Origin: Porphyromonas uenonis DSM 23387 = JCM 13868
GTDB lineage: Bacteria; Bacteroidota; Bacteroidia; Bacteroidales; Porphyromonadaceae
NCBI RefSeq assembly: GCF_000482365.1
Contig: NZ_KI535308.1
Coordinates: forward strand, 183,823 to 247,822
Direction: 5' to 3'
Length of the DNA stretch: 64,000 nt
Positions 1 to 64,000 of the stretch are shown one piece after another. Numbering within the stretch: position 1 is the first letter of the stretch; the number at the start of each line of letters is the position of its first letter. Position numbers and translations under genes: made by a program. The notes under the pieces are model-generated. The model saw nothing but the letters and a program-made list of their open reading frames with translations, was not told the origin of the DNA and did not search any database.

Positions 1-2
1 AG

Positions 3-815
3 ACGATCAATGCGTGGCTCTCGGACGACTCTATCCACTGGGAGGATGACCCCTCAGAGATTGAGCTGGAGCCTAAGGAGCCCCTAGAGACAATCGACGC
101 CAAGGAGCTGGCTGACTATATCATAGCTGTACAGCAGCGCACGAAGCGTCCCCGCACGAAGCAGTTACCTGACTTCATCAAGGAGTACATCGAGATGCGT
201 CTCCCCGACCCCGAGCTGGAGGAGGAGCTTGCCGAGGAGCGAGCTGAGATGCGCGAGGAGCTACAGCAAGCGGAGGAACCCTACACGATCTGGCAGCTAC
301 GCCTAGAGCAGGATAAGCTCATGGCGATGTACTACGACTATCTGATGCATCAGAAGAATAGTTTCGTAGCCGAGTGGGCGGAGTTCAACCTTAACATCAA
401 GAATATCCTGGCCGCCTACACGAGTCGGCAGCTGGGCTTTGACCCTAAGGAGTATATCATCGGAGGGGGCACGCTGCAGCATCATCTGCGCACTTCGCAG
501 GCTGCGGACTTTAGCATTACGGAGGAGCTCTTTCCTCAGATACAGCAGTTGGTCAATATCAGTCGCGAGGAGGACATCGCTCGTCGCGAACAGCTGATAG
601 ATCGGCTTCGCTGGGATTGGCTGGAGGAGCATACCTTCTCCAAGCCCTTTGACATAGAGTATCTCCTAGCCTACTACCTAGAGCTAGAGATCCTAGAGCG
701 CTGGGTATCACTCAACGAAGAGACAGGCGAGCAAGTCTTCCGTCAGATAGTCTCTCAGCTCAAGCATGAGAGCACCACCTCGCTAGAGGAGTTCAAACGC
801 AAACAAAAGAAATAA
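3..815 (+). CDS. DUF2764 family protein of the V-ATPase operon (5' partial)
   Basis: The frame is open from the first bases of the window with no start codon that must be used, so the gene begins upstream; at least 271 codons are present. The protein is soluble, strongly charged and alpha-helical, with the stretch YIIGGGTLQHHL and the helical segment FDIEYLLAYYLELEILERW. Genes of this type (DUF2764) sit between subunits E and A in V-ATPase operons of Bacteroidota. Only 8 bases separate it from subunit A, so it is surely co-transcribed. No classical subunit C gene is seen in the operon, and the size and helical nature fit a C-like central-stalk subunit. That role is inference. Confidence 0.8.
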   Translation, partial: TINAWLSDDSIHWEDDPSEIELEPKEPLETIDAKELADYIIAVQQRTKRPRTKQLPDFIKEYIEMRLPDPELEEELAEERAEMREELQQAEEPYTIWQLRLEQDKLMAMYYDYLMHQKNSFVAEWAEFNLNIKNILAAYTSRQLGFDPKEYIIGGGTLQHHLRTSQAADFSITEELFPQIQQLVNISREEDIARREQLIDRLRWDWLEEHTFSKPFDIEYLLAYYLELEILERWVSLNEETGEQVFRQIVSQLKHESTTSLEEFKRKQKK

Positions 816-823
816 TAGATACA

Positions 824-2593
824 ATGACAAACGGTGTGGTAAAAGGAATCGTCTCTAACCTCGTCACGGTAGAGGTCGATGGTCCCGTATCGCAAAATGA
901 AATATGCTACATCACCGTACGCGGGGTGGAGCTGATGAGCGAGGTGATCAAGGTGATCGGTGCAAATGTATATGTACAGGTCTTTGAGAGTACTCGTGGT
1001 ATGAAGGTGGGCGACAAGGTCTCTTTCACTGGGCACATGCTCGAGGTGACTCTGGGACCAGGTATGCTCTCCAAGAACTATGACGGTCTGCAGCACGACC
1101 TAGACAAGATGGATGGTGTCTTCCTCAAGAGAGGTGACTACACCCATCCACTAGACACGACTAGGAAGTGGGACTTTACGCCTATTGCTAAGGCGGGCGA
1201 CACGGTACAGGCTGGCTCGTGGCTGGGGCAGGTGGACGAGAATCACCAGCCACACCGCATCATGGTACCCTTCGTCATGGAGGGGAGCTACACGGTCGAG
1301 AGTGTCAAGCCTGCGGGTCAGTACACTGTCGAGGAGACGATCGCTGTCATCGTTGACGCTGAGGGCAAGAAGCATGATATCACGATGATCCAGCGTTGGC
1401 CTGTCAAGGTGCCTATCCAGGTCTACAGCGAGAAGCCTCGTCCCTTCAAGCTCCTAGAGACGGGCGTACGAACCATTGACACGCTAAACCCAATCGTAGA
1501 GGGTGGTACGGGCTTTATCCCTGGGCCTTTCGGTACGGGCAAGACGGTCCTCCAGCACGCTATCTCTAAGCAGGCGGAGGCGGACATCGTCATCATGGCT
1601 GCCTGCGGTGAGCGTGCTAACGAGGTGGTGGAGATCTTTGCCGAGTTCCCTGAGCTCGAAGACCCACACACGGGACGCAAGCTGATGGAGCGTACGATCA
1701 TCATCGCTAATACGAGTAACATGCCAGTGGCTGCTCGTGAGGCTTCGGTCTACACCGCTATGACTATCGCTGAGTACTACCGCTCGATGGGGCTCCGAGT
1801 ACTACTCATGGCGGACTCGACCTCTCGCTGGGCGCAGGCACTGCGTGAGATGTCGAACCGTCTAGAGGAGCTCCCTGGACCAGACGCATTCCCGATGGAC
1901 TTGTCGGCTATCGTGGCAAACTTCTACGCTCGTGCGGGCTTCGTCTATCTCAACAATGGCGAGACGGGCTCTGTGACTTTTATCGGTACGGTCTCTCCAG
2001 CAGGTGGTAACCTTAAGGAGCCTGTCACGGAGAATACGAAGAAGGTGGCTCGATGCTTCTACGCTCTAGAGCAGGAGCGCGCTGATAGCAAGCGTTACCC
2101 CGCTGTCAACCCAATCGACAGTTACTCTAAATATATAGAATACCCCGAGCTCAAGGAGTACATCACGGCAGACCTCGGCTCCGACTGGCTAGACAAGGTA
2201 AACGAGATCAAGACTCGCATGCAGCGTGGCAAGGAGATCGCAGAGCAGATCAACATCCTCGGTGATGACGGCGTCCCCGTAGAGTATCACGTGACTTTCT
2301 GGAAGTCTGAGCTGATAGACTTTGTGATCCTACAGCAGGATGCCTTTGACGATATCGACTGCAACACGCCTCTAGAGCGCCAGAAGTATATGCTCGACAG
2401 AGTGATCAAGATCTGTCACACGGACTTCAACTTTGAGGACTTCAACGAGGTGAGCAAATTCTTCAAGACGCTTATCAACCACCTCAAGCAGATGAACTAC
2501 TCGGAGTTTCAGAGTGAAGACTTCAAGAAGTACCAGCAGCAGTACGAGCAGCTGATCGAGCAGCAGTCTACGCACGCCTCCTCTAATATCTAA
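824..2593 (+). CDS. ntpA: V-type ATP synthase/ATPase catalytic subunit A
   Basis: Catalytic A subunit of the V1 head, which hydrolyses or makes ATP at the A/B interface. The P-loop GPFGTGKT lies at residues 234-241, and the non-homologous region typical of A subunits precedes it. Downstream motifs include GERANEVVEI, ADSTSRWAQALRE and a C-terminal helical domain. At 589 residues it has the normal family length. The stop is followed by a short TCTAAC-rich spacer and subunit B. Identification is firm; whether the enzyme mainly pumps ions or makes ATP cannot be read from this subunit. Confidence 0.97.
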   Translation: MTNGVVKGIVSNLVTVEVDGPVSQNEICYITVRGVELMSEVIKVIGANVYVQVFESTRGMKVGDKVSFTGHMLEVTLGPGMLSKNYDGLQHDLDKMDGVFLKRGDYTHPLDTTRKWDFTPIAKAGDTVQAGSWLGQVDENHQPHRIMVPFVMEGSYTVESVKPAGQYTVEETIAVIVDAEGKKHDITMIQRWPVKVPIQVYSEKPRPFKLLETGVRTIDTLNPIVEGGTGFIPGPFGTGKTVLQHAISKQAEADIVIMAACGERANEVVEIFAEFPELEDPHTGRKLMERTIIIANTSNMPVAAREASVYTAMTIAEYYRSMGLRVLLMADSTSRWAQALREMSNRLEELPGPDAFPMDLSAIVANFYARAGFVYLNNGETGSVTFIGTVSPAGGNLKEPVTENTKKVARCFYALEQERADSKRYPAVNPIDSYSKYIEYPELKEYITADLGSDWLDKVNEIKTRMQRGKEIAEQINILGDDGVPVEYHVTFWKSELIDFVILQQDAFDDIDCNTPLERQKYMLDRVIKICHTDFNFEDFNEVSKFFKTLINHLKQMNYSEFQSEDFKKYQQQYEQLIEQQSTHASSNI

Positions 2594-2616
2594 CCTCTAG
2601 TATCTAACGTCTCACA

Positions 2617-3957
2617 ATGGCTACACAAGCTTTTCAAAAGATATATACACGCATCACCAACATTACCAAAGCCACCTGTATGCTCCACGCTACGGGTGTA
2701 GGTAATGACGAGCTAGCTACAATCAATGGCAAGCTCGCTCAGGTGGTTAGAATCAATGAAGACGAGGTAACTCTACAGGTCTTCGCAGGCACTGAGGGCA
2801 TCCCAACCAATGCTGAGGTTATCTTCCTCGGTGAGGCGCCAGCTCTCAAGGTGAGCGACCAATTGGCTGGACGCTTCTTCAACGCTTACGGAGAGCCTAT
2901 CGATGGCGGTCCACAGCTAGAGGGCGAGGATGTAGAGATCGGCGGTCCCTCGGTCAATCCTGTACGTCGTGATCAGCCCTCCGAGCTGATCGCTACAGGT
3001 ATCGCTGGTATCGACCTCAACAACACGCTCGTGACGGGACAGAAGATTCCGTTCTTTGCGGACCCAGACCAACCCTTTAACGAGGTGATGGCACTCGTAG
3101 CTCTCCGTGCCGAGAGCGACAAGATCATCCTCGGTGGTATGGGTCTGACGAACGATGACTACCTTTACTACAAGAAGACCTTTAGCAATGCGGGAGCACT
3201 GGATCGTATCGTGAGCTTTATCAATACGACCGAAGACCCCTCCGTGGAGCGTCTGCTGATCCCCGATATGGCGCTGTCGGCAGCTGAGTACTTTGCTGTG
3301 CAGAAGCATGAGAAGGTGCTGGTCCTCCTGACCGATATGACCAACTACGCCGATGCGCTCTCCATCGTCTCGAACCGTATGGACCAGATCCCCTCTAAGG
3401 ACTCAATGCCAGGCTCCCTCTACTCCGACTTGGCTAAGATCTACGAGAAGGCGGTACAGTTCCCCGACGGTGGCTCCATCACGATCATCGCTGTGACGAC
3501 CCTCTCGGGAGGCGACATCACGCACGCTGTGCCTGATAATACGGGTTACATCACCGAGGGTCAGCTCTATCTACGTCGTGACTCTTCCATCGGTAAGGTT
3601 ATCGTAGACCCCTTCCGCTCGCTCTCTCGTCTGAAGCAGCTAGTCATCGGTAAGAAGACACGCGAAGACCACCCGCAGGTGATGAATGCTGGTGTACGTC
3701 TCTATGCCGATGCGGCCAATGCTCAGACTAAGCTGGAAAACGGCTTTGACCTGACAGACTACGACCAGCGTACGCTAGACTTCGCTAAGGACTATGCCAA
3801 CGATCTCCTAGCTATCGACGTCAACCTCAATACGACCGAGATGCTCGATCATGCGTGGAGCCTCTTTGCCAAGTACTTCACCCCCGCCGAGGTGAGCATC
3901 CGCCAGAGTCTCGTGGACAAGTATTGGCCTACAGATAGTAAGGTCGACAAAGCTTAG
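2617..3957 (+). CDS. ntpB: V-type ATP synthase/ATPase regulatory subunit B
   Basis: Non-catalytic B subunit that alternates with A in the V1 hexamer. It lacks a canonical P-loop, as expected, and carries B-type motifs such as VLLTDMTNYADALS, SMPGSLYSDLAKIYE and GYITEGQLYLRRD. Its 446 residues match the family. It lies 23 bases after subunit A and 8 bases before subunit D in a single operon. Confidence 0.97.
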   Translation: MATQAFQKIYTRITNITKATCMLHATGVGNDELATINGKLAQVVRINEDEVTLQVFAGTEGIPTNAEVIFLGEAPALKVSDQLAGRFFNAYGEPIDGGPQLEGEDVEIGGPSVNPVRRDQPSELIATGIAGIDLNNTLVTGQKIPFFADPDQPFNEVMALVALRAESDKIILGGMGLTNDDYLYYKKTFSNAGALDRIVSFINTTEDPSVERLLIPDMALSAAEYFAVQKHEKVLVLLTDMTNYADALSIVSNRMDQIPSKDSMPGSLYSDLAKIYEKAVQFPDGGSITIIAVTTLSGGDITHAVPDNTGYITEGQLYLRRDSSIGKVIVDPFRSLSRLKQLVIGKKTREDHPQVMNAGVRLYADAANAQTKLENGFDLTDYDQRTLDFAKDYANDLLAIDVNLNTTEMLDHAWSLFAKYFTPAEVSIRQSLVDKYWPTDSKVDKA

Positions 3958-3965
3958 AAAGAGAG

Positions 3966-4586
3966 ATGGCGATCAAGTTTCAGTACAATAAGACCTCGCT
4001 ACAGCAGCAACAAAAGCAGCTTAAGATGCGAGAGCGCACCCTGCCCACGATCAAGAGCAAGGAGAGTGCCCTCCGTCTAGAGGTCAAGAAGGCTCGCCGT
4101 GAGATAGATACTCTCAATGAGCAGCTAGAGCAGGGCATACAGGGCTACCAGGATATGGTGGCTCTGTGGGACGAGTTTGACCCTACGCTGGTCAGCGTCA
4201 CCGACGTACAGCTCTCGACGAAGAAGATAGCTGGTGTCGTCGTCCCTGTGCTAGACAATATCGACTACGAGGTGAAGCCTTTCAGCCTCTTTAGCCGTCC
4301 CTCGTGGTTTGCTCAGGGTGTCGAGCTACTCAAGGCGCTAGCCACACTGGGCATCGAGGCAGAGTTTCTCAATCTCAAGCTAGAGTATCTCGAGTATGCT
4401 CGTCGTAAGACTACGCAAAAGGTCAACCTCTTTGAGAAGGTTCAGATACCTGGCTACAAAGACGCTATCCTCAAGATCAAGCGTTATCTAGAGGATGAGG
4501 AGAGTCTCTCCAAGGCTTCGCAAAAGATCATGCGCACCAATCTAGAGATTCGTGCTGCCAAACAAAAAGAGCGACTAGCACAATGA
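3966..4586 (+). CDS. ntpD: V-type ATPase central stalk subunit D
   Basis: Predicted rotor-shaft subunit D (206 residues), largely a long antiparallel coiled coil. The N-terminal KTSLQQQQKQLKMRERTLP and the C-terminal lysine- and arginine-rich helices are typical of the family. Its stop overlaps the start of subunit I by ATGA at 4583-4586, indicating translational coupling. No separate F subunit gene follows, which is the usual arrangement in this compact Bacteroidota operon. Confidence 0.92.
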   Translation: MAIKFQYNKTSLQQQQKQLKMRERTLPTIKSKESALRLEVKKARREIDTLNEQLEQGIQGYQDMVALWDEFDPTLVSVTDVQLSTKKIAGVVVPVLDNIDYEVKPFSLFSRPSWFAQGVELLKALATLGIEAEFLNLKLEYLEYARRKTTQKVNLFEKVQIPGYKDAILKIKRYLEDEESLSKASQKIMRTNLEIRAAKQKERLAQ

Positions 4587-6412
4587 TAGAGAAAATAGAT
4601 AAGTACCTCTTCCTAGTCTATCACCAAGACTACGACAGCTTCCTCCTCAAGCTACGCGACCTAGGGGTCGTGCATATTAAGGAGAACAAGTCGACCAGTG
4701 AGAGCGAACAGATCAAGGAGATCGTTGTGGCGCGTCGTCATCTGTCAGACCTCATCCGCACCCTCTCTCGCAAGCGCTCCGAGGAGCAGCCCATCGGCGC
4801 TCCCCGCAAGCCAGCTAGCACAGAGGAGGGCGAGGCTCTGCTACAGCAGATCGAGACGCTCCTAGAGGATCGTCGCCAGATAGCCTCTCAGATCGAGAGC
4901 CAACAGAGGGAAAACGATTACTGGGAGCCGTGGGGCGACTATGACGTCCAGCAGCTAGAGCGGCTCCAGCAAGCGGGTTACCCAGTCCGCTTCTACATCA
5001 TCCCTACAGCTCAGTACCAAGAGCGCTGGGAGGAGGAGCACAATGCTATCATCATCGACACCCGACGCTCGCATCACTACTTCATCACCGTCGGCGACAA
5101 GAGCACTGAGCGCATCGAGGCGGAGCAGATCAAAGCTCCGACCCACACCGCCAGCGAACTAGCTGAGCGACTCGCCTCTTTCGAGCAGCGTGCCGAGCAG
5201 ATAGACACCGAGATACAGGAGTTTATCGATCAGCACCTAGAGGACTTGCAGGGCTACGACCTCCTTCTCCAGGACAAGTATCAGATGAGCAACGCCTTCC
5301 TACAGGCTACTGGCGAGGCGGATGACAAGGTGATACTCCTCGAGGGGTGGATACCGAGCAAGATCGTACCCGAGGTGCGACAAGAGCTAGACCAGCTCCC
5401 CTGCTACTATGCTGAGCAGGAGATACTTGATGAGGACAAGATCCCCATCAAGCTCCAGAACAATCGCTTCAGTCGACTCTTCGAGCCGATTACGCGAATG
5501 TACTCTCTGCCGAACTACTCGGAGCTCGACTCGACACCCCTCTTTGCCCCCTTCTTCATGCTCTTCTTCAGCTTATGCTTTGGAGATGCAGGCTATGGAC
5601 TCGTCATCTTCCTATTGGCGACGATCTTTAAGCGCAAGGTCAAGGGGCAATCAACGAAAGACATTTGCTCTCTAGCGCAGTGGCTCGGCGGCACCACCGT
5701 CGTGGTCGGTTCGCTACTCGGGACCGTCTTCGGTATGGTCATGCCATGGGCCAATGATGGTTCCCTGCTGGGCAGTGTGCGCAATGACTACTTCCTCAAT
5801 CAGGACAACCTCATGCTCCTCTCGGTCGTGCTGGGTATCATTCAGATCCTCTTTGCCAAGACCGTGGCAGCCGTCAAGATACAGAAGCAGCGAGGACTCA
5901 AGTATGCCCTCTCTTCGTACGCCTGGGTCATCGTCATCTTTGCCCTCATCATGGCAGTGGCACTGCCTATGGCTACGACTGGGATACCGAGCTACGTCAC
6001 CTACATATTCTACGGACTGGCGATAGCTGCAGGACTCGTTGTGGTCTTCTACAACAGCCCTGGCAAAAACATCTTCCTCAACATCGGCTCCTCACTCTGG
6101 GCAACCTACAACACCGCCTCGGGACTACTCGGAGACACCCTCTCCTACATCCGTCTCTTTGCGATCGGTCTGACGAGTGGCGTGCTGGGAGGTGTCTTCA
6201 ACAACCTAGCGGTCTCCATGTCTGAGGGTCTACCCGTCGGGGTCAACTGGCTCGTAATGGTCTTCATCCTACTCTTCGGGCATGGGCTCAACTTCGGACT
6301 AGCTATCATCAGCTCGCTCGTACACCCGCTGCGTCTCACCTTTGTGGAGTACTACAAGAACAGCGAGTTCGAGGGTGGCGGTAAGCCATACACCCCCTTT
6401 AAGGTCAACTAA
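4583..6412 (+). CDS. ntpI: V-type ATPase membrane stator subunit I (a-type)
   Basis: Subunit I/a of the membrane Vo sector (609 residues). The first ~310 residues are a cytoplasmic helical arm forming the peripheral-stalk attachment. From about residue 315 there are seven to eight hydrophobic spans, including the stretch LSYIRLFAIGLTSG, which holds the conserved arginine that faces the rotor ring. It overlaps subunit D by four bases. The length is slightly short for the family (about 600-660), but all expected parts are visible. Confidence 0.95.
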   Translation: MIEKIDKYLFLVYHQDYDSFLLKLRDLGVVHIKENKSTSESEQIKEIVVARRHLSDLIRTLSRKRSEEQPIGAPRKPASTEEGEALLQQIETLLEDRRQIASQIESQQRENDYWEPWGDYDVQQLERLQQAGYPVRFYIIPTAQYQERWEEEHNAIIIDTRRSHHYFITVGDKSTERIEAEQIKAPTHTASELAERLASFEQRAEQIDTEIQEFIDQHLEDLQGYDLLLQDKYQMSNAFLQATGEADDKVILLEGWIPSKIVPEVRQELDQLPCYYAEQEILDEDKIPIKLQNNRFSRLFEPITRMYSLPNYSELDSTPLFAPFFMLFFSLCFGDAGYGLVIFLLATIFKRKVKGQSTKDICSLAQWLGGTTVVVGSLLGTVFGMVMPWANDGSLLGSVRNDYFLNQDNLMLLSVVLGIIQILFAKTVAAVKIQKQRGLKYALSSYAWVIVIFALIMAVALPMATTGIPSYVTYIFYGLAIAAGLVVVFYNSPGKNIFLNIGSSLWATYNTASGLLGDTLSYIRLFAIGLTSGVLGGVFNNLAVSMSEGLPVGVNWLVMVFILLFGHGLNFGLAIISSLVHPLRLTFVEYYKNSEFEGGGKPYTPFKVN

Positions 6413-6423
6413 ACAAGCAATAA

Positions 6424-6930
<507 letters not shown>

Positions 6931-7011
6931 AGACACCCAGCTAGAGCCTTCGCTATGCTAGCAAGCTCTACGGACGTGGGCTAGTAACTAGCCCTGACAA
7001 ACTATAGGACC

Positions 7012-7049
7012 AGTCCTCGGCAGAGATTGCTCTGTCGGGGACTTGTTTT
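7012..7049 (+). terminator. Rho-independent terminator of the V-ATPase operon
   Basis: A 14-bp stem (7012-7025 pairing with 7030-7043, two G-U pairs) with a 4-base loop is followed by TTGTTTTATT. It lies about 80 bases after the subunit K stop. The stretch 6931-7471 otherwise contains one 175-bp mobile element copy, one isolated palindrome unit and the leader of the next gene. Confidence 0.9.
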
Positions 7050-7088
7050 ATTAGTGCCTACAGTACGAAATGTTTCCAGCTCTCTTTG

Positions 7089-7263
7089 GAGACTGTTGCA
7101 AAAGTCAACAGTCTCACAATCTTGCTTGCAAGATTGTCCTGACTTTGCAGAAAGGATGAAGCGCAAGGCGCTGAGGGTGAGGTCTGAAGGGAGCATACCT
7201 CCGTATGTGACCGAAGCCGAATCCCGAAAGTAACACAGCGATTCGCCTTTATGCAACAGTCTC
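7089..7263 (+). mobile_element. MITE-like element family 1, copy 1 (175 bp)
   Basis: Non-autonomous element with perfect 12-bp terminal inverted repeats GAGACTGTTGCA, flanked by a perfect 5-bp target duplication CTTTG (7084-7088 and 7264-7268). Inside the left end are two hairpins: GAGACTGTTG/CAACAGTCTC and ACAATCTTG/CAAGATTGT. Four copies in the window are exactly 175 bp and a fifth is internally deleted. No transposase is encoded. Apparent open frames crossing it are not credible genes. Confidence 0.92.
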
Positions 7264-7288
7264 CTTTGACTTGTCGGTCAATCTCTGA

Positions 7289-7304
7289 TTTCCTACCTAG
7301 GAAT
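7289..7304. repeat. Isolated 16-bp palindrome unit
   Basis: TTTCCTACCTAGGAAT, a single unit of the palindrome type that forms 22-bp-period arrays elsewhere; it is identical to the first unit of the array at 38834. Confidence 0.7.
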
Positions 7305-7398
7305 TGAAATCGTGTCTATTTTTCCCTTTCCCAGCACCTCAAAATAAGAATTAGTCACTCATCAGGCATGAGGGTGGTGGTATTTGCGCAAAAACTAC

Positions 7399-7406
7399 TA
7401 CCTTTG
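7399..7406 (+). promoter_or_regulatory. Putative -7 box for the SPOR lipoprotein gene
   Basis: TACCTTTG fits the Bacteroidota TAnnTTTG -7 motif, 65 bases before the start codon. No clear TTTG -33 box sits at the usual distance. Confidence 0.6.
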
Positions 7407-7410
7407 TGAC

Positions 7411-7450
7411 GTAGAATACAACGAAGCAACGTAGAATACAACGAATCAAC
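7411..7450 (+). repeat. 20-bp tandem duplication in a 5' leader
   Basis: Two 20-bp copies GTAGAATACAACGAAnCAAC lie back to back and differ at one position. They sit immediately after the -7 box, so they are inside the untranslated leader of the SPOR lipoprotein mRNA. Confidence 0.85.
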
Positions 7451-7471
7451 AAGTTCAAACAACATACAGAT

Positions 7472-7954
7472 ATGAAAAAGGCATTAATCATCCTATCCTC
7501 AGCCCTTGTTCTGCTCTCAGTGAGCGCATGTGGGCCTAAGCAAAGTGCTTATCGTCAGGTGTATGAGAAGGCAAAGCAGCGTGAAGTGGCCACACAGCAA
7601 CAAGAGCCTGTGCAGACTCCCCCCGCTAGTGTTGTCGTCGCTCGTGAGCCAGCCGCTGACATCCAGCTACGTCGTGAGCGCCTAGAGGCGGTCAAAGGTG
7701 AGGACGCAAACATGCTCAAGACCTACAACGTGGTCGTCGGCTCATTCCAAAACCACACCAACGCATACTCCCTCAAGGAGCGCCTACAGGCTCAGGGCTA
7801 CACCCCCGTGCTAGGTCAGAACGAGGCTGGTATGCTCCGTGTCATCATCTCCAGCTTTGACAACCGCCGTGAGGCTGAGGCTTCTAGAGAGCAGGTCAAG
7901 GGACGCTTCGCTCCTGAGTTTCAGGATGCTTGGATTCTGGAGAAGATCCGCTAG
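7472..7954 (+). CDS. SPOR-domain lipoprotein
   Basis: A 160-residue lipoprotein: signal peptide with lipobox LSVSAC (lipidated C20), a glutamine- and proline-rich linker, and a C-terminal SPOR domain from about residue 85 (YNVVVGSFQNHTNAYSLKE). SPOR domains bind denuded peptidoglycan strands at division sites. It is monocistronic, with its own promoter and a perfect hairpin terminator after it, and lies next to murB, consistent with a cell-wall role. No enzymatic motif is present. Confidence 0.88.
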   Translation: MKKALIILSSALVLLSVSACGPKQSAYRQVYEKAKQREVATQQQEPVQTPPASVVVAREPAADIQLRRERLEAVKGEDANMLKTYNVVVGSFQNHTNAYSLKERLQAQGYTPVLGQNEAGMLRVIISSFDNRREAEASREQVKGRFAPEFQDAWILEKIR

Positions 7955-7985
7955 TAGCTTCCTTACTTCGAAGCCATAATAAAAT

Positions 7986-8027
7986 AGGAGTCTTAGAGTT
8001 TACATAGATAGACTCTAAGACTCCTTC
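7986..8027 (+). terminator. Terminator between the SPOR gene and murB
   Basis: A perfect 14-bp stem (7986-7999 with 8012-8025) with a 12-base loop is followed by a short T-rich tail. It separates the lipoprotein transcript from murB. Confidence 0.8.
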
Positions 8028-8043
8028 TTCGGACACTATAGCT

Positions 8044-9087
8044 ATGGAGATCATACAGCATCAACCGCTTCGGGAGTACCACACATTTGCCACAGAGGCT
8101 ACCGCCGACTGGTGGATCAACTACAGCAGTGCTGAGGATCTTCAGACGCTGGCACGTGATGAGTACTTTGTCTCGCAGCCCTACCTACCGATAGGTGCTG
8201 GGAGCAACCTACTCTTTACGCACGATAAGTATCGTGGCGTCATCCTCTACTCGCAGATCGACGACCTCCACTACTACGATGAGACCGAGAGTGCGCTGAC
8301 TCACCCAGGGCAGCAGCATGTACGGGCGGGTAGTGGCATCGTGTGGGATCACTTTGTGGAGCTGATGCTCAGCCGTGGTCTCTATGGTATAGAAAATCTA
8401 TCGCTCATCCCAGGCACCGTGGGCGCTGCTGCTATCCAAAATATAGGTGCCTACGGGAGCGAGGTCTCTCAGTACATCGTAGCGGTCGATGTGGTCGACC
8501 TAGCGACAGGAATGAAGCTCCGCATACCGAGCGCTCTGTGCGACTACAGATATAGGTATAGCATCTTCAAAGATCCGCAGTACCACTCCTACATCGTCAC
8601 GCATGTGCACTTCATACTAAGCACCGAGCCGACCTGCAATCTGAGCTACGCCTCCCTGGCAAAAGCTTTCGAAGGCCGCGACACGATGCCTACGCCCGAG
8701 GAGATTCGCCAAGAGGTGATCAGCATTCGCCGTGCTAAGCTACCCGACCCTGAGGAGATACCGAATGGTGGAAGCTTCTTCATGAACCCCATCGTGCCGC
8801 TAGCGCAGTACGAGGAGCTGGCGAAGCAATATGACACGCCCGTGCCTCACTACCCTACTCACCACGAAGGGGAAGTCAAGCTCTCAGCGGCCTGGCTCAT
8901 AGACCAAACGGGACTCAAAGGCTACCGCACAGGTGCCGTAGGGGTCTACGAAAAGCAACCGCTCGTCCTCGTCAACTACGGCGGGGCAACCGGTCAAGAG
9001 GTGGTCGCACTGGCAGAGCACGTGCAGCAGGAGGTGAGCCGTAAGTTCGGCATCTCACTACACCCCGAGGTGCGCTATATAGACTGA
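8044..9087 (+). CDS. murB: UDP-N-acetylenolpyruvoylglucosamine reductase MurB
   Basis: FAD-dependent reductase making UDP-N-acetylmuramate for peptidoglycan in the cytoplasm. The FAD-binding PIGAGSNLLF lies near residues 49-58, the second FAD segment is SLIPGTVGAAAIQNIGAYG, YRYSIFK follows, and the C-terminal catalytic glutamate region is LHPEV. At 347 residues it is a long, E. coli-like (type I) MurB. Five bases separate its stop from the MBL-LipB fusion, so they are likely co-transcribed. Confidence 0.96.
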   Translation: MEIIQHQPLREYHTFATEATADWWINYSSAEDLQTLARDEYFVSQPYLPIGAGSNLLFTHDKYRGVILYSQIDDLHYYDETESALTHPGQQHVRAGSGIVWDHFVELMLSRGLYGIENLSLIPGTVGAAAIQNIGAYGSEVSQYIVAVDVVDLATGMKLRIPSALCDYRYRYSIFKDPQYHSYIVTHVHFILSTEPTCNLSYASLAKAFEGRDTMPTPEEIRQEVISIRRAKLPDPEEIPNGGSFFMNPIVPLAQYEELAKQYDTPVPHYPTHHEGEVKLSAAWLIDQTGLKGYRTGAVGVYEKQPLVLVNYGGATGQEVVALAEHVQQEVSRKFGISLHPEVRYID

Positions 9088-9092
9088 CGCCT

Positions 9093-10646
9093 ATGCCCTC
9101 TCGCCACAGTCATCCCTCGCCACAGATCGTCGAGCTACTAGGCTCAGGTACCAGCACAGGCGTACCTGAGGTGGGTTGCTACTGTCGTACCTGTCTAAGC
9201 CTAGACCCACGCGACCAGCGCACCCGCACATCGGCTCTAGTGGTCTCACCTTCGGGGCGACGAATCTTGATAGACTGTAGCGCAGACTTCAGACAGCAAG
9301 CGCTCCTAGCAGGCATTGATCATCTAGATGCGATCATCCTAACGCACCAGCACTACGACCATATCGGAGGGCTAGACGATCTGCGTACTATCTCGTGGCG
9401 TACGGAGCTACCCATCTACGCAGAGCCTAACGTGCTGGAGGCGATCAAGGCTCGACTACACTACTACTTCGGACCGCATCGCTATCCCGGCACGCCACAC
9501 TTGACGCTGCACCCCATCTCGTCGCTAGAGCCGTTTACACTGTACGACCTAACGATAGAGCCGATACGGGTGATGCACGGCAAGCAGCCGATACTAGGCT
9601 ATCGCATAGGGAGCTTTGGCTTCCTAACCGACCTCAAGAGCATCGCCCCAGAGGAGCTAGAGAAGCTCCGAGGCGTGGAGCTACTCTTTGTCAATGGACT
9701 GCGCTACACCAAGCCTCACCCGACACATCAAACGATCGAGGAGGCTATTGAGCTGACCGCCCAGGTTCAGCCACAGCGCAGCTACATCATTCACCTTTCG
9801 CACCATGCGCCACCTACTGCGGAGCTACAAGAGCGACTGCCCGGGGGAGTGTACGTGGGCTACGACGGATTGACCCTACGCTACACGGAGGAGTCTGGTT
9901 ATATCCCGCAGCCCACGCCAGACAAGCTAGTGAAGAGTGGTGCCGAGCCTTTTACCTATCGGGATTGTGGTAGGATTGATTACCAAGAGGCTTTGGAGAT
10001 GCAACAGAAGCTTTGGCACGAGCGTATCGATGCCAAGGTAGCACATCAGACGGTGCCTGAGGACGTGCTACTCTTTTGCGAGCATGAGCCTGTGCTGACC
10101 ATTGGCAAGCATGGGCAGCAGACAAATCTGCTCGTCTCGGAGGCTTTGCTCAACTCTAAAGGCATTCAGCTTGTCCAGATAGAGCGTGGTGGCGACATTA
10201 CTTACCATGGTCCTGGGCAGATCACGGGATACCCAATCTTTGACCTAGAGCATTACGGCGTAGGGATCAAGGAGTACATCCACACGATGGAGCAGTGCAT
10301 CATCGATCTTCTCTACCTCTACGGCATTCGTGCGGAGCGTCTCGAGGGCGCTACGGGCGTCTGGATCGATGCGCACACACCGCAAGCTCGTAAGATCTGC
10401 GCTATCGGCGTGCATACCTCTCGCTATGTAACGATGCACGGCTTCGCACTCAATGTCAATACCGACCTAAGCTACTTCCAGCTCATCAATCCGTGTGGCT
10501 TTACCGACAAGGGGGTCACCTCGATGGAGCAAGAGATAGGACGAGGGGAGGTCTACTTTCCACTAGTCAAGCATCAGCTGGAGGGGCTCTTTCGCAAGCA
10601 CTTCACGCACCTTATGTACCACCTACCTAACGACAACATACTATGA
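9093..10646 (+). CDS. lipB: Fusion of an MBL-fold hydrolase and octanoyltransferase LipB
   Basis: Two proteins in one continuous frame of 517 residues. Residues 1-265 are a metallo-beta-lactamase fold of the PhnP-like type, with metal motif THQHYDHIGG (H85, H87, D89, H90) and later histidines in MHG (161-163) and HLSHHAP (234-240). Residues 285-517 are a complete LipB: RGGDITYHGPGQ at 365-376, catalytic lysine K434 in RKICAIGVH, MHGFALNVN, and active-site cysteine C468 in NPCGF. LipB moves octanoyl from acyl carrier protein to lipoyl domains. The hydrolase substrate is unknown; the link to lipoate metabolism is inference. The stop overlaps the next gene by ATGA. Confidence 0.93.
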   Translation: MPSRHSHPSPQIVELLGSGTSTGVPEVGCYCRTCLSLDPRDQRTRTSALVVSPSGRRILIDCSADFRQQALLAGIDHLDAIILTHQHYDHIGGLDDLRTISWRTELPIYAEPNVLEAIKARLHYYFGPHRYPGTPHLTLHPISSLEPFTLYDLTIEPIRVMHGKQPILGYRIGSFGFLTDLKSIAPEELEKLRGVELLFVNGLRYTKPHPTHQTIEEAIELTAQVQPQRSYIIHLSHHAPPTAELQERLPGGVYVGYDGLTLRYTEESGYIPQPTPDKLVKSGAEPFTYRDCGRIDYQEALEMQQKLWHERIDAKVAHQTVPEDVLLFCEHEPVLTIGKHGQQTNLLVSEALLNSKGIQLVQIERGGDITYHGPGQITGYPIFDLEHYGVGIKEYIHTMEQCIIDLLYLYGIRAERLEGATGVWIDAHTPQARKICAIGVHTSRYVTMHGFALNVNTDLSYFQLINPCGFTDKGVTSMEQEIGRGEVYFPLVKHQLEGLFRKHFTHLMYHLPNDNIL

Positions 10647-11503
10647 AATGGCTTAGACCCAACGACAGTTCGGCAAACTACCAAGACAGACGCGGACGCA
10701 TCTCAGGCAAAGGGCTAGCCCTCGGAGGTGGCATCGGTGGTATCGTCATCGTCCTCGCCAGCCTCTTCTTTGGTGTAGACCTCTCGGGACTGATGCAGGT
10801 GGCAAACAATGTCTTGCCCAGCTCACAGAAGGAGCAGGTAGACCCCTCACGTGTCAACGAAAACGAAGAGTTCAAGGTCTTCACGCTGCGCGTCTTCAAC
10901 AGTTGCAACGACGTGTGGACAGACCTCTTCAATTCCGAATTACAACGCTCCTATGCGGCACCGACACTGGTGACCTTCACCGATCAGGTGCAGAGCCGTT
11001 GCGGAGGAGCCACCAGCGAGGTAGGGCCCTTCTACTGTCCGGCCGACCAGACAGTCTACATTGACTTAGACTTCTTCAATCTACTCGCCTCTCGCTTCAA
11101 AGCGCCAGGAGACTTAGCTATGGCTTACGTCACCGCTCACGAGGTAGGGCATCACGTGCAGAACCTCCTCGGTATCTCTGACAAGCTACACCAGCAGCAA
11201 GGGCGTGTCTCGCAGGAAGCGTACAACCGCGCTAGTGTACAGCTAGAACTGCAAGCCGACTACCTTGCTGGCGTATGGGCATACCACGCACAGCGACTCG
11301 GTATCATACTCATTGAGTCCGGAGACCTCGAGGATGCGCTCACAGCCGCCAACGCTATCGGTGATGATACTTTGCAAAAAGAGGCGCAGGGCTACGCCGT
11401 CCCAGACTCATTCACACACGGTACCTCAGCACAGCGCATGCAAGCCTTTCGCTCTGGCTTTGAGACAGGCAGCTTGGATGGCGCGAGCCGTTACCGCTTG
11501 TAA
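10643..11503 (+). CDS. Neutral zinc metallopeptidase (YpfJ/KPN_02809 type)
   Basis: A 286-residue protein with a basic cytoplasmic N-terminus, one membrane span (about residues 27-46) and a periplasmic zinc-peptidase domain. The catalytic motif is HEVGHHVQ (H166, E167, H170), followed by LELQADYLAGVWA, which supplies the third zinc ligand region. Cysteines C88, C120 and C132 may form a disulfide. The family's substrate is unknown. It is translationally coupled to the MBL-LipB fusion by a four-base overlap. Confidence 0.92.
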   Translation: MKWLRPNDSSANYQDRRGRISGKGLALGGGIGGIVIVLASLFFGVDLSGLMQVANNVLPSSQKEQVDPSRVNENEEFKVFTLRVFNSCNDVWTDLFNSELQRSYAAPTLVTFTDQVQSRCGGATSEVGPFYCPADQTVYIDLDFFNLLASRFKAPGDLAMAYVTAHEVGHHVQNLLGISDKLHQQQGRVSQEAYNRASVQLELQADYLAGVWAYHAQRLGIILIESGDLEDALTAANAIGDDTLQKEAQGYAVPDSFTHGTSAQRMQAFRSGFETGSLDGASRYRL

Positions 11504-11532
11504 GCAACAACCAATTCTATAGCAGATTTCAG

Positions 11533-12441
11533 ATGAACCAAAAGATAAAAGTACTCGTCGTAGGCTACGGACACGTAGGCAAGCAGGTCGTAACCACCGT
11601 ACGCACCGCTCCCGACATGGAGCTGGTCGGTGTAGTCCGTCGCTCCAAGAATGATCCTCAAAGCCAAGTATTGACCGCTCATGGCATTGCCGTTTACGGA
11701 GAGGATGAAGCCCTCCCCAAGGCAGATGTCGCCATCCTGGCCGTGCCGACACGCTCCGTGCCCGACTACGCCAAGCGTTACCTCGCTCAGGGTCTTTGCA
11801 CCGTAGACAGCTTTGACATCCATACCCAGATAGCTACGCTACGCCACGACTTGATGGCGGTAGCTCAGGAGCACCAAGCAGTCTCCATCATCAGCGCTGG
11901 CTGGGATCCCGGAAGCGACTCGATCGTTCGTACCTTGATGCAGGCGATGGCTCCCGAGGGAATCACCTACACAGACTTTGGGCCAGGCATGAGCATGGGA
12001 CACTCCGTAGCGGCACGTGCCATAGCTGGTGTCCGAGATGCGCTCTCTATGACCCTGCCCATAGGTTATGGACAGCACCGCAGACAGGTCTATGTAGAGC
12101 TAGAGTCAGGAGCCAACGAAGAGCAGGTACGCCAAGCCATCCTCGCTGATGATTACTTCGCTCATGACGAAACGATCGTCACTTTCGTCCCTTCTGTCGC
12201 AGCTCTAGAGGACGTAGGCCATGGCGTGCATATGATGCGCAAAGGGGTCTCGGGTGTAACGCACAACCAGCGTATCACCTTCGAGATGCAGATCAACAAC
12301 CCCGCCCTGACCGCCCAGATGATGGTCGCCTCGGCTCGTGCTACGCAGCGCCTCACCCCAGGAGCCTACACACTCCCCGAGGTGCCAGTTATAGACCTAC
12401 TCGCTGGCGACCGCTCCGACTGGATCGCCCAACTAGTCTAA
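11533..12441 (+). CDS. ddh: meso-Diaminopimelate D-dehydrogenase
   Basis: NADPH-dependent enzyme that converts tetrahydrodipicolinate directly to meso-diaminopimelate, the one-step branch of lysine and peptidoglycan precursor synthesis. The Rossmann motif is VVGYGHVGKQ (residues 9-18). Diagnostic segments are SAGWDPGSDS, GPGMSMGHSVAARAI and THNQRITFEMQINNPALTAQ. Length (302) is close to the characterised enzymes (about 320). The stop codon TAA is embedded in a TCTAACC-type repeat tract that leads into lgt. Confidence 0.94.
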   Translation: MNQKIKVLVVGYGHVGKQVVTTVRTAPDMELVGVVRRSKNDPQSQVLTAHGIAVYGEDEALPKADVAILAVPTRSVPDYAKRYLAQGLCTVDSFDIHTQIATLRHDLMAVAQEHQAVSIISAGWDPGSDSIVRTLMQAMAPEGITYTDFGPGMSMGHSVAARAIAGVRDALSMTLPIGYGQHRRQVYVELESGANEEQVRQAILADDYFAHDETIVTFVPSVAALEDVGHGVHMMRKGVSGVTHNQRITFEMQINNPALTAQMMVASARATQRLTPGAYTLPEVPVIDLLAGDRSDWIAQLV

Positions 12442-12491
12442 CTTCTAAGGTCTAACCTCTAACCTCTAAGGTCTAATCTCTAACCTCTAAT
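12437..12491 (+). repeat. TCTAACC-type degenerate tandem repeat between ddh and lgt
   Basis: About eight tandem units of TCTAA plus 1-3 bases (TCTAACC, TCTAAGG, TCTAATC) run from the ddh stop codon to just before the lgt start. A shorter relative occupies the junction of V-ATPase subunits A and B (about 2584-2610). The tract provides the stop codon and spacer of the operon. Confidence 0.75.
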
Positions 12492-12494
12492 GAC

Positions 12495-13409
12495 ATGTCC
12501 AGCACACTACCCCTACTAGCCATCACGTGGGACGTCAGCCCCGCCATCTTTACCATCGGCACCTTTGAGTTGCGCTGGTACGCCATACTCTTTGCCGTAG
12601 GGCTCTTCGTCTTCGGTCCGTGGATCGTGCATCGCATCTGGCGGAAAGAAGGCTTGCCCGAGCCATGGTTTGACAAGCTCTTTTGGTACGTAGCCATCGG
12701 TACGATCGTAGGCGCTCGACTAGGGCACTGCCTCTTTTACGATCCCCTATACTACCTCGCCAATCCCGTTGAAATCCTGAAAACGTGGGAGGGCGGACTA
12801 GCGAGCCACGGCGGTGTGATCGGTCTCATCATCGTCATGTGGATCTACGCACGCAAGGTGTCGCACAAACCAATCCTCTGGGGCATGGATCGCCTCTGCG
12901 TACCCGTAGGACTCGTGGCAGCCATGATACGTCTCGGCAACCTGATGAACAGCGAGATCTTCGGCTACCCTACCGATGTCGCCTGGGGCTTTCGCTTCGT
13001 ACGCTCTGCCGAGTGGCAGACCTTGGCTGGTGGTATGCCTTGCCACCCGACAGCCATCTACGAGGCGCTCGCCTACTTGCTCGTCTTCGCCATCTGCATG
13101 TGGCTCTACTGGCGTCGCAATGCGGGCTACAAGTATCATGGGCTCATCGTCGGGACGCTCCTCACGCTCACCTTCATAGCACGTCTCCTCATCGAGACCG
13201 TCAAATTCGTCCAGGAGCCGTGGGAGCACAAGTTGGTCGAGGCCATCGGGCTCAACCAGGGGCAGCTACTCAGCATCCCCTTCATCATCATCGGAGTCGG
13301 CATGATCATCTACGCCCTGCGCCACCCAGTGCCTCAGGCAGAGGTGGAGCGTCTACTCGCAGAGGAAACAAAGCGCAAGGAGCAAGCCGCTCATCCCAAC
13401 AAGCACTAA
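12495..13409 (+). CDS. lgt: Prolipoprotein diacylglyceryl transferase Lgt
   Basis: Inner-membrane enzyme that transfers diacylglycerol from phosphatidylglycerol to the lipobox cysteine of prelipoproteins. It has seven predicted spans and the conserved motifs [21 protein letters not shown] (H105, G106, G107) and [12 protein letters not shown] with R146, N149 and E154. Length is 304 residues. An ATG five bases upstream (12490) gives a frame that stops after nine codons, so 12495 is the right start. Many lipoproteins in this window would be its substrates. Confidence 0.95.
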
Positions 13410-13442
13410 ATCTATTCACTACTATAAAGCAACCATTCTATT

Positions 13443-14657
13443 ATGGAGTATCGTAATCAAATTACCGATTCAATATACTATATCGGAGTCAATGACCGCA
13501 CGAAGCCCCTCTTCGAGGGCTCCTGGTCACTACCCCATGGCGTCAGCTACAACTCTTATCTGCTCGTGGGTGAGCAGGTCGTCCTCATCGATGGTGTCGA
13601 GATAGGCACCGCTGAGAAGCATCTTGGCGAGATCAAAGCGATCATCGGCGATCGTCCCATCGACTACCTCATCGTAGACCATATGGAGCCTGACCACAGT
13701 GGCTCTATCGGTCTCCTACGCACCCTCTATCCTGAGATGAAGGTGGTGGGCAATGCCAAAACCTTCGGCATGCTCGACTCTTACTTTGCGCCAATCCCTC
13801 AGGAGCAGCGCGTAGTCGTTTCGGAGAAAGAGCCTCTAGAGGTGGGCGACTTCTCCTTCCAGTTCGTCATGGCACCGATGGTACACTGGCCCGAGGTCAT
13901 GTTTACCTACGAGAGCTCAAACAACGTCCTCTTCACGGCCGACGCCTTCGGCACCTTTGGCACGCTCAATGGAGCTATAATAGACCGAGATATGAATCTC
14001 GACCTTTACTACGAGGAGATGTACCGCTACTACGCCTGCATCGTGGGTAAGTTCGGTATGTTTGTCCAGAAAGCTCTGGAGAAGTACAGCTCACTAGGTC
14101 TGTCGCCACAGTACATCTGTCCGACCCATGGTCCCGTATGGACGGAGCACGGCTTCCCCCAGGCACTCGCCATCTACGATCAGCTCAGCAAGTACGACAC
14201 AAGCTGCGGTGCGGTCATCCTCTACGGCAGTATGTATGGCCACACCGAGCAGATGGCCGAGGCGGTCGCTCAGGGACTAGCGCAGAGCGGCATCAAGGAG
14301 ATCGTCGTCCACAACGTTAGCACGGCCGATCCCTCCCATATGCTCCGTGACATCTTCAAGTATCGCGCCCTTATCGTCGGCGCTCCGACCTATAGCAACG
14401 ACCTCTTTCCCCCGATGCGTGAGATCCTCAACAAGGTAGCCCTCCGCGAGGTCAAGCATCATCTCATCGGCTACTTCGGCGGATGCACTTGGGCAGGCAA
14501 AGCTGTCAAGATCATGCCTGAGATCCTAGAGAAGCTAGCCTTCGAGCAGGTGACCGACCCCGTAGAGATCAAGGGAGCCGCCACCGACGAGCAGCTCGCT
14601 CAGGGACGTGACCTAGGAGCTGCTATTGCCAAGAGACTATTAGAACTTTACCGTTAA
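13443..14657 (+). CDS. Flavodiiron protein (A-type flavoprotein, FprA family)
   Basis: Cytoplasmic oxygen or NO reductase that protects anaerobes. The N-terminal beta-lactamase-like domain carries the diiron ligand motif H80-x-E82-x-D84-H85 in DHMEPDHSGS, plus HWPE and the C-terminal histidine in CPTHGPVW. From about residue 258 a flavodoxin domain binds FMN (LYGSMYGHTEQMAEAV). At 404 residues it has the minimal two-domain architecture, so electrons must come from a separate reductase or rubredoxin. It lies 33 bases after lgt. Confidence 0.95.
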   Translation: MEYRNQITDSIYYIGVNDRTKPLFEGSWSLPHGVSYNSYLLVGEQVVLIDGVEIGTAEKHLGEIKAIIGDRPIDYLIVDHMEPDHSGSIGLLRTLYPEMKVVGNAKTFGMLDSYFAPIPQEQRVVVSEKEPLEVGDFSFQFVMAPMVHWPEVMFTYESSNNVLFTADAFGTFGTLNGAIIDRDMNLDLYYEEMYRYYACIVGKFGMFVQKALEKYSSLGLSPQYICPTHGPVWTEHGFPQALAIYDQLSKYDTSCGAVILYGSMYGHTEQMAEAVAQGLAQSGIKEIVVHNVSTADPSHMLRDIFKYRALIVGAPTYSNDLFPPMREILNKVALREVKHHLIGYFGGCTWAGKAVKIMPEILEKLAFEQVTDPVEIKGAATDEQLAQGRDLGAAIAKRLLELYR

Positions 14658-14688
14658 TACCTAAATACCAACAACCAACAAATAATCT

Positions 14689-15495
14689 ATGAGACTTGTT
14701 ATCGAGCAAGATTATGCTGCCATGTCTACATGGGCAGCAGAGCATGTGATCAAACGCATCAATGAGTTTGCACCCACAGCTGACCGCCCCTTTGTGATCG
14801 GTCTGCCCACAGGCTCTACCCCTATTGGTATGTATCAAGAGCTGGCCAAAGCCTGTCAGGCTGGTCGTGTCAGCTTCAAGAACGTAATTACAGTCAATAT
14901 GGACGAGTATGTCGGTCTAGAGCCCTCACATCCCGAGAGCTATCACTACTTTATGAAGAGCAACTTCTTCGACCACATCGACATCGACCCTAAGAATACC
15001 CACCTCCTCAATGGTTTGGCTGAGGACACCGCTGCCGAGTGCCAAGCTTACGAAGAGATGATTCAGTCACTCGGAGGTATCGACCTCTTCATCGGAGGTA
15101 TCGGCTCTGACGGACATATCGCCTTCAACGAGCCAGGCTCCTCGCTAGCCTCTCGCACTCGTGAGGTGCGTCTGATGCCCGAGACCATCCGTGACAACAG
15201 CCGTTTCTTTGACAACGACCTCTCGAAGGTTCCCACACGCGCCCTCACTGTAGGTGTCGGTACCGTGACAGACGCTCGTGAGGTGATGATTCTTATCAAC
15301 GGTTCGAACAAGGCACGCGCTCTCTGCAAGGCAGTCGAGGGGCATATCACCCAGATGTGTCCTATCTCTGCGCTGCAGCTCCACTCCGACAGCATCATCG
15401 TCTGCGATGACGATGCTGCCGTAGAGCTACAGGTGAAGACCTTCCGCTTTTACAAGCAGGAGGAGCAGCTAGCCCGTGAGGGTCTAGCCTACTAA
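14689..15495 (+). CDS. nagB: Glucosamine-6-phosphate deaminase NagB
   Basis: Converts glucosamine 6-phosphate to fructose 6-phosphate and ammonia in amino-sugar catabolism. The phosphate-binding LPTGSTP (39-45), NMDEYVGL with D72, and catalytic GIGSDGHIAFNEPGS with D141, H143 and E148 are all present. The 268-residue length is normal. A mobile element copy is inserted 20 bases after the stop codon, between the gene and its likely terminator. Confidence 0.96.
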   Translation: MRLVIEQDYAAMSTWAAEHVIKRINEFAPTADRPFVIGLPTGSTPIGMYQELAKACQAGRVSFKNVITVNMDEYVGLEPSHPESYHYFMKSNFFDHIDIDPKNTHLLNGLAEDTAAECQAYEEMIQSLGGIDLFIGGIGSDGHIAFNEPGSSLASRTREVRLMPETIRDNSRFFDNDLSKVPTRALTVGVGTVTDAREVMILINGSNKARALCKAVEGHITQMCPISALQLHSDSIIVCDDDAAVELQVKTFRFYKQEEQLAREGLAY

Positions 15496-15515
15496 GAGGT
15501 GGCAGCTCACAAATA

Positions 15516-15690
15516 GAGACTGTTGCAAAAGTCAACAGTCTCACAATCTTGCTTGCAAGATTGTCTAGACTTTGCAGAAAGGATGAAGCGCAAGGCGCTG
15601 AGGGTGAGGTCTGAAGGGAGCATACCTCCGTATGTGACCGAAGCCGAATCCCGAAAGCAACACAGCGGTTCGCCTTTATGCAACAGTCTC
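15516..15690 (+). mobile_element. MITE-like element family 1, copy 2 (175 bp)
   Basis: Full-length copy with intact 12-bp terminal repeats and a perfect 5-bp target duplication AAATA (15511-15515 and 15691-15695). It sits in the 3' untranslated region of nagB, upstream of the native terminator. Confidence 0.92.
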
Positions 15691-15732
15691 AAATAGATCG
15701 GCGGATGCTCCCGTAGCATACGCCACGACCAG

Positions 15733-15776
15733 AGAAGGTCGAGAAGCATCCGTCGCTCCTCGACCTTCTTTCTTTA
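15733..15776 (+). terminator. Probable nagB terminator with a competing hairpin
   Basis: Stem AGAAGGTCGAG (15733-15743) pairs with CTCGACCTTCT (15759-15769), followed by TTCTTTATC. An overlapping pairing, GGATGCT just upstream with AGCATCC in the loop, cannot form in the same simple fold. Confidence 0.75.
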
Positions 15777-15796
15777 TCTCCTCTACCCGGTCAAAC

Positions 15797-15966
15797 TTTC
15801 CACCGTTGGAAAACTAACTTTCCACCGTTGGAAAACTCAAATCCCTCCCTAGGGATTTCTTCGTCCCTCCCTAGGGATCGAACAGTTCCTCCCTTGGAAC
15901 TAAAAAGTTCCTCCCTTGGAACTGAAAAGTTCCACCGCTGGAACTAAAAAGTTCCAAGGCTGGAAC
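15797..15966. repeat. Array of eight 16-bp palindromes with an exact 22-bp period
   Basis: Units start at 15797, 15819, 15841, 15863, 15885, 15907, 15929 and 15951, each a 16-bp imperfect palindrome separated by 6 bases. Arms change together: TTTCC/GGAAA, then ATCCC/GGGAT, then GTTCC/GGAAC. No gene lies in 15496-16136; besides this array the stretch holds the element copy, the nagB terminator and the terminator of the minus-strand gene. Confidence 0.9.
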
Positions 15967-16056
15967 CATTATGGAACTTTTACAAAAGCAGTTGCCGCCC
16001 CACAGAAGGTGGCCATGCGTTCGCACTAGCGGAGCTTTCTTCTAGAGGCACAAATG

Positions 16057-16092
16057 AAAAGCGCCACCCCTGAACGAACTCAAGAGTGGCGC
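16057..16092 (-). terminator. Terminator of the threonine-dehydrogenase-like gene
   Basis: On the minus strand, GCGCCACTC (16092-16084) pairs with GGGTGGCGC (16069-16061, one G-U pair), followed by TTTT. It lies about 45 bases after the stop of the minus-strand gene. Confidence 0.8.
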
Positions 16093-16136
16093 ATATGGAT
16101 GAGACGGTGTCAGTCTCTGGGGATCTGTGCGGATGC

Positions 16137-17093
16137 TTACTTGCCGTAGCGAGCGCGTAGCACCTGAATCATATCCTGACTCATGGTGTCGAGGTCGTAG
16201 TGTGGCTGCCAGTCCCACTCACGACGAGCACAGCTGTCGTCGAGCGAGTTAGGCCACGACTCAGCGATAGCTTGGCGCAGCGGATCGACGTCGTAGCTCA
16301 TCTCGAAGTCGGGGATGATACGCTTGACGGCGGCAGCGATCTGGCCTGGCTCGAAGCTCATCGAGGCAATGTTGAAGGAGTTGCGATGTACCAGTCTCGT
16401 AGGATCAGCCTCCATGAGCTGGACCATAGCGTGCAGTGCGTCTGGCATATACATCATATCCATGTAGGTACCCTCCTTGATGGGGCAGACGAACTTGCCC
16501 TCCTTGACGGCTGCGTAGTAGATCTCTACAGCATAGTCCGTGGTGCCACCGCCGGGTAGCGTCACATTGGAGATAAGCCCTGGGAAGCGCACCGAGCGGG
16601 TGTCTACGCCAAAGCGCTTGTGGTAGTAGTCGCTGAGGAGCTCACCAGCCACCTTGGTCACACCGTACATAGTCTTGGGGCGCTGGATCGTATCCTGAGG
16701 AGTTTTATCCTTGGGGGTCTCATCGCCAAAAGCTCCGATAGAGCTGGGGGTGAAGACGGCACAACCCTTCTCACGAGCTATCTCTAGGACGTTAAAGAGT
16801 CCACCCAGTCCGATATGCCACGCCAGCTGAGGCTTAGCCTCTGCGGTAGCGCTCAGGAGGGCTGCTAGGTTATAGATAGTATCGATCTTGTACTTGTCGA
16901 CGATAGCTGCTAGCTGAGCTGAGTCGGTAATGTCGGCAAGCTCTGCGGGACCACTCTCGAGGAGCTCGCCCTTAGGAGGCATTGCAGCGATGTAACCGGC
17001 TACGACTGAACCATTTTGGTACTCACGACGTAGTTTCATTGTCAGCTCGGAGCCTATCTGACCGGTCGAGCCAATGATCAATATATTCTTCAT
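16137..17093 (-). CDS. NAD-dependent epimerase/dehydratase, L-threonine 3-dehydrogenase type
   Basis: Short-chain Rossmann enzyme of the extended type, 318 residues. NAD-binding GSTGQIG is at 8-14, the active-site triad is S117/S118 with Y143 and K147 (YGVTK). Segments SVRFPGLIS, TDYAVEIYYAAV and FNIASMSFEPGQIA are typical of SDR-type L-threonine 3-dehydrogenases, which oxidise threonine to 2-amino-3-ketobutyrate. A nucleotide-sugar epimerase role is less likely. It has its own -7 box and terminator, so it is probably monocistronic. No partner glycine C-acetyltransferase gene is next to it. Confidence 0.85.
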   Translation of the reverse strand: MKNILIIGSTGQIGSELTMKLRREYQNGSVVAGYIAAMPPKGELLESGPAELADITDSAQLAAIVDKYKIDTIYNLAALLSATAEAKPQLAWHIGLGGLFNVLEIAREKGCAVFTPSSIGAFGDETPKDKTPQDTIQRPKTMYGVTKVAGELLSDYYHKRFGVDTRSVRFPGLISNVTLPGGGTTDYAVEIYYAAVKEGKFVCPIKEGTYMDMMYMPDALHAMVQLMEADPTRLVHRNSFNIASMSFEPGQIAAAVKRIIPDFEMSYDVDPLRQAIAESWPNSLDDSCARREWDWQPHYDLDTMSQDMIQVLRARYGK

Positions 17094-17124
17094 GTCTTTA
17101 TATAGTTGAGCTTATTTTGCTGTG

Positions 17125-17132
17125 CAAAGGTA
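17125..17132 (-). promoter_or_regulatory. Putative -7 box (minus strand) for the threonine-dehydrogenase-like gene
   Basis: TACCTTTG on the minus strand, 31 bases upstream of the start codon. The -33 box is not obvious. Confidence 0.55.
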
Positions 17133-17157
17133 CCTAAAAGGAGACGATTAAGAGCTT

Positions 17158-17817
17158 TTAGTCTGTGATCAGATTGCGGCGACGCTTACGCTGGACCTGC
17201 TTGACGATATAGATCGTCAGCAGCAATAGCACAATCGCCAATATGGAGTAACCGATGATGTGGCTGTATTCGCTCGCCTTAGCGACCACTTGCTCCTTCG
17301 TCTCGATGCCTGGGACACGCGAGAGGAGGACGCCAATGAGGGTGAGCACCGCATTCCAGACGCCAGCACCTAGAGCCGTGTAGCCCACAAAAACGCCTAG
17401 TGGCATGCGGGCTAAGCCTGCGGGAATGGAGATGAGCTGACGAATAGCAGGCACCAGACGACCTACGAAAGTGGAGACAGCCCCCTTGCGAACGAAGTAT
17501 TCGTTGGCACGGTCGAGCTTCTCGGGACTCAGCAGGAGCATACGCCCTACTCTACTGCCAGCAAAGCGGTAGACGATAGGACGCCCGAGCCACATGGCTA
17601 AGTAATAGTTGATGAGTGCCCCTACAATCGCTCCACAGGTGGCAAAGAAGAGTACGCCGACGACGCTCATCTGCCCATCCGTGGCGGCTAGAAAGGCTGC
17701 GGGTGGCACAACCACTTCACTAGGAAAGGGGATAAACGAACTCTCGATGGTCATCAAGAGGAAGACCGTCCAGTAGTTCAGATGCTCAAAGAACCAAAGC
17801 GTCAGTTGTTCCAGCAT
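17158..17817 (-). CDS. DedA/SNARE-associated (VTT) family membrane protein
   Basis: Integral membrane protein of 219 residues. It has the family features SFIPFPSEVVVPPAAFLA near the N-terminus, the conserved FVGRLVPAIRQLISIPAGLARM re-entrant region spanning two short motifs, and four to six hydrophobic spans with a basic C-terminus (KQVQRKRRRN). DedA proteins act in lipid-carrier or phospholipid flipping and envelope homeostasis. The start lies 24 bases after the glnS stop on the same strand, so it may be read through from glnS. Confidence 0.92.
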   Translation of the reverse strand: MLEQLTLWFFEHLNYWTVFLLMTIESSFIPFPSEVVVPPAAFLAATDGQMSVVGVLFFATCGAIVGALINYYLAMWLGRPIVYRFAGSRVGRMLLLSPEKLDRANEYFVRKGAVSTFVGRLVPAIRQLISIPAGLARMPLGVFVGYTALGAGVWNAVLTLIGVLLSRVPGIETKEQVVAKASEYSHIIGYSILAIVLLLLTIYIVKQVQRKRRRNLITD

Positions 17818-17840
17818 ACTTTTCTAAGGAGGTAGCTTCT

Positions 17841-19538
17841 CTAGCGACGATCTTTGAGCGATACGGTACGGTTGAAAACCAGTGCGCCTGGACGGCTGTC
17901 GGGATCGACCGTAAAGTAACCAACTCTCTGGAACTGCAAGTGATCCCCTACCTGAGCGTCTCGTAAACACTCCTCGACATAAGCATGCTGCACGATGAGT
18001 GAGTCGGGATTGAGATGGTCCTTGAGCTCCTCAGCAGGAATACCTGAGGGGTCTTCCTCTAGGAAGAGGCGGTCATAGAGACGTACCTCAGCATCTAGCG
18101 CATAGGCCGTAGAGACCCAGTGTATCGTAGCCTTGACCTTACGATTGCTACCTTCCATGCCTGTTTTGCTGTCCAGGTAAACTTCGGCAAGGACAGCGGT
18201 CACATTGCCCTCGGCATCCTTTTCGCAGCCAGTACACTTAATGATGTAGCCACCACGTAGGCGCACGTCCAAGCCACCAGGTGTAAGGCGATAATACTTC
18301 TTCGGAGCCTCCTCCATAAAGTCGCTCCGATCGATCCAGAGCTCACGCGTAAGGTGCTGAATATGCGTGCCCTCCGATAGATCCTCAGGGTTATTGACCA
18401 TCTCTAGCGCTTCGTCGTGACCCTCTGGGAGATTGGTCAGGATGAGCTTGACAGGATCTAGGACAGCCGAGACACGTGCTGCGTGCTTGTTGAGATCGTT
18501 GCGCACAGCATGCTCTAGGAGCGAGAGATCAATGGTGCCCTCATAGCGGGTATAGCCAATCATGCTGACGAAGTCACGGATGGACTGTGGCGTGTAGCCC
18601 CTACGACGCAGACCGCAGAGGGTCGGCATACGTGGGTCGTTCCAACCAGTGACTAGCCCCTGCTGCACGAGACTGAGGAGCTTGCGCTTGCTCATCATCG
18701 TGTAGGTGAGGTTGAGGCGGTTAAACTCAAACTGATACGGTCTGTAAGTGGTGCCCTCGGGCATCAGGAGCTCCACAAGATAGTTGTAGAGCGGACGATG
18801 CGGCACGAACTCCAAGGTACAGATCGAGTGGGTCACCCCCTCGAAGTAGTCGCTCTGTCCATGCGCAAAGTCGTACATAGGATAGACCTGCCACTCTGTA
18901 CCAGTGCGGTGATGCGGGCGCTTGATGATACGGTAGATAATCGGGTCGCGGAAGTGCATATCGTCCGAAGCCATATCGATCTTAGCACGGAGCGTCATAG
19001 CGCCCTCGGGGAATTCGCCCGCATTCATACGGTGGAAGAGATCCAAGCTCTCCTCAGCGGAACGATCACGGTAAGGGCTATTGATGCCAGGGGTCGTGGG
19101 CGTACCCTTCTGCTGGGCAATCTCCTCGGCGCTCTGCTCATCGACGTAAGCATGGCCCGTCATGATGAGACGCTCGGCAAAGGCGTAGAGCTGTGGAAAG
19201 TAGTCCGAAGCGTAGCACTCCTTACCCCACTCAAAGCCGAGCCAGTGGATGTCCTCACGGATAGCGTCCACGTACTCCACATCCTCTTTGATCGGGTTGG
19301 TATCGTCAAAGCGTAGATTGCACACACCACCATACTTCTGAGCGATGCCGAAGTCAATGCAGATAGCCTTAGCGTGACCTATGTGTAGGTAGCCGTTAGG
19401 CTCTGGTGGGAAGCGTGTCTGCACACGTCCATCGTACTTACCGCTCTGGATGTCCGCTACGACAACCTGCTCTATAAAGTTTAGTCCCGTGCTCTCTGCG
19501 CCATTGCTTGCAGCATCCTCTAGTGGAGTCTTGTTCAT
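17841..19538 (-). CDS. glnS: Glutaminyl-tRNA synthetase
   Basis: Class I synthetase charging tRNA-Gln, 565 residues. Signature PPEPNGYLHIGHAKA places HIGH at 52-55; the second ATP motif is MSKRK near residue 280. The C-terminal anticodon-binding beta-barrels are present (ELWIDRSDFMEEAPKKYYRL). Having GlnRS means this organism need not use the transamidation route for Gln-tRNA. A -7 box lies about 70 bases upstream. Confidence 0.97.
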   Translation of the reverse strand: MNKTPLEDAASNGAESTGLNFIEQVVVADIQSGKYDGRVQTRFPPEPNGYLHIGHAKAICIDFGIAQKYGGVCNLRFDDTNPIKEDVEYVDAIREDIHWLGFEWGKECYASDYFPQLYAFAERLIMTGHAYVDEQSAEEIAQQKGTPTTPGINSPYRDRSAEESLDLFHRMNAGEFPEGAMTLRAKIDMASDDMHFRDPIIYRIIKRPHHRTGTEWQVYPMYDFAHGQSDYFEGVTHSICTLEFVPHRPLYNYLVELLMPEGTTYRPYQFEFNRLNLTYTMMSKRKLLSLVQQGLVTGWNDPRMPTLCGLRRRGYTPQSIRDFVSMIGYTRYEGTIDLSLLEHAVRNDLNKHAARVSAVLDPVKLILTNLPEGHDEALEMVNNPEDLSEGTHIQHLTRELWIDRSDFMEEAPKKYYRLTPGGLDVRLRGGYIIKCTGCEKDAEGNVTAVLAEVYLDSKTGMEGSNRKVKATIHWVSTAYALDAEVRLYDRLFLEEDPSGIPAEELKDHLNPDSLIVQHAYVEECLRDAQVGDHLQFQRVGYFTVDPDSRPGALVFNRTVSLKDRR

Positions 19539-19604
19539 TGCATCTATATCTTATCGGAGACCCTTGCGCCGTGAAGTAGCCTCCCTCGGTTATCTATCTG
19601 AGTA

Positions 19605-19612
19605 CAAAGGTA
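19605..19612 (-). promoter_or_regulatory. Putative -7 box (minus strand) for glnS
   Basis: TACCTTTG on the minus strand in the gap between the upstream gene and glnS; the -33 region is not recognisable. Confidence 0.55.
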
Positions 19613-19627
19613 GATAAAAAAAGCACG

Positions 19628-20263
19628 CTACTCGACGTCGCTGGGGGTGCGGCCCGCTAAGGTGAGGCTAAAGCCGTAGCGATAGCGGTGAGCACCGTCG
19701 CTCTTGTGGATCATCTCTTGCGTCTGCTCCCACTGCTTGACCCAGAGAGGACGCACCTCTTCGCTATCCTCCTCGGCACCCTCGTGGGGCATCTCCACTA
19801 GGGCGACCTCTACCTGCTCCTCGGGAGCTATCTCCGTCTGCAGGATGTACTGTATCAAGCTCATAGCGAGCATGTCGAGCCACAGCTCTCTGGGCACCTC
19901 CACGGGCAAGCCCTCGAGCCTTTGCGCCAGGCTGGGGTCTGTCACGATGAGTGTCAGGTAGCCCTCACGCACCTCCTCTACAGGTATGCCCATAGGGTAC
20001 TGCAGCGACACCTCCATGTGAAAGTCTTCGTCTGCCACCAACTCGGCAAGGCGTAGCGAGAGAGCGTCAAAGAGGGCATCTGCCTGGCTGTTTGTGTAAA
20101 GGAGCTGCGGATAAGCCCCCTCGAAGGGCAGCTGCTCGTAGAGCGTGTGCCACGGGTAATAAGGGAGGAAGTGACCCACAGGAGCCGTGGGCATATAGAT
20201 ATTGTGTGAACCAAAGTGATGTGGCTCAGCTAGCTCTTCGGCTATCTTCGTCTGATCTGTCAT
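19628..20263 (-). CDS. Unknown acidic protein
   Basis: A 211-residue protein I do not recognise. It is acidic, has no signal peptide or membrane span, and contains aromatic segments (GHFLPYYPWHTLYEQL) and a central region suggestive of a mixed alpha/beta fold. A run of glutamates (GAEEDSEEVRPLW) precedes the C-terminus. It lies 15 bases downstream of the CCA-type nucleotidyltransferase on the same strand and is probably co-transcribed with it. Codon use resembles its neighbours, so it is likely a real gene of the lineage. Confidence 0.75.
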   Translation of the reverse strand: MTDQTKIAEELAEPHHFGSHNIYMPTAPVGHFLPYYPWHTLYEQLPFEGAYPQLLYTNSQADALFDALSLRLAELVADEDFHMEVSLQYPMGIPVEEVREGYLTLIVTDPSLAQRLEGLPVEVPRELWLDMLAMSLIQYILQTEIAPEEQVEVALVEMPHEGAEEDSEEVRPLWVKQWEQTQEMIHKSDGAHRYRYGFSLTLAGRTPSDVE

Positions 20264-20278
20264 AGTTCTGTCTGTCTT

Positions 20279-21745
20279 TCAGTCATTAGTAGGTTGTGCG
20301 GGCTCACCCTCTTGTGGCTTGAGCCCACGCTCGGCAGCTTCCTTGAGGAGCAGCTCACGAGCAGGCTCATATTCATTGGGTATCTCACCGTCTAGGATCG
20401 CATTCTTGATCCGCTCCTTGAGCGTCCCCACGATCTGCGAAGGCGGAATCCCAAAGAGACGCATGATCTCGGCGCCATCGATCGGCGGAGCAAAGTTGCG
20501 AATGCGATCCTTCTCCTCCACCTCTTGGAGCTTGCGTCGTATCATCTGGTAGTTGTCCAGGACCTGCTGTACGCGCTTCGGATTCTTGCTCGTCACGTCG
20601 CTCTCCACCAGCGTCATCAAGTCCTCTATATCATCGCCCGCATCAAAGAGCAGACGACGTATCGCCGAGTCGGTCACCCCCTCATCAACGAGCGAAGAGG
20701 GACGCATGTGTAGGTCTACCAGCTTGGCAACATACTGCATGTGGCTGTCCAGCGGGAGCTTAAGCCGACGAAACATTCGCGGCACCATCTTAGCCCCTAT
20801 ATAGTTATGATTGTGAAAGGTCCACCCCTGCTGTGCATCCCAGCGCTTCGTCTTAGGCTTCGCAATGTCATGTAGCAGAGCTGCCCAGCGAAGGTAGAGG
20901 TTGTCACTCTTTGCCGCCAACTGGTCAACCACTTGATAGGTATGCGCGAGATTGTCCTTGTGCCCCACACCGACGACCGTCTCGGTGCCACGCAGTAGCT
21001 GCACCTCGGGCAGGATCAGCTCCAGTAGCCCCGTCTGCTCCATCAGGGATAGCCCCACACTGGGACGCGGCGAGAGCATGATCTTGTTGAGCTCCACGAT
21101 GATACGCTCCGCTGAAACTATCTTAATGCGCTCTCGGAGCTTCACAATAGCGTCAAAGACGGCATCATCGATGAAGAAGCCCAGCTGCGAGGCAAAGCGC
21201 ACCGCACGCATCATCCGCAGCGGATCATCATCGAAGGTAACCTGCGGATCGACCGGCGTGCGGATCATATAGTCCTGCAGATCCTCCAGCCCGTAGAAGG
21301 GGTCTACCAGCTCGCCATAAGTACGTTCGTTGAGCGAGATAGCCATCGCATTGATCGTGAAGTCGCGTCGCTCCTGATCATCTTCGAGCGTTCCATCCTC
21401 GACGATCGGCTTGCGACTATCTCGCTGGTAGCTCTCACGACGCGCTCCGACGAACTCCACCTCCACGCCCTTGTAGCGCAGCTGCGCCGTACCAAAGTTC
21501 GCAAAGACATGCACCTGGCACTTTGGCCCTATCTCCCGAGCCACCGCTTTAGCCAAGGTAATGCCACTGCCCACGCAGACGATGTCTATATCATTGCTCG
21601 GGCGCTGTAGGAAAAGGTCACGCACCCATCCACCGACCACATAGGTCTCCAGATCAAGCGTATCAGCCACACGCCCCACCAGCGCAAAGACTGGATGGCG
21701 CAGGTACGGACTGTAGTCAGCATAAGGGTCAAAAGGTATCGGCAT
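20279..21745 (-). CDS. CCA-adding-type tRNA nucleotidyltransferase with HD domain
   Basis: Class II polymerase-beta-fold nucleotidyltransferase, 488 residues. The fold signature GGWVRD is at 38-43 with metal-binding DID at 52-54; RRDFTINAMA and DPLRMMRAVRFASQLGF are diagnostic for the CCA/PcnB family. An HD phosphohydrolase domain follows (LLHDIAKPKT near residue 290). It most likely builds or repairs the tRNA 3' CCA end. Poly(A) polymerase is an alternative, but the HD domain and the lack of another candidate in the window favour the CCA role. Confidence 0.93.
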   Translation of the reverse strand: MPIPFDPYADYSPYLRHPVFALVGRVADTLDLETYVVGGWVRDLFLQRPSNDIDIVCVGSGITLAKAVAREIGPKCQVHVFANFGTAQLRYKGVEVEFVGARRESYQRDSRKPIVEDGTLEDDQERRDFTINAMAISLNERTYGELVDPFYGLEDLQDYMIRTPVDPQVTFDDDPLRMMRAVRFASQLGFFIDDAVFDAIVKLRERIKIVSAERIIVELNKIMLSPRPSVGLSLMEQTGLLELILPEVQLLRGTETVVGVGHKDNLAHTYQVVDQLAAKSDNLYLRWAALLHDIAKPKTKRWDAQQGWTFHNHNYIGAKMVPRMFRRLKLPLDSHMQYVAKLVDLHMRPSSLVDEGVTDSAIRRLLFDAGDDIEDLMTLVESDVTSKNPKRVQQVLDNYQMIRRKLQEVEEKDRIRNFAPPIDGAEIMRLFGIPPSQIVGTLKERIKNAILDGEIPNEYEPARELLLKEAAERGLKPQEGEPAQPTND

Positions 21746-21811
21746 ATCTATCTCCTCTATATGGTAAACGATGGCTGTCGCACAAGTACTACAGCCTCAG
21801 GTGAAGCGTTA

Positions 21812-21819
21812 CAAAGGTA
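21812..21819 (-). promoter_or_regulatory. Putative -7 box (minus strand) for the CCA-type enzyme
   Basis: TACCTTTG on the minus strand, 66 bases upstream of the start codon. Confidence 0.5.
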
Positions 21820-21861
21820 ATACAAATTAGAGACTGTAGCCTTCGAGCAGTGTCGAATAGG

Positions 21862-21891
21862 TTGCCACGTCAATAATTATACTTACATTTG
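21862..21891 (+). promoter_or_regulatory. Promoter of the RRM protein gene
   Basis: TTG (21862-21864), 19 bases, then TACATTTG (21884-21891): a good Bacteroidota promoter. It predicts a leader of roughly 210 bases before the start codon at 22111. Confidence 0.6.
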
Positions 21892-22110
21892 CACCCAGCA
21901 AACGGAGGAAAGCATCGACGGCTATGGCACACATTAAGAATTTAGATAGTCGCCCTCTCTCGCCCGCTATATAATGACGACAAATATCGCCGTGACAGTA
22001 GATGGCAGTATGGTAGCAATTCAGACAGTTTGAGATCTGTATCACATTCGTGTGATGTCTCTCTCCCCAATGCTTCACTAATTATTTTCCCTTTTTCCCT
22101 TTTTCCCTTT
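21892..22110 (+). other. Long leader of the RRM protein gene
   Basis: About 215 bases between the predicted promoter and the start codon. It holds two very short frames in succession: ATG 21924 to stop 21974 (16 codons) and ATG 21974 overlapping that stop (19 codons). It ends in a tandem CCCTTTTT tract (22089-22110) directly before the start codon. Whether the short frames are translated is unknown. Confidence 0.4.
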
Positions 22111-22371
22111 ATGACCCTATATTTAGGCAACTTAAGCTACCGAGTTCGTGAGAACGACTTGGAGCAACTACTCGGCGAGTACGGAGAGGTCTCCAACGCT
22201 CGTGTCGTCATGGATCGCGCCACTGGGCGTTCACGCGGATTCGGCTTTGCCGATATGGCTGACGAGGATGCTCGTCGTGCTATCGAAGCTCTTAGCGAGC
22301 AGGAGTTTGAGGGGCGTCGTCTCCTCATTCGTGAGGCTGAGGATCGTCCTCGCCGTGAAAGAAAGTTCTAA
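22111..22371 (+). CDS. Single-RRM RNA-binding protein
   Basis: A small protein of 86 residues that is almost entirely one RNA recognition motif: RNP2 LYLGNL near the N-terminus and RNP1 RGFGFADM in the middle, followed by a short basic tail (DRPRRERKF). Such Rbp proteins are abundant post-transcriptional regulators in Bacteroidota and cyanobacteria. An in-frame ATG at 22030 would add 27 residues of no domain character from the leader, so 22111 is preferred. The stop is followed by a bidirectional terminator shared with the convergent aldolase gene. Confidence 0.92.
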   Translation: MTLYLGNLSYRVRENDLEQLLGEYGEVSNARVVMDRATGRSRGFGFADMADEDARRAIEALSEQEFEGRRLLIREAEDRPRRERKF

Positions 22372-22453
22372 AGAGCATTCTGAGCAAAGTCAAGCCGTAG
22401 TGAAGCGAGACTAGACATCTCCAACTCTCGGCACGGTTTACGCCAATCCCATT

Positions 22454-22497
22454 AAAAAGAGGAGTTACCACCCATACGGGCGATAGCTCCTCTTTTT
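22454..22497. terminator. Bidirectional terminator between the RRM and aldolase genes
   Basis: AAAAAGAGGAG (22454-22464) pairs with CTCCTCTTTTT (22487-22497), giving an 11-bp stem with T-runs on both strands, suitable for the two convergent genes. Confidence 0.88.
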
Positions 22498-22514
22498 GTG
22501 TATCTATAGTAGGT

Positions 22515-23396
22515 TTACTTGATCGAAGCCTGATAGACGTCATCGACCGACTTCTCGATCGTAGCGTTGAACTCCTCATCGCTCTGCTGTGCCGTCAGGC
22601 CCTCAGCCAGTGCACGAGAGAAGGAAGCGATAACGCCCTTATTGCGAGCGAGTAGCTCGTTAGCGTGCTCACGGCTATAACCGCCTGACAGAGCCACTAC
22701 ACGAAGCATATTAGGATGCTCGATGACCTCCTTGTAGAGATTGTCCTCCGTGGGGAGCGTGATCTTGAGCATGACAGGACGATCCAGCTTGTCTAGGTGT
22801 GCTAGTAGCTCACGCTTGAGGATCTCCTCAGCCTTAGCCTTATCTGGGCAGTGGATGTCCACCTCAGGCTCTAGGATAGGCACGAGATCATGAGCTAGAA
22901 TCTGCTTGCCCCACTCAAACTGCTGATCGACGATAGCCTTGATACCCTTCTCATTAGCCTCCTTGATGACACTACGCATCTTGGTGCCGAAGATATGGTA
23001 CTTCGTAGCATCCTTGAGCAGATCATTGAGTCCTGGGAATGGCTTCATCAGCTGTACACCATCCTGTAGCTCCTGCAGTCCCTTGTCGACCTTAAGGAAG
23101 GGGACGATATGCAGCTTCTCCCAGAGATAGTCAGCCGTGTTCATGCCATCGATCTGACCACGCATCGTGCGCTCGAAGAGGATCACACCCACGAGCTTGC
23201 CCGTAGCAAAAGCTGGGCTCTTGATCATACGAGTACGCATTTGGTGGATCAGGTCAAACATCTCATCCTCAGTCTTCCAGGCATCCTCAGTGATACCATA
23301 AGCCTTCAATGCCTTAGGCGTAGAGCCACCACTCTGGTCGAGAGCTCCGATGAAGCCACGACCACTTTTCATCTGTTCTAATTGCTTCTGATTCAT
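22515..23396 (-). CDS. Class I fructose-bisphosphate aldolase
   Basis: Schiff-base aldolase of glycolysis and gluconeogenesis, 293 residues. [14 protein letters not shown] lies at 17-30, the Schiff-base lysine is K211 in PVMLKITLP, and phosphate-binding [16 protein letters not shown] follows. It belongs to the short bacterial class I group related to the animal enzymes. A -7 box lies about 100 bases upstream on the minus strand. Confidence 0.95.
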
Positions 23397-23498
23397 ATTG
23401 TGTAAAAAGTAAGTTAGACGCTTATCAATCGCTTAGCTCTCCTCCTGGGAGAAGTCCGAGACGCGACCCATCCGCCACCGTCTCTGCCATAAACTCCT

Positions 23499-23506
23499 CA
23501 AAGGTA
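23499..23506 (-). promoter_or_regulatory. Putative -7 box (minus strand) for the aldolase gene
   Basis: TACCTTTG on the minus strand. The leader to the start at 23396 is about 100 bases. Confidence 0.55.
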
Positions 23507-23547
23507 ATAAAAATAAGTCACATAGCCCACTCACGCTTCGCTTGAAG

Positions 23548-23932
23548 CAGGGCTGACGCATGATAATTGCTCCGTTAGGAGCTACACATTAGCGACAAGC
23601 GAGACTTGGATGAGTTCATTATATATTATTGCTGTCCGACTACTCAACTTCGACCAATCTACAGTTTTCTTCGTAGGAAACTCTAGTTTCATACCTAGGA
23701 AACTCTAGTTTCATACCTGGGAAACTTTAGTTTCATACCTAGGAAACTCTAGTTTCATACCTAGGAAACTTTCGTTTCATACCGTATGGAACTTTAGTTT
23801 CATACCGTATGAAACTTTAGTTTCACCCAAGTGGTACTGATAGTTAGCTCATTTCCGCAGAACGATCTACTCGATGCCCCCTCAAAAAGCTTTCACTAGA
23901 CAGCAATAACTATATATAATGCGTCAGCCCTG
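23548..23932. mobile_element. MITE-like element family 2, copy 1 (385 bp)
   Basis: Perfect 14-bp terminal inverted repeats, CAGGGCTGACGCAT at 23548-23561 and its complement at 23919-23932, are flanked by a perfect 10-bp direct repeat TCGCTTGAAG (23538-23547 and 23933-23942). A second, inner inverted repeat pairs 23618-23636 with 23899-23920. No transposase is encoded. The core is a 22-bp-period palindrome array. Confidence 0.87.
23677..23825. repeat. 22-bp-period palindrome array inside family 2 copy 1
   Basis: About seven units of the type TTTCATACCTAGGAAA; GAAAC occurs at 23677, 23699, 23721, 23743 and 23765, exactly 22 bases apart. The last two units change to TTTCATACCGTATGAAA-like forms at slightly altered spacing. 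There are no unique spacers, so this is not a CRISPR. Confidence 0.88.
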
Positions 23933-24013
23933 TCGCTTGAAGTTGCGGTTTTGGAATGGAAAGTATGCGCACTCGACCATACTAAATAGAGCAAGTGTCA
24001 AGGAAACCGAACA

Positions 24014-24172
24014 ATTCCTCCGTGGAGATCTTGGATTTTCCAGCGAGAAACGGAAAAAATCTTCCGAACTTTGATTTCTTTCTTCCGAACTTTTATTTCG
24101 CCCCTCCGTGACGAATTTTCGTTTCCTCGTAAGCTATCGCGTATTTCCTCCCGAGGGATCCAAATCGCATCG
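24014..24172. repeat. Degenerate palindrome array
   Basis: Decayed units such as ATTCCTCCGTGGAGAT (24014) and TTTTCCAGCGAGAAAC (24036) keep a 21-22 base spacing, followed by CTTCCGAACTTT-type units at 24061 and 24082. It looks like an eroded version of the arrays at 15797 and 51313. Confidence 0.6.
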
Positions 24173-24182
24173 GAGCCATCAG

Positions 24183-24357
24183 GAGACTGTTGCATAAAGG
24201 CGAATCGCTGTGTTGCTCTCGGGCTTCGGCTTCGGTCACATACGGAGGTATGCTCCCTTCAGACCTCACCCTCAGAGCCTTGCGCTTCATCCTTTCTGCA
24301 AAGTCAGGACAATCTTGCAAGCAAGATTGTGAGACTGTTGACTTTTGCAACAGTCTC
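24183..24357 (-). mobile_element. MITE-like element family 1, copy 3 (175 bp)
   Basis: Full-length copy in reverse orientation with both 12-bp ends. Flanks ATCAG (24178-24182) and ATAAG (24358-24362) match at four of five bases, so the target duplication has one mismatch. Confidence 0.88.
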
Positions 24358-24416
24358 ATAAGAGTAATCAGAGTTGTCAGTTGTGCGCCTTCCGCAAATT
24401 GGGAATCAGATGAGAT

Positions 24417-24442
24417 GAGACTGTTGACTTTGCGACAGTCTC
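24417..24442. repeat. Solo end-hairpin of element family 1
   Basis: GAGACTGTTGACTTTGCG and the following ACAGTCTC reproduce the 26-27 base hairpin of the family 1 left end without the rest of the element. No target duplication is seen. It may serve as a terminator-like hairpin. Confidence 0.6.
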
Positions 24443-24448
24443 AAAAAA

Positions 24449-24615
24449 GGACCTCGTAGAGGTCCGACGCTTCGTAGCCGTCGGTCGGAGGGGCAAAGCC
24501 CCGAACGACCGATGGATAGGCAAATGTAGTAGAAGATCGACCCCTTGTGGGTCGGACTAGACTCCGTATAGCTCAGCGGCTTTGCTCCTCCGACTGACGC
24601 TTACTCGTGCGATTC
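24449..24615. other. Hairpin-dense intergenic segment
   Basis: Successive inverted repeats: GGACCTC/GAGGTCC (24449-24465), nested CGGTCG..GGGGC/GCCCC..CGACCG (about 24481-24513) and CGACCC/GGGTCG (about 24539-24556). No open frame and no tRNA cloverleaf could be drawn. It could be a small structured RNA or a relic; I see no family I can name. The 23397-24778 gap otherwise holds the elements listed separately. Confidence 0.4.
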
Positions 24616-24658
24616 GCGAAGCAGAAGAGTATCCGACAGCTATATTATTGAATAGTGT

Positions 24659-24666
24659 TACCTTTG
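24659..24666 (+). promoter_or_regulatory. Putative -7 box of the decayed kinase-LRR gene
   Basis: TACCTTTG, with about 110 bases of leader. The region from here to the start codon is nearly identical to 27623-27742 upstream of the intact paralogue, which marks the left edge of the duplicated block. Confidence 0.65.
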
Positions 24667-24778
24667 TGAGGCGAGGGCGTGGAGGGACGACAGCTATTGC
24701 GCTTCAGCAGGATGTAGCCCCTTCCTCTTTGCTTTGTGCAACGACTGAAGGTGTCATATAGAGAGATAATGTAAAGAG

Positions 24779-27469
24779 ATGCAGTACCCATTATTGTCGG
24801 AGTATGTCAGTGCAATCACGCATGCGAGTGAAAATCTAGACCAGTTGAAGCATCTAGAGGTGGTGCAGGACGAGCATGGTGAGCCAAAACACAAGGCTTA
24901 TCGCAAGATCGAGGAGAAGCTGGAGGTGGCTGGCACGACCTACTTCACCTCGATGCGCTACTACGAGCGTGAGCTCTTTGTAGATAGCAGTGTGAGTAGC
25001 GAGTCGGAGTTCCCTGTACTACTGATGGATTGGGTCGAGGGGAGTACGATGGAGCTGTACATTCGTGAGCATTATCGGGACTCGTACGCTATGGAGATGC
25101 TCTGCTACCGCTTCTGCCGACTAGCAGCCTACCTGCGCAGTCAGCCCTTTGCCCATGGCGATGTGAAGCCGGACAACATTATGGTCTCCGACACGGGTAC
25201 GCTCACGCTGATTGACTATGATGGTATGTTTGTACCCAGCATGCAGGGTGAAAGTTCGCCAACGCTAGGCACGGAGGAGTTTCGTCATCCGCTTCGCACC
25301 CCTGAGCTATTTGACGCTACGATCGATGACTTTGCGCTAGCCTCCATTGCGCTCTCGCTACGAGCCATCGCTTTGGACTCGCAGTTGCTCGACCAGTACG
25401 GTGCTCCCGACCGTCTCCTCTTCAGTGCCAGCGACTACCGCGACTTAGCTCAGAGCAAGGTGATGCAAGCTATCTGGAAGCTCGTCGGGGACAAGGATCT
25501 CTGCAAACTTGTAGGGCTCTTCGTCTTAGCGCACGCAGAGCAAAGCCTCGCTTCCACCTCCTTCCAGCTCTTCTCCACGACCCGCCCCGAGAAGCCCGTC
25601 GTTGTGCCACTCTCTACCGAAGTCACAGACGAAGACCTCGCCGAAGTCTACATCGATGAGTATGGCGTCAAATTCAGTCCTGATCGCAAGCGCTTACTAA
25701 GAGCCCCTGACGATCTAGTCTCCTATACGATACCAAATACAGTTATAGTCCTCTGTGATAGAGCGTTCTTTCATTGCAAAAGTCTTACCTCGTTGACGAT
25801 TTCTAACTCAGTCACCTCCATTGGAGACAGTGCATTCTCAGGTTGCTATAGCCTTACCTCGTTGACAATTCCCAACTCTGTCTCATCCATTGGAGATAGT
25901 GCATTTTGGGATTGCAAGAGTCTTACCTCGTTGACGATTCCAAGCTCCGTCACTACCATTGGAGCCAATCCCTTTAGTGTTTCAAAGTTTAAGTTGTGTA
26001 ATCGATCCACACACTTTTACGTGGAGGATAATGTTCTTTTTACAGCTGATAAGAGTCAACTCATAGCCTATTGCTCTACCCAAGCTTTTTATAGTATTCC
26101 CAATTCTGTCACCTCAATTGGCGATTGTGCATTCTTGGGTTGTTCGAGTCTAACTTCGTTGACGATCCCAGATTCAGTCACCTCCATTGGAGACTGTGTG
26201 TTTTGGCATTGTTCTAGTCTTACTTCGTTGACGATTCCTAACTCTGTCACCTCCATTGGAGATAGCACATTTAGGGGATGCTCGAGTCTTACCTCGTTAA
26301 CGATTCCCAACTCTGTCACCGCCATTGGTGATTGTGCATTCTCGGGTCTTACCTCGTTAACGATTCCCAACTCTGTCACCGCCATTAGCGATTGTGCATT
26401 CTTGGGTTGCTCGAGTCTAACCTCGTTGACAATTCCCAACTCTGTCACTTCCATTGGTGATAGTGCATTTTATTGGTGTTCTAATCTTATCTCGTTGACG
26501 ATTCCTAACTCTGTCACCTCCATTGGAGGCTGTGCGTTTTGGGGTTGTTATAGTCTTACTTCGTTGACGATTTCTAACTCTGTCACCTCCATTGGAGATA
26601 GCACATTTAGGGGATGCTCGAGTCTTACCTCGTTAACGATTCCCAACTCTGTCTCCGCCATTGGCGATTGTGCATTCTTGGGTTGCTCGAGTCTAACCTC
26701 GTTGACGATACCCGCCTCTATCTCATTCATTGGAAACAGTTCATTCTCAGGTTGCTCCAGCCTTACCTCGTTGACGATACCCGACTCAGTCTCATCCATT
26801 GGCAATAGTGCATTTGATGGTTGCTCTAGTCTTACCTCGTTGACGATTCCCGACACTGTCACCTCCATTGGCGACTATGCATTTGAAAACTGCTCTAGTC
26901 TTACCTCGTTGACGATCCCTAACTCAGTCACTTCCATTGGAAAAGGTGCATTTGAGGATTGCTCTAGTCTTATATCGTTGACGATCCCCAACTCAGTCAC
27001 ATCCATTGGTGATAGTGCGTTTAAGAACTGCTCTAATCTAACCTCATTGACGATTCCTAACTCTATTACAACAGTTGGATCTAATCCATTTAGAAGGCTA
27101 ACTCTTCAGTTAGATAATCGATCTCCACACTTTTATGTGGAGGACAATGTCCTCTTTACAGCTGATAAGAGTCAACTCATAGCCTATTGCTCTACCCAAG
27201 CTTCTTATAGTATCCCCAACTCTGTCACCTCCATTGGAGACAGTGCATTTGAGGGCTGTTCTAATCTTACCTCGTTGACGATACCCGACTCTGTCACCTC
27301 TATTGGAAAGAGCGCATTCATACATTGCTCTCGTCTTACCACGTTGACGATTCCTGACTCTGTTACCTCCATAGGAAAAGGAGCTTTGTATGGATGCGAT
27401 AATCTTAACCAGCCCACTAGAGAGGAACTAAAGGATAGATTTGGGATACGAATCTTTGGGCTGTGGTGA
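24779..27469 (+). CDS. Kinase-LRR paralogue with a deleted ATP-binding lobe (likely pseudokinase)
   Basis: An 896-residue protein closely matching the intact paralogue at 27743 but with an in-frame net loss of 33 residues after P36. The deletion removes the glycine-rich loop (SSGAFAVVF) and the ATP-anchoring lysine (ALK). The catalytic loop HGDVKPDN and metal motif DYDG remain. From about residue 315 it carries 22 BspA-type LRR_5 units of 23 residues, SLTSLTIPNSVTSIGDSAF-like, interrupted twice by a NRSPHFYVEDNVLFTAD-type segment. No signal peptide is present. The frame is open throughout, so a regulatory pseudokinase is possible, but the stub gene after it argues for decay. Confidence 0.85.
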   Translation: MQYPLLSEYVSAITHASENLDQLKHLEVVQDEHGEPKHKAYRKIEEKLEVAGTTYFTSMRYYERELFVDSSVSSESEFPVLLMDWVEGSTMELYIREHYRDSYAMEMLCYRFCRLAAYLRSQPFAHGDVKPDNIMVSDTGTLTLIDYDGMFVPSMQGESSPTLGTEEFRHPLRTPELFDATIDDFALASIALSLRAIALDSQLLDQYGAPDRLLFSASDYRDLAQSKVMQAIWKLVGDKDLCKLVGLFVLAHAEQSLASTSFQLFSTTRPEKPVVVPLSTEVTDEDLAEVYIDEYGVKFSPDRKRLLRAPDDLVSYTIPNTVIVLCDRAFFHCKSLTSLTISNSVTSIGDSAFSGCYSLTSLTIPNSVSSIGDSAFWDCKSLTSLTIPSSVTTIGANPFSVSKFKLCNRSTHFYVEDNVLFTADKSQLIAYCSTQAFYSIPNSVTSIGDCAFLGCSSLTSLTIPDSVTSIGDCVFWHCSSLTSLTIPNSVTSIGDSTFRGCSSLTSLTIPNSVTAIGDCAFSGLTSLTIPNSVTAISDCAFLGCSSLTSLTIPNSVTSIGDSAFYWCSNLISLTIPNSVTSIGGCAFWGCYSLTSLTISNSVTSIGDSTFRGCSSLTSLTIPNSVSAIGDCAFLGCSSLTSLTIPASISFIGNSSFSGCSSLTSLTIPDSVSSIGNSAFDGCSSLTSLTIPDTVTSIGDYAFENCSSLTSLTIPNSVTSIGKGAFEDCSSLISLTIPNSVTSIGDSAFKNCSNLTSLTIPNSITTVGSNPFRRLTLQLDNRSPHFYVEDNVLFTADKSQLIAYCSTQASYSIPNSVTSIGDSAFEGCSNLTSLTIPDSVTSIGKSAFIHCSRLTTLTIPDSVTSIGKGALYGCDNLNQPTREELKDRFGIRIFGLW

Positions 27470-27487
27470 CCAACGAATTACAACAAT

Positions 27488-27616
27488 ATGATTATCGTAG
27501 CGAATAGGCGCAGGAAGCAAGAGAAGCTACTGCAGGAGTACCCAGGAGCGATTATTGAGGGTATAAAACGCAAGACGGAAAGGCATGTATCGAACACAAC
27601 CCCTCTTATAGGCTAA
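27488..27616 (+). pseudogene. Truncated copy of the DUF6939-like gene
   Basis: ATG at 27488, 18 bases after the kinase stop, the same spacing as in the intact cassette. The first 23 codons (MIIVANRRRKQEKLL..) match the gene at 30887, then the homology ends at about 27557 and the frame stops after 42 codons. The promoter of the next kinase gene follows directly. It is the remnant of a duplicated cassette. Confidence 0.88.
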
Positions 27617-27622
27617 ATGTGT

Positions 27623-27630
27623 TACCTTTG
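27623..27630 (+). promoter_or_regulatory. Putative -7 box of the intact kinase/DarT-VWA/PP2C operon
   Basis: TACCTTTG with a leader of about 105 bases that is conserved with the upstream copy. No clear -33 TTTG is visible, which could mean an activator is used. Confidence 0.65.
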
Positions 27631-27742
27631 TGAGGAGAGGGCGGAGAGGGACGACAGCTATTGCGTTTCAGCGGGATGTACCCCCTTCCTCTTCGCTTTG
27701 CGCAACGATTGAAGGTGTCATATAGAGAGATAATCTAAAGAG

Positions 27743-30700
27743 ATGCAGTACCCATTATTGTCGGAGTATGTCAGTGCGATCACGCATGCGAGTGAAAATC
27801 TAGACCAGTTGAAGCATCTAGAGGTGGTGCAGGACGAGCATGGTGAGCCGTACCGCAGTAGCGGAGCCTTTGCCGTGGTCTTTAAGATGCGCGATCCTCG
27901 CACGGGGCAACTCTATGCGCTCAAATGCTTTACCGAGGAGCAGGAGGGACGTGCAGAAGCTTATCGCAAGATCGAGGAGGAACTGGAGGTGGCTGGCACG
28001 ACCTACTTCACCTCGATACGCTACTATGAGCGTGAGCTCTTTGTAGATAGCAACGTGAGTAGCGAGTCGGAGTTCCCTGTTCTGCTGATGGATTGGGTCG
28101 AGGGGAGTACGATGGAGCTGTACATCCGTGAGCATTATCGGGACTCGTACGCTATGGAGATGCTCTGCTACCGCTTCTGCCGACTAGCAGCTTACCTGCG
28201 CAGTCAGCCCTTCGCCCATGGCGATGTGAAGCCGGACAACATTATGGTCTCCGACACGGGTACGCTCACGCTGATTGATTACGATGGAATGTTTGTGCCC
28301 AGCATGCAGGGCGAAAGTTCGCCAACGCTAGGCACGGAGGAGTTTCGTCATCCGCTTCGCACGCCTGAGCTGTTTGACGCTACGATCGATGACTTTGCGC
28401 TAGCCTCCATCGCGCTCTCACTACGAGCCATCGCCTTAGACTCGCAGTTGCTCGACCAGTACGGTGCTCCCGACCGTCTTCTCTTCAGTGTCAGCGACTA
28501 CCGTGACTTAGCCCAGAGCAAGGCGATGCAAGCCATCTGGCGACTCGTCGGGGACAAAGATCTCTGCAAACTTGTGGGACTCTTCGTCTTAGCGCACGCA
28601 GAGCAAAGCCTCGCCAGCACCTCCTTCCAGCTCTTCTCCATGACCCGCCCCGAGAAGCCCGTCGTCGTGGCACTCTCCACCAAAGTCACAGACGAAGACC
28701 TCATCGAAGCTTACATCGACGAGTATGGCGTTGGGTTTAACTCAGATCGCAAGCGCCTACTAGAAGCCCCTAGCGATCTATTCTCCTATACGATACCTGA
28801 CACTGTTACAACCATCTGCGATAGAGCATTTGCGGATTGCGATAGTCTTACCTCGTTGATGATTCCCGACTCTGTCACCTCCATTGGCAACGAAGCATTC
28901 TATTGGTGCAAGAGTCTTACCTCGTTGACAATTCCCAAGTCCGTTACAACAGTTGGATCTAATCCATTTAGAGCGCTAACTCTTCAGTTAGATAATCGAT
29001 CTCCACACTTTTACGTAGAGGATAATGTACTCTTTACAGCTAACAAGAAGCAACTCATAGCTTATTGCTCTACCCAAACTTCTTATAGCATCCCCAATTC
29101 TGTCATCTCCATTGGAGATAGTGCATTCTATCAATGCTTGAGTCTTACCTCGTTGACGATTCCTGACTCAGTCACCACCATTGGAAACGAAGCATTCTTT
29201 TGGTGCAAGCGTCTTACCTCGCTGACGATTCCCGCCTCTGTCTCATCCATTGGTGATAGTGCATTCTCCAGTTGCTCTAGTCTTACCTCGTTGACGATAC
29301 CCGCCTCTGTCTCATCCATTGGAAACCGTTCATTCTCAGGTTGCTCTAGCCTTACCACGTTAACGATTCCCAACTCTGTCACCTCCATTGGTGATAGCGC
29401 ATTCTCTTGGTGCAAAAGCCTTACCTCGTTGACAATTCCCAACTCTGTCACCTCCATTGGTTACAGGGCATTTGAGAATTGTTCTAGTCTTACCTCGTTG
29501 ACGATTCCCGACTCTGTCACCTCCATTGAAGACAGTACATTTGTGCTTTGCTCTAGTCTTACCTCGTTGACGATTCCTGACTCAGTCATCTCCATTGGAG
29601 ATAGTGCTTTCTCCAGTTGCTCTAGTCTTACCTCATTGACGATTCCCAACTTTGTCACCTCCATCGGAGATCGTGCATTCGCAGGTTGCTCTAGTCTTAC
29701 CTCATTGACGATTCCTAACTCTGTCACTTCCATTGGTTACGGAGCATTCTCTTGGTGTTATAGTCTTACCTCGTTGACGATTCCTGACTCAGTCACCTCC
29801 ATTGGAGATAGTGCTTTTAAGAATTGCTCTAGTCTTACCTCGTTGACGATTCCCAACTTTGTCACCTCCATTGGAGACGATGCATTTGATGGTTGCTCTA
29901 ATCTCACCTCGCTGACGATTCCTGACTCCGTCACCGTCATTGGAAACAATGCATTTAAGGGTTGCTCTAGTCTCACCTCGTTGACGATTCCTGACTCCGT
30001 CACCGTCATTGGAAACAATGCATTTAAGGGTTGCTCTAGTCTCACCTCGTTGACGATTCCTGACTCCGTCACCGTCATTGGAAACAATGCATTTAAGGGT
30101 TGCTCTAGTCTCACCTCGTTGACGATTCCTGACTCTGTCACATTCATTGGAAATAGCGCATTCTGGGGCTGCTCTAGTCTTACCTCGTTAACGATTTCCA
30201 ACTCTGTCACAACCATTGAAGATTATGCATTCTATGAATGCAAGAGTCTTACCTCGTTGACAATCCTCAACTCTGTCACCTCCATTGGAGGCTCCGCATT
30301 TGAGTATTGCTCTAGTCTTACTTCGTTGACAATTCCCAACTCTGTCACCTCCATTGGATACAGAGCATTTGGTGATTGTAAGGGTCTTACCTCATTAACG
30401 ATTCCCAACTCTGTCACTTCCATCGAAAACTATGCGTTCTCAGGATGCTCTAGTCTTATCTCGTTGACGATTCCCAACTCTGTTACCTCCATTGAAGGTT
30501 GTACATTCTATAATTGCAAAAGTCTTACCTCGTTGACGATTCCAGACTCTGTTACTTCCCTTGGAGATTGGGCATTCAATGGTTGCTCCAGCCTTACCTC
30601 GTTAACGATTCCCAACTCTGTCACCTCCATCGGAGACTATGCGTTCTCAGAATGCTCTAGTCTCACCTCGTTGACGATTCCTGACTCCGTCACCGCCATT

Positions 30701-30868
30701 GGAAGCTCCGCATTTAAGTATTGCTCTAGTCTTTCCTCGTTGACGATCCCAGACTCCGTCACCTCCATTAGCAGAGGAGCTTTGCATGGATGCGATAATC
30801 TTAACCTGTCCACTAAAGAGGAGCTGAAAGATAGATTTGGGGATCAAATCTTTTGGCGCGGGTGGTGA
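27743..30868 (+). CDS. Cytoplasmic protein kinase with 28 BspA-type leucine-rich repeats
   Basis: A 1041-residue protein. Residues 35-270 form a protein-kinase-like domain: glycine loop SSGAFAVVFKM (39-49), lysine K61 in ALK, catalytic loop HGDVKPDN (159-166, an HGD variant of HRD) and metal motif DYDG (179-182). A linker leads to 28 LRR_5 units of 23 residues from about residue 345. BspA-type repeats are usually on secreted surface proteins, but here there is no signal peptide and no sorting domain, so the protein should be cytoplasmic. It heads an operon with a DUF6939-like protein, a DarT-VWA fusion and a PP2C phosphatase. A sensor-kinase role is inference. The repeat DNA is more AT-rich than its neighbours. 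Confidence 0.9.
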   Translation: MQYPLLSEYVSAITHASENLDQLKHLEVVQDEHGEPYRSSGAFAVVFKMRDPRTGQLYALKCFTEEQEGRAEAYRKIEEELEVAGTTYFTSIRYYERELFVDSNVSSESEFPVLLMDWVEGSTMELYIREHYRDSYAMEMLCYRFCRLAAYLRSQPFAHGDVKPDNIMVSDTGTLTLIDYDGMFVPSMQGESSPTLGTEEFRHPLRTPELFDATIDDFALASIALSLRAIALDSQLLDQYGAPDRLLFSVSDYRDLAQSKAMQAIWRLVGDKDLCKLVGLFVLAHAEQSLASTSFQLFSMTRPEKPVVVALSTKVTDEDLIEAYIDEYGVGFNSDRKRLLEAPSDLFSYTIPDTVTTICDRAFADCDSLTSLMIPDSVTSIGNEAFYWCKSLTSLTIPKSVTTVGSNPFRALTLQLDNRSPHFYVEDNVLFTANKKQLIAYCSTQTSYSIPNSVISIGDSAFYQCLSLTSLTIPDSVTTIGNEAFFWCKRLTSLTIPASVSSIGDSAFSSCSSLTSLTIPASVSSIGNRSFSGCSSLTTLTIPNSVTSIGDSAFSWCKSLTSLTIPNSVTSIGYRAFENCSSLTSLTIPDSVTSIEDSTFVLCSSLTSLTIPDSVISIGDSAFSSCSSLTSLTIPNFVTSIGDRAFAGCSSLTSLTIPNSVTSIGYGAFSWCYSLTSLTIPDSVTSIGDSAFKNCSSLTSLTIPNFVTSIGDDAFDGCSNLTSLTIPDSVTVIGNNAFKGCSSLTSLTIPDSVTVIGNNAFKGCSSLTSLTIPDSVTVIGNNAFKGCSSLTSLTIPDSVTFIGNSAFWGCSSLTSLTISNSVTTIEDYAFYECKSLTSLTILNSVTSIGGSAFEYCSSLTSLTIPNSVTSIGYRAFGDCKGLTSLTIPNSVTSIENYAFSGCSSLISLTIPNSVTSIEGCTFYNCKSLTSLTIPDSVTSLGDWAFNGCSSLTSLTIPNSVTSIGDYAFSECSSLTSLTIPDSVTAIGSSAFKYCSSLSSLTIPDSVTSISRGALHGCDNLNLSTKEELKDRFGDQIFWRGW
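29917..30123 (+). repeat. Three identical 69-bp LRR units
   Basis: Starts at 29917, 29986 and 30055 show three perfect 69-bp tandem copies, encoding LRR units with the motif SVTVIGNNAFKGCSSLTSL. Neighbouring units differ at many positions, so this is a recent expansion. Confidence 0.95.
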
Positions 30869-30886
30869 CCAACAAATTACAGCGAC

Positions 30887-31549
30887 ATGATTATTGTAGC
30901 GAATAGGCGCAGGAAGCAAGAGAAGCTGCTGCAAGAGTACCCAGGAGCGATTATCGTGGACATAACGAGCAAGGCGGAGGAGCCGTTGGTGAAGCTGAGT
31001 CCGTTTTATCCACATGGGGGGATCCCGATACCCTTCTCATCGCCTGCCACGGGTGCTTCCGTAGAGGGAATTTGGCAGGGACTCAAGGTCTTTGAGTCGG
31101 TCGGTATAGACCGTGAGGTGATCCAGAAGAGCTCTATGAAGGGGCTGAAGCGGAGCGTGCGTCGCTTCGGACCGCCACGGGGGCATCAGCGTGGGCTGAA
31201 CAGCTCGGAGCTACTCGACTACATGACAGCTCGGCGTGAGATCTACCTACCGACCTATCGCTGGGTGTTAGAGCACAAGGTACTATGGATCATAGAGCGC
31301 CTGCGGGCTGCTGACCGTGCTGGCAAGACGATCATCTTACTAGACTATAATAGTAGTACCGATGTGGACGACCCGAAGAAGCCACTCTCGCATGCTTACC
31401 TTGTGAAGGCTTATGCTGAGGGGCTCTACCCCTACGAGGATGCTATCGGCCTGGAGGAGCCTATCTCTAAGATTTCTATGAAGCAGGTAGTGCCTAGCGA
31501 TGAAGAGCGGGGTATCATACAGACGACACTTTTTGGAGAGGAGCTATAA
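30887..31549 (+). CDS. Unknown protein, DUF6939-like
   Basis: A 220-residue soluble protein. It begins MIIVANRRRKQEKLLQEYPG, followed by SPFYPHGGIPIPFS, EGIWQGLKVFES and a later IILLDYNSS. I recall similar proteins under the name DUF6939, but that assignment is from memory. The early VDIT and late IILLDYN strands suggest a small alpha/beta fold. It lies 18 bases after the kinase and 21 bases before the DarT-VWA gene, so it belongs to the cassette. Its truncated copy at 27488 shows that it was part of the duplicated unit. No function can be assigned. Confidence 0.8.
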   Translation: MIIVANRRRKQEKLLQEYPGAIIVDITSKAEEPLVKLSPFYPHGGIPIPFSSPATGASVEGIWQGLKVFESVGIDREVIQKSSMKGLKRSVRRFGPPRGHQRGLNSSELLDYMTARREIYLPTYRWVLEHKVLWIIERLRAADRAGKTIILLDYNSSTDVDDPKKPLSHAYLVKAYAEGLYPYEDAIGLEEPISKISMKQVVPSDEERGIIQTTLFGEEL

Positions 31550-31570
31550 CCTAGAAGAATATAAGAGACT

Positions 31571-33034
31571 ATGAATAAGAGAGCAAACTGGCAAGAGTTT
31601 AAGGCGGTGCTGGATAGCCACGGCATTACGAAGCTATACCACTTTACCGATCGAGATAATCTAGAGCAGATCATACAGCATAGGGGACTCTACTCATGGC
31701 AAGACTGCAAGGAGCGAGGGATACAGATCCCGAAGCCTGGAGGTGGTGGCCCAGGTTCCCTATCCTGGTCACTAGATGAGCGTAGCGGGCTAGAGCACTA
31801 TGTGCGTGTGAGCTTTACTAAGGAGCACCCGATGATGTATGTGTCAATGAATGACGGACGTATCTCTAACCCAGTAGTGCTGGAGATAGACCCTGAGGTA
31901 ATCTATGACACGAATAGCCTATATGCTGATCGCAATGCTACGAGTAATGGGGTGCAGTGTGGAGGAGATCTGAGTAACTTCAAACAGATTCACTTCACGT
32001 CTGTCAAGGCACGAAAGCACTTCGACCTAGATGCTGATGAGCAGCCATACTATCAGGCAGAGGTGTTGGTGAAGAACTTCATCCCGCTACAGTACATCAC
32101 CAATATCTCTAACTTTGGCATCCCAATCCCCTCACAGCCTACACAGCTTCAAAGCAAAAATGCCTACACAGCTCGCATCACACGCGAGCACCCCTCTGCC
32201 TTTATATTCCTAGTGGATCATAGCGTCTCCATGCGTAGCATTACTACCCTCAACGGGGAGCGTATGACCCTCTCGGAGGCTGTGGCTCGCATTGTCAATA
32301 ATCAGATTGATGAGTTGGTAGAGCGCTGCGTACGTGCTAACGAGACGCGTCACTACTTTGACATAGCCGTCGTGGGCTATGGCGAGGAGGCGTACAGTGG
32401 TTGGAATGGAGCCTTGGCTGGTCGAGGCTTCGTGACGCCTGAGGAGATCCGATTTAATGAGTACAAGAAGATCAAGGTCAAGGAGCAGGTGCGGACTAGA
32501 GCTGGTGTGAAGGAGATCGAGGTCGAGAAGAAGCAGTGGATGGAGGCTCGTCATGATGGTCACTGGACGCGTATGGACAAGGCGTTTAAGCATGCTGAGG
32601 GGCTACTAGACGATTGGCTTTCTCGCCATCAGACGCAGGACTGCTATCCTCCTATTGTCATCAACATAACGGACGGCGAGTACAATGGAGCCTCTCGTGA
32701 CGAGATGCAGCAGCTAGCCAATCAGCTGAAGTCGAAGTTTACGAATGATGGAAATGTGCTCCTCTTCAACATCCATATCGTCTCTGGAGAGATGGAGGCG
32801 ATCCTATTCCCTGCGACCATTGGAGAGATGCGTGGTAATGGGTATGGAGAGTCACTCTTTGAGATGTCTAGCTTGCTACCTCTAAACTACAATGAGCAGA
32901 TTCGTATGCTCTTTCACGATAGAGATCAAGACATACGCTACCGTGCGATGGGTGTAAACGCTGGCATGGAGCAACTGGTGAAAATGATGAAGATAGGCAC
33001 GCTGTCAAGTGCCTTAGTACAGCAGTCTATATGA
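31571..33034 (+). CDS. DarT-like ADP-ribosyltransferase fused to a VWA domain
   Basis: A 487-residue protein of two parts. Residues 15-185 resemble DarT (DUF4433), the ssDNA-thymidine ADP-ribosyltransferase: KLYHFTDRDNL (21-31), RGLYS, an NPVVLEID strand, and QAEVLVKNFIPLQYI with E164 at the position expected of the catalytic glutamate. Residues 208-470 are a von Willebrand A domain with metal-site motif D216-x-S218-x-S220, a threonine at about 333 and TDGE (367-370). The DarT assignment rests on motif likeness only; the substrate could be DNA, RNA or protein. No DarG macrodomain antitoxin is nearby. Its stop overlaps the phosphatase start by ATGA. Confidence 0.8.
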   Translation: MNKRANWQEFKAVLDSHGITKLYHFTDRDNLEQIIQHRGLYSWQDCKERGIQIPKPGGGGPGSLSWSLDERSGLEHYVRVSFTKEHPMMYVSMNDGRISNPVVLEIDPEVIYDTNSLYADRNATSNGVQCGGDLSNFKQIHFTSVKARKHFDLDADEQPYYQAEVLVKNFIPLQYITNISNFGIPIPSQPTQLQSKNAYTARITREHPSAFIFLVDHSVSMRSITTLNGERMTLSEAVARIVNNQIDELVERCVRANETRHYFDIAVVGYGEEAYSGWNGALAGRGFVTPEEIRFNEYKKIKVKEQVRTRAGVKEIEVEKKQWMEARHDGHWTRMDKAFKHAEGLLDDWLSRHQTQDCYPPIVINITDGEYNGASRDEMQQLANQLKSKFTNDGNVLLFNIHIVSGEMEAILFPATIGEMRGNGYGESLFEMSSLLPLNYNEQIRMLFHDRDQDIRYRAMGVNAGMEQLVKMMKIGTLSSALVQQSI

Positions 33035-33939
33035 ATAGAGAGAGACAGATAAGGCGTAAGAGGCGCACAAGGCTACGTAGACGAGCACGACGAAAAGCAT
33101 CCCTTGCTCAGCCCCCTAAGATGACTAAGCTTAACTATCGTCTGGCCTCAATAGCTAAACCTGGCGAGGAGACTCCTAATGAGGATTCTGCCTATATAGA
33201 CGCCTCCTGCCTAGCACTGTCTGATGGTGCTGGCGGGTGTGGGCTCTATGCGGATAGATGGTCTCACTATCTCGTGAGCCAGCTGGATAAGCAGACTCCG
33301 CTCATGGGCTATGAGGCTTTAGATAGTTGGGTGGAGCAGATTTGGCAGCCATTTTACAACGACTGTGAGGCTATGGCAAAGGAGGGGGATGCGATGCTCC
33401 TGAATAAGTTTTACAGTGAGGGATCTTGTGCTACGCTGGTAGCAGCTTGGATCGGTGATAATAGAGAGTGCCGATGGATAGCCTACGGGGATAGTGTCCT
33501 CTTTCACTACAATAGAGCTACTGGTGAGCTATGGCATTCCTTTACGAGCGTTGCAGACTTCGACAATCCGCCCCACTTGATAAGTTGCAAGGATCCGTTG
33601 ACGCCAGCAGGCTTTAGCGAGGGAAGCCTAGCACTCACGGAGAGTAGTGTGCTATTTGCTGCGAGTGATGCGCTCTCTTGCTTTGTCCTCATGATGTATC
33701 AAGTCTCTCGATGGACGGAGTATGCGGACGAACTGGAAGTACTGATAGCCGAGCATAGCTCTGGTAGCCATAGGGTACAACTGGCTCGAGCGATGAAGTT
33801 TGACTTCTACGAGGATGTCTTGAAGCGGCTGATCGATAGCGCCTCTAGTGCGGAGACCTTTGCTCAGCAGATGCACGCTTGGCTCGATGCGGGGTTGCTG
33901 GAGCTAGATGACTATACGGTCGCTTTTCTCAAATTGTAG
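33031..33939 (+). CDS. PP2C-family serine/threonine phosphatase
   Basis: A 302-residue PP2C (PPM) phosphatase: ETPNEDSAY (E51, D52), LSDGAGG (D65), GSCATLVAAWI, the YGDS motif, FAASDALS and the C-terminal DDYTVAF (D293, D294) supply the expected metal ligands. The first ~30 residues are extremely basic (RRKRRTRLRRRARRK), which may bind nucleic acid. An internal start at M31 (33121) is possible, but the four-base overlap with the previous gene supports 33031. It would reverse phosphorylation by the operon's kinase; this partnership is inferred from context. Confidence 0.92.
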   Translation: MNRERQIRRKRRTRLRRRARRKASLAQPPKMTKLNYRLASIAKPGEETPNEDSAYIDASCLALSDGAGGCGLYADRWSHYLVSQLDKQTPLMGYEALDSWVEQIWQPFYNDCEAMAKEGDAMLLNKFYSEGSCATLVAAWIGDNRECRWIAYGDSVLFHYNRATGELWHSFTSVADFDNPPHLISCKDPLTPAGFSEGSLALTESSVLFAASDALSCFVLMMYQVSRWTEYADELEVLIAEHSSGSHRVQLARAMKFDFYEDVLKRLIDSASSAETFAQQMHAWLDAGLLELDDYTVAFLKL

Positions 33940-34043
33940 CGAGGTGCATGCGATACATCTGATGAATAGCATAAAGTTTTGGTAGTCCAATCCCAGATTT
34001 ACGGGATCTAGGAGGAGAGCGTCACGCTAATCGCTTCATTTTG

Positions 34044-34051
34044 TATCTTTG
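34044..34051 (+). promoter_or_regulatory. Putative -7 box for rnpB
   Basis: TATCTTTG, about 60 bases upstream of the P1 helix of RNase P RNA. A primary transcript with a short 5' extension is likely. Confidence 0.55.
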
Positions 34052-34108
34052 CACACGTGGAGGCTACCGCTCTAGGGTGAGCGCCTCCCGGTGACGTATC
34101 ATGGATAT

Positions 34109-34503
34109 GACAGTAGGTCGGCTTGTCGCTGTCGTAAGGGTGGAGGGGGCCTCGGCTCCGGCCACTCGAGCGAGAGAGGAAAGTCCGGGCAACGCAGAGT
34201 ACCATACTCCCTAACAGAGAGCTATCCGCAAGGGTAGGTGACGTGTAGAAGAGAAGAACCGCCTAGCTGGCTCTGCCACGCTAGGTAAGGGTGAGAAGGT
34301 GAGGTAAGAGCTCACCAGCGGTGTGGGTGACCCACTGGCTGTACACACTATGGGTTGCAAGATCAAGTATACCGACGCTATGAGGGCTACTCGTCCTAGT
34401 CGGAGGGTAGATTGCTAGAGACACTCGGCAACGGGTGTCGTAGATAAATGACAAGCGCCACTCCTCGTGAGTGGCACAGAACCCGGCTTATAGACCTGCT
34501 GTC
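34109..34503 (+). ncRNA. rnpB: RNase P RNA (type A)
   Basis: The catalytic RNA that matures tRNA 5' ends. Conserved GAGGAAAGTCCGGGC lies at 34176-34190 and the 3' core ACAGAACCCGGCTTATAGACC-type motif starts at 34476. The terminal P1 helix pairs GACAGTAGGTC (34109-34119) with GACCTGCTGTC (34493-34503) with one G-U pair, which sets the boundaries. The length of about 395 is normal. A family 1 element is inserted 31 bases downstream. Confidence 0.96.
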
Positions 34504-34534
34504 CTCTCCGTGACTCGTCTCATACTCGCAAGTT

Positions 34535-34709
34535 GAGACTGTTGCAAAAGTCAACAGTCTCACAATCTTGCTTGCAAGATTGTTTAGACTTTGCAGAAAG
34601 GATGAAGCGCAAGGCGCTGAGGGTGAGGTCTGAAGGGAGCATACCTCCGTATGTGACCAAAGCCGAATCCCGAAAGCAACACAGCGATTCGCCTTTATGC
34701 AACAGTCTC
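34535..34709 (+). mobile_element. MITE-like element family 1, copy 4 (175 bp)
   Basis: Full-length copy with a perfect 5-bp target duplication AAGTT (34530-34534 and 34710-34714), between rnpB and the YihY-family gene. Together with rnpB it accounts for most of the 33940-34764 gap. Confidence 0.92.
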
Positions 34710-34764
34710 AAGTTGATGCGACACGCTTTGCAACTCTCTCCTATCCACCTAACACTATAAATAT

Positions 34765-36204
34765 ATGCCAGACAAGTCAAACTCCATACATAAGCACGAA
34801 GACTCTAAGCAGTCGTCCGTAGAGCACGCCTCTCGTAAGCCATCGATATGGTTACGCAAACTCAATGTGAGAGCCTACAAGGTGGTCCGCTTCCTCACGA
34901 GCGACATGTGGCACATACAGCCAGATGAGGTGGGTGGATTCAGACGTCTCTATATCAATACGCTCAAGGCTCTCTACATGGCCATCAAGGGCTTTATCGA
35001 TCAGAGACTGAGCAGCCACGCCTCTGCGCTCACCTACCGCACGCTCCTCTCGATCGTGCCTATGCTAGCTATCATCGTAGCTCTTGCCAAGGGCTTTGGG
35101 CTACAGGGGACTATCTACGACTTCCTGATGACCTATATGCCAGGACACCAGAGCGAGGTGGAGACGATCATGGGCTTTGTGGAGAACTACCTCGGGCAGG
35201 TGCAGGGAGGGCTCTTCCTCGGAGTGGGTTTGGTGCTTTTACTCTACACCATCTTCCAGCTCTTGGACACCGTAGAGCAGACCTTCAACGTTATCTGGGG
35301 CGTACCTCGTGGGCGCGCACTAGGACGCAAGCTGACCGATTACATCACGATGGTGGTGCTACTGCCTATCCTGATGACGCTCTCCTCGGGACTGACGGTC
35401 ATGATGGCGACGATAAAGAATACTTGGTTCAACGACTACATCTTCTTCACACCCCTGTGGGAGTTTATGCTGAAGTTGTTTCCATACGTCATCCTCATCT
35501 TTATGTTTGTGGGGATCTTCATCGCATTGCCGAATACGCATGTCAAGTTTGTCCCAGCCCTCATCTCAGGAGTCATAGCGGGTAGCGCCTTTCAAGTGTT
35601 GCAAGCGCTCTATGTGAGCGGTATCTTGTGGATCTCTAAGTACAATGCCATCTATGGTGGATTTGCAGCTATACCGCTCTTGCTCTTGTGGCTACAAGTG
35701 GTGTGGACGATCACACTCTTTAGTGCTAAGCTCTGCTTCTCAATACAAAACGTGGTCAACTTCACCTATGCCAAGGATGCGACCAACATCTCTCACCGCT
35801 ACAAAGACTTCATGACGGTGATCGTGATGGCGCATATCGTACAGCGCTTTCTGGACCATACGGAGCCTAAGCCGCACAACATACCCTCTCTCTCGGAGGC
35901 TTGTCACCTGCCAATCAACCAGACTGGCGAAATCATCGCTCAGCTCCTAGAGGAGGATCTAATCATTGAGGCGGTCTATAGCTCTCGCGACAAGGAGCAG
36001 CACTACAACCTTGCGGTAGACCCCGACATGCTGACCGTGGGATATCTCCTCGACCGTATGGATCGCTCGGGACATCGCAGTCATATGCTCACGCAGCAGC
36101 AGTTTGCCGAGGAGTGGGAGCTGGTAGTTGCCTCGCGACACGCCTTTACCGAGCCACCACTGACGACACTGCTCTCAGACCTACCTCTAGGCAGAAAGCT
36201 TTAA
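34765..36204 (+). CDS. YihY/BrkB family inner-membrane protein
   Basis: A 479-residue protein with a polar N-terminus, six predicted spans between about residues 90 and 330 and a cytoplasmic C-terminal region. SSHASALTYRTLLSIVPMLA, NAIYGGFAAIPLLLLWL and LFSAKL are diagnostic family motifs (formerly called RNase BN, which was a misassignment). The C-terminal ~130 residues look like a winged-helix-type extension seen in some members. It is followed 19 bases later by the patatin gene. Function of the family is not settled. Confidence 0.92.
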   Translation: MPDKSNSIHKHEDSKQSSVEHASRKPSIWLRKLNVRAYKVVRFLTSDMWHIQPDEVGGFRRLYINTLKALYMAIKGFIDQRLSSHASALTYRTLLSIVPMLAIIVALAKGFGLQGTIYDFLMTYMPGHQSEVETIMGFVENYLGQVQGGLFLGVGLVLLLYTIFQLLDTVEQTFNVIWGVPRGRALGRKLTDYITMVVLLPILMTLSSGLTVMMATIKNTWFNDYIFFTPLWEFMLKLFPYVILIFMFVGIFIALPNTHVKFVPALISGVIAGSAFQVLQALYVSGILWISKYNAIYGGFAAIPLLLLWLQVVWTITLFSAKLCFSIQNVVNFTYAKDATNISHRYKDFMTVIVMAHIVQRFLDHTEPKPHNIPSLSEACHLPINQTGEIIAQLLEEDLIIEAVYSSRDKEQHYNLAVDPDMLTVGYLLDRMDRSGHRSHMLTQQQFAEEWELVVASRHAFTEPPLTTLLSDLPLGRKL

Positions 36205-36223
36205 CTATCTAGATGAATCTGTC

Positions 36224-37141
36224 ATGGCACTCAACACTTCCGATCTAAAAGCTCAAGGAGAGCGTCTCATCGAGCGCAGCTCTGCCCTCATATCCACTTC
36301 GCTCGATAAGCTAGTAGAGCGTATACGCACATGGACCCACGGCAGTCGCCCCACTTTCGGACTAGCTCTCTGTGGCGGAGCTGCACGCGGGCTAGCTTAC
36401 ATCGGGGTCTTTCGCTTTCTAGAAGAGCATAACGTACGCCCTGACATCATCGCTGGGACGAGTGTCGGATCGCTCATGGGCGCACTCTATGCGGATGGCT
36501 ACAGTAGCGAGGAGATCTATGAGCTGTCGTCTCAGTTTGGCTTCATGAATATGACCTCGCTGACCACGCCTCGGCTCTCTCTGCTGAAGACCCATAAGTA
36601 TCAAGAGTTTCTCCGGAGCACGCTACGCCACCAGCGCATCGAGGAGCTACCGATACCCATGCACATCATCGCTACCAATCTCAACAAAGCTGAGGCGCAT
36701 GACTTCACCGAGGGCGATCTAGCCTCTGCCGTGGTGGCCTCCTGCTCGATACCGATCCTCTTCGAGCCAGTCGTCATCGATGGCGAGCAGTATGTCGATG
36801 GAGGGGTCTTTATGAATCTCCCCGCACGGCCTATCCGTGAGTCGTGCGACTTCCTCCTAGGGATCAACCTCAGCCCAGAGGTGGACAATACGCCTACGAA
36901 AAACATACTCCGTCTCTCTGACCGTCTCATACGTATTATGATGCGTGCCAACGTGACTATTGACCTAGAGCTATGCGATGTCGTAATCCAGTCGCCCCTA
37001 CTCTCACACTTTGGCGCCTACGATGTGTCTCCCGTAGACATCATCTCAGACATCGGCTATCAGCTCATCAGCAAGGCGTACGAAGAGGAGGAGCCGTTTA
37101 GAGAGATCATCGATCTACTCTCTCAGAAGGGCAAAGCGTAG
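36224..37141 (+). CDS. Patatin-like phospholipase
   Basis: A 305-residue lipid acyl hydrolase with a Ser-Asp dyad: oxyanion motif GGAARG near residue 47, nucleophile in GTSVGS near residue 80, and the aspartate in VDGGVFMNLP near residue 189. No signal peptide is evident, so it probably acts inside the cell, close to the NTE/RssA group. It is only 3 bases from the following glycosidase and probably co-transcribed with the YihY gene. Confidence 0.93.
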   Translation: MALNTSDLKAQGERLIERSSALISTSLDKLVERIRTWTHGSRPTFGLALCGGAARGLAYIGVFRFLEEHNVRPDIIAGTSVGSLMGALYADGYSSEEIYELSSQFGFMNMTSLTTPRLSLLKTHKYQEFLRSTLRHQRIEELPIPMHIIATNLNKAEAHDFTEGDLASAVVASCSIPILFEPVVIDGEQYVDGGVFMNLPARPIRESCDFLLGINLSPEVDNTPTKNILRLSDRLIRIMMRANVTIDLELCDVVIQSPLLSHFGAYDVSPVDIISDIGYQLISKAYEEEEPFREIIDLLSQKGKA

Positions 37142-37144
37142 GCT

Positions 37145-38833
37145 ATGCGCACCGTCATCTACTCCACGCTGGTTCGTCTATGGGGCAATCAGAAGCCTCA
37201 CGCTCAGCTGACGCCTCATGGTACACTAGCGCAAAACGGCACCGGCACGCTTGAGGACTTTGACGACGCGGCTCTTGATTACCTCACTTCGCTAGGCGTC
37301 TCTCACCTGTGGCCGATAGGGATCATACGCCACGCCACCCAGACACCTTTGCATAGCTGGACGGACTGTCCTGATCAGCACCCCGACATTGTCAAGGGGC
37401 AGGCGGGATCGCCCTACGCTATCACCGATTATTACGACGTACACCCCACCATCGTGCGGGACCCGATGAAGCGAAGAGAGACTTTTCGCTCTTTCGTAGA
37501 CCGTTGCCATCGTCATGGGTTGAAGGTGATCATAGACTTTGTGCCAAACCATGTATCACGTCAATATGACGGTACTCACACGCCTGAAGGGGCTACACCG
37601 CTAGGCGCTCAGGATGACAGGAGCAAAGCGTTTGACCCAGATAATAACTTCTACTACCTACCTGGCTCCTCGCTCCAGCTACCCAACCGCTCCTCTAGCT
37701 ATCACGAGGAGCCTGCCCGTGTGACGGGCAATGACTGCTGGTCTGCTACCCCCTCTGCCAATGACTGGTACGAGACGATCAAGCTCAACTACGGCGTGGA
37801 CTACCGCTCCGATGGGTCTCGAGTCTCACACTTTGACCCTATACCCGCCACGTGGCTCCAGATGCGAGACATCCTCTGCTACTGGGCTGCCGAGGGGGTG
37901 GACGGCTTTCGCTGTGATATGGTCGAGATGGTACCCGTAGCGTTTTGGCACTGGGTCATACCGCAGGTGCAGGAGAAGTATCCCGTCATCTTTATCGCAG
38001 AGATCTACCAGATAGACAATTACCACAAGTACTTAGAGGAGGGGTCCTTCGACCTACTCTACGACAAGAGCGGACTCTACGATACGCTCTACCAAGTGGT
38101 TACCCAGGAGCGCTCGGTCTCTGCTATCGAAGAGCGACTCATATATAATAAGGAGTACGCTCCCGACACGCTGCTCTACTTCCTAGAGAACCACGATGAG
38201 GTACGCCTTGCCTCACCTTACTTTGCCGACACGGCTCAGCGAGGTCTCACCGCTATGACGCTGCTCGCACTCGCTACCGCTAGCCCCCTACTCCTCTACG
38301 CCGGTCAGGAGTATGGAGAGAGAGGCATCGATGCCGAGGGGTATAGCGGCCCTGACGGGCGTACCACGATCTTTGACTACTGGAGCATCCCCGCTCTAGG
38401 TCATCGTGACCCTGCCGACCCGACCTATCAGAGCTACCTGTGGCTGATGCAGTGGGCGCAGCACCCAGTCATCCTCAGGGGTGCCTTTCACTCGACACAG
38501 GAGCAAGCTCGTCAGTGGGGGGGCTTCAATGCTGAGCGCACCTACGGCTACCTAAGACTACTAGATCCCGCAGAGCAACAAGCAGGCGATACTATCGGAA
38601 TCGCTGTCCTAGGCAACTTTACGGCCGACCCGCAGCGCTACCCGCTCTTCCTACCCTCTCTAGAGAAGGCTTCTGAGCGGCAGCGTCTTCTTCGTGTGAC
38701 ACGCCACACGCCACTAGAAAAGCCTCACGAGCAACTCTACGCCTTCCAACCGTGGGCTCCGCTCGTCATCGAGCTAGCCCCCTTCAGCGTACAGATTGTC
38801 GAGCTACGAAGCATCGATAACGCCAACTTATAA
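37145..38833 (+). CDS. GH13 alpha-amylase family glycosidase
   Basis: A 562-residue (beta/alpha)8 glycosidase without signal peptide, so cytoplasmic. The four GH13 regions are clear: VIIDFVPNHVS, DGFRCDMVEMV with the nucleophile aspartate near residue 257, FIAEIY with the acid glutamate near 286, and ENHDEVR near 349. The closing beta domain is at the C-terminus. Substrate (maltodextrin, trehalose or glycogen fragments) cannot be told. The following gap begins 1 base later with a palindrome array. Confidence 0.92.
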   Translation: MRTVIYSTLVRLWGNQKPHAQLTPHGTLAQNGTGTLEDFDDAALDYLTSLGVSHLWPIGIIRHATQTPLHSWTDCPDQHPDIVKGQAGSPYAITDYYDVHPTIVRDPMKRRETFRSFVDRCHRHGLKVIIDFVPNHVSRQYDGTHTPEGATPLGAQDDRSKAFDPDNNFYYLPGSSLQLPNRSSSYHEEPARVTGNDCWSATPSANDWYETIKLNYGVDYRSDGSRVSHFDPIPATWLQMRDILCYWAAEGVDGFRCDMVEMVPVAFWHWVIPQVQEKYPVIFIAEIYQIDNYHKYLEEGSFDLLYDKSGLYDTLYQVVTQERSVSAIEERLIYNKEYAPDTLLYFLENHDEVRLASPYFADTAQRGLTAMTLLALATASPLLLYAGQEYGERGIDAEGYSGPDGRTTIFDYWSIPALGHRDPADPTYQSYLWLMQWAQHPVILRGAFHSTQEQARQWGGFNAERTYGYLRLLDPAEQQAGDTIGIAVLGNFTADPQRYPLFLPSLEKASERQRLLRVTRHTPLEKPHEQLYAFQPWAPLVIELAPFSVQIVELRSIDNANL

Positions 38834-39175
38834 TTTCCTACCTAGGAATTTCCCCAATAGCTACCTAGGAATTGGCCCAATTCCTACGTAGGAAAGAAAA
38901 AATTCTTCGGAGGAATCAAATGAAACTTCGGAAGAATCAAATCATAAGTCCGAAGAATTTGCCCATTTCCTAGGTAGCAAATCAGAAATATCTACGGAGG
39001 AATTTGGCAAATTCCTAGGTGGAGACTGTTGCATAAAGGCGAATCGCTGTGTTGCTTTCGGGATTCGGCTTCGGTCACATACGGAGGTATGCTCCCTTCA
39101 GACCTCACCCTCAGCGCCTTGCGCTTCATCCTTTCTGCAAAGTCTAGACAACAGTCTCAGGTAGGAAATGAATCG
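38834..39175. repeat. Palindrome array related to element family 2, interrupted by a family 1 copy
   Basis: Units TTTCCTACCTAGGAAT (38834), ATAGCTACCTAGGAAT (38857) and ATTCCTACGTAGGAAA (38880) run at 22-23 base spacing, continuing with TTCTTCGGAGGAA-type units. By eye about 175 bases match the interior of the element at 61742-62069, including the tail GGTAGGAAATGAA after the inserted family 1 copy. The family 2 terminal repeats themselves are missing here. Confidence 0.82.
39022..39158 (-). mobile_element. MITE-like element family 1, copy 5 (137 bp, internally deleted)
   Basis: Both ends are present, but 38 bases with the two left-end hairpins are lost. Flanks AGGTG (39017-39021) and AGGTA (39159-39163) form a 5-bp target duplication with one mismatch. 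The uninterrupted sequence at about 62020-62030 shows the empty site. Confidence 0.9.
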
Positions 39176-39206
39176 AGCTCATTTTTGTCATGCATCGCCG
39201 TATTTT

Positions 39207-39336
39207 CCACTCCAAAATGCAATTTGGAGTGGAGCTCGCCCTGCTCCGGACGCCCCCTCCTCTCCAAGGAGGGCGGGAGGAGCAGGTAGCGAGCTGCCGA
39301 GACGAAAAAAGGGACGATGCGCTCACCGTCCCTTTA
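39207..39336. other. Three consecutive stem-loops upstream of the IS30 element
   Basis: CCACTCCAAA/TTTGGAGTGG (39207-39232), then a GC-rich long hairpin with arms GCTCGC..CTGCTCC and GGAGCAG..GCGAGC (about 39233-39294), then AAAGGGACG/CGTCCCTTT (about 39309-39335) with flanking A and T residues, which looks like a bidirectional terminator. No gene is seen here. Confidence 0.55.
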
Positions 39337-39339
39337 AGG

Positions 39340-40360
39340 TTAATGCAGTATATTTGCTGTGGAAACAAAAACTTAGCTATATACAAGTATGCATCTAACC
39401 CAAGCGCAAAGATACGAAATTGCTGCTCTTCTGAAGACTAACACGCCTCAAAAAAAGATCGCAGAGGTCATAGGAGTACACCCTAGCACCATCTGTAGAG
39501 AGATTAAGAGGAACTTGACACCCGCTGGCAACTATAGCCCTACTCAGGCTCATATGTTTGCCAAAGAGCGACAAGACTGGAAGAACAAAGCAAGAGCTAA
39601 ATTGACGAACGCTATGAAAGCTGATATTGTCCAGTGCATTGTAGAGCATAAATGGTCTCCAGAGCAAATTGCTGGAAGGCGAAAGCTGGAGGGCAAGCCG
39701 ATGGTCGGTAAGACCTCCATTTACAAGTTCCTGCATCAAAACAAGAAAGCTGGAGGCGATCTTTACAAACACACAAGGCATGGGCTAGCTTATCGCAAGC
39801 GACGCCTGGCCGTACCAATAAAAACAGACTGGCCTAAGCGAAAGTCCATAGAGACTCGTCCTAAGTGCATTGACCAGAAGGAGCGAGTAGGAGATTTTGA
39901 GATGGATACCATTATAGGCAAAGAGCAGAAAGGAGCAATCCTAACGCTTGTAGAGCGTGTTACAGGCTTTACTATCATACGACTTCTGGAGCATGGCAAG
40001 GATGCCAAAGCCCTAGCCAGAGAGGTGAATAAAGCCCTGAGGTACTACAAGAAGATGGGACTGTTACACTCGATCACAACCGACAATGGGAGTGAGTTTA
40101 CCAAGTTTAAGACCATAGAGAGGTCTCTCAAAACGCACGTCTACTTTGCCCACCCCTATCAATCCTGGGATAAGCCTCATATTGAGTACCTAAACAAACT
40201 GCTACGCCAGTTTATTCCTAAGTCCTCTACTTTCGAAGACTTAACTGACGAAGACATTAGACGTTTCCAGAACCTGCTAAACAACAGACCTCGTAAAAAC
40301 CTAAACTATAAGACACCCAATGAAGTCATCAAAAACATCATTCTTGAGAAATTGCATTAG
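39340..40360 (+). mobile_element. IS30-family insertion sequence (about 1.02 kb)
   Basis: The boundaries are tentative: TTAATGCA at 39340 and its near-inverse TGCATTAG at 40353-40360, which contains the transposase stop codon. The terminal repeats are short and imperfect beyond these bases, and no convincing target duplication was found. A TATATTTG -7 box (39349-39356) lies just inside the left end. Confidence 0.6.
39389..40360 (+). CDS. IS30-family transposase
   Basis: An intact 323-residue DDE transposase. The N-terminal helix-turn-helix reads TQAQRYEIAALLKTNTPQKK and IGVHPSTICREIKRN. The catalytic core shows GDFEMDTIIG (first D), TDNGSEF (second D) and PHIEYLNKLLRQFIPK (E). The last block is a variant of the usual NENxNGLLRxxFPK. 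With no frameshift or stop it may be active. It is not the source of either MITE-like family, as its ends differ. Confidence 0.95.
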   Translation: MHLTQAQRYEIAALLKTNTPQKKIAEVIGVHPSTICREIKRNLTPAGNYSPTQAHMFAKERQDWKNKARAKLTNAMKADIVQCIVEHKWSPEQIAGRRKLEGKPMVGKTSIYKFLHQNKKAGGDLYKHTRHGLAYRKRRLAVPIKTDWPKRKSIETRPKCIDQKERVGDFEMDTIIGKEQKGAILTLVERVTGFTIIRLLEHGKDAKALAREVNKALRYYKKMGLLHSITTDNGSEFTKFKTIERSLKTHVYFAHPYQSWDKPHIEYLNKLLRQFIPKSSTFEDLTDEDIRRFQNLLNNRPRKNLNYKTPNEVIKNIILEKLH

Positions 40361-40422
40361 CGGGTGGAATGTACGCGCTGACAAATTCCAGTCGAATTGG
40401 TGGCTAGGTGGTAAAAAAGTCG

Positions 40423-40430
40423 TACCTTTG
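40423..40430 (+). promoter_or_regulatory. Putative -7 box of the NfnAB-like operon
   Basis: TACCTTTG, 68 bases before the start codon. A TTG at 40397-40399 is 23 bases upstream, slightly far for a -33 box. Confidence 0.55.
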
Positions 40431-40498
40431 GCAATACCTATCTATAGGTACCCTATCGAGACCATTCTTGATTAGCTTATATCATTTCACACAACGCT

Positions 40499-41284
40499 AT
40501 GAATCGTATAGTCAGTAAGACTTTTCTCTCCGAAAAAGTAGCCAAGCTGGTTGTCGAGGCACCTCTGATTGCCAAGTCACGCCGTGCTGGACACTTTGTC
40601 ATCGTACGTGTCACCGACCACAGTGAGCGCGTACCCTACACTATTGCCGATGCAGATGTAGATGCCGGCACGATCACACTGATCGTCCAGGCTGTCGGCG
40701 AGTCCTCTCAGCGGCTTGTCGCTCTGAACGCTGGGGACATGATCCACGACATCGTGGGACCACTAGGGCAAGCCACCCACATTGAGAACTTTGGCACCGT
40801 AGTCTGTGCTGGTGGTGGTGTCGGTATGGCGCCGCTCTACCCTATCGCCCGTGCACTCAAAGCTGCTGGCAATAAGGTCATCGTCGTAGCTGCAGCTCGT
40901 ACTAAGGAGCTCATCATACTGGAGAAGGAGTTCAGAGAGTTTGCTGACGAGGTCATCATCATGACCGACGATGGCTCCTATGGCACTAAGGGTCTCGTGA
41001 CTGATGGTGTCGAGTCAGTCATCAAGCGTGAGAAGGTAGACCTCTGCGTAACGATCGGGCCCGCTATCATGATGAAGTTTGTCGCTCTTCTTACGAAGAA
41101 GTACAACATTCCCACCACCGCCTCACTCAATACCATCATGGTCGACGGCACTGGCATGTGCGGTGCTTGTCGTATCACCGTCGGAGGCAAGACACGATTT
41201 GTCTGTGTTGATGGACCTGAGTTTGACGCTCACCAGGTAGACTTTGACGAGCTACTGATGCGTCTCAATACCTATAGAAAGTAA
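40499..41284 (+). CDS. NfnA/SudB-type FAD/NAD(H)-binding ferredoxin-NADP reductase subunit
   Basis: A 261-residue flavoprotein like the electron-transfer subunit of dihydroorotate dehydrogenase. It has an FAD-binding barrel (VPYTIADADVD), an NAD-binding domain (VVCAGGGVGMAPLYPIARAL) and a C-terminal cysteine cluster beginning GMCGAC with a later FVC, for one [2Fe-2S] centre. With the next gene it forms either electron-bifurcating NADH-dependent reduced-ferredoxin:NADP+ oxidoreductase or sulfide dehydrogenase. Gene order and pairing support the bifurcating enzyme; the exact reaction is inference. Confidence 0.9.
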   Translation: MNRIVSKTFLSEKVAKLVVEAPLIAKSRRAGHFVIVRVTDHSERVPYTIADADVDAGTITLIVQAVGESSQRLVALNAGDMIHDIVGPLGQATHIENFGTVVCAGGGVGMAPLYPIARALKAAGNKVIVVAAARTKELIILEKEFREFADEVIIMTDDGSYGTKGLVTDGVESVIKREKVDLCVTIGPAIMMKFVALLTKKYNIPTTASLNTIMVDGTGMCGACRITVGGKTRFVCVDGPEFDAHQVDFDELLMRLNTYRK

Positions 41285-41314
41285 GTATCACACTGAGCTA
41301 ACCACAATATTACA

Positions 41315-42790
41315 ATGACAGAACAAAAGGATCTGGTCACCGCTCGTCGCAACGAACCTTGGCGCGAGGAGCTTCGCAAGGCACATACAGGTAAGGAGCG
41401 CATGGCTATACCTCGCGTCAAGATGACCGAGGTGGATCCACATGAGCGTGCTCACAGTCTAACGAAAGAGGTCAACTGCGGTCTCACCGAAGAGGAGGCT
41501 CGCCGGGAGGCTATTCGCTGTCTGGACTGTGCCAATCCCTCTTGTATGGAGGGTTGCCCCGTATCTATCAACATTCCCTCTTTTATCAAGAATGTAGAGC
41601 GTGGTGACTTTGCCGCTGCAGTGCACATCATCCGTGAGAGTAGCTCGCTACCCGCTGTATGCGGTCGTGTATGCCCTCAGGAGAAGCAGTGTGAGAAGCA
41701 CTGTATCTACACGGAGAAAATGAAGCGTGACGCCGTTGCTATCGGTTATCTAGAGCGCTTTGTCGCAGACTATGAGCGAGAGAATGGACTATACGAGCTA
41801 CCCGAGATGACACCAAAGAATGGGAAGAAGATTGCCGTCATCGGTAGTGGTCCTGCAGGACTCTCCTTCGCTGGAGATATGGCTCGCTGGGGGTACGATG
41901 TGACTGTCTTCGAGGCTCTACACGAGGTCGGTGGCGTACTGAAGTATGGTATCCCCGAGTTCCGTCTTCCTCTACGAGTGGTCAATGCTGAGCTCAAGAT
42001 CTTGGAGCAGATGGGCGTACACTTTGAGACAAACGTCGTCGTAGGTCGTACGCTCTCTCACGAGCAATTAGAGGAGATGGGCTTCGCAGGCATCTTCGTA
42101 GGTAGTGGAGCTGGCTTGCCCAACTTCATGAATATCCCTGGCGAAAACCTCGCTGGTGTCATGAGCTCCAACGAGTACCTCACCCGTGTCAACCTAATGG
42201 GTGCTGGCACCGAGGGTGCTGAGACGCCGATCTATAAGGGAGACGTGGTCGCTGTCATCGGAGGTGGTAACACCGCTATGGACTCAGTCCGCACGGCACT
42301 CCGCCTGGGTGCTAAACGCGCCATGATCGTCTACCGTCGTAGCGAAGAGGAGATGCCCGCACGTCATGAGGAGATCCTGCATGCTAAGGCAGAGGGCGTT
42401 GAGTTCCTCACGCTACACAATCCCATCGAGTACGAAGGCAACGAAAAGGGCAAGGTGTGCCGTATGAAGCTACAGCGCATGGAGCTTGGCGATCCTACAC
42501 CTGATGGACGTCGCAAGCCTGTCCCCATCCCTGGAGCTATCGATGAGGTAGACGTAGATGTCGTCGTCGTGAGCATCGGCGTTTCGCCGAACCCGCTCAT
42601 TCCACGCTCTTTCCAAGGTCTGGAAGTTTCACCTAAGGGGACCGTCATCGTCAACGAACAGAATCAAAGCTCTATCAAAGAGGTCTACGCTGGTGGCGAC
42701 ATCGTCCGTGGTGGCGCGACAGTCATCCTCGCTATGGGTGACGGGCGCAAGGCTGCTGCCAATATGCACGCAGCTCTGAGCCAGCAGTAA
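41315..42790 (+). CDS. NfnB/GltD-type NADPH-dependent oxidoreductase subunit
   Basis: A 491-residue flavoenzyme of the glutamate-synthase small-subunit type. Two cysteine clusters near the N-terminus (CLDCANPSCMEGCP and CGRVCPQEKQCEKHC) fit two [4Fe-4S] centres. FAD-binding VIGSGPAGLSFAG and NADPH-binding VIGGGNTAMDSVRTALRLGA follow. No large glutamate synthase subunit is nearby, so pairing with the previous gene as NfnAB is preferred. The 30-base gap indicates one operon. Confidence 0.92.
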   Translation: MTEQKDLVTARRNEPWREELRKAHTGKERMAIPRVKMTEVDPHERAHSLTKEVNCGLTEEEARREAIRCLDCANPSCMEGCPVSINIPSFIKNVERGDFAAAVHIIRESSSLPAVCGRVCPQEKQCEKHCIYTEKMKRDAVAIGYLERFVADYERENGLYELPEMTPKNGKKIAVIGSGPAGLSFAGDMARWGYDVTVFEALHEVGGVLKYGIPEFRLPLRVVNAELKILEQMGVHFETNVVVGRTLSHEQLEEMGFAGIFVGSGAGLPNFMNIPGENLAGVMSSNEYLTRVNLMGAGTEGAETPIYKGDVVAVIGGGNTAMDSVRTALRLGAKRAMIVYRRSEEEMPARHEEILHAKAEGVEFLTLHNPIEYEGNEKGKVCRMKLQRMELGDPTPDGRRKPVPIPGAIDEVDVDVVVVSIGVSPNPLIPRSFQGLEVSPKGTVIVNEQNQSSIKEVYAGGDIVRGGATVILAMGDGRKAAANMHAALSQQ

Positions 42791-42815
42791 CTCAGCATAG
42801 CCAGTAGTCCTGCCT

Positions 42816-45431
42816 ATGCTGGCGCGCATCATCTTACCTCTAGCCCTCGAGGAGGAGTACACCTATCGTGTACCCGAGGCCCTGTGTGAACAGGCGAGGG
42901 TGGGTATGCGTGCTCTAGTACAGTTTGGCAGTAAGCGCTACTACTACGCTATCATATCTCAGCTGATCGAGGAGTCGGACAGACCTCTCGGTCAGCTGAA
43001 GTCTATTATAGCCCTACCCGACCGAGAGGCGATAGTGACTCAAAGTGAGATCGACCTCTGGCGCTGGGGCGCTACCTATTATATCTGTTCGCTGGGCGCT
43101 TGGCTCACGGCTGCTATACCGAGTAGCTACCTACCCTCTAGCGAGACGCAGGTGGCGTGGCGAGAGCCTGACGAAACGCCCGAAGGCGATCAAGCGACCG
43201 ACTACAAAGCGACCGAGCTATCGGAAGAGATACGTCGTGAGCTCCTCTCCATGCGAGGGCATCAGGCGAAAGTAAGCAAGCTGGCGAAGATACTCGGCGA
43301 TCGTATCTATCCCGAGATAGACCGACTCCTTCATGCTGGCGTACTCATCGGCAGCGAGTCCATACCACGCTACAGTCGATCCGTACAGGTCGGCTCGCCA
43401 GCCGTGCAGTTTGCTGAGGAGCTATGCTCCGAGGAGTCCCTCTCCGAGCTTGTTGAGAGCCTCTCGCGAGCCAAAGCACAGAGAGCTATGGTAGAGCAAA
43501 TGATCGACCTCCTCTATCAGCATGAGTTACCGCTCGACACACCCCTACTCCGAGAGACACTCGTTGGTCGGGACACCAATAGGCAGGCGACCCTCCGCGC
43601 ACTCATCAAGCGGGACGTCCTGCGAGAGACTGCGACACTCTCCGATCCGCTCATACGCCCCACGGTACAGCGCACAGCCTCGGCAAACGAAGATAGCCGA
43701 CAGAGCCAACTCTTCAAGTGTCTCATTGGCGAAATCTCCCGCCCCGTACTCTACCAAGCTACCAGCAATGAAGAGCAAATAGAGCTAGTCGTCTCAATGG
43801 TTGAGCAGATGCTACAGCGAAGCCCTTCGGCACAGGTAGCTATCTACGTGCCCCAGCTCTTTCTCTTTGACCAAAGCCTCCTCTACAGTGCCCTGCAGCA
43901 ACTAGCTAGAGGGGGCAGAGCGGCACGACGGACGACTCCATTTGACCTAGTCCTGTACAGCTCCTCCACGACAGACGCTGAGCGGATGGCACTCCGTGCT
44001 AGACTCCTCGGGCTGACGCACCGAGAGCGTGGTCTCATCGTCCTCACCTCTCGTATGGGCAGCCTTCTTCCGCTCTCGCACTGTGATCTAGTCATCGTGA
44101 CCGACGAAGAGAGCAGTCGCTACAAGCAGTCCGAGCCAGCGCCTCGCTATCATGCTCGTGACCTGACAGTTGTCGCCTGCAAGAACAGCCAGACACCGCT
44201 CCTACTGACTACCGTTGCGCCTTCTGCTGAAGCTCTGTACAACGTAGAGCGAGGATACTACTGCTCGCTCAATCAGCTAAGCGAACCGACCACTCCAACC
44301 ACTCCGACCACTCCGAAGGCGCCACGCCCCTTCGAGCTCATCGACCTATCCCTACAGCGTAAGCAGGGCAAGCTTCCGTGGGGACAGATGCTCTCCATAG
44401 AGCTACGCAAAGCTCTCCTCGACCAGTGCCAGGCGGGACACAAAAGCATCCTCCTCCTCAATCGTCGTGGCTATGCCCCGCATCTCGTCTGTAGACATTG
44501 CCAGAAGACCCTCCAGTGTCCCAATTGTGATGTCGGACTGGTCTACCATAAGTCCACGCAGAGCGTCAGCTGTAGCTACTGCAACTTCTCCGCGCCCGCT
44601 CCTCGTGCCTGTCCTCATTGCCATCAGAGTGATACGCCAACTCTAGGCAAGAGCGAAGCTCCGACAGATAGCAACCTTGGCGCCTTCAGCATACAGGGCT
44701 ACGGCGTGGAGCGTATCGCCGAGGAGCTCACGCTCTTCATTCCGTCTGAGATTCCCATCCTGGAGCTCAGCGCTTCGCAATATTATAATAAGGAGTCGCA
44801 GCAACGGATGCGTCAACTGATACGTAGCGATGAGCCAGCCATCCTGGTCGGCACCTCGAGCCTTATCTATCTAGATGCCATCCGCAATGTGGGGCTTATT
44901 GGTTTGGCAAACCTAGACCAACTGATCGTAGGCGATGACTTTAGAGCTAACGAGCGAGCCTATGCTGCGCTCAGCCGATTCGGAAGTAACTACCCCACGG
45001 CACAGCTTTACATACAGAGTTACCAGACCGACACCCCACTACTGGACAGTCTGCAGGACGGAGCCACGGCAGAGCCTTATGGCGTAGGCGAGCTAGCTGA
45101 GCGGAAGTATCTCCACTTCCCCCCCTACGTACGCCTCATCTACATCTATGTACGAGGAGCCTCCGAGGGTGACGTCTGCTATACCGTAGCGACCCTATCA
45201 CGTCTGATGCAGGCAGAGCCGTTTCAGTCACTATGGCAAGCCTCGGCACCCATTGCACCCTACGTGTCTTGGGTGCGTATGCGCCATATTCGCTATATTT
45301 GCATGAGAATACGTCCCTCCAGTTCCTGGCGGGAGGTGCGTACGCAGATTTGTCATATTATCTCCACGGTACAGAAGAGCGCTATCCAAGCGCGACGAGT
45401 ACAGATCTACTGCGATGTAGATCCTCTCTAG
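42816..45431 (+). CDS. priA: PriA-like primosomal protein with degenerate helicase motifs
   Basis: An 871-residue PriA homologue: N-terminal DNA-binding domain, helicase lobes, the zinc-binding insertion with eight cysteines (from CRHCQKTLQCPNC to ACPHC, about 559-606) and the C-terminal domain. However, the Walker A position reads QATSNEEQ instead of GxTGSGKT (about residues 316-323), and the DEEH box reads DEES. The region after it still matches PriA (RYHARDLTVV). It also has a PTTPTTPTTP run near residue 493. This suggests a structural loader of the replication-restart machinery without its own ATPase. The start is supported by the gap of 25 bases from the previous gene. Confidence 0.88.
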   Translation: MLARIILPLALEEEYTYRVPEALCEQARVGMRALVQFGSKRYYYAIISQLIEESDRPLGQLKSIIALPDREAIVTQSEIDLWRWGATYYICSLGAWLTAAIPSSYLPSSETQVAWREPDETPEGDQATDYKATELSEEIRRELLSMRGHQAKVSKLAKILGDRIYPEIDRLLHAGVLIGSESIPRYSRSVQVGSPAVQFAEELCSEESLSELVESLSRAKAQRAMVEQMIDLLYQHELPLDTPLLRETLVGRDTNRQATLRALIKRDVLRETATLSDPLIRPTVQRTASANEDSRQSQLFKCLIGEISRPVLYQATSNEEQIELVVSMVEQMLQRSPSAQVAIYVPQLFLFDQSLLYSALQQLARGGRAARRTTPFDLVLYSSSTTDAERMALRARLLGLTHRERGLIVLTSRMGSLLPLSHCDLVIVTDEESSRYKQSEPAPRYHARDLTVVACKNSQTPLLLTTVAPSAEALYNVERGYYCSLNQLSEPTTPTTPTTPKAPRPFELIDLSLQRKQGKLPWGQMLSIELRKALLDQCQAGHKSILLLNRRGYAPHLVCRHCQKTLQCPNCDVGLVYHKSTQSVSCSYCNFSAPAPRACPHCHQSDTPTLGKSEAPTDSNLGAFSIQGYGVERIAEELTLFIPSEIPILELSASQYYNKESQQRMRQLIRSDEPAILVGTSSLIYLDAIRNVGLIGLANLDQLIVGDDFRANERAYAALSRFGSNYPTAQLYIQSYQTDTPLLDSLQDGATAEPYGVGELAERKYLHFPPYVRLIYIYVRGASEGDVCYTVATLSRLMQAEPFQSLWQASAPIAPYVSWVRMRHIRYICMRIRPSSSWREVRTQICHIISTVQKSAIQARRVQIYCDVDPL

Positions 45432-45503
45432 CGTCCTGACGAGCCAGCTCCTCAACTTGATCGTGAAGTCTTATAACCCATTATAGTCCCCTGAATAGTA
45501 TCC

Positions 45504-46886
45504 ATGTATCACTATCGCTTTACCTTATTACTACTCATCACCCTCCTCGGATTGCCTCCACTGGTAGCACAGACACCCCACTCAGCAGAGAGACACAGCA
45601 TGGCAGACAGCGTCACGGCACCCTCCGTCGAGCTCACCACGCTCAAGGTGCAGTACCTCCTCAACCGCACCAATCCCGTAGCGCCACTACCCAAAGAGGT
45701 ACTCCCCACGACGCTCCTGGTGCAAGCTCCCCTCTCGTCAGCCGTGAGCGTCATCACCAGTGACAAAAGCAACGAACTATCCCTAGACTTACCTACCACC
45801 TTGGTCAGCAAAAGCGACCCACTCGCTACAGCACTGCACGGAGAGGAACTACAGCTCCCCGCACTACAGCAATACTACGAGCGTAGCTTGCAAAGCGTCA
45901 ACCAGCTCAAGCTCGCCAGCCCAGCACTGATCTCTCGTCAGGAGGGAGACCTACTGGCGCACCGTATCGACATAACCACCGTCGGGGGGTCAAAGCCCAT
46001 CGTCGCAGCAACCGTCAATACGCCCTTTGCAGGCGTTGATGCGTCAGACCAGCTCCACGGCGTCACGCTAGCCAGGAAGTATTGGTTCCCTGGGTTAGAA
46101 AGCAGCATACAGTTTAGCCAGACCTACATCTCTCCAAACTGGCACAAGGGAGGTAATAGCGCCCTGGCACTCCACAGCAAGCAGCTCCTCCGCCTCAGCT
46201 ACGAGCGGGACAAGGTCAACTGGCTCAACGAACTAGAGTGGCGTATCGGTCTCAACGCCGAGATACGTGACTCACTCCAGGGGTACAACATCTCCGACGA
46301 CCTCCTCCGCCTGCGTAGCAACCTAGGCATCAAAGCCTTCAAGGGGTGGTACTACTCACTCGATGTAGAGGCACGCACACAGGCTTTTGAGCAGCGCTCA
46401 GAAGACAAGAAGGTGCTTTACTCGGCCTTTGCCTCACCACTCACGCTCACTGCTGGTCTCGGTATGAAGTGGGTCGTAGACAACAAGTCCAAGACCCACT
46501 ACGGTCGTCGCTTCCGACTCGATCTCAACATCGCTCCCCTCGCCTATGACTTCAAGTGGTCCGCACGCAAGGATATAGATATGACCCGACATGGCTTTAA
46601 GGAGGGTAAAAACATCTACAGCGCCATCGGCTCCATGCTGCGCGCCAATATGATTTGGGACTTCACCGACACCTTTGCTTGGGAGTCGCGACTCTACTAC
46701 AATACCAGCTACAAGCGCATCGAGACGGAATTTGAGAATTCACTCATCTTCGCCTTCAGTCGCTACTTCTCCACCCGTGTCAACGTCCTGCTTCGCTACG
46801 ACGATGCGGTACCGCTCACCCCAGAGAATAGATCTCGCCTACAGATCTACCAGATGCTGACTGTCGGCTTTGACTTGAAGATTTAA
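45504..46886 (+). CDS. DUF3078 outer-membrane-type protein
   Basis: A 460-residue exported protein with a signal peptide (LLLLITLLGLPPLVAQ). Its C-terminal ~280 residues alternate in the pattern of an outer-membrane beta-barrel, starting near KYWFPGLESSIQFSQTYI. The WHKGGNSALALHSKQLL motif is the DUF3078 hallmark. No enzymatic function is known to me. Its neighbours priA and tgt give no functional hint. Confidence 0.85.
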   Translation: MYHYRFTLLLLITLLGLPPLVAQTPHSAERHSMADSVTAPSVELTTLKVQYLLNRTNPVAPLPKEVLPTTLLVQAPLSSAVSVITSDKSNELSLDLPTTLVSKSDPLATALHGEELQLPALQQYYERSLQSVNQLKLASPALISRQEGDLLAHRIDITTVGGSKPIVAATVNTPFAGVDASDQLHGVTLARKYWFPGLESSIQFSQTYISPNWHKGGNSALALHSKQLLRLSYERDKVNWLNELEWRIGLNAEIRDSLQGYNISDDLLRLRSNLGIKAFKGWYYSLDVEARTQAFEQRSEDKKVLYSAFASPLTLTAGLGMKWVVDNKSKTHYGRRFRLDLNIAPLAYDFKWSARKDIDMTRHGFKEGKNIYSAIGSMLRANMIWDFTDTFAWESRLYYNTSYKRIETEFENSLIFAFSRYFSTRVNVLLRYDDAVPLTPENRSRLQIYQMLTVGFDLKI

Positions 46887-46907
46887 TCCTTCCCCCACAC
46901 TGGCACT

Positions 46908-48038
46908 ATGCAGTTTACCATAGACCACACCTGCCCCCATAGCGACGCACGCACTGGTGTCATCAAGACCGCCCACGGAGATATACAGACCCCCGTCTTC
47001 ATGCCTGTGGGTACCGCTGGAGCCATCAAGGCGGTCACGATGGAGCAGATGGAGCAGGAGACCGATGCGCGGATCATCCTCGGCAATACTTACCACCTCT
47101 ACCTGCGTCCCGGCATTGAGATACTCAAAGAGGTCGGTGGGCTCCACCGCTTCGGCACCTGGAGCAAGCCTATCCTGACCGATAGTGGAGGCTACCAAGT
47201 CTTCTCGTTAGCTGCCATGCGACGCATCACCCCCGAGGGAGTCACCTTCGCCTCGCACATCGATGGCTCCAAACACCTCTTCACCCCCGAGCGGGTTATG
47301 GAGATAGAGCGCGCCATCGGAGCGGACATTATGATGGCCTTCGACGAGTGCTGTCCAGGCGATGCCAGCTACACCTATGCCAAGCAGTCACTAGACACCA
47401 CCGAGCAGTGGCTCGACCGCTGCCTCAAGCACCTCGAGCAGACCCCGCCACTCTATGGCTATGAGCAGGCACTCTTCCCGATCGTGCAGGGATGCGTCTA
47501 CCCCGACCTCAGACGTCGAGCTGCCGAGCATATCGCTTCGCTAGGCGCCCCAGGCAATGCCATCGGCGGACTAGCCGTCGGCGAGCCTACCGACAAGATG
47601 TACGAGATGATCGAGCTGACTAATAGCATCCTCCCCAAGGATAAGCCTCGCTACCTGATGGGTGTCGGCACACCCGCCAACATACTAGAGGGCATCGCAC
47701 GAGGCGTCGACATGTTTGACTGTATCATGCCCACACGCAATGCCCGCAATGGTCAGCTCTTCACCTGGCAAGGTACCATCAACATACGCAATGCCAAGTG
47801 GCGCACCTGTCACGAGCCGATAGACCCCGAGGGCACCGCCACGACCGACCACCGCTACACCCGCGCTTACCTCTACCATCTCTTTAAGGCGCAGGAGATT
47901 ACGGGGCTCACACTGGCCAGCATCCACAATATCGCCTTCTACCTCGACCTGGTCAATCAAGCGCACGACCACATCGTCGCAGGCGACTATACCGACTGGA
48001 TGCGCAGCGTCCTACCCGCCCTCACCCGCCGCCTGTAG
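46908..48038 (+). CDS. tgt: Queuine/preQ1 tRNA-guanine transglycosylase without the usual zinc cysteines
   Basis: Exchanges guanine 34 for preQ1 in tRNAs with GUN anticodons. DSGGYQVFSL (catalytic base D, near residue 92) and FDCIMPTRNARNG (nucleophile D, near 270) are conserved, and the 376-residue length is standard. The zinc site normally reads CxCxxC before YTRAY; here it is DPEGTATTDHRYTRAY, with none of the three cysteines. The same loss may be a lineage trait of Bacteroidota, so it need not imply inactivity. Confidence 0.93.
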   Translation: MQFTIDHTCPHSDARTGVIKTAHGDIQTPVFMPVGTAGAIKAVTMEQMEQETDARIILGNTYHLYLRPGIEILKEVGGLHRFGTWSKPILTDSGGYQVFSLAAMRRITPEGVTFASHIDGSKHLFTPERVMEIERAIGADIMMAFDECCPGDASYTYAKQSLDTTEQWLDRCLKHLEQTPPLYGYEQALFPIVQGCVYPDLRRRAAEHIASLGAPGNAIGGLAVGEPTDKMYEMIELTNSILPKDKPRYLMGVGTPANILEGIARGVDMFDCIMPTRNARNGQLFTWQGTINIRNAKWRTCHEPIDPEGTATTDHRYTRAYLYHLFKAQEITGLTLASIHNIAFYLDLVNQAHDHIVAGDYTDWMRSVLPALTRRL

Positions 48039-48051
48039 ACCATCACTTCAT

Positions 48052-48088
48052 AGGCAAAAGAAGCTCGCGGTTTGTTGTTCTTTTGCCT
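48052..48088 (+). terminator. Terminator after tgt
   Basis: AGGCAAAAGAA (48052-48062) pairs perfectly with TTCTTTTGCCT (48078-48088) around a 15-base loop. Confidence 0.75.
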
Positions 48089-48183
48089 CCCGATCTTCCT
48101 TGAGACGGCTTAGCTACGCTACGATCTCGAGGTTTATCTCTTATGCCTCATCTACACTTATAGGTCATTGCTCCGTAGGAGTG

Positions 48184-48213
48184 TTTCTGTATACACCTTT
48201 TTGTTTACCTTTG
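48184..48213 (+). promoter_or_regulatory. Putative promoter of the hybrid sensor-regulator gene
   Basis: TTTC at 48184-48187, 18 bases, then TACCTTTG at 48206-48213, close to the Bacteroidota consensus TTTG-N19-TAnnTTTG. Confidence 0.55.
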
Positions 48214-48296
48214 TATGCAGATAAGTCACGTCCTAGTCACACAACCTAAACGTAGTCATGATGAGACTATACGCCCCCCTACTAAATACCATAGAG

Positions 48297-51131
48297 ATGA
48301 GCAGGAAGCCCCTAGTCATACTATCCTCTCTCCTCATTGTGGCTTGTCTGCTTGTCTCATCTTGCCAGCAAAGAGACACTGTTACATTTACCGTAGCAGA
48401 GCGTCAGGCTGCTGATAGCCTAGTGCGCGCTACCCAAAACATCGACTCTCTGGCCAGACTGCAGACACGATTGGAGCGTGAAGGCGACATCCTCGGGAGC
48501 ATCGTTGCACTGAGAGTGCTAGGAGATAAGTTTCGCAATGAGAGTAACTTTGACAAGGCACTAACCACACATAGCGAGGGATTGAAGCAGGCGGAGACGA
48601 TCCTAGACACACTGGAGTGGGTACGGGCACTAAATAATGTAGGTACAGACTACCGACGGATGGGCATCCTAGACATTGCTCAGGAGTATCACTACCAGGC
48701 GTGGAGCCTGTGCAAAGTCACCACCGACACCTCTTTTGTCGCTATCAAGAATCAGGCTAAGTCTCTCAACGGACTAGGCAACATCTACCTCACGCTCGGC
48801 AACTATGAGCGTGCCGACAGCGCTCTACGCAAAGCACTACTCGTAGAGCAGCAACTAGGCAGTATGGTGGGAGTAGCTATCAACTATGCCAACCTCGGGT
48901 CTATCTTCGAGCATCGTGGTGAGATCGACTCGGCTTGGACATATTATAGGTACTCCATGGATGCCAACCAAAAGGCTGGGAGTTCCCTAGGCATAGCGCT
49001 GTGTCACTCTTACTTTGGCTCCCTCTATGAGCAAGCCCATCAGTATGACAAGGCTGCTCAGGAGTATGAGGCTGGCTATCAACTGATGCGCGACTCTAAA
49101 GATGAGTGGCACAAGCTCAACCTGCTCGTAGCGCTAGCTAGCGTCCACAATGCCACACGGGATGACGCTAAGATGCTACAATACCTTGATCAGGCACGGA
49201 GCAGTGCCGAGAAGATAGAAGACACGGAGCATCTAGCAGACATCTACACCCTCTACTACCAGTACTACAAGCGCCTAGGAGACTGGCACGCAGCGCTAGA
49301 GGCCTATGAGCAGGCTACTGAAATGAAGCAAAGCATCCTAGACATGGACAAATTCAATAGGATGCAAAATACCAGCCTCAACATCGAGCGAAACATACAA
49401 AACAAGAAGATGAATGAAGCGAAGATCAAGCTAGAGCACGAGCGAGCAGAGCGACGTGTAGAGAACATCACCTTTACCGTCATAGCGCTACTGCTCCTTG
49501 GGTCGCTAGGCTTCTTCCTTTATATTCAGCGAATACTGCGTCGTAGCCATAAGAAGCTCAAGAGGATGTCCTCTATGCGGGAAAACTTCTTTACCAATAT
49601 CACCCACGAGTTTCGCACCCCTCTGACCATCATCCTAGGAGTGAGTCAAGAGCTACAGCAAGAGGAGTCTGAGCAGATCAGAGAGCGTGCGAAGAACATC
49701 GAGCGACAAGGGCAGGGACTCCTTACGCTCATCAATCAGCTACTAGATATCTCTAAGATCAAGTCTTCTGTAGGCGATTCTCGCAGTTGTCGAGGCAATG
49801 TCACGGCACACATTGCTATGATCGTCGACTCCTATCGTGACTACGCCCATAGTCGATACATAGAGCTCACCTACCTGCCCCAAGATCAGGTAGAGATGAC
49901 CTTCGTACCAGACTATGTCAATAAGGTTTTCAACAATCTACTCTCCAACGCCTTCAAGTTCACGCCCCCGCAAGGCAAAATAAGCATCACCTTATGGCGT
50001 GTTGACGACTCCTTACACATCGATGTAACCGACACAGGTCATGGTATGGATAGCGAGACCGTGGAGCATGCCTTCGAGCCATTTTATCAAGCTGAGGGTG
50101 ACTCCAAGTACATTGGCACGGGCATAGGACTGGCTTTAGTCCATCAGATTGTCAAAGCTTCCAAAGGGCAGATTACCCTCGAGAGCAAGCTAGGCGAAGG
50201 GACCACCTTTCACATCATTGTCCCGATCATTGATGATCAAACCGTTTCTCAGCAAGTCATCCCAAAGGTAACCAATACGCCTCTGCTACCACATCTAGAG
50301 GCCGATCTGCAGGATAGCGAGTGTGAGCAGGACGAGCCCTGTCGTCTGCTCATCATAGAGGACAACCACGACATAGCCCACTATATTGGCTCCCAGTTTG
50401 AGGATCACTATAGTGTATTCTATGCGACAGACGGAGCGGAGGGCTTCAAGAGAGCCGTAGAGCTAGTGCCCGACATCATCATCACTGACCTCATGATGCC
50501 TGGGCTCAATGGGCTAGACCTATGCCGACAGATACGTAGTAACGAGATCGTAAACCATATACCGATCATCGTCGTCACAGCAAAAGTCTCCGAGGAGGAG
50601 CGCATCAGGGGCATAGAGGCAGGAGCTGACGCCTATCTCACTAAGCCCTTTAACACTACCGAGCTGCGCATGCAGGTAGAGAAGCTACTCGACAGTAGGA
50701 GGACCCTACGCCAGAAGTTCGCTCAGACAGTCATCAAGAGGCAAGAAGAGGACAAGTCAGAGACCAGCAAACTAGAAGAGGCAGATATCACCTTCCTGAC
50801 CAAAGTATCTACGATAGTTAATCAGCAGATCAGCAAAAACAAGGATACGAACGTGGAGGAAATCGCCGCCAGCCTCTACATGAGTAGCCGCCAGCTATAC
50901 CGCAAGTTGAAAGCTCTCACAGGCTACGCCCCCTCAGCTTATATACTACGGCTCAAGATACGCAAGGCGTGTGAGCTGATGGATCAAGACACTGAGATGA
51001 GCCTCACAGACATCGCCTGCCAGAGTGGCTTCGATACTTACCCCAACTTCTCTCGCTCATTCAAGAGCATCTGCGAGATATCTCCCTCCAAGTATAGAGA
51101 TCAGAAAAGCATCATGACAGTCCACGACTAA
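48297..51131 (+). CDS. Hybrid two-component regulator: TPR sensor, histidine kinase, receiver and AraC domain
   Basis: One-protein signalling system of 944 residues. ATG 48297 gives a clean lipoprotein-like signal (lipobox LVSSC, C23); ATG 48258 would add 13 residues and is less likely. Periplasmic tetratricopeptide repeats precede a membrane span (ITFTVIALLLLGSLGFFLYI). The kinase domain follows (phospho-histidine in THEFRTPLTII, then NLLSNAFKFTP, DTGHGM, GTGIGLALV), then a receiver with phospho-aspartate in TDLMMPG and a C-terminal AraC DNA-binding domain. The TPR sensor recalls FimS of P. gingivalis, here fused to its regulator. It most likely controls the adjacent fimbrial operon. Confidence 0.94.
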   Translation: MSRKPLVILSSLLIVACLLVSSCQQRDTVTFTVAERQAADSLVRATQNIDSLARLQTRLEREGDILGSIVALRVLGDKFRNESNFDKALTTHSEGLKQAETILDTLEWVRALNNVGTDYRRMGILDIAQEYHYQAWSLCKVTTDTSFVAIKNQAKSLNGLGNIYLTLGNYERADSALRKALLVEQQLGSMVGVAINYANLGSIFEHRGEIDSAWTYYRYSMDANQKAGSSLGIALCHSYFGSLYEQAHQYDKAAQEYEAGYQLMRDSKDEWHKLNLLVALASVHNATRDDAKMLQYLDQARSSAEKIEDTEHLADIYTLYYQYYKRLGDWHAALEAYEQATEMKQSILDMDKFNRMQNTSLNIERNIQNKKMNEAKIKLEHERAERRVENITFTVIALLLLGSLGFFLYIQRILRRSHKKLKRMSSMRENFFTNITHEFRTPLTIILGVSQELQQEESEQIRERAKNIERQGQGLLTLINQLLDISKIKSSVGDSRSCRGNVTAHIAMIVDSYRDYAHSRYIELTYLPQDQVEMTFVPDYVNKVFNNLLSNAFKFTPPQGKISITLWRVDDSLHIDVTDTGHGMDSETVEHAFEPFYQAEGDSKYIGTGIGLALVHQIVKASKGQITLESKLGEGTTFHIIVPIIDDQTVSQQVIPKVTNTPLLPHLEADLQDSECEQDEPCRLLIIEDNHDIAHYIGSQFEDHYSVFYATDGAEGFKRAVELVPDIIITDLMMPGLNGLDLCRQIRSNEIVNHIPIIVVTAKVSEEERIRGIEAGADAYLTKPFNTTELRMQVEKLLDSRRTLRQKFAQTVIKRQEEDKSETSKLEEADITFLTKVSTIVNQQISKNKDTNVEEIAASLYMSSRQLYRKLKALTGYAPSAYILRLKIRKACELMDQDTEMSLTDIACQSGFDTYPNFSRSFKSICEISPSKYRDQKSIMTVHD

Positions 51132-51180
51132 AAAGGGTTCGTCTCAGAGACCCGTTTTTGACCTTTACGCCAAAGAGCCA

Positions 51181-51220
51181 CGAGCCGTGCCGCCCCCGAT
51201 CAGCAGGGAGGCACGGCTCG
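51181..51220 (+). terminator. Stem-loop after the hybrid regulator gene
   Basis: CGAGCCGTGCC (51181-51191) pairs perfectly with GGCACGGCTCG (51210-51220). There is no T-run, so termination efficiency is uncertain. Confidence 0.55.
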
Positions 51221-51312
51221 GTGTATAGCGGGAGGACGTCCATTCCCGTCAAAGCGAGACGTGTAGCAGTTGCATCCTGCTGTATTCGAACCACATACGA
51301 GTTCCAAAAAAA

Positions 51313-51416
51313 GTTCCCCTCTTGGAACTTTTTAGTTCCAACGGAGGAACTTCTTAGTTCCAACGGAGGAACTTTTCAGTTCCAGCGGAGGAACTTTTCG
51401 ATTCCTAGTGAGGAAA
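51313..51416. repeat. Array of five 16-bp palindromes with an exact 22-bp period
   Basis: Units start at 51313, 51335, 51357, 51379 and 51401: GTTCCCCTCTTGGAAC, GTTCCAACGGAGGAAC twice, GTTCCAGCGGAGGAAC and ATTCCTAGTGAGGAAA. No gene lies in 51132-51953 apart from this array and the operator region. Confidence 0.9.
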
Positions 51417-51747
51417 GGCGAAACTCTTCGGACTTGTGATTTGATTCTTCCGAAGTTTCATTGCTTGCTTCCGTAGAGGATACGCTTGGCAGGTAAGGCT
51501 TCCAGAACAAGCTCCTCCCCCTACAGCGGGCTACTCGTACTCTCTGTACCCTCCGATAGTAGCTTTAGTTCCTAACTACGGTACTCCTCCTCTTAAATAT
51601 CACACGTTCATAGAGGTACTTTGAGTACGAGATGAGCGATTATTCAATGTTTCGTTGAGACATCAGAATCTGTACAAGATCTAGTCAGCGCTCATGCACT
51701 TATCACCAGCAACACGCTATACATCAACGCATTAAAGTGGTCTCCAT

Positions 51748-51817
51748 GTCCGGAAATGATAAGTCGCACCATGTAATCTTGTCTGAATATGATAAGTTTT
51801 CGTCCGCAATTGATAAG
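51748..51817 (+). promoter_or_regulatory. Three direct repeats, likely operator of the fimbrial operon
   Basis: GTCCGGAAATGATAAG (51748), GTCTGAATATGATAAG (51781) and GTCCGCAATTGATAAG (51802) share GTCYGNANWTGATAAG on the same strand at 33- and 21-base spacing, near whole helical turns. The last repeat ends 21 bases before the -7 box, so a bound activator would touch the -33 region. The AraC domain of the adjacent regulator is the natural candidate. Confidence 0.75.
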
Positions 51818-51838
51818 ATATTTAACACCTTCGAGCTC

Positions 51839-51846
51839 TAATTTTG
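51839..51846 (+). promoter_or_regulatory. Putative -7 box of the fimbrial operon
   Basis: TAATTTTG fits TAnnTTTG. No TTTG -33 box is present, as expected for an activator-dependent promoter. Confidence 0.6.
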
Positions 51847-51953
51847 CAGCAGAAACCTAGGAGACAGATCAACTACCTCGATCACGAGATGAACATTAGG
51901 TACAGGAGATGCCTCCCTTCCAGATTAGTCATGAAATCGTTATTTCAAACCGT

Positions 51954-52532
51954 ATGAAAAATAGACTTATCTCACTCCTTCTCTCCCTGCTTGCCGCCAT
52001 AACATGGTGTACGGCGCAGGATGTTGGGATCAAGAGCAATCTCCTCTATTGGGGCACTGCTACACCTAATCTAGGCATCGAAGTTCGGGTCGCACCACGC
52101 TGGACCATAGACCTATCGGGTGGGTACAACTTCATCAATCCGATCAATAAGGAGACAGGGATGAAGTGGCTGCACTTCTCCGTCCTACCCGAGGCTCGTT
52201 ACTTCCTCTGCGAGGCGTTCGACGGACACTTCTTTGGTCTACACGGGCTTGTGAGCTTTTACAATGTCAATAGGCTCAATGTACCCATAGGTCGTTTCAA
52301 GCAACTCAAAGATTACCGCCTGCAGGGGTGGGCCTACGGTGCTGGTATCACCTACGGATATGAGTGGGTGCTCGGTAAGCACTGGAATCTAGAGGCCTCC
52401 CTAAGCGCTGGTTACATACTCTTCGACTATACGAAGTACCAATGCGAGCATTGTGGTAAAGAGGTCGCCCAGGAGAAGCAGAACTACCTAGGCCCGACCA
52501 AGGCAACGCTCTCACTGATTTACATCTTCTAA
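51954..52532 (+). CDS. DUF3575 family protein, first gene of the fimbrial operon
   Basis: A 192-residue exported protein with signal peptide MKNRLISLLLSLLAAITWC and a beta-rich body (KSNLLYWGTATPNLGIEVRV, GWAYGAGITYGYEW, KATLSLIYIF at the end) typical of DUF3575 small outer-membrane barrels. A CEHC pair of cysteines lies near the C-terminus. The in-frame ATG at 51909 would put 15 polar residues before the signal peptide, so 51954 is chosen. Genes of this type head type V fimbrial loci in Bacteroidota. Confidence 0.87.
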   Translation: MKNRLISLLLSLLAAITWCTAQDVGIKSNLLYWGTATPNLGIEVRVAPRWTIDLSGGYNFINPINKETGMKWLHFSVLPEARYFLCEAFDGHFFGLHGLVSFYNVNRLNVPIGRFKQLKDYRLQGWAYGAGITYGYEWVLGKHWNLEASLSAGYILFDYTKYQCEHCGKEVAQEKQNYLGPTKATLSLIYIF

Positions 52533-52562
52533 TCGTACAACCCTCCAAAAGTAGTAGCAGAC

Positions 52563-54017
52563 ATGAAACACTCTATATTACATCTCACTACGCTCACACT
52601 AGTAGCTCTAGTGATGCTATGGCTCCCCTCAGAGATTATCGCTCAGGAGGCTGTCAATCTACTAGATGGGCTCAGAGCCACTTCTCAGACGGTTGCAACC
52701 AGACAGGGGGCAAAGGCTGTCGTGGACTTTGACCTAGACCTCACCAATATGAAGCATCTGAAGAGCAATACGGTACTACAGATCGTTCCGACGCTCCAAG
52801 CTAACGATGGCTCTGAGCAGCTCGACCTGCCAGCCATCTCCATATCAGGTCGTACCCGCGCTATCATGCTACGTCGCATGGGCAAGCAGGTGGACATAAT
52901 CCGTAACAAAAGCGGTGAGCAGCACTACCACTACACAGCAGAGGTGCCCTTTGCCTTATGGATGAAAGATGCTTCACTGATATTTCGTGCCAAGGGCTAC
53001 GGCTGCGCTGAGTGCGAGCTGGGAGACTACACCACCCTACTGACACCCAATGCACTAGCTCCGCTGTACCAGCCTCAGTATCGCTATGCGATGCTCGTCC
53101 CTGAGGGAGAAGAGACCAAGAGACGTGAGGAGAGCCTCACGGCGATGATCACCTTCCCTGTCAATAAGACGAATCTTAATCTAAACCTAGGCAATAACCG
53201 CTCTGAGATCAAGCGTATCAACGATAAGGTTCAGGAGCTGACGACCAATATCTCGCTGACTGTCGATGCCCTCTCATTGACTGGATATGCCTCGCCAGAG
53301 GGTAATGCTGATCTCAACCAGAGACTCTCTGAGGGTCGTGTCAAGAGCATCGCTGCTTACCTAGTACGCACCTATCCACGCTTCAAGGATCACTACACCT
53401 CACGCGCTATGGGTGCTGACTGGGACGGACTAAGAGCCGCCATCGAGGAGAGCAGCGTAGACTACAAAGAGCAGATCATTCAGATCATTCAGGAGCGGGC
53501 TGCTAGCGAGCGCACAGCTGCTCTACGCGCTATAGACAATGGCAAGACCTACGCGCACTTGCTACAGACTTACTACCCGCCACTACGTCGCACGGTCATA
53601 ACCTTCTCCTTTGTGGTCAAGGGCTTTGACCTGGAGGAGGCCAGGGAGGTGATCAAGACGCACCCGACGCACCTGAGCCTAGCGGAGGTCAATCTGGTAG
53701 CCAACAGCTATCCTGCTGGCAGTGCCGAGCGGTACGAGACCTGGGCGATCGCAGCAGATGCCTTCCCCAATGCTGTCGAGCCAGCGACCAATGCGGCGAT
53801 CATGGACTTTGAGGCGGGTCGCTATGCGCAGGCCGTCAAGTTACTAGAGCGCTACAAGAAGAATACAAAGCTCTACACCCTCCTAGGCATCGCCTATGCC
53901 TACAACGAGCAGTATGACAATGCTCGTACCTATCTAACCAAGGCTGCCCAGCTCGGACTACCCGATGCTCAGTACAACCTGGATGAGTACCTACACTATA
54001 TGCAGGACAACTTCTAA
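52563..54017 (+). CDS. DUF3868-like fimbrial locus protein with OmpA-like and TPR-like parts
   Basis: A 484-residue exported protein (signal peptide ending near EIIAQ). An N-terminal beta domain resembling DUF3868 is followed by a segment with OmpA-like character around residues 225-300 (SLTGYASPEGNADLNQRLSE), which may bind peptidoglycan. The C-terminal 100 residues are helical and TPR-like (LLGIAYAYNEQYDNARTYLTKA). It lies 30 bases after the DUF3575 gene. A periplasmic or outer-membrane assembly role for fimbriae is inferred from position only. Confidence 0.82.
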   Translation: MKHSILHLTTLTLVALVMLWLPSEIIAQEAVNLLDGLRATSQTVATRQGAKAVVDFDLDLTNMKHLKSNTVLQIVPTLQANDGSEQLDLPAISISGRTRAIMLRRMGKQVDIIRNKSGEQHYHYTAEVPFALWMKDASLIFRAKGYGCAECELGDYTTLLTPNALAPLYQPQYRYAMLVPEGEETKRREESLTAMITFPVNKTNLNLNLGNNRSEIKRINDKVQELTTNISLTVDALSLTGYASPEGNADLNQRLSEGRVKSIAAYLVRTYPRFKDHYTSRAMGADWDGLRAAIEESSVDYKEQIIQIIQERAASERTAALRAIDNGKTYAHLLQTYYPPLRRTVITFSFVVKGFDLEEAREVIKTHPTHLSLAEVNLVANSYPAGSAERYETWAIAADAFPNAVEPATNAAIMDFEAGRYAQAVKLLERYKKNTKLYTLLGIAYAYNEQYDNARTYLTKAAQLGLPDAQYNLDEYLHYMQDNF

Positions 54018-54063
54018 GCAGAGAACAAACACTTTATATTCACCACTAATCAGATCAACTATT

Positions 54064-55245
54064 ATGAAAAGTAAGCTTTTCCTACTGAGCCTCGTGGCTC
54101 TCACACTCGCCTTCACGGCGTGCAACAAGAATCAGGACGAACCACAACAGTCCGAGACAGACGCTACCATCAGCGTCGCAGTTAAGTCGGCCGACCTCAG
54201 AGCTTATGAGGATGGCGCAGGCAATGAGGACAAGAAGGTCCAGAAGCTGGCCGTCATGGTCTATCAGGGAGATGCTCAGGTCGCCTACAAGGAGGCTGAC
54301 CAAGCCGGCTCTCTCGAGGTCACTAAGATCCAGACGACATCTGGTGCTAAGACGCTTGTAGTCGTAGCTAACTATGCTAACGAGAATCTCAAGGGACTCT
54401 CTCTAACTAAGGTCAAGGCACTCACGCACACACTCTCTGCAGATGACCAAGACCCCACCAAGGGGACCTTCATGCTCACAGCAGAGCCTGTCTCCGTTAA
54501 CCTCCAGAAGGGCAATAACTACTACGGCTACGCAGCTGGTGACGGTAATCGTCTTTCTATAGATAAGCCTATCGAGCTCAAGCACATCCACGCGGGTATG
54601 TCTCTGACGAGCGTTACGGTGGCCTTCGCAGACTCTTACAAGACACTCTACAATGTCAAGTTTGACAAGGGTCAGCTGATCGGTCTTGTTGCTAAGGCTC
54701 AGTCTAACGTCTTTGGCGAGTCTCTCGTCAACACTGATGCTAATTACTTCTATGGTGTCGAGCTCTTTGGTAAGACTGCCGGCAAGTACACTCCAGCAGA
54801 GGCTAACTACAAGGAGATGGCCGAGCTCAAGATGGATCTCACAGAGACAGGTGAACAGGAACGCAAGGGCTTCTATATCCTAGAGAACAACTCTGCAGAG
54901 CACCCCACCATCCTCTGCCTCAAGGCTACGCTCACACAGGCTAACGGCTCAGACCTAACAGCTGATCAAGCTCAGCAAGCTGTAGAGGCTGGCTGGATCG
55001 TATCTACGACAGATCACTCAACCTACTACCCAGTCCTTGTCAACTGGGCAAAGGATGGCTATACCTACGAGGGCGGCCATACGGCTAAGAACGCTATCGA
55101 GCGCAACAACAAGTACGAGATTGCACTCACAATCACTGGCCCTGGCACGAACTCACCTGAGGATCCAACCGTAGAGACAGCCAACCTAGACGTCAAGTGC
55201 ACCGTCCTACCTTGGGTCATCGTCAAGCAAAACGTAGTCTGGTAG
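54064..55245 (+). CDS. Major fimbrial subunit, FimA/Mfa1 family
   Basis: A 393-residue type V pilin precursor. The lipobox LAFTAC gives lipidated C20, and the first mature strand ATISVAVKSADLR ends at R46, the same position at which P. gingivalis FimA is cut by an Arg-specific protease to start polymerisation. The C-terminal strand CTVLPWVIVKQNVVW fits the family. ATG 53965 lies inside the previous gene and is rejected. It is followed by two strong stem-loops, as expected for the most abundant product of the operon. Confidence 0.92.
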   Translation: MKSKLFLLSLVALTLAFTACNKNQDEPQQSETDATISVAVKSADLRAYEDGAGNEDKKVQKLAVMVYQGDAQVAYKEADQAGSLEVTKIQTTSGAKTLVVVANYANENLKGLSLTKVKALTHTLSADDQDPTKGTFMLTAEPVSVNLQKGNNYYGYAAGDGNRLSIDKPIELKHIHAGMSLTSVTVAFADSYKTLYNVKFDKGQLIGLVAKAQSNVFGESLVNTDANYFYGVELFGKTAGKYTPAEANYKEMAELKMDLTETGEQERKGFYILENNSAEHPTILCLKATLTQANGSDLTADQAQQAVEAGWIVSTTDHSTYYPVLVNWAKDGYTYEGGHTAKNAIERNNKYEIALTITGPGTNSPEDPTVETANLDVKCTVLPWVIVKQNVVW

Positions 55246-55264
55246 ACCACGCCCTCACAGATAG

Positions 55265-55300
55265 CTTTAGAGCCACCGTCTAGTTGTGGTGGCTCTAGAG
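55265..55300 (+). terminator. Stem-loop directly after the major pilin gene
   Basis: 55265-55277 pairs with 55288-55300 (13 bp, one G-U). No T-run follows; it may act as a partial terminator or mRNA 3' protector. Confidence 0.65.
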
Positions 55301-55316
55301 CCATCTCCTCCCAGTC

Positions 55317-55415
55317 GGAGAGTCTGCGTCAAGCGCAAGATCACACATACTTCATAGTCAACATACAGATCCCTGATGCTTGACGGCAGACTCTCCCTCT
55401 TATCTCTCTTTATTT
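55317..55415 (+). terminator. Long stem-loop between the major pilin and anchor genes
   Basis: 55317-55334 pairs with 55378-55396 over 18 bp with one bulged G, around a 43-base loop, followed by the T-rich tract CTCTTATCTCTCTTTATTT. Together with the preceding hairpin it should lower transcription into the minor subunit genes. Confidence 0.7.
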
Positions 55416-55438
55416 AAGCACCCCATTGAGACACTAAT

Positions 55439-56386
55439 ATGAATATCGTACAGAGATGGATCAATAAGACAGCGACCACGGCTTGGATCGCGTCGATGGT
55501 AGTTCTCTTGTCTGGCTGTATCGCAGAGAATCTCGAGGATTGTCCTCAACCATTCGAGCTGACCGTACGAGCTGTAGATATCTCCAACAAGGATATAACT
55601 TCTGATGGGGATGTAGAGAATGTGATCCTATTCACATTTGACGAGACAGGCAAGCGCATAGACAAGATCCTCTTGACAGCCGAAGAGGTCAAGTCGCGCA
55701 AGCCCATACACATCGAGCACTATGGCCCTAAGGCCCTCACTTTTGTGGCATGGGGCAATGTGACTCCAGAAGAAGTAACAAGACTAGAGTCGGTACAGCG
55801 TATCGAGGATGTACAGATGCCTCTGCTACGTACAGACGGCTTCGGACACTGTCCCACAGACCTCTTCTCCGGCCGATTAGATCGTCAGCAACAGTACGGC
55901 AAGCTCAAGCTAGGCGAGCCTGCTACTATAGACATTTACAGACGCACTTGTCAGGTCAATGTAACAGTCCTAGGCTATGAGCAGTGGCTCGGTCGCCAAG
56001 GATATAAGCGACAAGCTTTTGACCCGACGAACTACGCTGCAGCCCAGATCCTTTTTGGCAAGTCCCTAGACAACTACGCTATAGTTGACACCTACAATGG
56101 TGATCCCACGACCTACCGTCTAACGGGCTCTCTAGATAGCTCCACAGGCGACTATCACATAGCACCTTTTAGGGTCTATCCGCCTATCGATGACAAACCT
56201 TTCCAGCTAGACTTTTACGTCGGAGACAAGTGCTTGGAGAGCTTTACGAGAGACTCCCAAGACGCGCTCCTACTACCAGAGATAGGCAAGATGCTCAATA
56301 TCCTCATTGACATGCGATCTGGCAAGATATCCGTGCAGATTGTTGTGACGCCATGGAATGTCGTACACCAGTTCGTCATCTACTAA
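55439..56386 (+). CDS. FimB/Mfa2-type fimbrial anchor lipoprotein
   Basis: A 315-residue lipoprotein (lipobox LLSGC, C27) with the family motif CIAENLEDCPQPFEL just after the lipid site, VILFTFDETGKRIDK and KALTFVAWGNV. Members of this family terminate and anchor type V fimbriae in the outer membrane. Unlike the pilins it has no arginine cleavage site before the first strand, consistent with staying lipid-anchored. It lies downstream of two stem-loops. Confidence 0.9.
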   Translation: MNIVQRWINKTATTAWIASMVVLLSGCIAENLEDCPQPFELTVRAVDISNKDITSDGDVENVILFTFDETGKRIDKILLTAEEVKSRKPIHIEHYGPKALTFVAWGNVTPEEVTRLESVQRIEDVQMPLLRTDGFGHCPTDLFSGRLDRQQQYGKLKLGEPATIDIYRRTCQVNVTVLGYEQWLGRQGYKRQAFDPTNYAAAQILFGKSLDNYAIVDTYNGDPTTYRLTGSLDSSTGDYHIAPFRVYPPIDDKPFQLDFYVGDKCLESFTRDSQDALLLPEIGKMLNILIDMRSGKISVQIVVTPWNVVHQFVIY

Positions 56387-56417
56387 AGTCTCATTCACAT
56401 GCAAAGTTTGAAATCCT

Positions 56418-57737
56418 ATGAAACCCTATAGACATACACTTACATTGCTACTCGCACTATCGGCACTCCTCCTGACAGCGCTGTCAGGGTGTCGGCGCAG
56501 TGAGCTGAGAGAGACTTTAGAGCCTGCTACCGTACAGCTCTCTATCCCGTCGATGACCCTGCGCAGTGGGGAGCTTCTCGTAGAGGATCTACCCGTGCAG
56601 ACGATCCGCATCCTAGTCTTCAATCAGGCTGGAGGAGCACTGGATGTGCAGAAGATCTTTAGCAATCCGACCGACCTCAGTGACTGGCTACGTGTAGAGG
56701 CTCACGAAGGAGCCAAGGAGATCTACGTCATTGCCAACGAGAGCCCAGTCATGAGCATTGCCCTTAATAAGGTCGTCTTCAAGCAAGACTTACTCCGCAT
56801 AGCTATCCCTGACGAGGATCCCAGCAGTGCGACGAAGCCGAAGCCAATCCTGATGATAGGTCAGGGCACGGCTACCCTCTTTAAGGATCAAAACGTAAAG
56901 GCAGAGATCAACTTGACCAAGACGAGAGCCAAGATCACCCTCGACTTACTCCAAAAGACGAAGGCCGACGATCAGGTGATCATCCGTAGCGTGTCGATCA
57001 GTCGCTTGCCTAAGACCAGTATGCTTTTGACACCCGCCTCTTATCACCTAGGCGAGACCTGGATCTACAGCAAAGCCGAGAAGGTTACGCTAGTCAACAA
57101 CGCAACGACCACTTATATCCCTGACAAGGCACTTTACACCTACGAGAGTCTCGATAGCGATACGACAGGTCATGCGCCCATCCTGACCGTTGAGGCTCTT
57201 TATAATGGAGTTCCTACGACCTATACGGCCTATGTCAATGATGAGACGAGTAACGCGGATCATCACTACGCACTGCATCGCAATCATCACTACCAGCTGA
57301 CAGGTACGATCACTAAGATCGGAGTGCACAACGCATTACTGCTGAAGACGGAAGTCTTGCCCTGGGATGTAGAGACGAGTGAGAAGAAGCTCGAGGTGCC
57401 TAAGATCGTGAGTCTCTCTCCCGATCCTACAGCGACTTACTACGTGACCGATACAGAGGCTGCCGAGTTCAAGGTCAAGATAAGCTCCAGCAGCGATCCC
57501 TCTAAGTGGCGAGCCACACTGACCAATGCGCTTGACTTCCGCTTTGACATCACAGGGGGCGCCGTACGAGAGGGATTAGCCGATGGCACTACCGAGTACA
57601 CCATTCGGGTGATCGCTACGAAGCCCGCAGGCGTTAACCTACGCTGCACGCAGCTACTCTTCACCTCGGAGTATCTAGACCTAGTAGGGGCAGGGATGCC
57701 TGAGGAGGGTATCAAGATCTGTCAGCGTCATGCTTAG
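56418..57737 (+). CDS. Fimbrial accessory/tip lipoprotein, FimC-like position
   Basis: A 439-residue lipoprotein (lipobox ALSGC, C25). An arginine cleavage site is plausible at R49 in SMTLRSGEL, after which pilin-like strands follow (TIRILVFNQAGGALDVQKI, YQLTGTITKIG). The C-terminal half has a further beta-sandwich domain starting near SLSPDPTATYYV. Position, size and architecture match FimC of the P. gingivalis fim cluster, but the relationship is by context rather than clear similarity. Confidence 0.78.
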   Translation: MKPYRHTLTLLLALSALLLTALSGCRRSELRETLEPATVQLSIPSMTLRSGELLVEDLPVQTIRILVFNQAGGALDVQKIFSNPTDLSDWLRVEAHEGAKEIYVIANESPVMSIALNKVVFKQDLLRIAIPDEDPSSATKPKPILMIGQGTATLFKDQNVKAEINLTKTRAKITLDLLQKTKADDQVIIRSVSISRLPKTSMLLTPASYHLGETWIYSKAEKVTLVNNATTTYIPDKALYTYESLDSDTTGHAPILTVEALYNGVPTTYTAYVNDETSNADHHYALHRNHHYQLTGTITKIGVHNALLLKTEVLPWDVETSEKKLEVPKIVSLSPDPTATYYVTDTEAAEFKVKISSSSDPSKWRATLTNALDFRFDITGGAVREGLADGTTEYTIRVIATKPAGVNLRCTQLLFTSEYLDLVGAGMPEEGIKICQRHA

Positions 57738-57762
57738 CAAACCATTAGAAGCATCATAGATT

Positions 57763-59808
57763 ATGAATAGACTTATAGATATATCCACCCGTTTGGTCGG
57801 GTATGCCTTGATACTGCTGATGGTATCAGGATGTATAGCGGAGAGACCCGTGGCATGTCCTGATGACGCCTCCTCAGCGCAGCTATCACTACGACTAGCC
57901 GTGCAGGAGATCCGCTCACTACGTGCTACGGAGGCAGGGGACGATGCGCTCAATGAGAACAAGATCGAGCGTCTTCAGGTCCTCTTTTACAAGGGAGGGA
58001 CGCTCTACTGGTCAGTCTCTCCAGCACCTGCTGCTGACGGTAACTATAGCATTCCAATACCAGAAGCTCAGCAGAAGGGCTTCGATGGTAACTCTACGTA
58101 CAATGTTTACGTCGTGACCAATATGGCCTTCACGGCACCACAACAAGAGAGCGAGCTAGCGAAGATTGTAGTCACCGAGTCGGTAGCGGACAAGCCTAAC
58201 GCTAAGTTTGTCATGCAGGGCAAGACCTCTAAGCAGATTAACCTAAAGACCCCTGAGGGCAAGCAACTCGGCACCGTTAAGCTACGTCGTGTAGCCAGCA
58301 AGCTACGCATCACGCCTACCGTGCAGGTCACAGGATATGAGCTAGGTGGCGAGATACAGGTCAAGTTCGTCGGAGCCGTCAGCCAAGGCTACCTCACAGC
58401 TGAAGAGGTGGCTGCTGGAGCTAACTCCATCGCCTACGCCTACCGAGCTACTTCGAACAAGGAGCCACAGCTCTTCTACTCCTATTATAATAAGTGGAGT
58501 AGCAACGATGAGGCACCTTACTACCTTCTCACTGTGCCCCTCAAGAAGGCGGGCGCAACGACCGTAGCAGATTACTACTATCGCGTAGCTCTCACGCCTG
58601 CGGAGCCACATCTTACGGCCAACAAACTCTACGACCTGAAGCTCGGCATCCATAAGCTCGGCTCCACAACTCCCGAAGAGCCTGTATCAATCACTGGCAC
58701 GCTCTCTATCCTCCCCTGGACTCTCTGCGATGATCAGTATGATCTACCCGCAGCTAACTATCTAGAGGTGTCAGAGAGAGAGGCTCATATCTACAATGTG
58801 GAGACTCATACCATATCTTATGAGTCCTCTAAAAAGCCAGTTACGATCCAGATCGTGGAGGTTAGCTTCAGCTATGTCAATGGAGCTACGGGAGAGGCAA
58901 TAACAGAAGCTATCCCCAACTCCAGTAATCAGTACCCGACGGTTACCGTGGTGGGCAATCAGATCGAGATTCAGTCTAAGCTGCCGATCAACAATATCCC
59001 CAAGAAGATCCGCTTTAAGGTCAGCAATGGCATCACAGAGCTAGACAAAGAGGTCACGGTGTATCAGTACCCCTCCCTCTTTATCACCAATACGCAGGGT
59101 ACGAAGTCTTCACGAAGACCTGACGGAACTTTAGCTCATAGTGGGCTGAACAACAAAGCCATCTACCGTATCACCGTGCAGAACCCACCCGAAGGTATGA
59201 TCCTAGGCTTCCCGCCGAGAGAGACGACAGACTTTTGGCCAGGATCCTGGTTCGTACAAAATACAGGTTTTTGGGGAACTATTGTTGAGCGTTGGGAGCT
59301 AAACGATGGAGAGAAGATCTCTAAGCTTACCACGAAGCGTGATGCTGAGACCGCTCGGATGGTTTCTCCCAGCTTTGAGCTAGCCTCTCAGCTTGGAGCT
59401 ACCAATCCTTATCCCTACCTAGAGTATGGTTGGTATTATAGCAGTGGTAAATGGAGTGAGACTAGCAAGATAGGAGCCTATAAGGAGACCGCCCTGTGCA
59501 ACTGTGCAACCTATACAGAGACGCGTATAGTCAATGGCGTGGAGGTGACCCTCGATGACTGGCGACTACCGACAGAGGCTGAGATCAAACTGATAGATCA
59601 GCTACAGCATAACTCCAATAGTGCTGTCAAATCCATTATGACGGGAAGCTACTACTGGGACGCTCGAAACGAAAATGGAGCTAGAAAGATGGACTCCCCG
59701 GAAGACCCTGAAGACGGAGGCTCCGCTACTCGAGCTTACACCCGTTGCGTACGCGATGTCAAGGATCCAACGATTCAGTCACATATACCATACAGATTAG
59801 ACCGATAG
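57763..59808 (+). CDS. Large fimbrial accessory lipoprotein, FimD-like position
   Basis: A 681-residue lipoprotein (lipobox MVSGC, C24) with a possible arginine cleavage site at R54 (RSLRATEAGD). Pilin-type domains are followed by a C-terminal region containing DDWRLPTEAEIKLIDQL and TRAYTRCVRDV, which resembles the FISUMP/lectin-like domains found at the tips of some Bacteroidota fimbriae. Two cysteines in ALCNCATY add to that module. Likely a tip adhesin; ligand unknown. Confidence 0.8.
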   Translation: MNRLIDISTRLVGYALILLMVSGCIAERPVACPDDASSAQLSLRLAVQEIRSLRATEAGDDALNENKIERLQVLFYKGGTLYWSVSPAPAADGNYSIPIPEAQQKGFDGNSTYNVYVVTNMAFTAPQQESELAKIVVTESVADKPNAKFVMQGKTSKQINLKTPEGKQLGTVKLRRVASKLRITPTVQVTGYELGGEIQVKFVGAVSQGYLTAEEVAAGANSIAYAYRATSNKEPQLFYSYYNKWSSNDEAPYYLLTVPLKKAGATTVADYYYRVALTPAEPHLTANKLYDLKLGIHKLGSTTPEEPVSITGTLSILPWTLCDDQYDLPAANYLEVSEREAHIYNVETHTISYESSKKPVTIQIVEVSFSYVNGATGEAITEAIPNSSNQYPTVTVVGNQIEIQSKLPINNIPKKIRFKVSNGITELDKEVTVYQYPSLFITNTQGTKSSRRPDGTLAHSGLNNKAIYRITVQNPPEGMILGFPPRETTDFWPGSWFVQNTGFWGTIVERWELNDGEKISKLTTKRDAETARMVSPSFELASQLGATNPYPYLEYGWYYSSGKWSETSKIGAYKETALCNCATYTETRIVNGVEVTLDDWRLPTEAEIKLIDQLQHNSNSAVKSIMTGSYYWDARNENGARKMDSPEDPEDGGSATRAYTRCVRDVKDPTIQSHIPYRLDR

Positions 59809-59814
59809 AAAGTT

Positions 59815-61569
59815 ATGACTAGAACGAAGATATTTCTATACTCCCTCCTGCTGGTAGCCTTTATGGCGCTATCTGCGTGCCAGCAGGAGCAGCGTACAGC
59901 TCCTGTAGATCAGGATGGAGAGCGGGTCACTGTATCCCTCTCAGTAGATGTACCGCACTATGCCCCCATGCGCGCTGTGCACCAAGAGGGCATCAATGAG
60001 AATGAGATTAAGACGCTAGAGCTACTAGTCTTCAATACGGAGGGGCTGATGGCAGACTACGCCCTTGCTAAGGATCTGACCAAGCAAAACGATGGCAAGT
60101 ACACCTTCACCGCCAGGCTGAAGCCCCAGAGCTCCCCCTGCGTCATTCACTTTGTTGCCAACCGCAACTACGGGGGTAGCGACTCTGGCCGACAGTACCT
60201 AGGACGTAAGGAGAGCGATGTGCTCCTCTCAGACCTCGTGACTATGACCGAGGTAAGCCAAGCTAAGAGCATCCCGATGTGGGCTCGCTATAAGTATAAT
60301 GAGGTGCAGGAGAATAGCAACCTTGGAGAGATCCAGCTCCTACGCTCCATGGCCAAGTTTACGCTAGAGAGCCACACCACTAAGCTCGCCGACGTCTCCT
60401 ACACACTATGTAATAGTTACGACTGCGGTACCGTGGCGCCCTTTAAGCGAGCAGCGTTGCCAGACCTTGACGAAGCATTTAGCATAGTGGATCGAGTGCC
60501 GACCGTGCCGAGAGAGAGCTTCTTAGCCAATGGGGATGCAGGTCTAGGCTGGTATACGGATGGTACTCCTGTCTACGGCTTCGAGCGAAGGAATAAGGCG
60601 GCAAAGCCTATCTCTTGTATCGTCCTCCGCGCTAAGTATGATGGAGCTGCAGACTACTCTTACTACAAGCTCGACTTCGTCAAGAGTGCTAATCGTCTAG
60701 AGCGTTACGACCTGCTGCGCAACTACTGGTACAAGGTGACCATCAATGATGCCTTAGCCACTGGGGCACCCTCACTAGACGAGGCACTCGCAGGGCCAGC
60801 GGTCAATAACCTCGCACTCTCTGAGGAGCTGCAAGCCTACCCCTCGTACTCCGACGGTAAGGGACGACTAGAGGTCGAGGCGAGCAGCTATATCTTGATA
60901 CATGGAGAGGGGACACTCACCTTTAAGGCAAACTATTACCCTGAGGGCAGTGCCACAGCTCAAAATGATAAGCTCCAGATCGTTGCCGTGCGCAATGAGA
61001 CCAACTACCCCGCCATAACAGATGACAGTCAGGTCACTATCACGCCAGCAGGAGTCATCACGGCGACGCTTCAACCCGTTCAGCCTGGAGAGAGACGTAT
61101 CTCCGACATTATCGTAGGTGTAACGAGAGACCCCGACCTCATGCGCATCGTACGGGTTGAGGTGAGAGAGCCTTACAGCTACGAGCTCTTTCAGGTGAAT
61201 GGGCAGTCTGCGGTTAGCAATACGGTTACAGCTACTGTTAATAAGCAGCAGGGTGCGCTCTCTTTCGTCATAACCCTACCAGAAGACTTTAGAGCGCAGC
61301 AGCTCCCGATGCGCCTGCGCTTCTTTACGGAGCACTTCTATCCAGATGTAACAACGGAGAATGGCAGTATGGGCAAGTTCTCCTTCGGCCTTGCCAAAAA
61401 TGATCCAAATCCAGAGGGTCGCTCATGCTATACGACGATCATCTCTACACTGCCGGCTAATCGGACACTCAGATGCACCTTCCTCTCGAACAAGAGTGCC
61501 TGCGCAGAGACCATAGAGGTGGTATCTCTAGAGAATCTCTTTGACACACAGCGTATCGTAGTGAATTAA
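59815..61569 (+). CDS. Fimbrial accessory lipoprotein, FimE-like position
   Basis: A 584-residue lipoprotein (lipobox MALSAC, C22) with a possible arginine cleavage site at R53 in APMRAVHQEG. ENEIKTLELLVFNTEG is the typical first-domain strand of the family. The later part has several beta domains. It starts 6 bases after the previous gene and ends the operon. It could be the second tip component; its size is close to FimE. Confidence 0.78.
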   Translation: MTRTKIFLYSLLLVAFMALSACQQEQRTAPVDQDGERVTVSLSVDVPHYAPMRAVHQEGINENEIKTLELLVFNTEGLMADYALAKDLTKQNDGKYTFTARLKPQSSPCVIHFVANRNYGGSDSGRQYLGRKESDVLLSDLVTMTEVSQAKSIPMWARYKYNEVQENSNLGEIQLLRSMAKFTLESHTTKLADVSYTLCNSYDCGTVAPFKRAALPDLDEAFSIVDRVPTVPRESFLANGDAGLGWYTDGTPVYGFERRNKAAKPISCIVLRAKYDGAADYSYYKLDFVKSANRLERYDLLRNYWYKVTINDALATGAPSLDEALAGPAVNNLALSEELQAYPSYSDGKGRLEVEASSYILIHGEGTLTFKANYYPEGSATAQNDKLQIVAVRNETNYPAITDDSQVTITPAGVITATLQPVQPGERRISDIIVGVTRDPDLMRIVRVEVREPYSYELFQVNGQSAVSNTVTATVNKQQGALSFVITLPEDFRAQQLPMRLRFFTEHFYPDVTTENGSMGKFSFGLAKNDPNPEGRSCYTTIISTLPANRTLRCTFLSNKSACAETIEVVSLENLFDTQRIVVN

Positions 61570-61619
61570 GGCCAACTAAGTAACTTAAGAGGGGGGCTCT
61601 ATTACTTGGTTGAGCTAGT

Positions 61620-61651
61620 GAGGCTGTTACTCCTTGTGGAGTGGCAGCCTC
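61620..61651 (+). terminator. Stem-loop at the end of the fimbrial operon
   Basis: GAGGCTG (61620-61626) and an inner ACTCC pair with GGAGT and CAGCCTC (to 61651). The stem is good but the following tract is only weakly T-rich. Confidence 0.6.
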
Positions 61652-61741
61652 ATGTTGTTAAGTTGAGGACGACCTAAATTTCGCAAGTCGATTAGCACGA
61701 TGTCAGTCATAAAAAGCGCAAGGAGAGAGCAGCCGGCAAAG

Positions 61742-62069
61742 CAGGGCTGACGCATGAAGATACTTGGGAATACACGGTCCAAGTATCCCTACAGAGTCGC
61801 TACGGATTCCCTCTGATTACACCTTCCTCCCGAAGAATTGAATTCCTACCTAGAAATTTGCCAAATAGCTACCTAGGAATTGCCCCAATTCCTACCTAGG
61901 GAATAAAAAATTCTTCGGAGGAATCAAATGAAACTTCGGAGGAATCAAAAAATAAGTCCGAAGAATTTGCCCATTTCCTAGGTAGCAAATCAGAAATATC
62001 TACGGAGGAATTGGGCCAATTCCTAGGTAGGAAATGAAACGAGCTTGTTTTTACCATGGATCAGCCCTG
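61742..62069. mobile_element. MITE-like element family 2, copy 2 (328 bp)
   Basis: Terminal repeats CAGGGCTGACGCATG (61742-61756) and CATGGATCAGCCCTG (62055-62069) match at 13 of 15 positions. Flanks GCCGGCAAAG (61732-61741) and GCCGGCAAGG (62070-62079) form a 10-bp target duplication with one mismatch. The interior from about 61848 to 62032 is a palindrome array almost identical to that at 38834. It fills most of the 61570-62166 gap. Confidence 0.85.
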
Positions 62070-62106
62070 GCCGGCAAGGCGACGCGGAGCGGAGGGGCTT
62101 TTTTGG

Positions 62107-62114
62107 TATCTTTG
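62107..62114 (+). promoter_or_regulatory. Putative -7 box of the DUF4286-ruvC operon
   Basis: TATCTTTG, 52 bases before the DUF4286 start codon. The element insertion ends only 38 bases upstream, so the original -33 region may have been altered by it. Confidence 0.55.
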
Positions 62115-62166
62115 TGGCGTGTGGCTGATTAGTCGCACGATACTCTTTAGTTAACTACTGCTTCTT

Positions 62167-62496
62167 ATGTACCGAGTGAATGTCTCTTTCTTTCTCAAAG
62201 CTCAGGAGTATGCGCTCCTTGACGAGTTCCTACGCACTAGGCTGGTGCCACTGCTCCGTGACGATGAGGGCGTGGCGCAGGTGGATCTCCTCGAGGTGAT
62301 GGCGCAAGCGCCTGTCGTGGAGATGGCGCAACCGGTGGACGATATGGTCCTAGCTCTACTCATTTCTCTAGAGCAGGAACGAGATCTAGAGCACTATCTC
62401 TCTGAGGTACTAGGCGAACGACTGGAGCTGCTGGGCAAGACCTTCGGCGAGCGCGTCCTATATCATGTCACACCGATGAGACAGATCGCACTATGA
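62167..62496 (+). CDS. DUF4286 family protein
   Basis: A small soluble protein of 109 residues, [21 protein letters not shown] at its start in two overlapping motifs and LYHVTPM near the end, typical of DUF4286. The family has a ferredoxin-like alpha/beta pattern and no known activity. In Bacteroidota it often precedes ruvC, as here, with a four-base ATGA overlap (62493-62496). Confidence 0.85.
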
Positions 62497-63071
62497 GCAA
62501 GTCACGTGGCGAGCGCATACTGATAGGCATTGACCCCGGCACCATTGTGATGGGCTACGGGCTGCTCTCCGTGCGGGGGCAGCATGCCGAGATGCTCACC
62601 ATGGGGGTGATCGAGCTGAGCCGTTACGAGGACCACTACACCCGTCTGGGGCGCATCTACAAGCGTGTGGCGGGGCTGATCGATGAGTTCCTACCTGACG
62701 AGATGGCTCTGGAGGCACCGTTCTATGGTAAGAATGTGCAGTCGATGCTCAAGCTGGGGCGGGCACAGGGGGTCGCTATGGCGGCGGCCCTCAGCCGAGA
62801 TATACCCATTGCGGAGTATGTGCCGATGCGTGTCAAGCAGGCGATCACGGGTACGGGGCAAGCTTCCAAAGAGCAGGTGGCGACGATGCTCCAGCGGGTG
62901 CTACGCATTCCCGCTGAACTGATGCCCGAGAAGCTCGATGCGACCGATGGCTTGGCGGTCGCCTACTGTCACTTCCTGCAAACCTCTAATGCGGTGGCTA
63001 CGTCCAATGAGAGTGCCAAGAGCTGGAAGGAGTTTATCAAAGCCAACCCCAACAAAGTGCACGGACTCTAA
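62493..63071 (+). CDS. ruvC: Holliday junction resolvase RuvC
   Basis: Endonuclease that cuts Holliday junctions with RuvAB. The four acidic active-site residues are visible: GIDPGT (first D), LEAPF (E) and the pair in [13 protein letters not shown]. The length of 192 is normal for Bacteroidota RuvC. It is translationally coupled to DUF4286. Confidence 0.95.
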
Positions 63072-63102
63072 GCGAAACACAATAATATATATAACAGAAC
63101 CT

Positions 63103-64000
63103 ATGACCTCAGCCCGCAAACTACTCGCTCTCCTCTGCTGCTACCTCTGTGGCGCACTGCTCCTATCGGCGCAACAAGGGACAAAGCAGGCACCTCCCCT
63201 CGGCATCTGGGAGGGCACCCTGCAAATCTCTGGATCGGAGCTACCCCTCCGCTTCAACATCGGCAAGGATCAGCAAGAGCGTATTTGCTGCACAATGGAT
63301 AGTCCGTCGCAGATGGCGACTGGTATCGAAGCAACAATCGAGCTTGCCGATGGCATCGTCATCACCATCCCGAACCTATACGTTCGCTACGAGGGCAAGC
63401 TCGTGAGTAGCGATACCATCGTAGGGACCTTTGCGCAGGGCGGTATGTCACTACCGCTCACACTCGTACGAGCCAGCCAGCCCGCCAAGGCTGATCGTCC
63501 GCAGACACCACAGCCCCCCTACCCCTACGAGACAGAGGAGGTGACCTTTTACAATGGCACGGCACCGCTCCACGGCACGCTCACCTACCCTGTCGGACAT
63601 CAGGTGGAGAGCCGTGTGGAGCAGATCGTTCTCTTTGTCTCTGGATCGGGTATACAGGATCGTGATGAGACCCTTGCGGAGCATAAGCCCTTTGCTGTGC
63701 TGGCGGACTACTTGGCTCGGCAGGGCGTAGCGACGCTACGCTACGACGACCGTGGCTATCACGACGATATAGACTCGGCCACTGTTGCCGAGGCGACCAC
63801 CGCAACGCTAGCGGACGATGCTCAGGCTGCAGTTCACTACCTACGTGGTCGGAAGGCTTTCGACAAGGTGGGCGTGCTGGGACATAGCGAGGGAGGTACT
63901 ATCGCCTTCATGCTGGCAGCTCGCGGCGTCCCTGACTTCATCATCAGCTTAGCGGGTAGCACGCTGCCTGGCAAGGAGGTTTTACAAGACCAGATGGACC
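63103..64000 (+). CDS. Exported alpha/beta hydrolase (3' partial)
   Basis: The frame from ATG 63103 stays open to the window edge (299 codons seen). A signal peptide (LLALLCCYLCGALLLSAQ) is followed by a beta domain (GIWEGTLQIS, LPLTLVRA) and then an alpha/beta hydrolase fold from about residue 140. Oxyanion region VSGSGIQDRDE, RYDDRGYHDD and nucleophile elbow GHSEGG (serine nucleophile) are present. The acid and histidine of the triad would lie beyond the window. It resembles periplasmic esterases or acyl-aminopeptidase-like hydrolases of Bacteroidota; substrate unknown. Confidence 0.88.
   Translation, partial: MTSARKLLALLCCYLCGALLLSAQQGTKQAPPLGIWEGTLQISGSELPLRFNIGKDQQERICCTMDSPSQMATGIEATIELADGIVITIPNLYVRYEGKLVSSDTIVGTFAQGGMSLPLTLVRASQPAKADRPQTPQPPYPYETEEVTFYNGTAPLHGTLTYPVGHQVESRVEQIVLFVSGSGIQDRDETLAEHKPFAVLADYLARQGVATLRYDDRGYHDDIDSATVAEATTATLADDAQAAVHYLRGRKAFDKVGVLGHSEGGTIAFMLAARGVPDFIISLAGSTLPGKEVLQDQMD

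What the first reader, a model, noticed from the sequence alone, without database searches (positions are those of the whole stretch)
31571..33034. DarT-like domain fused to a VWA domain with no DarG antitoxin
The N-terminal KLYHFTDRDNL and the QAEVLVKNFIPLQYI block with E164 are the ends of a DarT-type fold; the C-terminal half has an intact VWA metal site (D216, S218, S220, TDGE). Canonical DarT is neutralised by the DarG macrodomain, and none is visible within the window. Control may therefore be by VWA interactions or by phosphorylation.
Basis: partly seen in the sequence, partly recalled or inferred. Interest (0 to 1): 0.75.

Follow-up and report, generated by a model that had tools for sequence, protein, structure and literature searches.

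The report
DarT1 toxin wired to TerY-P phosphoswitch

Summary
ORF 31571-33034 is a DarT domain joined to an intact-MIDAS VWA domain, and the genome has no macrodomain gene. The inference "no antitoxin" is probably wrong. By tree and key residues the DarT part is type 1 (guanine-type), and DarT1 is countered by NADAR proteins, not by the DarG macrodomain. Directly upstream (30887-31549) lies DUF6939, whose profile similarity to DarT1-associated NADARs is significant and which keeps their E-x6-K catalytic pair. All DarT-VWA relatives with enough contig have DUF6939 immediately upstream; three other DarTs without VWA have it immediately downstream. Elsewhere DUF6939 sits among ADP-ribose genes. 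The rest of the operon, a Ser/Thr kinase with LRRs and a PP2C phosphatase, completes a TerY-P triad, a known anti-phage/stress module whose output is unclear; here the output is fused on. Best model: the phosphoswitch gates a DNA guanine ADP-ribosyltransferase and DUF6939 erases leakage. This is inferred, not shown. Weak points: AlphaFold on the DarT-VWA protein failed (pLDDT 53), and the confident DUF6939 model did not match solved NADAR by Foldseek. Verdict: new variant combining two known systems; no earlier description found in the open-access papers searched.

The parts
31571..33034 (+). DarT1-type ADP-ribosyltransferase fused to TerY-like VWA (487 aa)
   Evidence: Pfam DarT 7e-40; PADLOC TerY 6e-45, DarT 4e-18
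31571..32116 (+). DarT1 domain, aa 1-182
   Evidence: profile match to E. coli C7 DarT1 8baq E 3.4e-7 over profile positions 11-178; tree
32060..32062 (+). catalytic Glu E164 (C7 DarT1 E152; the crystal chain carries E152A and aligns as Ala)
   Evidence: PMC11543638
31934..31936 (+). N122, aligned with C7 DarT1 N104 (base-coordinating Asn; His in DarT2)
   Evidence: PMC11543638
32162..33016 (+). TerY-like VWA domain, aa 198-482
   Evidence: PADLOC TerY E 6.1e-45
32216..32230 (+). MIDAS D216-x-S218-x-S220
   Evidence: invariant in 8 sequences
32669..32680 (+). VWA TDGE motif aa 367-370
   Evidence: invariant in 8 sequences
30887..31549 (+). DUF6939 protein (220 aa), NADAR-like, proposed antitoxin
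   Evidence: PF22075 E 3e-73, PF22397 NADAR-DarT1 E 0.0024; 9 of 14 family members match PF22397, best 6e-6; hhalign
31064..31087 (+). E60-x6-K67 (VEGIWQGLK), aligned with C7 NADAR E88/K95
   Evidence: invariant in 16 DUF6939 and 11 NADAR sequences
27743..30868 (+). Ser/Thr kinase with BspA-type LRRs (K2), intact G-loop and Lys
   Evidence: Pkinase 8e-13, LRR_5 2e-215; PADLOC STK_OB 9e-51 over aa 1-330
33031..33939 (+). PP2C phosphatase, overlaps DarT-VWA by 4 bases
   Evidence: PADLOC PP2C 1.8e-9; no Pfam hit at E 1
24779..27469 (+). duplicate kinase-LRR gene (K1) lacking the G-loop and Lys (33-residue in-frame gap): probable pseudokinase
27488..27555 (+). stub of a DUF6939 gene left after tandem duplication
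   Evidence: 87% identical to the K2-end/DUF6939 start
27623..27630 (+). TACCTTTG, Bacteroidota-type -7 promoter motif (TAnnTTTG) of the K2 operon; a copy at 24659 precedes K1

Best explanation
The locus is a four-gene operon (kinase-LRR, DUF6939, DarT1-VWA, PP2C) that joins a DarT1/NADAR-type toxin-antitoxin pair to a TerY-P phosphoswitch. The DarT1 domain transfers ADP-ribose from NAD+ to guanines in DNA; DUF6939 removes it and so keeps the uninfected cell alive; the VWA domain is the docking point through which kinase and PP2C set the toxin on or off. On phage infection or another stress sensed by the LRR kinase, the balance tips to active DarT1, DNA replication stalls and phage growth stops. 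Shown by sequence: the domains, intact active-site residues, the operon, the conserved pairing, DarT1 placement, DUF6939-NADAR profile similarity. Inferred: guanine specificity, antitoxin activity, phosphorylation control, phage as the trigger.
For: DarT: Pfam 7e-40; profile hits C7 DarT1 at 3.4e-7 against 0.016 for DarT2. Tree: on the DarT1/NADAR side of the split from DarT2-like DarTs (97/84); N122, M88 and E164 match DarT1 N104, M71 and E152 and are invariant in the clade (residues from PMC11543638). DUF6939: 9 of 14 members match Pfam NADAR-DarT1, best 6.1e-6; hhalign score 45.5, E 4.7e-6, 156 columns against a permutation null of mean 14.4, maximum 22.5 in 150. Adjacency: DUF6939-DarTVWA order in every relative whose contig reaches that far (L013-L018; L012 starts at DarT-VWA), and DarT-DUF6939 overlapping in three DarTs without VWA. 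DUF6939, DarT and PP2C occur in exactly the same 3 of 61 relatives. DUF6939 elsewhere lies near NADAR, ADP-ribosylglycohydrolase, Sir2, KptA and macrodomain genes. TerY-P parts; anti-phage role of TerY-P-like modules as cited in PMC11090510.
Against: The confident AlphaFold model of DUF6939 (core pLDDT about 94) had no Foldseek hit to solved NADARs although G. lovleyi NADAR 8bat is in the PDB. The DarT-VWA model failed. The Arg matching R52 of C7 DarT1 is present in the window (R71) but is Gln in two relatives. D159, the candidate for NADAR D171, is not strictly conserved. DUF6939 also occurs without a DarT neighbour. No experiment shows toxicity, antitoxicity, phosphorylation or phage defence here.
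Confidence: 0.6

Rival explanations
1. One reading: an orphan DarT whose only restraint is the VWA domain or phosphorylation; DUF6939 is an unrelated operon member.
For: No macrodomain in the genome; no Foldseek match of DUF6939 to NADAR; PADLOC and NCBIfam do not list DUF6939.
Against: DUF6939 is adjacent to DarT in every informative DarT-VWA relative, and in the opposite gene order in three other DarTs; profile similarity to DarT1-NADAR; ADP-ribose neighbourhoods.
Confidence: 0.12
2. DUF6939 is an antitoxin but works by binding DarT1 (or as an ADP-ribose eraser of a new fold), not as a NADAR-type hydrolase.
For: Foldseek found no NADAR; D171 equivalent not strictly conserved; a phage protein that blocks DarT, likely by direct interaction, is known (PMC11481870).
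Against: E-x6-K pair invariant in both families, profile similarity over 156 columns; solo DUF6939 in NAD/ADP-ribose islands with no DarT fits an enzyme better than a DarT-specific binder.
Confidence: 0.2
3. Regulated ADP-ribosylation for stress or growth control rather than phage defence: the triad tunes DNA ADP-ribosylation reversibly, as reported for Mycobacterium tuberculosis DarT (abstract of PMC12170906, listed).
For: TerY-P triads are tied to tellurite resistance as well as defence; chromosomal location with ordinary housekeeping flanks.
Against: Sporadic, all-or-none distribution among relatives and remnants in a near relative are more like a defence module.
Confidence: 0.3
4. A decaying locus with an inactive toxin.
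For: K1 has lost its ATP-binding residues and a DUF6939 stub lies beside it.
Against: K2, DUF6939, DarT-VWA and PP2C are all intact open frames with conserved active-site residues.
Confidence: 0.07

Closest known systems
DarTG1 (DarT1-NADAR, E. coli C7 / G. lovleyi; PMC11543638)
   Same: DarT1-side ART domain with matching M, N and E residues; an adjacent partner gene with the NADAR E-x6-K pair
   Different: DarT here is fused to a VWA; the partner is DUF6939, below the curated NADAR-DarT1 cut-off for the window protein (17.8 bits, cut-off 27), and lies upstream; kinase and phosphatase are in the operon
TerY-P triad / STK-OB + PP2C + TerY module (PMC11090510 and references in it; PADLOC STK_OB, PP2C, TerY)
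   Same: STK-family kinase, PP2C and TerY-like VWA in one operon
   Different: kinase carries BspA LRRs (Sel1 repeats in one relative, L018) instead of an OB-fold or zinc ribbon; VWA is fused to a toxin; NADAR-like gene added
DarTG2 (DarT2-DarG macrodomain)
   Same: DarT superfamily ART
   Different: no macrodomain in the genome; DarT domain on the other side of the DarT1/DarT2 split; base-coordinating Asn instead of His
YarT-YbiA (ART with NADAR-family antitoxin; PMC11125620)
   Same: ART toxin paired with a NADAR-superfamily antitoxin
   Different: ART family is not DarT; no phosphoswitch

Membership tests
DarT1 (guanine ADP-ribosyltransferase) | DarT/PF14487 domain | tested here: met
   E 7.1e-40; below NCBIfam toxin_DarT equivalog cut-off (53.5 of 150 bits)
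DarT1 (guanine ADP-ribosyltransferase) | catalytic Glu and base-coordinating Asn, Met, Arg (E152, N104, M71, R52) | tested here: met
   E164, N122, M88 invariant; R71 present in the window but Gln in L014/L015
DarT1 (guanine ADP-ribosyltransferase) | groups with NADAR-associated DarTs, apart from DarT2 | tested here: met
   tree, 97/84; midpoint root, one model
DarT1 (guanine ADP-ribosyltransferase) | ADP-ribosylates guanine in DNA | not testable with these tools
   needs assay
DarT1 (guanine ADP-ribosyltransferase) | ART fold in predicted structure | tested here: inconclusive
   AlphaFold model pLDDT 52.6, not used for fold search
NADAR superfamily (for DUF6939) | sequence-profile similarity to NADAR | tested here: met
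   9 of 14 members hit PF22397, best 6.1e-6; hhalign 45.5 against null max 22.5. The window protein alone is below cut-off (17.8 of 27 bits)
NADAR superfamily (for DUF6939) | catalytic E88, K95, D171 (C7 numbering) | tested here: inconclusive
   E60 and K67 invariant in 16 of 16; D159 in 12 of 16
NADAR superfamily (for DUF6939) | NADAR fold | tested here: not met
   no Foldseek hit to 8bat or other NADAR at E up to 10; so it is called NADAR-like, not a confirmed NADAR
TerY-P triad | TerY-like VWA with MIDAS, PP2C, Ser/Thr kinase of the STK_OB type in one operon | tested here: met
TerY-P triad | kinase C-terminal OB-fold or zinc ribbon | tested here: not met
   LRR_5 repeats instead
DarTG2 | DarG macrodomain antitoxin | tested here: not met
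   no PF01661 in genome

The most novel reading that the evidence does not exclude
DUF6939 founds a new, NADAR-related or new-fold family of DNA ADP-ribose erasers used as antitoxins or immunity proteins in several conflict systems (TerY-P, Zorya-like, Rhs, phages), and in this operon a kinase/phosphatase pair directly switches a DNA ADP-ribosyltransferase through its fused VWA domain, the first toxin output attached to a TerY-P triad.
Probability: 0.35. Interest if true: 0.8.

Novelty: new variant of a known kind. Interest (0 to 1): 0.62.

Why it matters
TerY-P triads are known as phosphorylation modules tied to stress and phage defence, but what they switch is unclear. A toxin fused onto the VWA component tells what this one switches and makes the idea testable with one point mutation (E164). 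It also suggests a function for DUF6939, a family Pfam lists as unknown, which recurs beside DarT1, Rhs, Zorya-like and ADP-ribose-salvage genes and in phage contigs.

Tried and rejected
AlphaFold of DarT-VWA with nine sequences: pLDDT 52.6, discarded, no fold search made. Foldseek of DUF6939 against PDB: nothing; against BFVD: six giant-virus proteins with probability 1.0, TM about 0.5, all uncharacterised, not interpretable. Phmmer and hmmsearch of DUF6939 against PDB sequences: only chance-like hits to unrelated proteins. DarT-VWA in viral contigs: none; DarT or DUF6939 in named phages: none. DarG/macrodomain partner elsewhere in the genome: excluded. DarT1-type NADAR (PF22397) in the own genome: not found by direct search at E 0.001. 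Classical YbiA-type NADAR profile (two sequences) does not align to DUF6939 (score 12.0), but neither does it to DarT1-NADAR (13.9), so that test is uninformative. Empty-site comparison in the near relative G002: contigs end or diverge near the locus; only remnants seen. Literature for DUF6939: no paper; for DarT with TerY/VWA: none relevant; open-access PMC only.

Full report
What is in the window. ORF 31571-33034 encodes 487 aa. Pfam DarT PF14487 covers aa 23-208 at E 7.1e-40; PADLOC TerY covers aa 198-482 at E 6.1e-45 and PADLOC DarT aa 20-179 at 3.9e-18. They are invariant in eight DarT-VWA proteins from Porphyromonas, Prevotella, Parabacteroides and another Bacteroidales.

The operon. Upstream by 21 bases is 30887-31549, DUF6939 (PF22075, E 3.4e-73), which also shows a sub-threshold match to PF22397, 'DarT1-associated NADAR antitoxin' (E 0.0024). 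Eighteen bases further upstream ends 27743-30868, a kinase with BspA LRRs whose N-terminal 330 aa match PADLOC STK_OB at 8.7e-51. Downstream, overlapping by 4 bases, 33031-33939 is a PP2C (PADLOC 1.8e-9). A TAnnTTTG promoter motif precedes the kinase at 27623. Kinase, PP2C and TerY-like VWA are the TerY-P triad; PMC11090510 summarises it as a hypothesised phosphorylation-dependent switch, with TerY-P-like modules shown by Gao et al. 2020 to be stand-alone anti-phage systems.

Which DarT. DarT2 is paired with the macrodomain DarG, DarT1 with a NADAR (PMC11543638). A profile of the DarT-VWA family finds E. coli C7 DarT1 (8baq) at E 3.4e-7 and DarT2 (7omv) only at 0.016. In a tree of 48 DarTs the window protein sits on one side with all NADAR-linked DarT1s, opposite the DarT2 structure and 27 other Bacteroidota DarTs (97/84). 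N122, M88 and E164 align with the DarT1 residues N104, M71 and E152 that are essential in C7. R71 aligns with R52, but two relatives have Gln there. Guanine as target is therefore expected, not shown. The absence of a macrodomain from the genome is then no surprise.

Is DUF6939 the antitoxin? Four lines of evidence. (1) Homology: nine of fourteen DUF6939 proteins match Pfam NADAR-DarT1, best 6.1e-6. Profile-profile alignment with eleven DarT1-type NADARs gives score 45.5, E 4.7e-6 over 156 columns, against a mean of 14.4, s.d. 2.7 and maximum 22.5 in 150 column permutations and 15.2 for the reversed profile; unrelated profiles score 10-13. VEGIWQGLKVF aligns with VE.AFQ.SKVF; E60 and K67 fall on the catalytic E88 and K95 and are invariant in all 16 and all 11 sequences. 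(2) Pairing: DUF6939 is directly upstream of DarT-VWA in every relative whose contig reaches that far (L013-L018); in three DarTs without VWA (L007, L010, L021) it is directly downstream, overlapping. (3) Co-occurrence: among 61 relatives DarT and PP2C are in exactly three genomes, G000, G018 and G026, the same three that have DUF6939. (4) Context: in two Bacteroidia genomes without a DarT neighbour it lies among NADAR, ADP-ribosylglycohydrolase, Sir2, KptA, NAMPT and macrodomain genes; on a Prevotella plasmid it is near ADP-ribosylglycohydrolase, NUDIX and DUF1810 genes; on a Bartonella plasmid it follows an Rhs protein. Against: the AlphaFold model of DUF6939 (core pLDDT about 94) did not retrieve solved NADARs by Foldseek, although 8bat is among the solved chains. 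So I call it NADAR-like; membership of the NADAR fold is unproven.

How it probably works. The DarT1 domain is the effector; DUF6939 removes the modification it leaves, which allows the toxin to be kept in the cell; the VWA domain brings the toxin under the kinase and PP2C. Whether phosphorylation switches the toxin on or off, and what the LRRs sense, cannot be told from sequence. The locus is sporadic among relatives and a near relative keeps only scraps of the leader and kinase, which fits a defence module.

History of the locus. The kinase is tandemly duplicated. Upstream copy K1 lacks 33 residues including the G-loop and ATP-binding lysine, and between the copies lies a stub of DUF6939 followed by a second copy of the leader. 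The duplicated unit was thus leader-kinase-start of DUF6939.

Novelty. No paper in the open-access library that these searches returned links DarT to TerY or VWA, and none mentions DUF6939; subscription papers and preprints were not searched. The parts are known kinds; the fusion and the DUF6939 assignment appear new.

Noticed in passing
window 24779-27760: Tandem duplication of leader, kinase-LRR and the first ~68 bases of DUF6939; the upstream kinase copy lacks G-loop and Lys (pseudokinase).
   Followed up: partly
L010 4739-8861 and L021 3769-7953: DarT1 with a long N-terminal extension (coiled-coil-like in L021) overlapping DUF6939, followed by ZorA-like and ZorB-like genes: a Zorya-like system with a DarT1 effector.
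   Followed up: partly
L022-L025 (viral contigs, DUF6939 at about 5000): DUF6939 alone in large viral contigs, with no DarT beside it; possibly a phage-borne counter to DarT1-type toxins.
   Followed up: no
L011 933-6549 (Bartonella plasmid): Rhs protein with a DUF7587 C-terminus, a small ORF, then DUF6939: looks like toxin and immunity.
   Followed up: no
L067 399-11812 and L068: NAD/ADP-ribose gene island: NAMPT, ADP-ribosylglycohydrolase, NADAR, DUF6939, Sir2, KptA and two macrodomains (Pfam run on L067 only).
   Followed up: partly
L018 4681-7254: The triad kinase of Parabacteroides carries Sel1 repeats in place of LRRs, so the sensor part is exchangeable.
   Followed up: no
L030 327-1490 and L026 413-1498: NADAR-linked DarT1 proteins with long N-terminal extensions of unknown kind (361-387 aa in all).
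   Followed up: no
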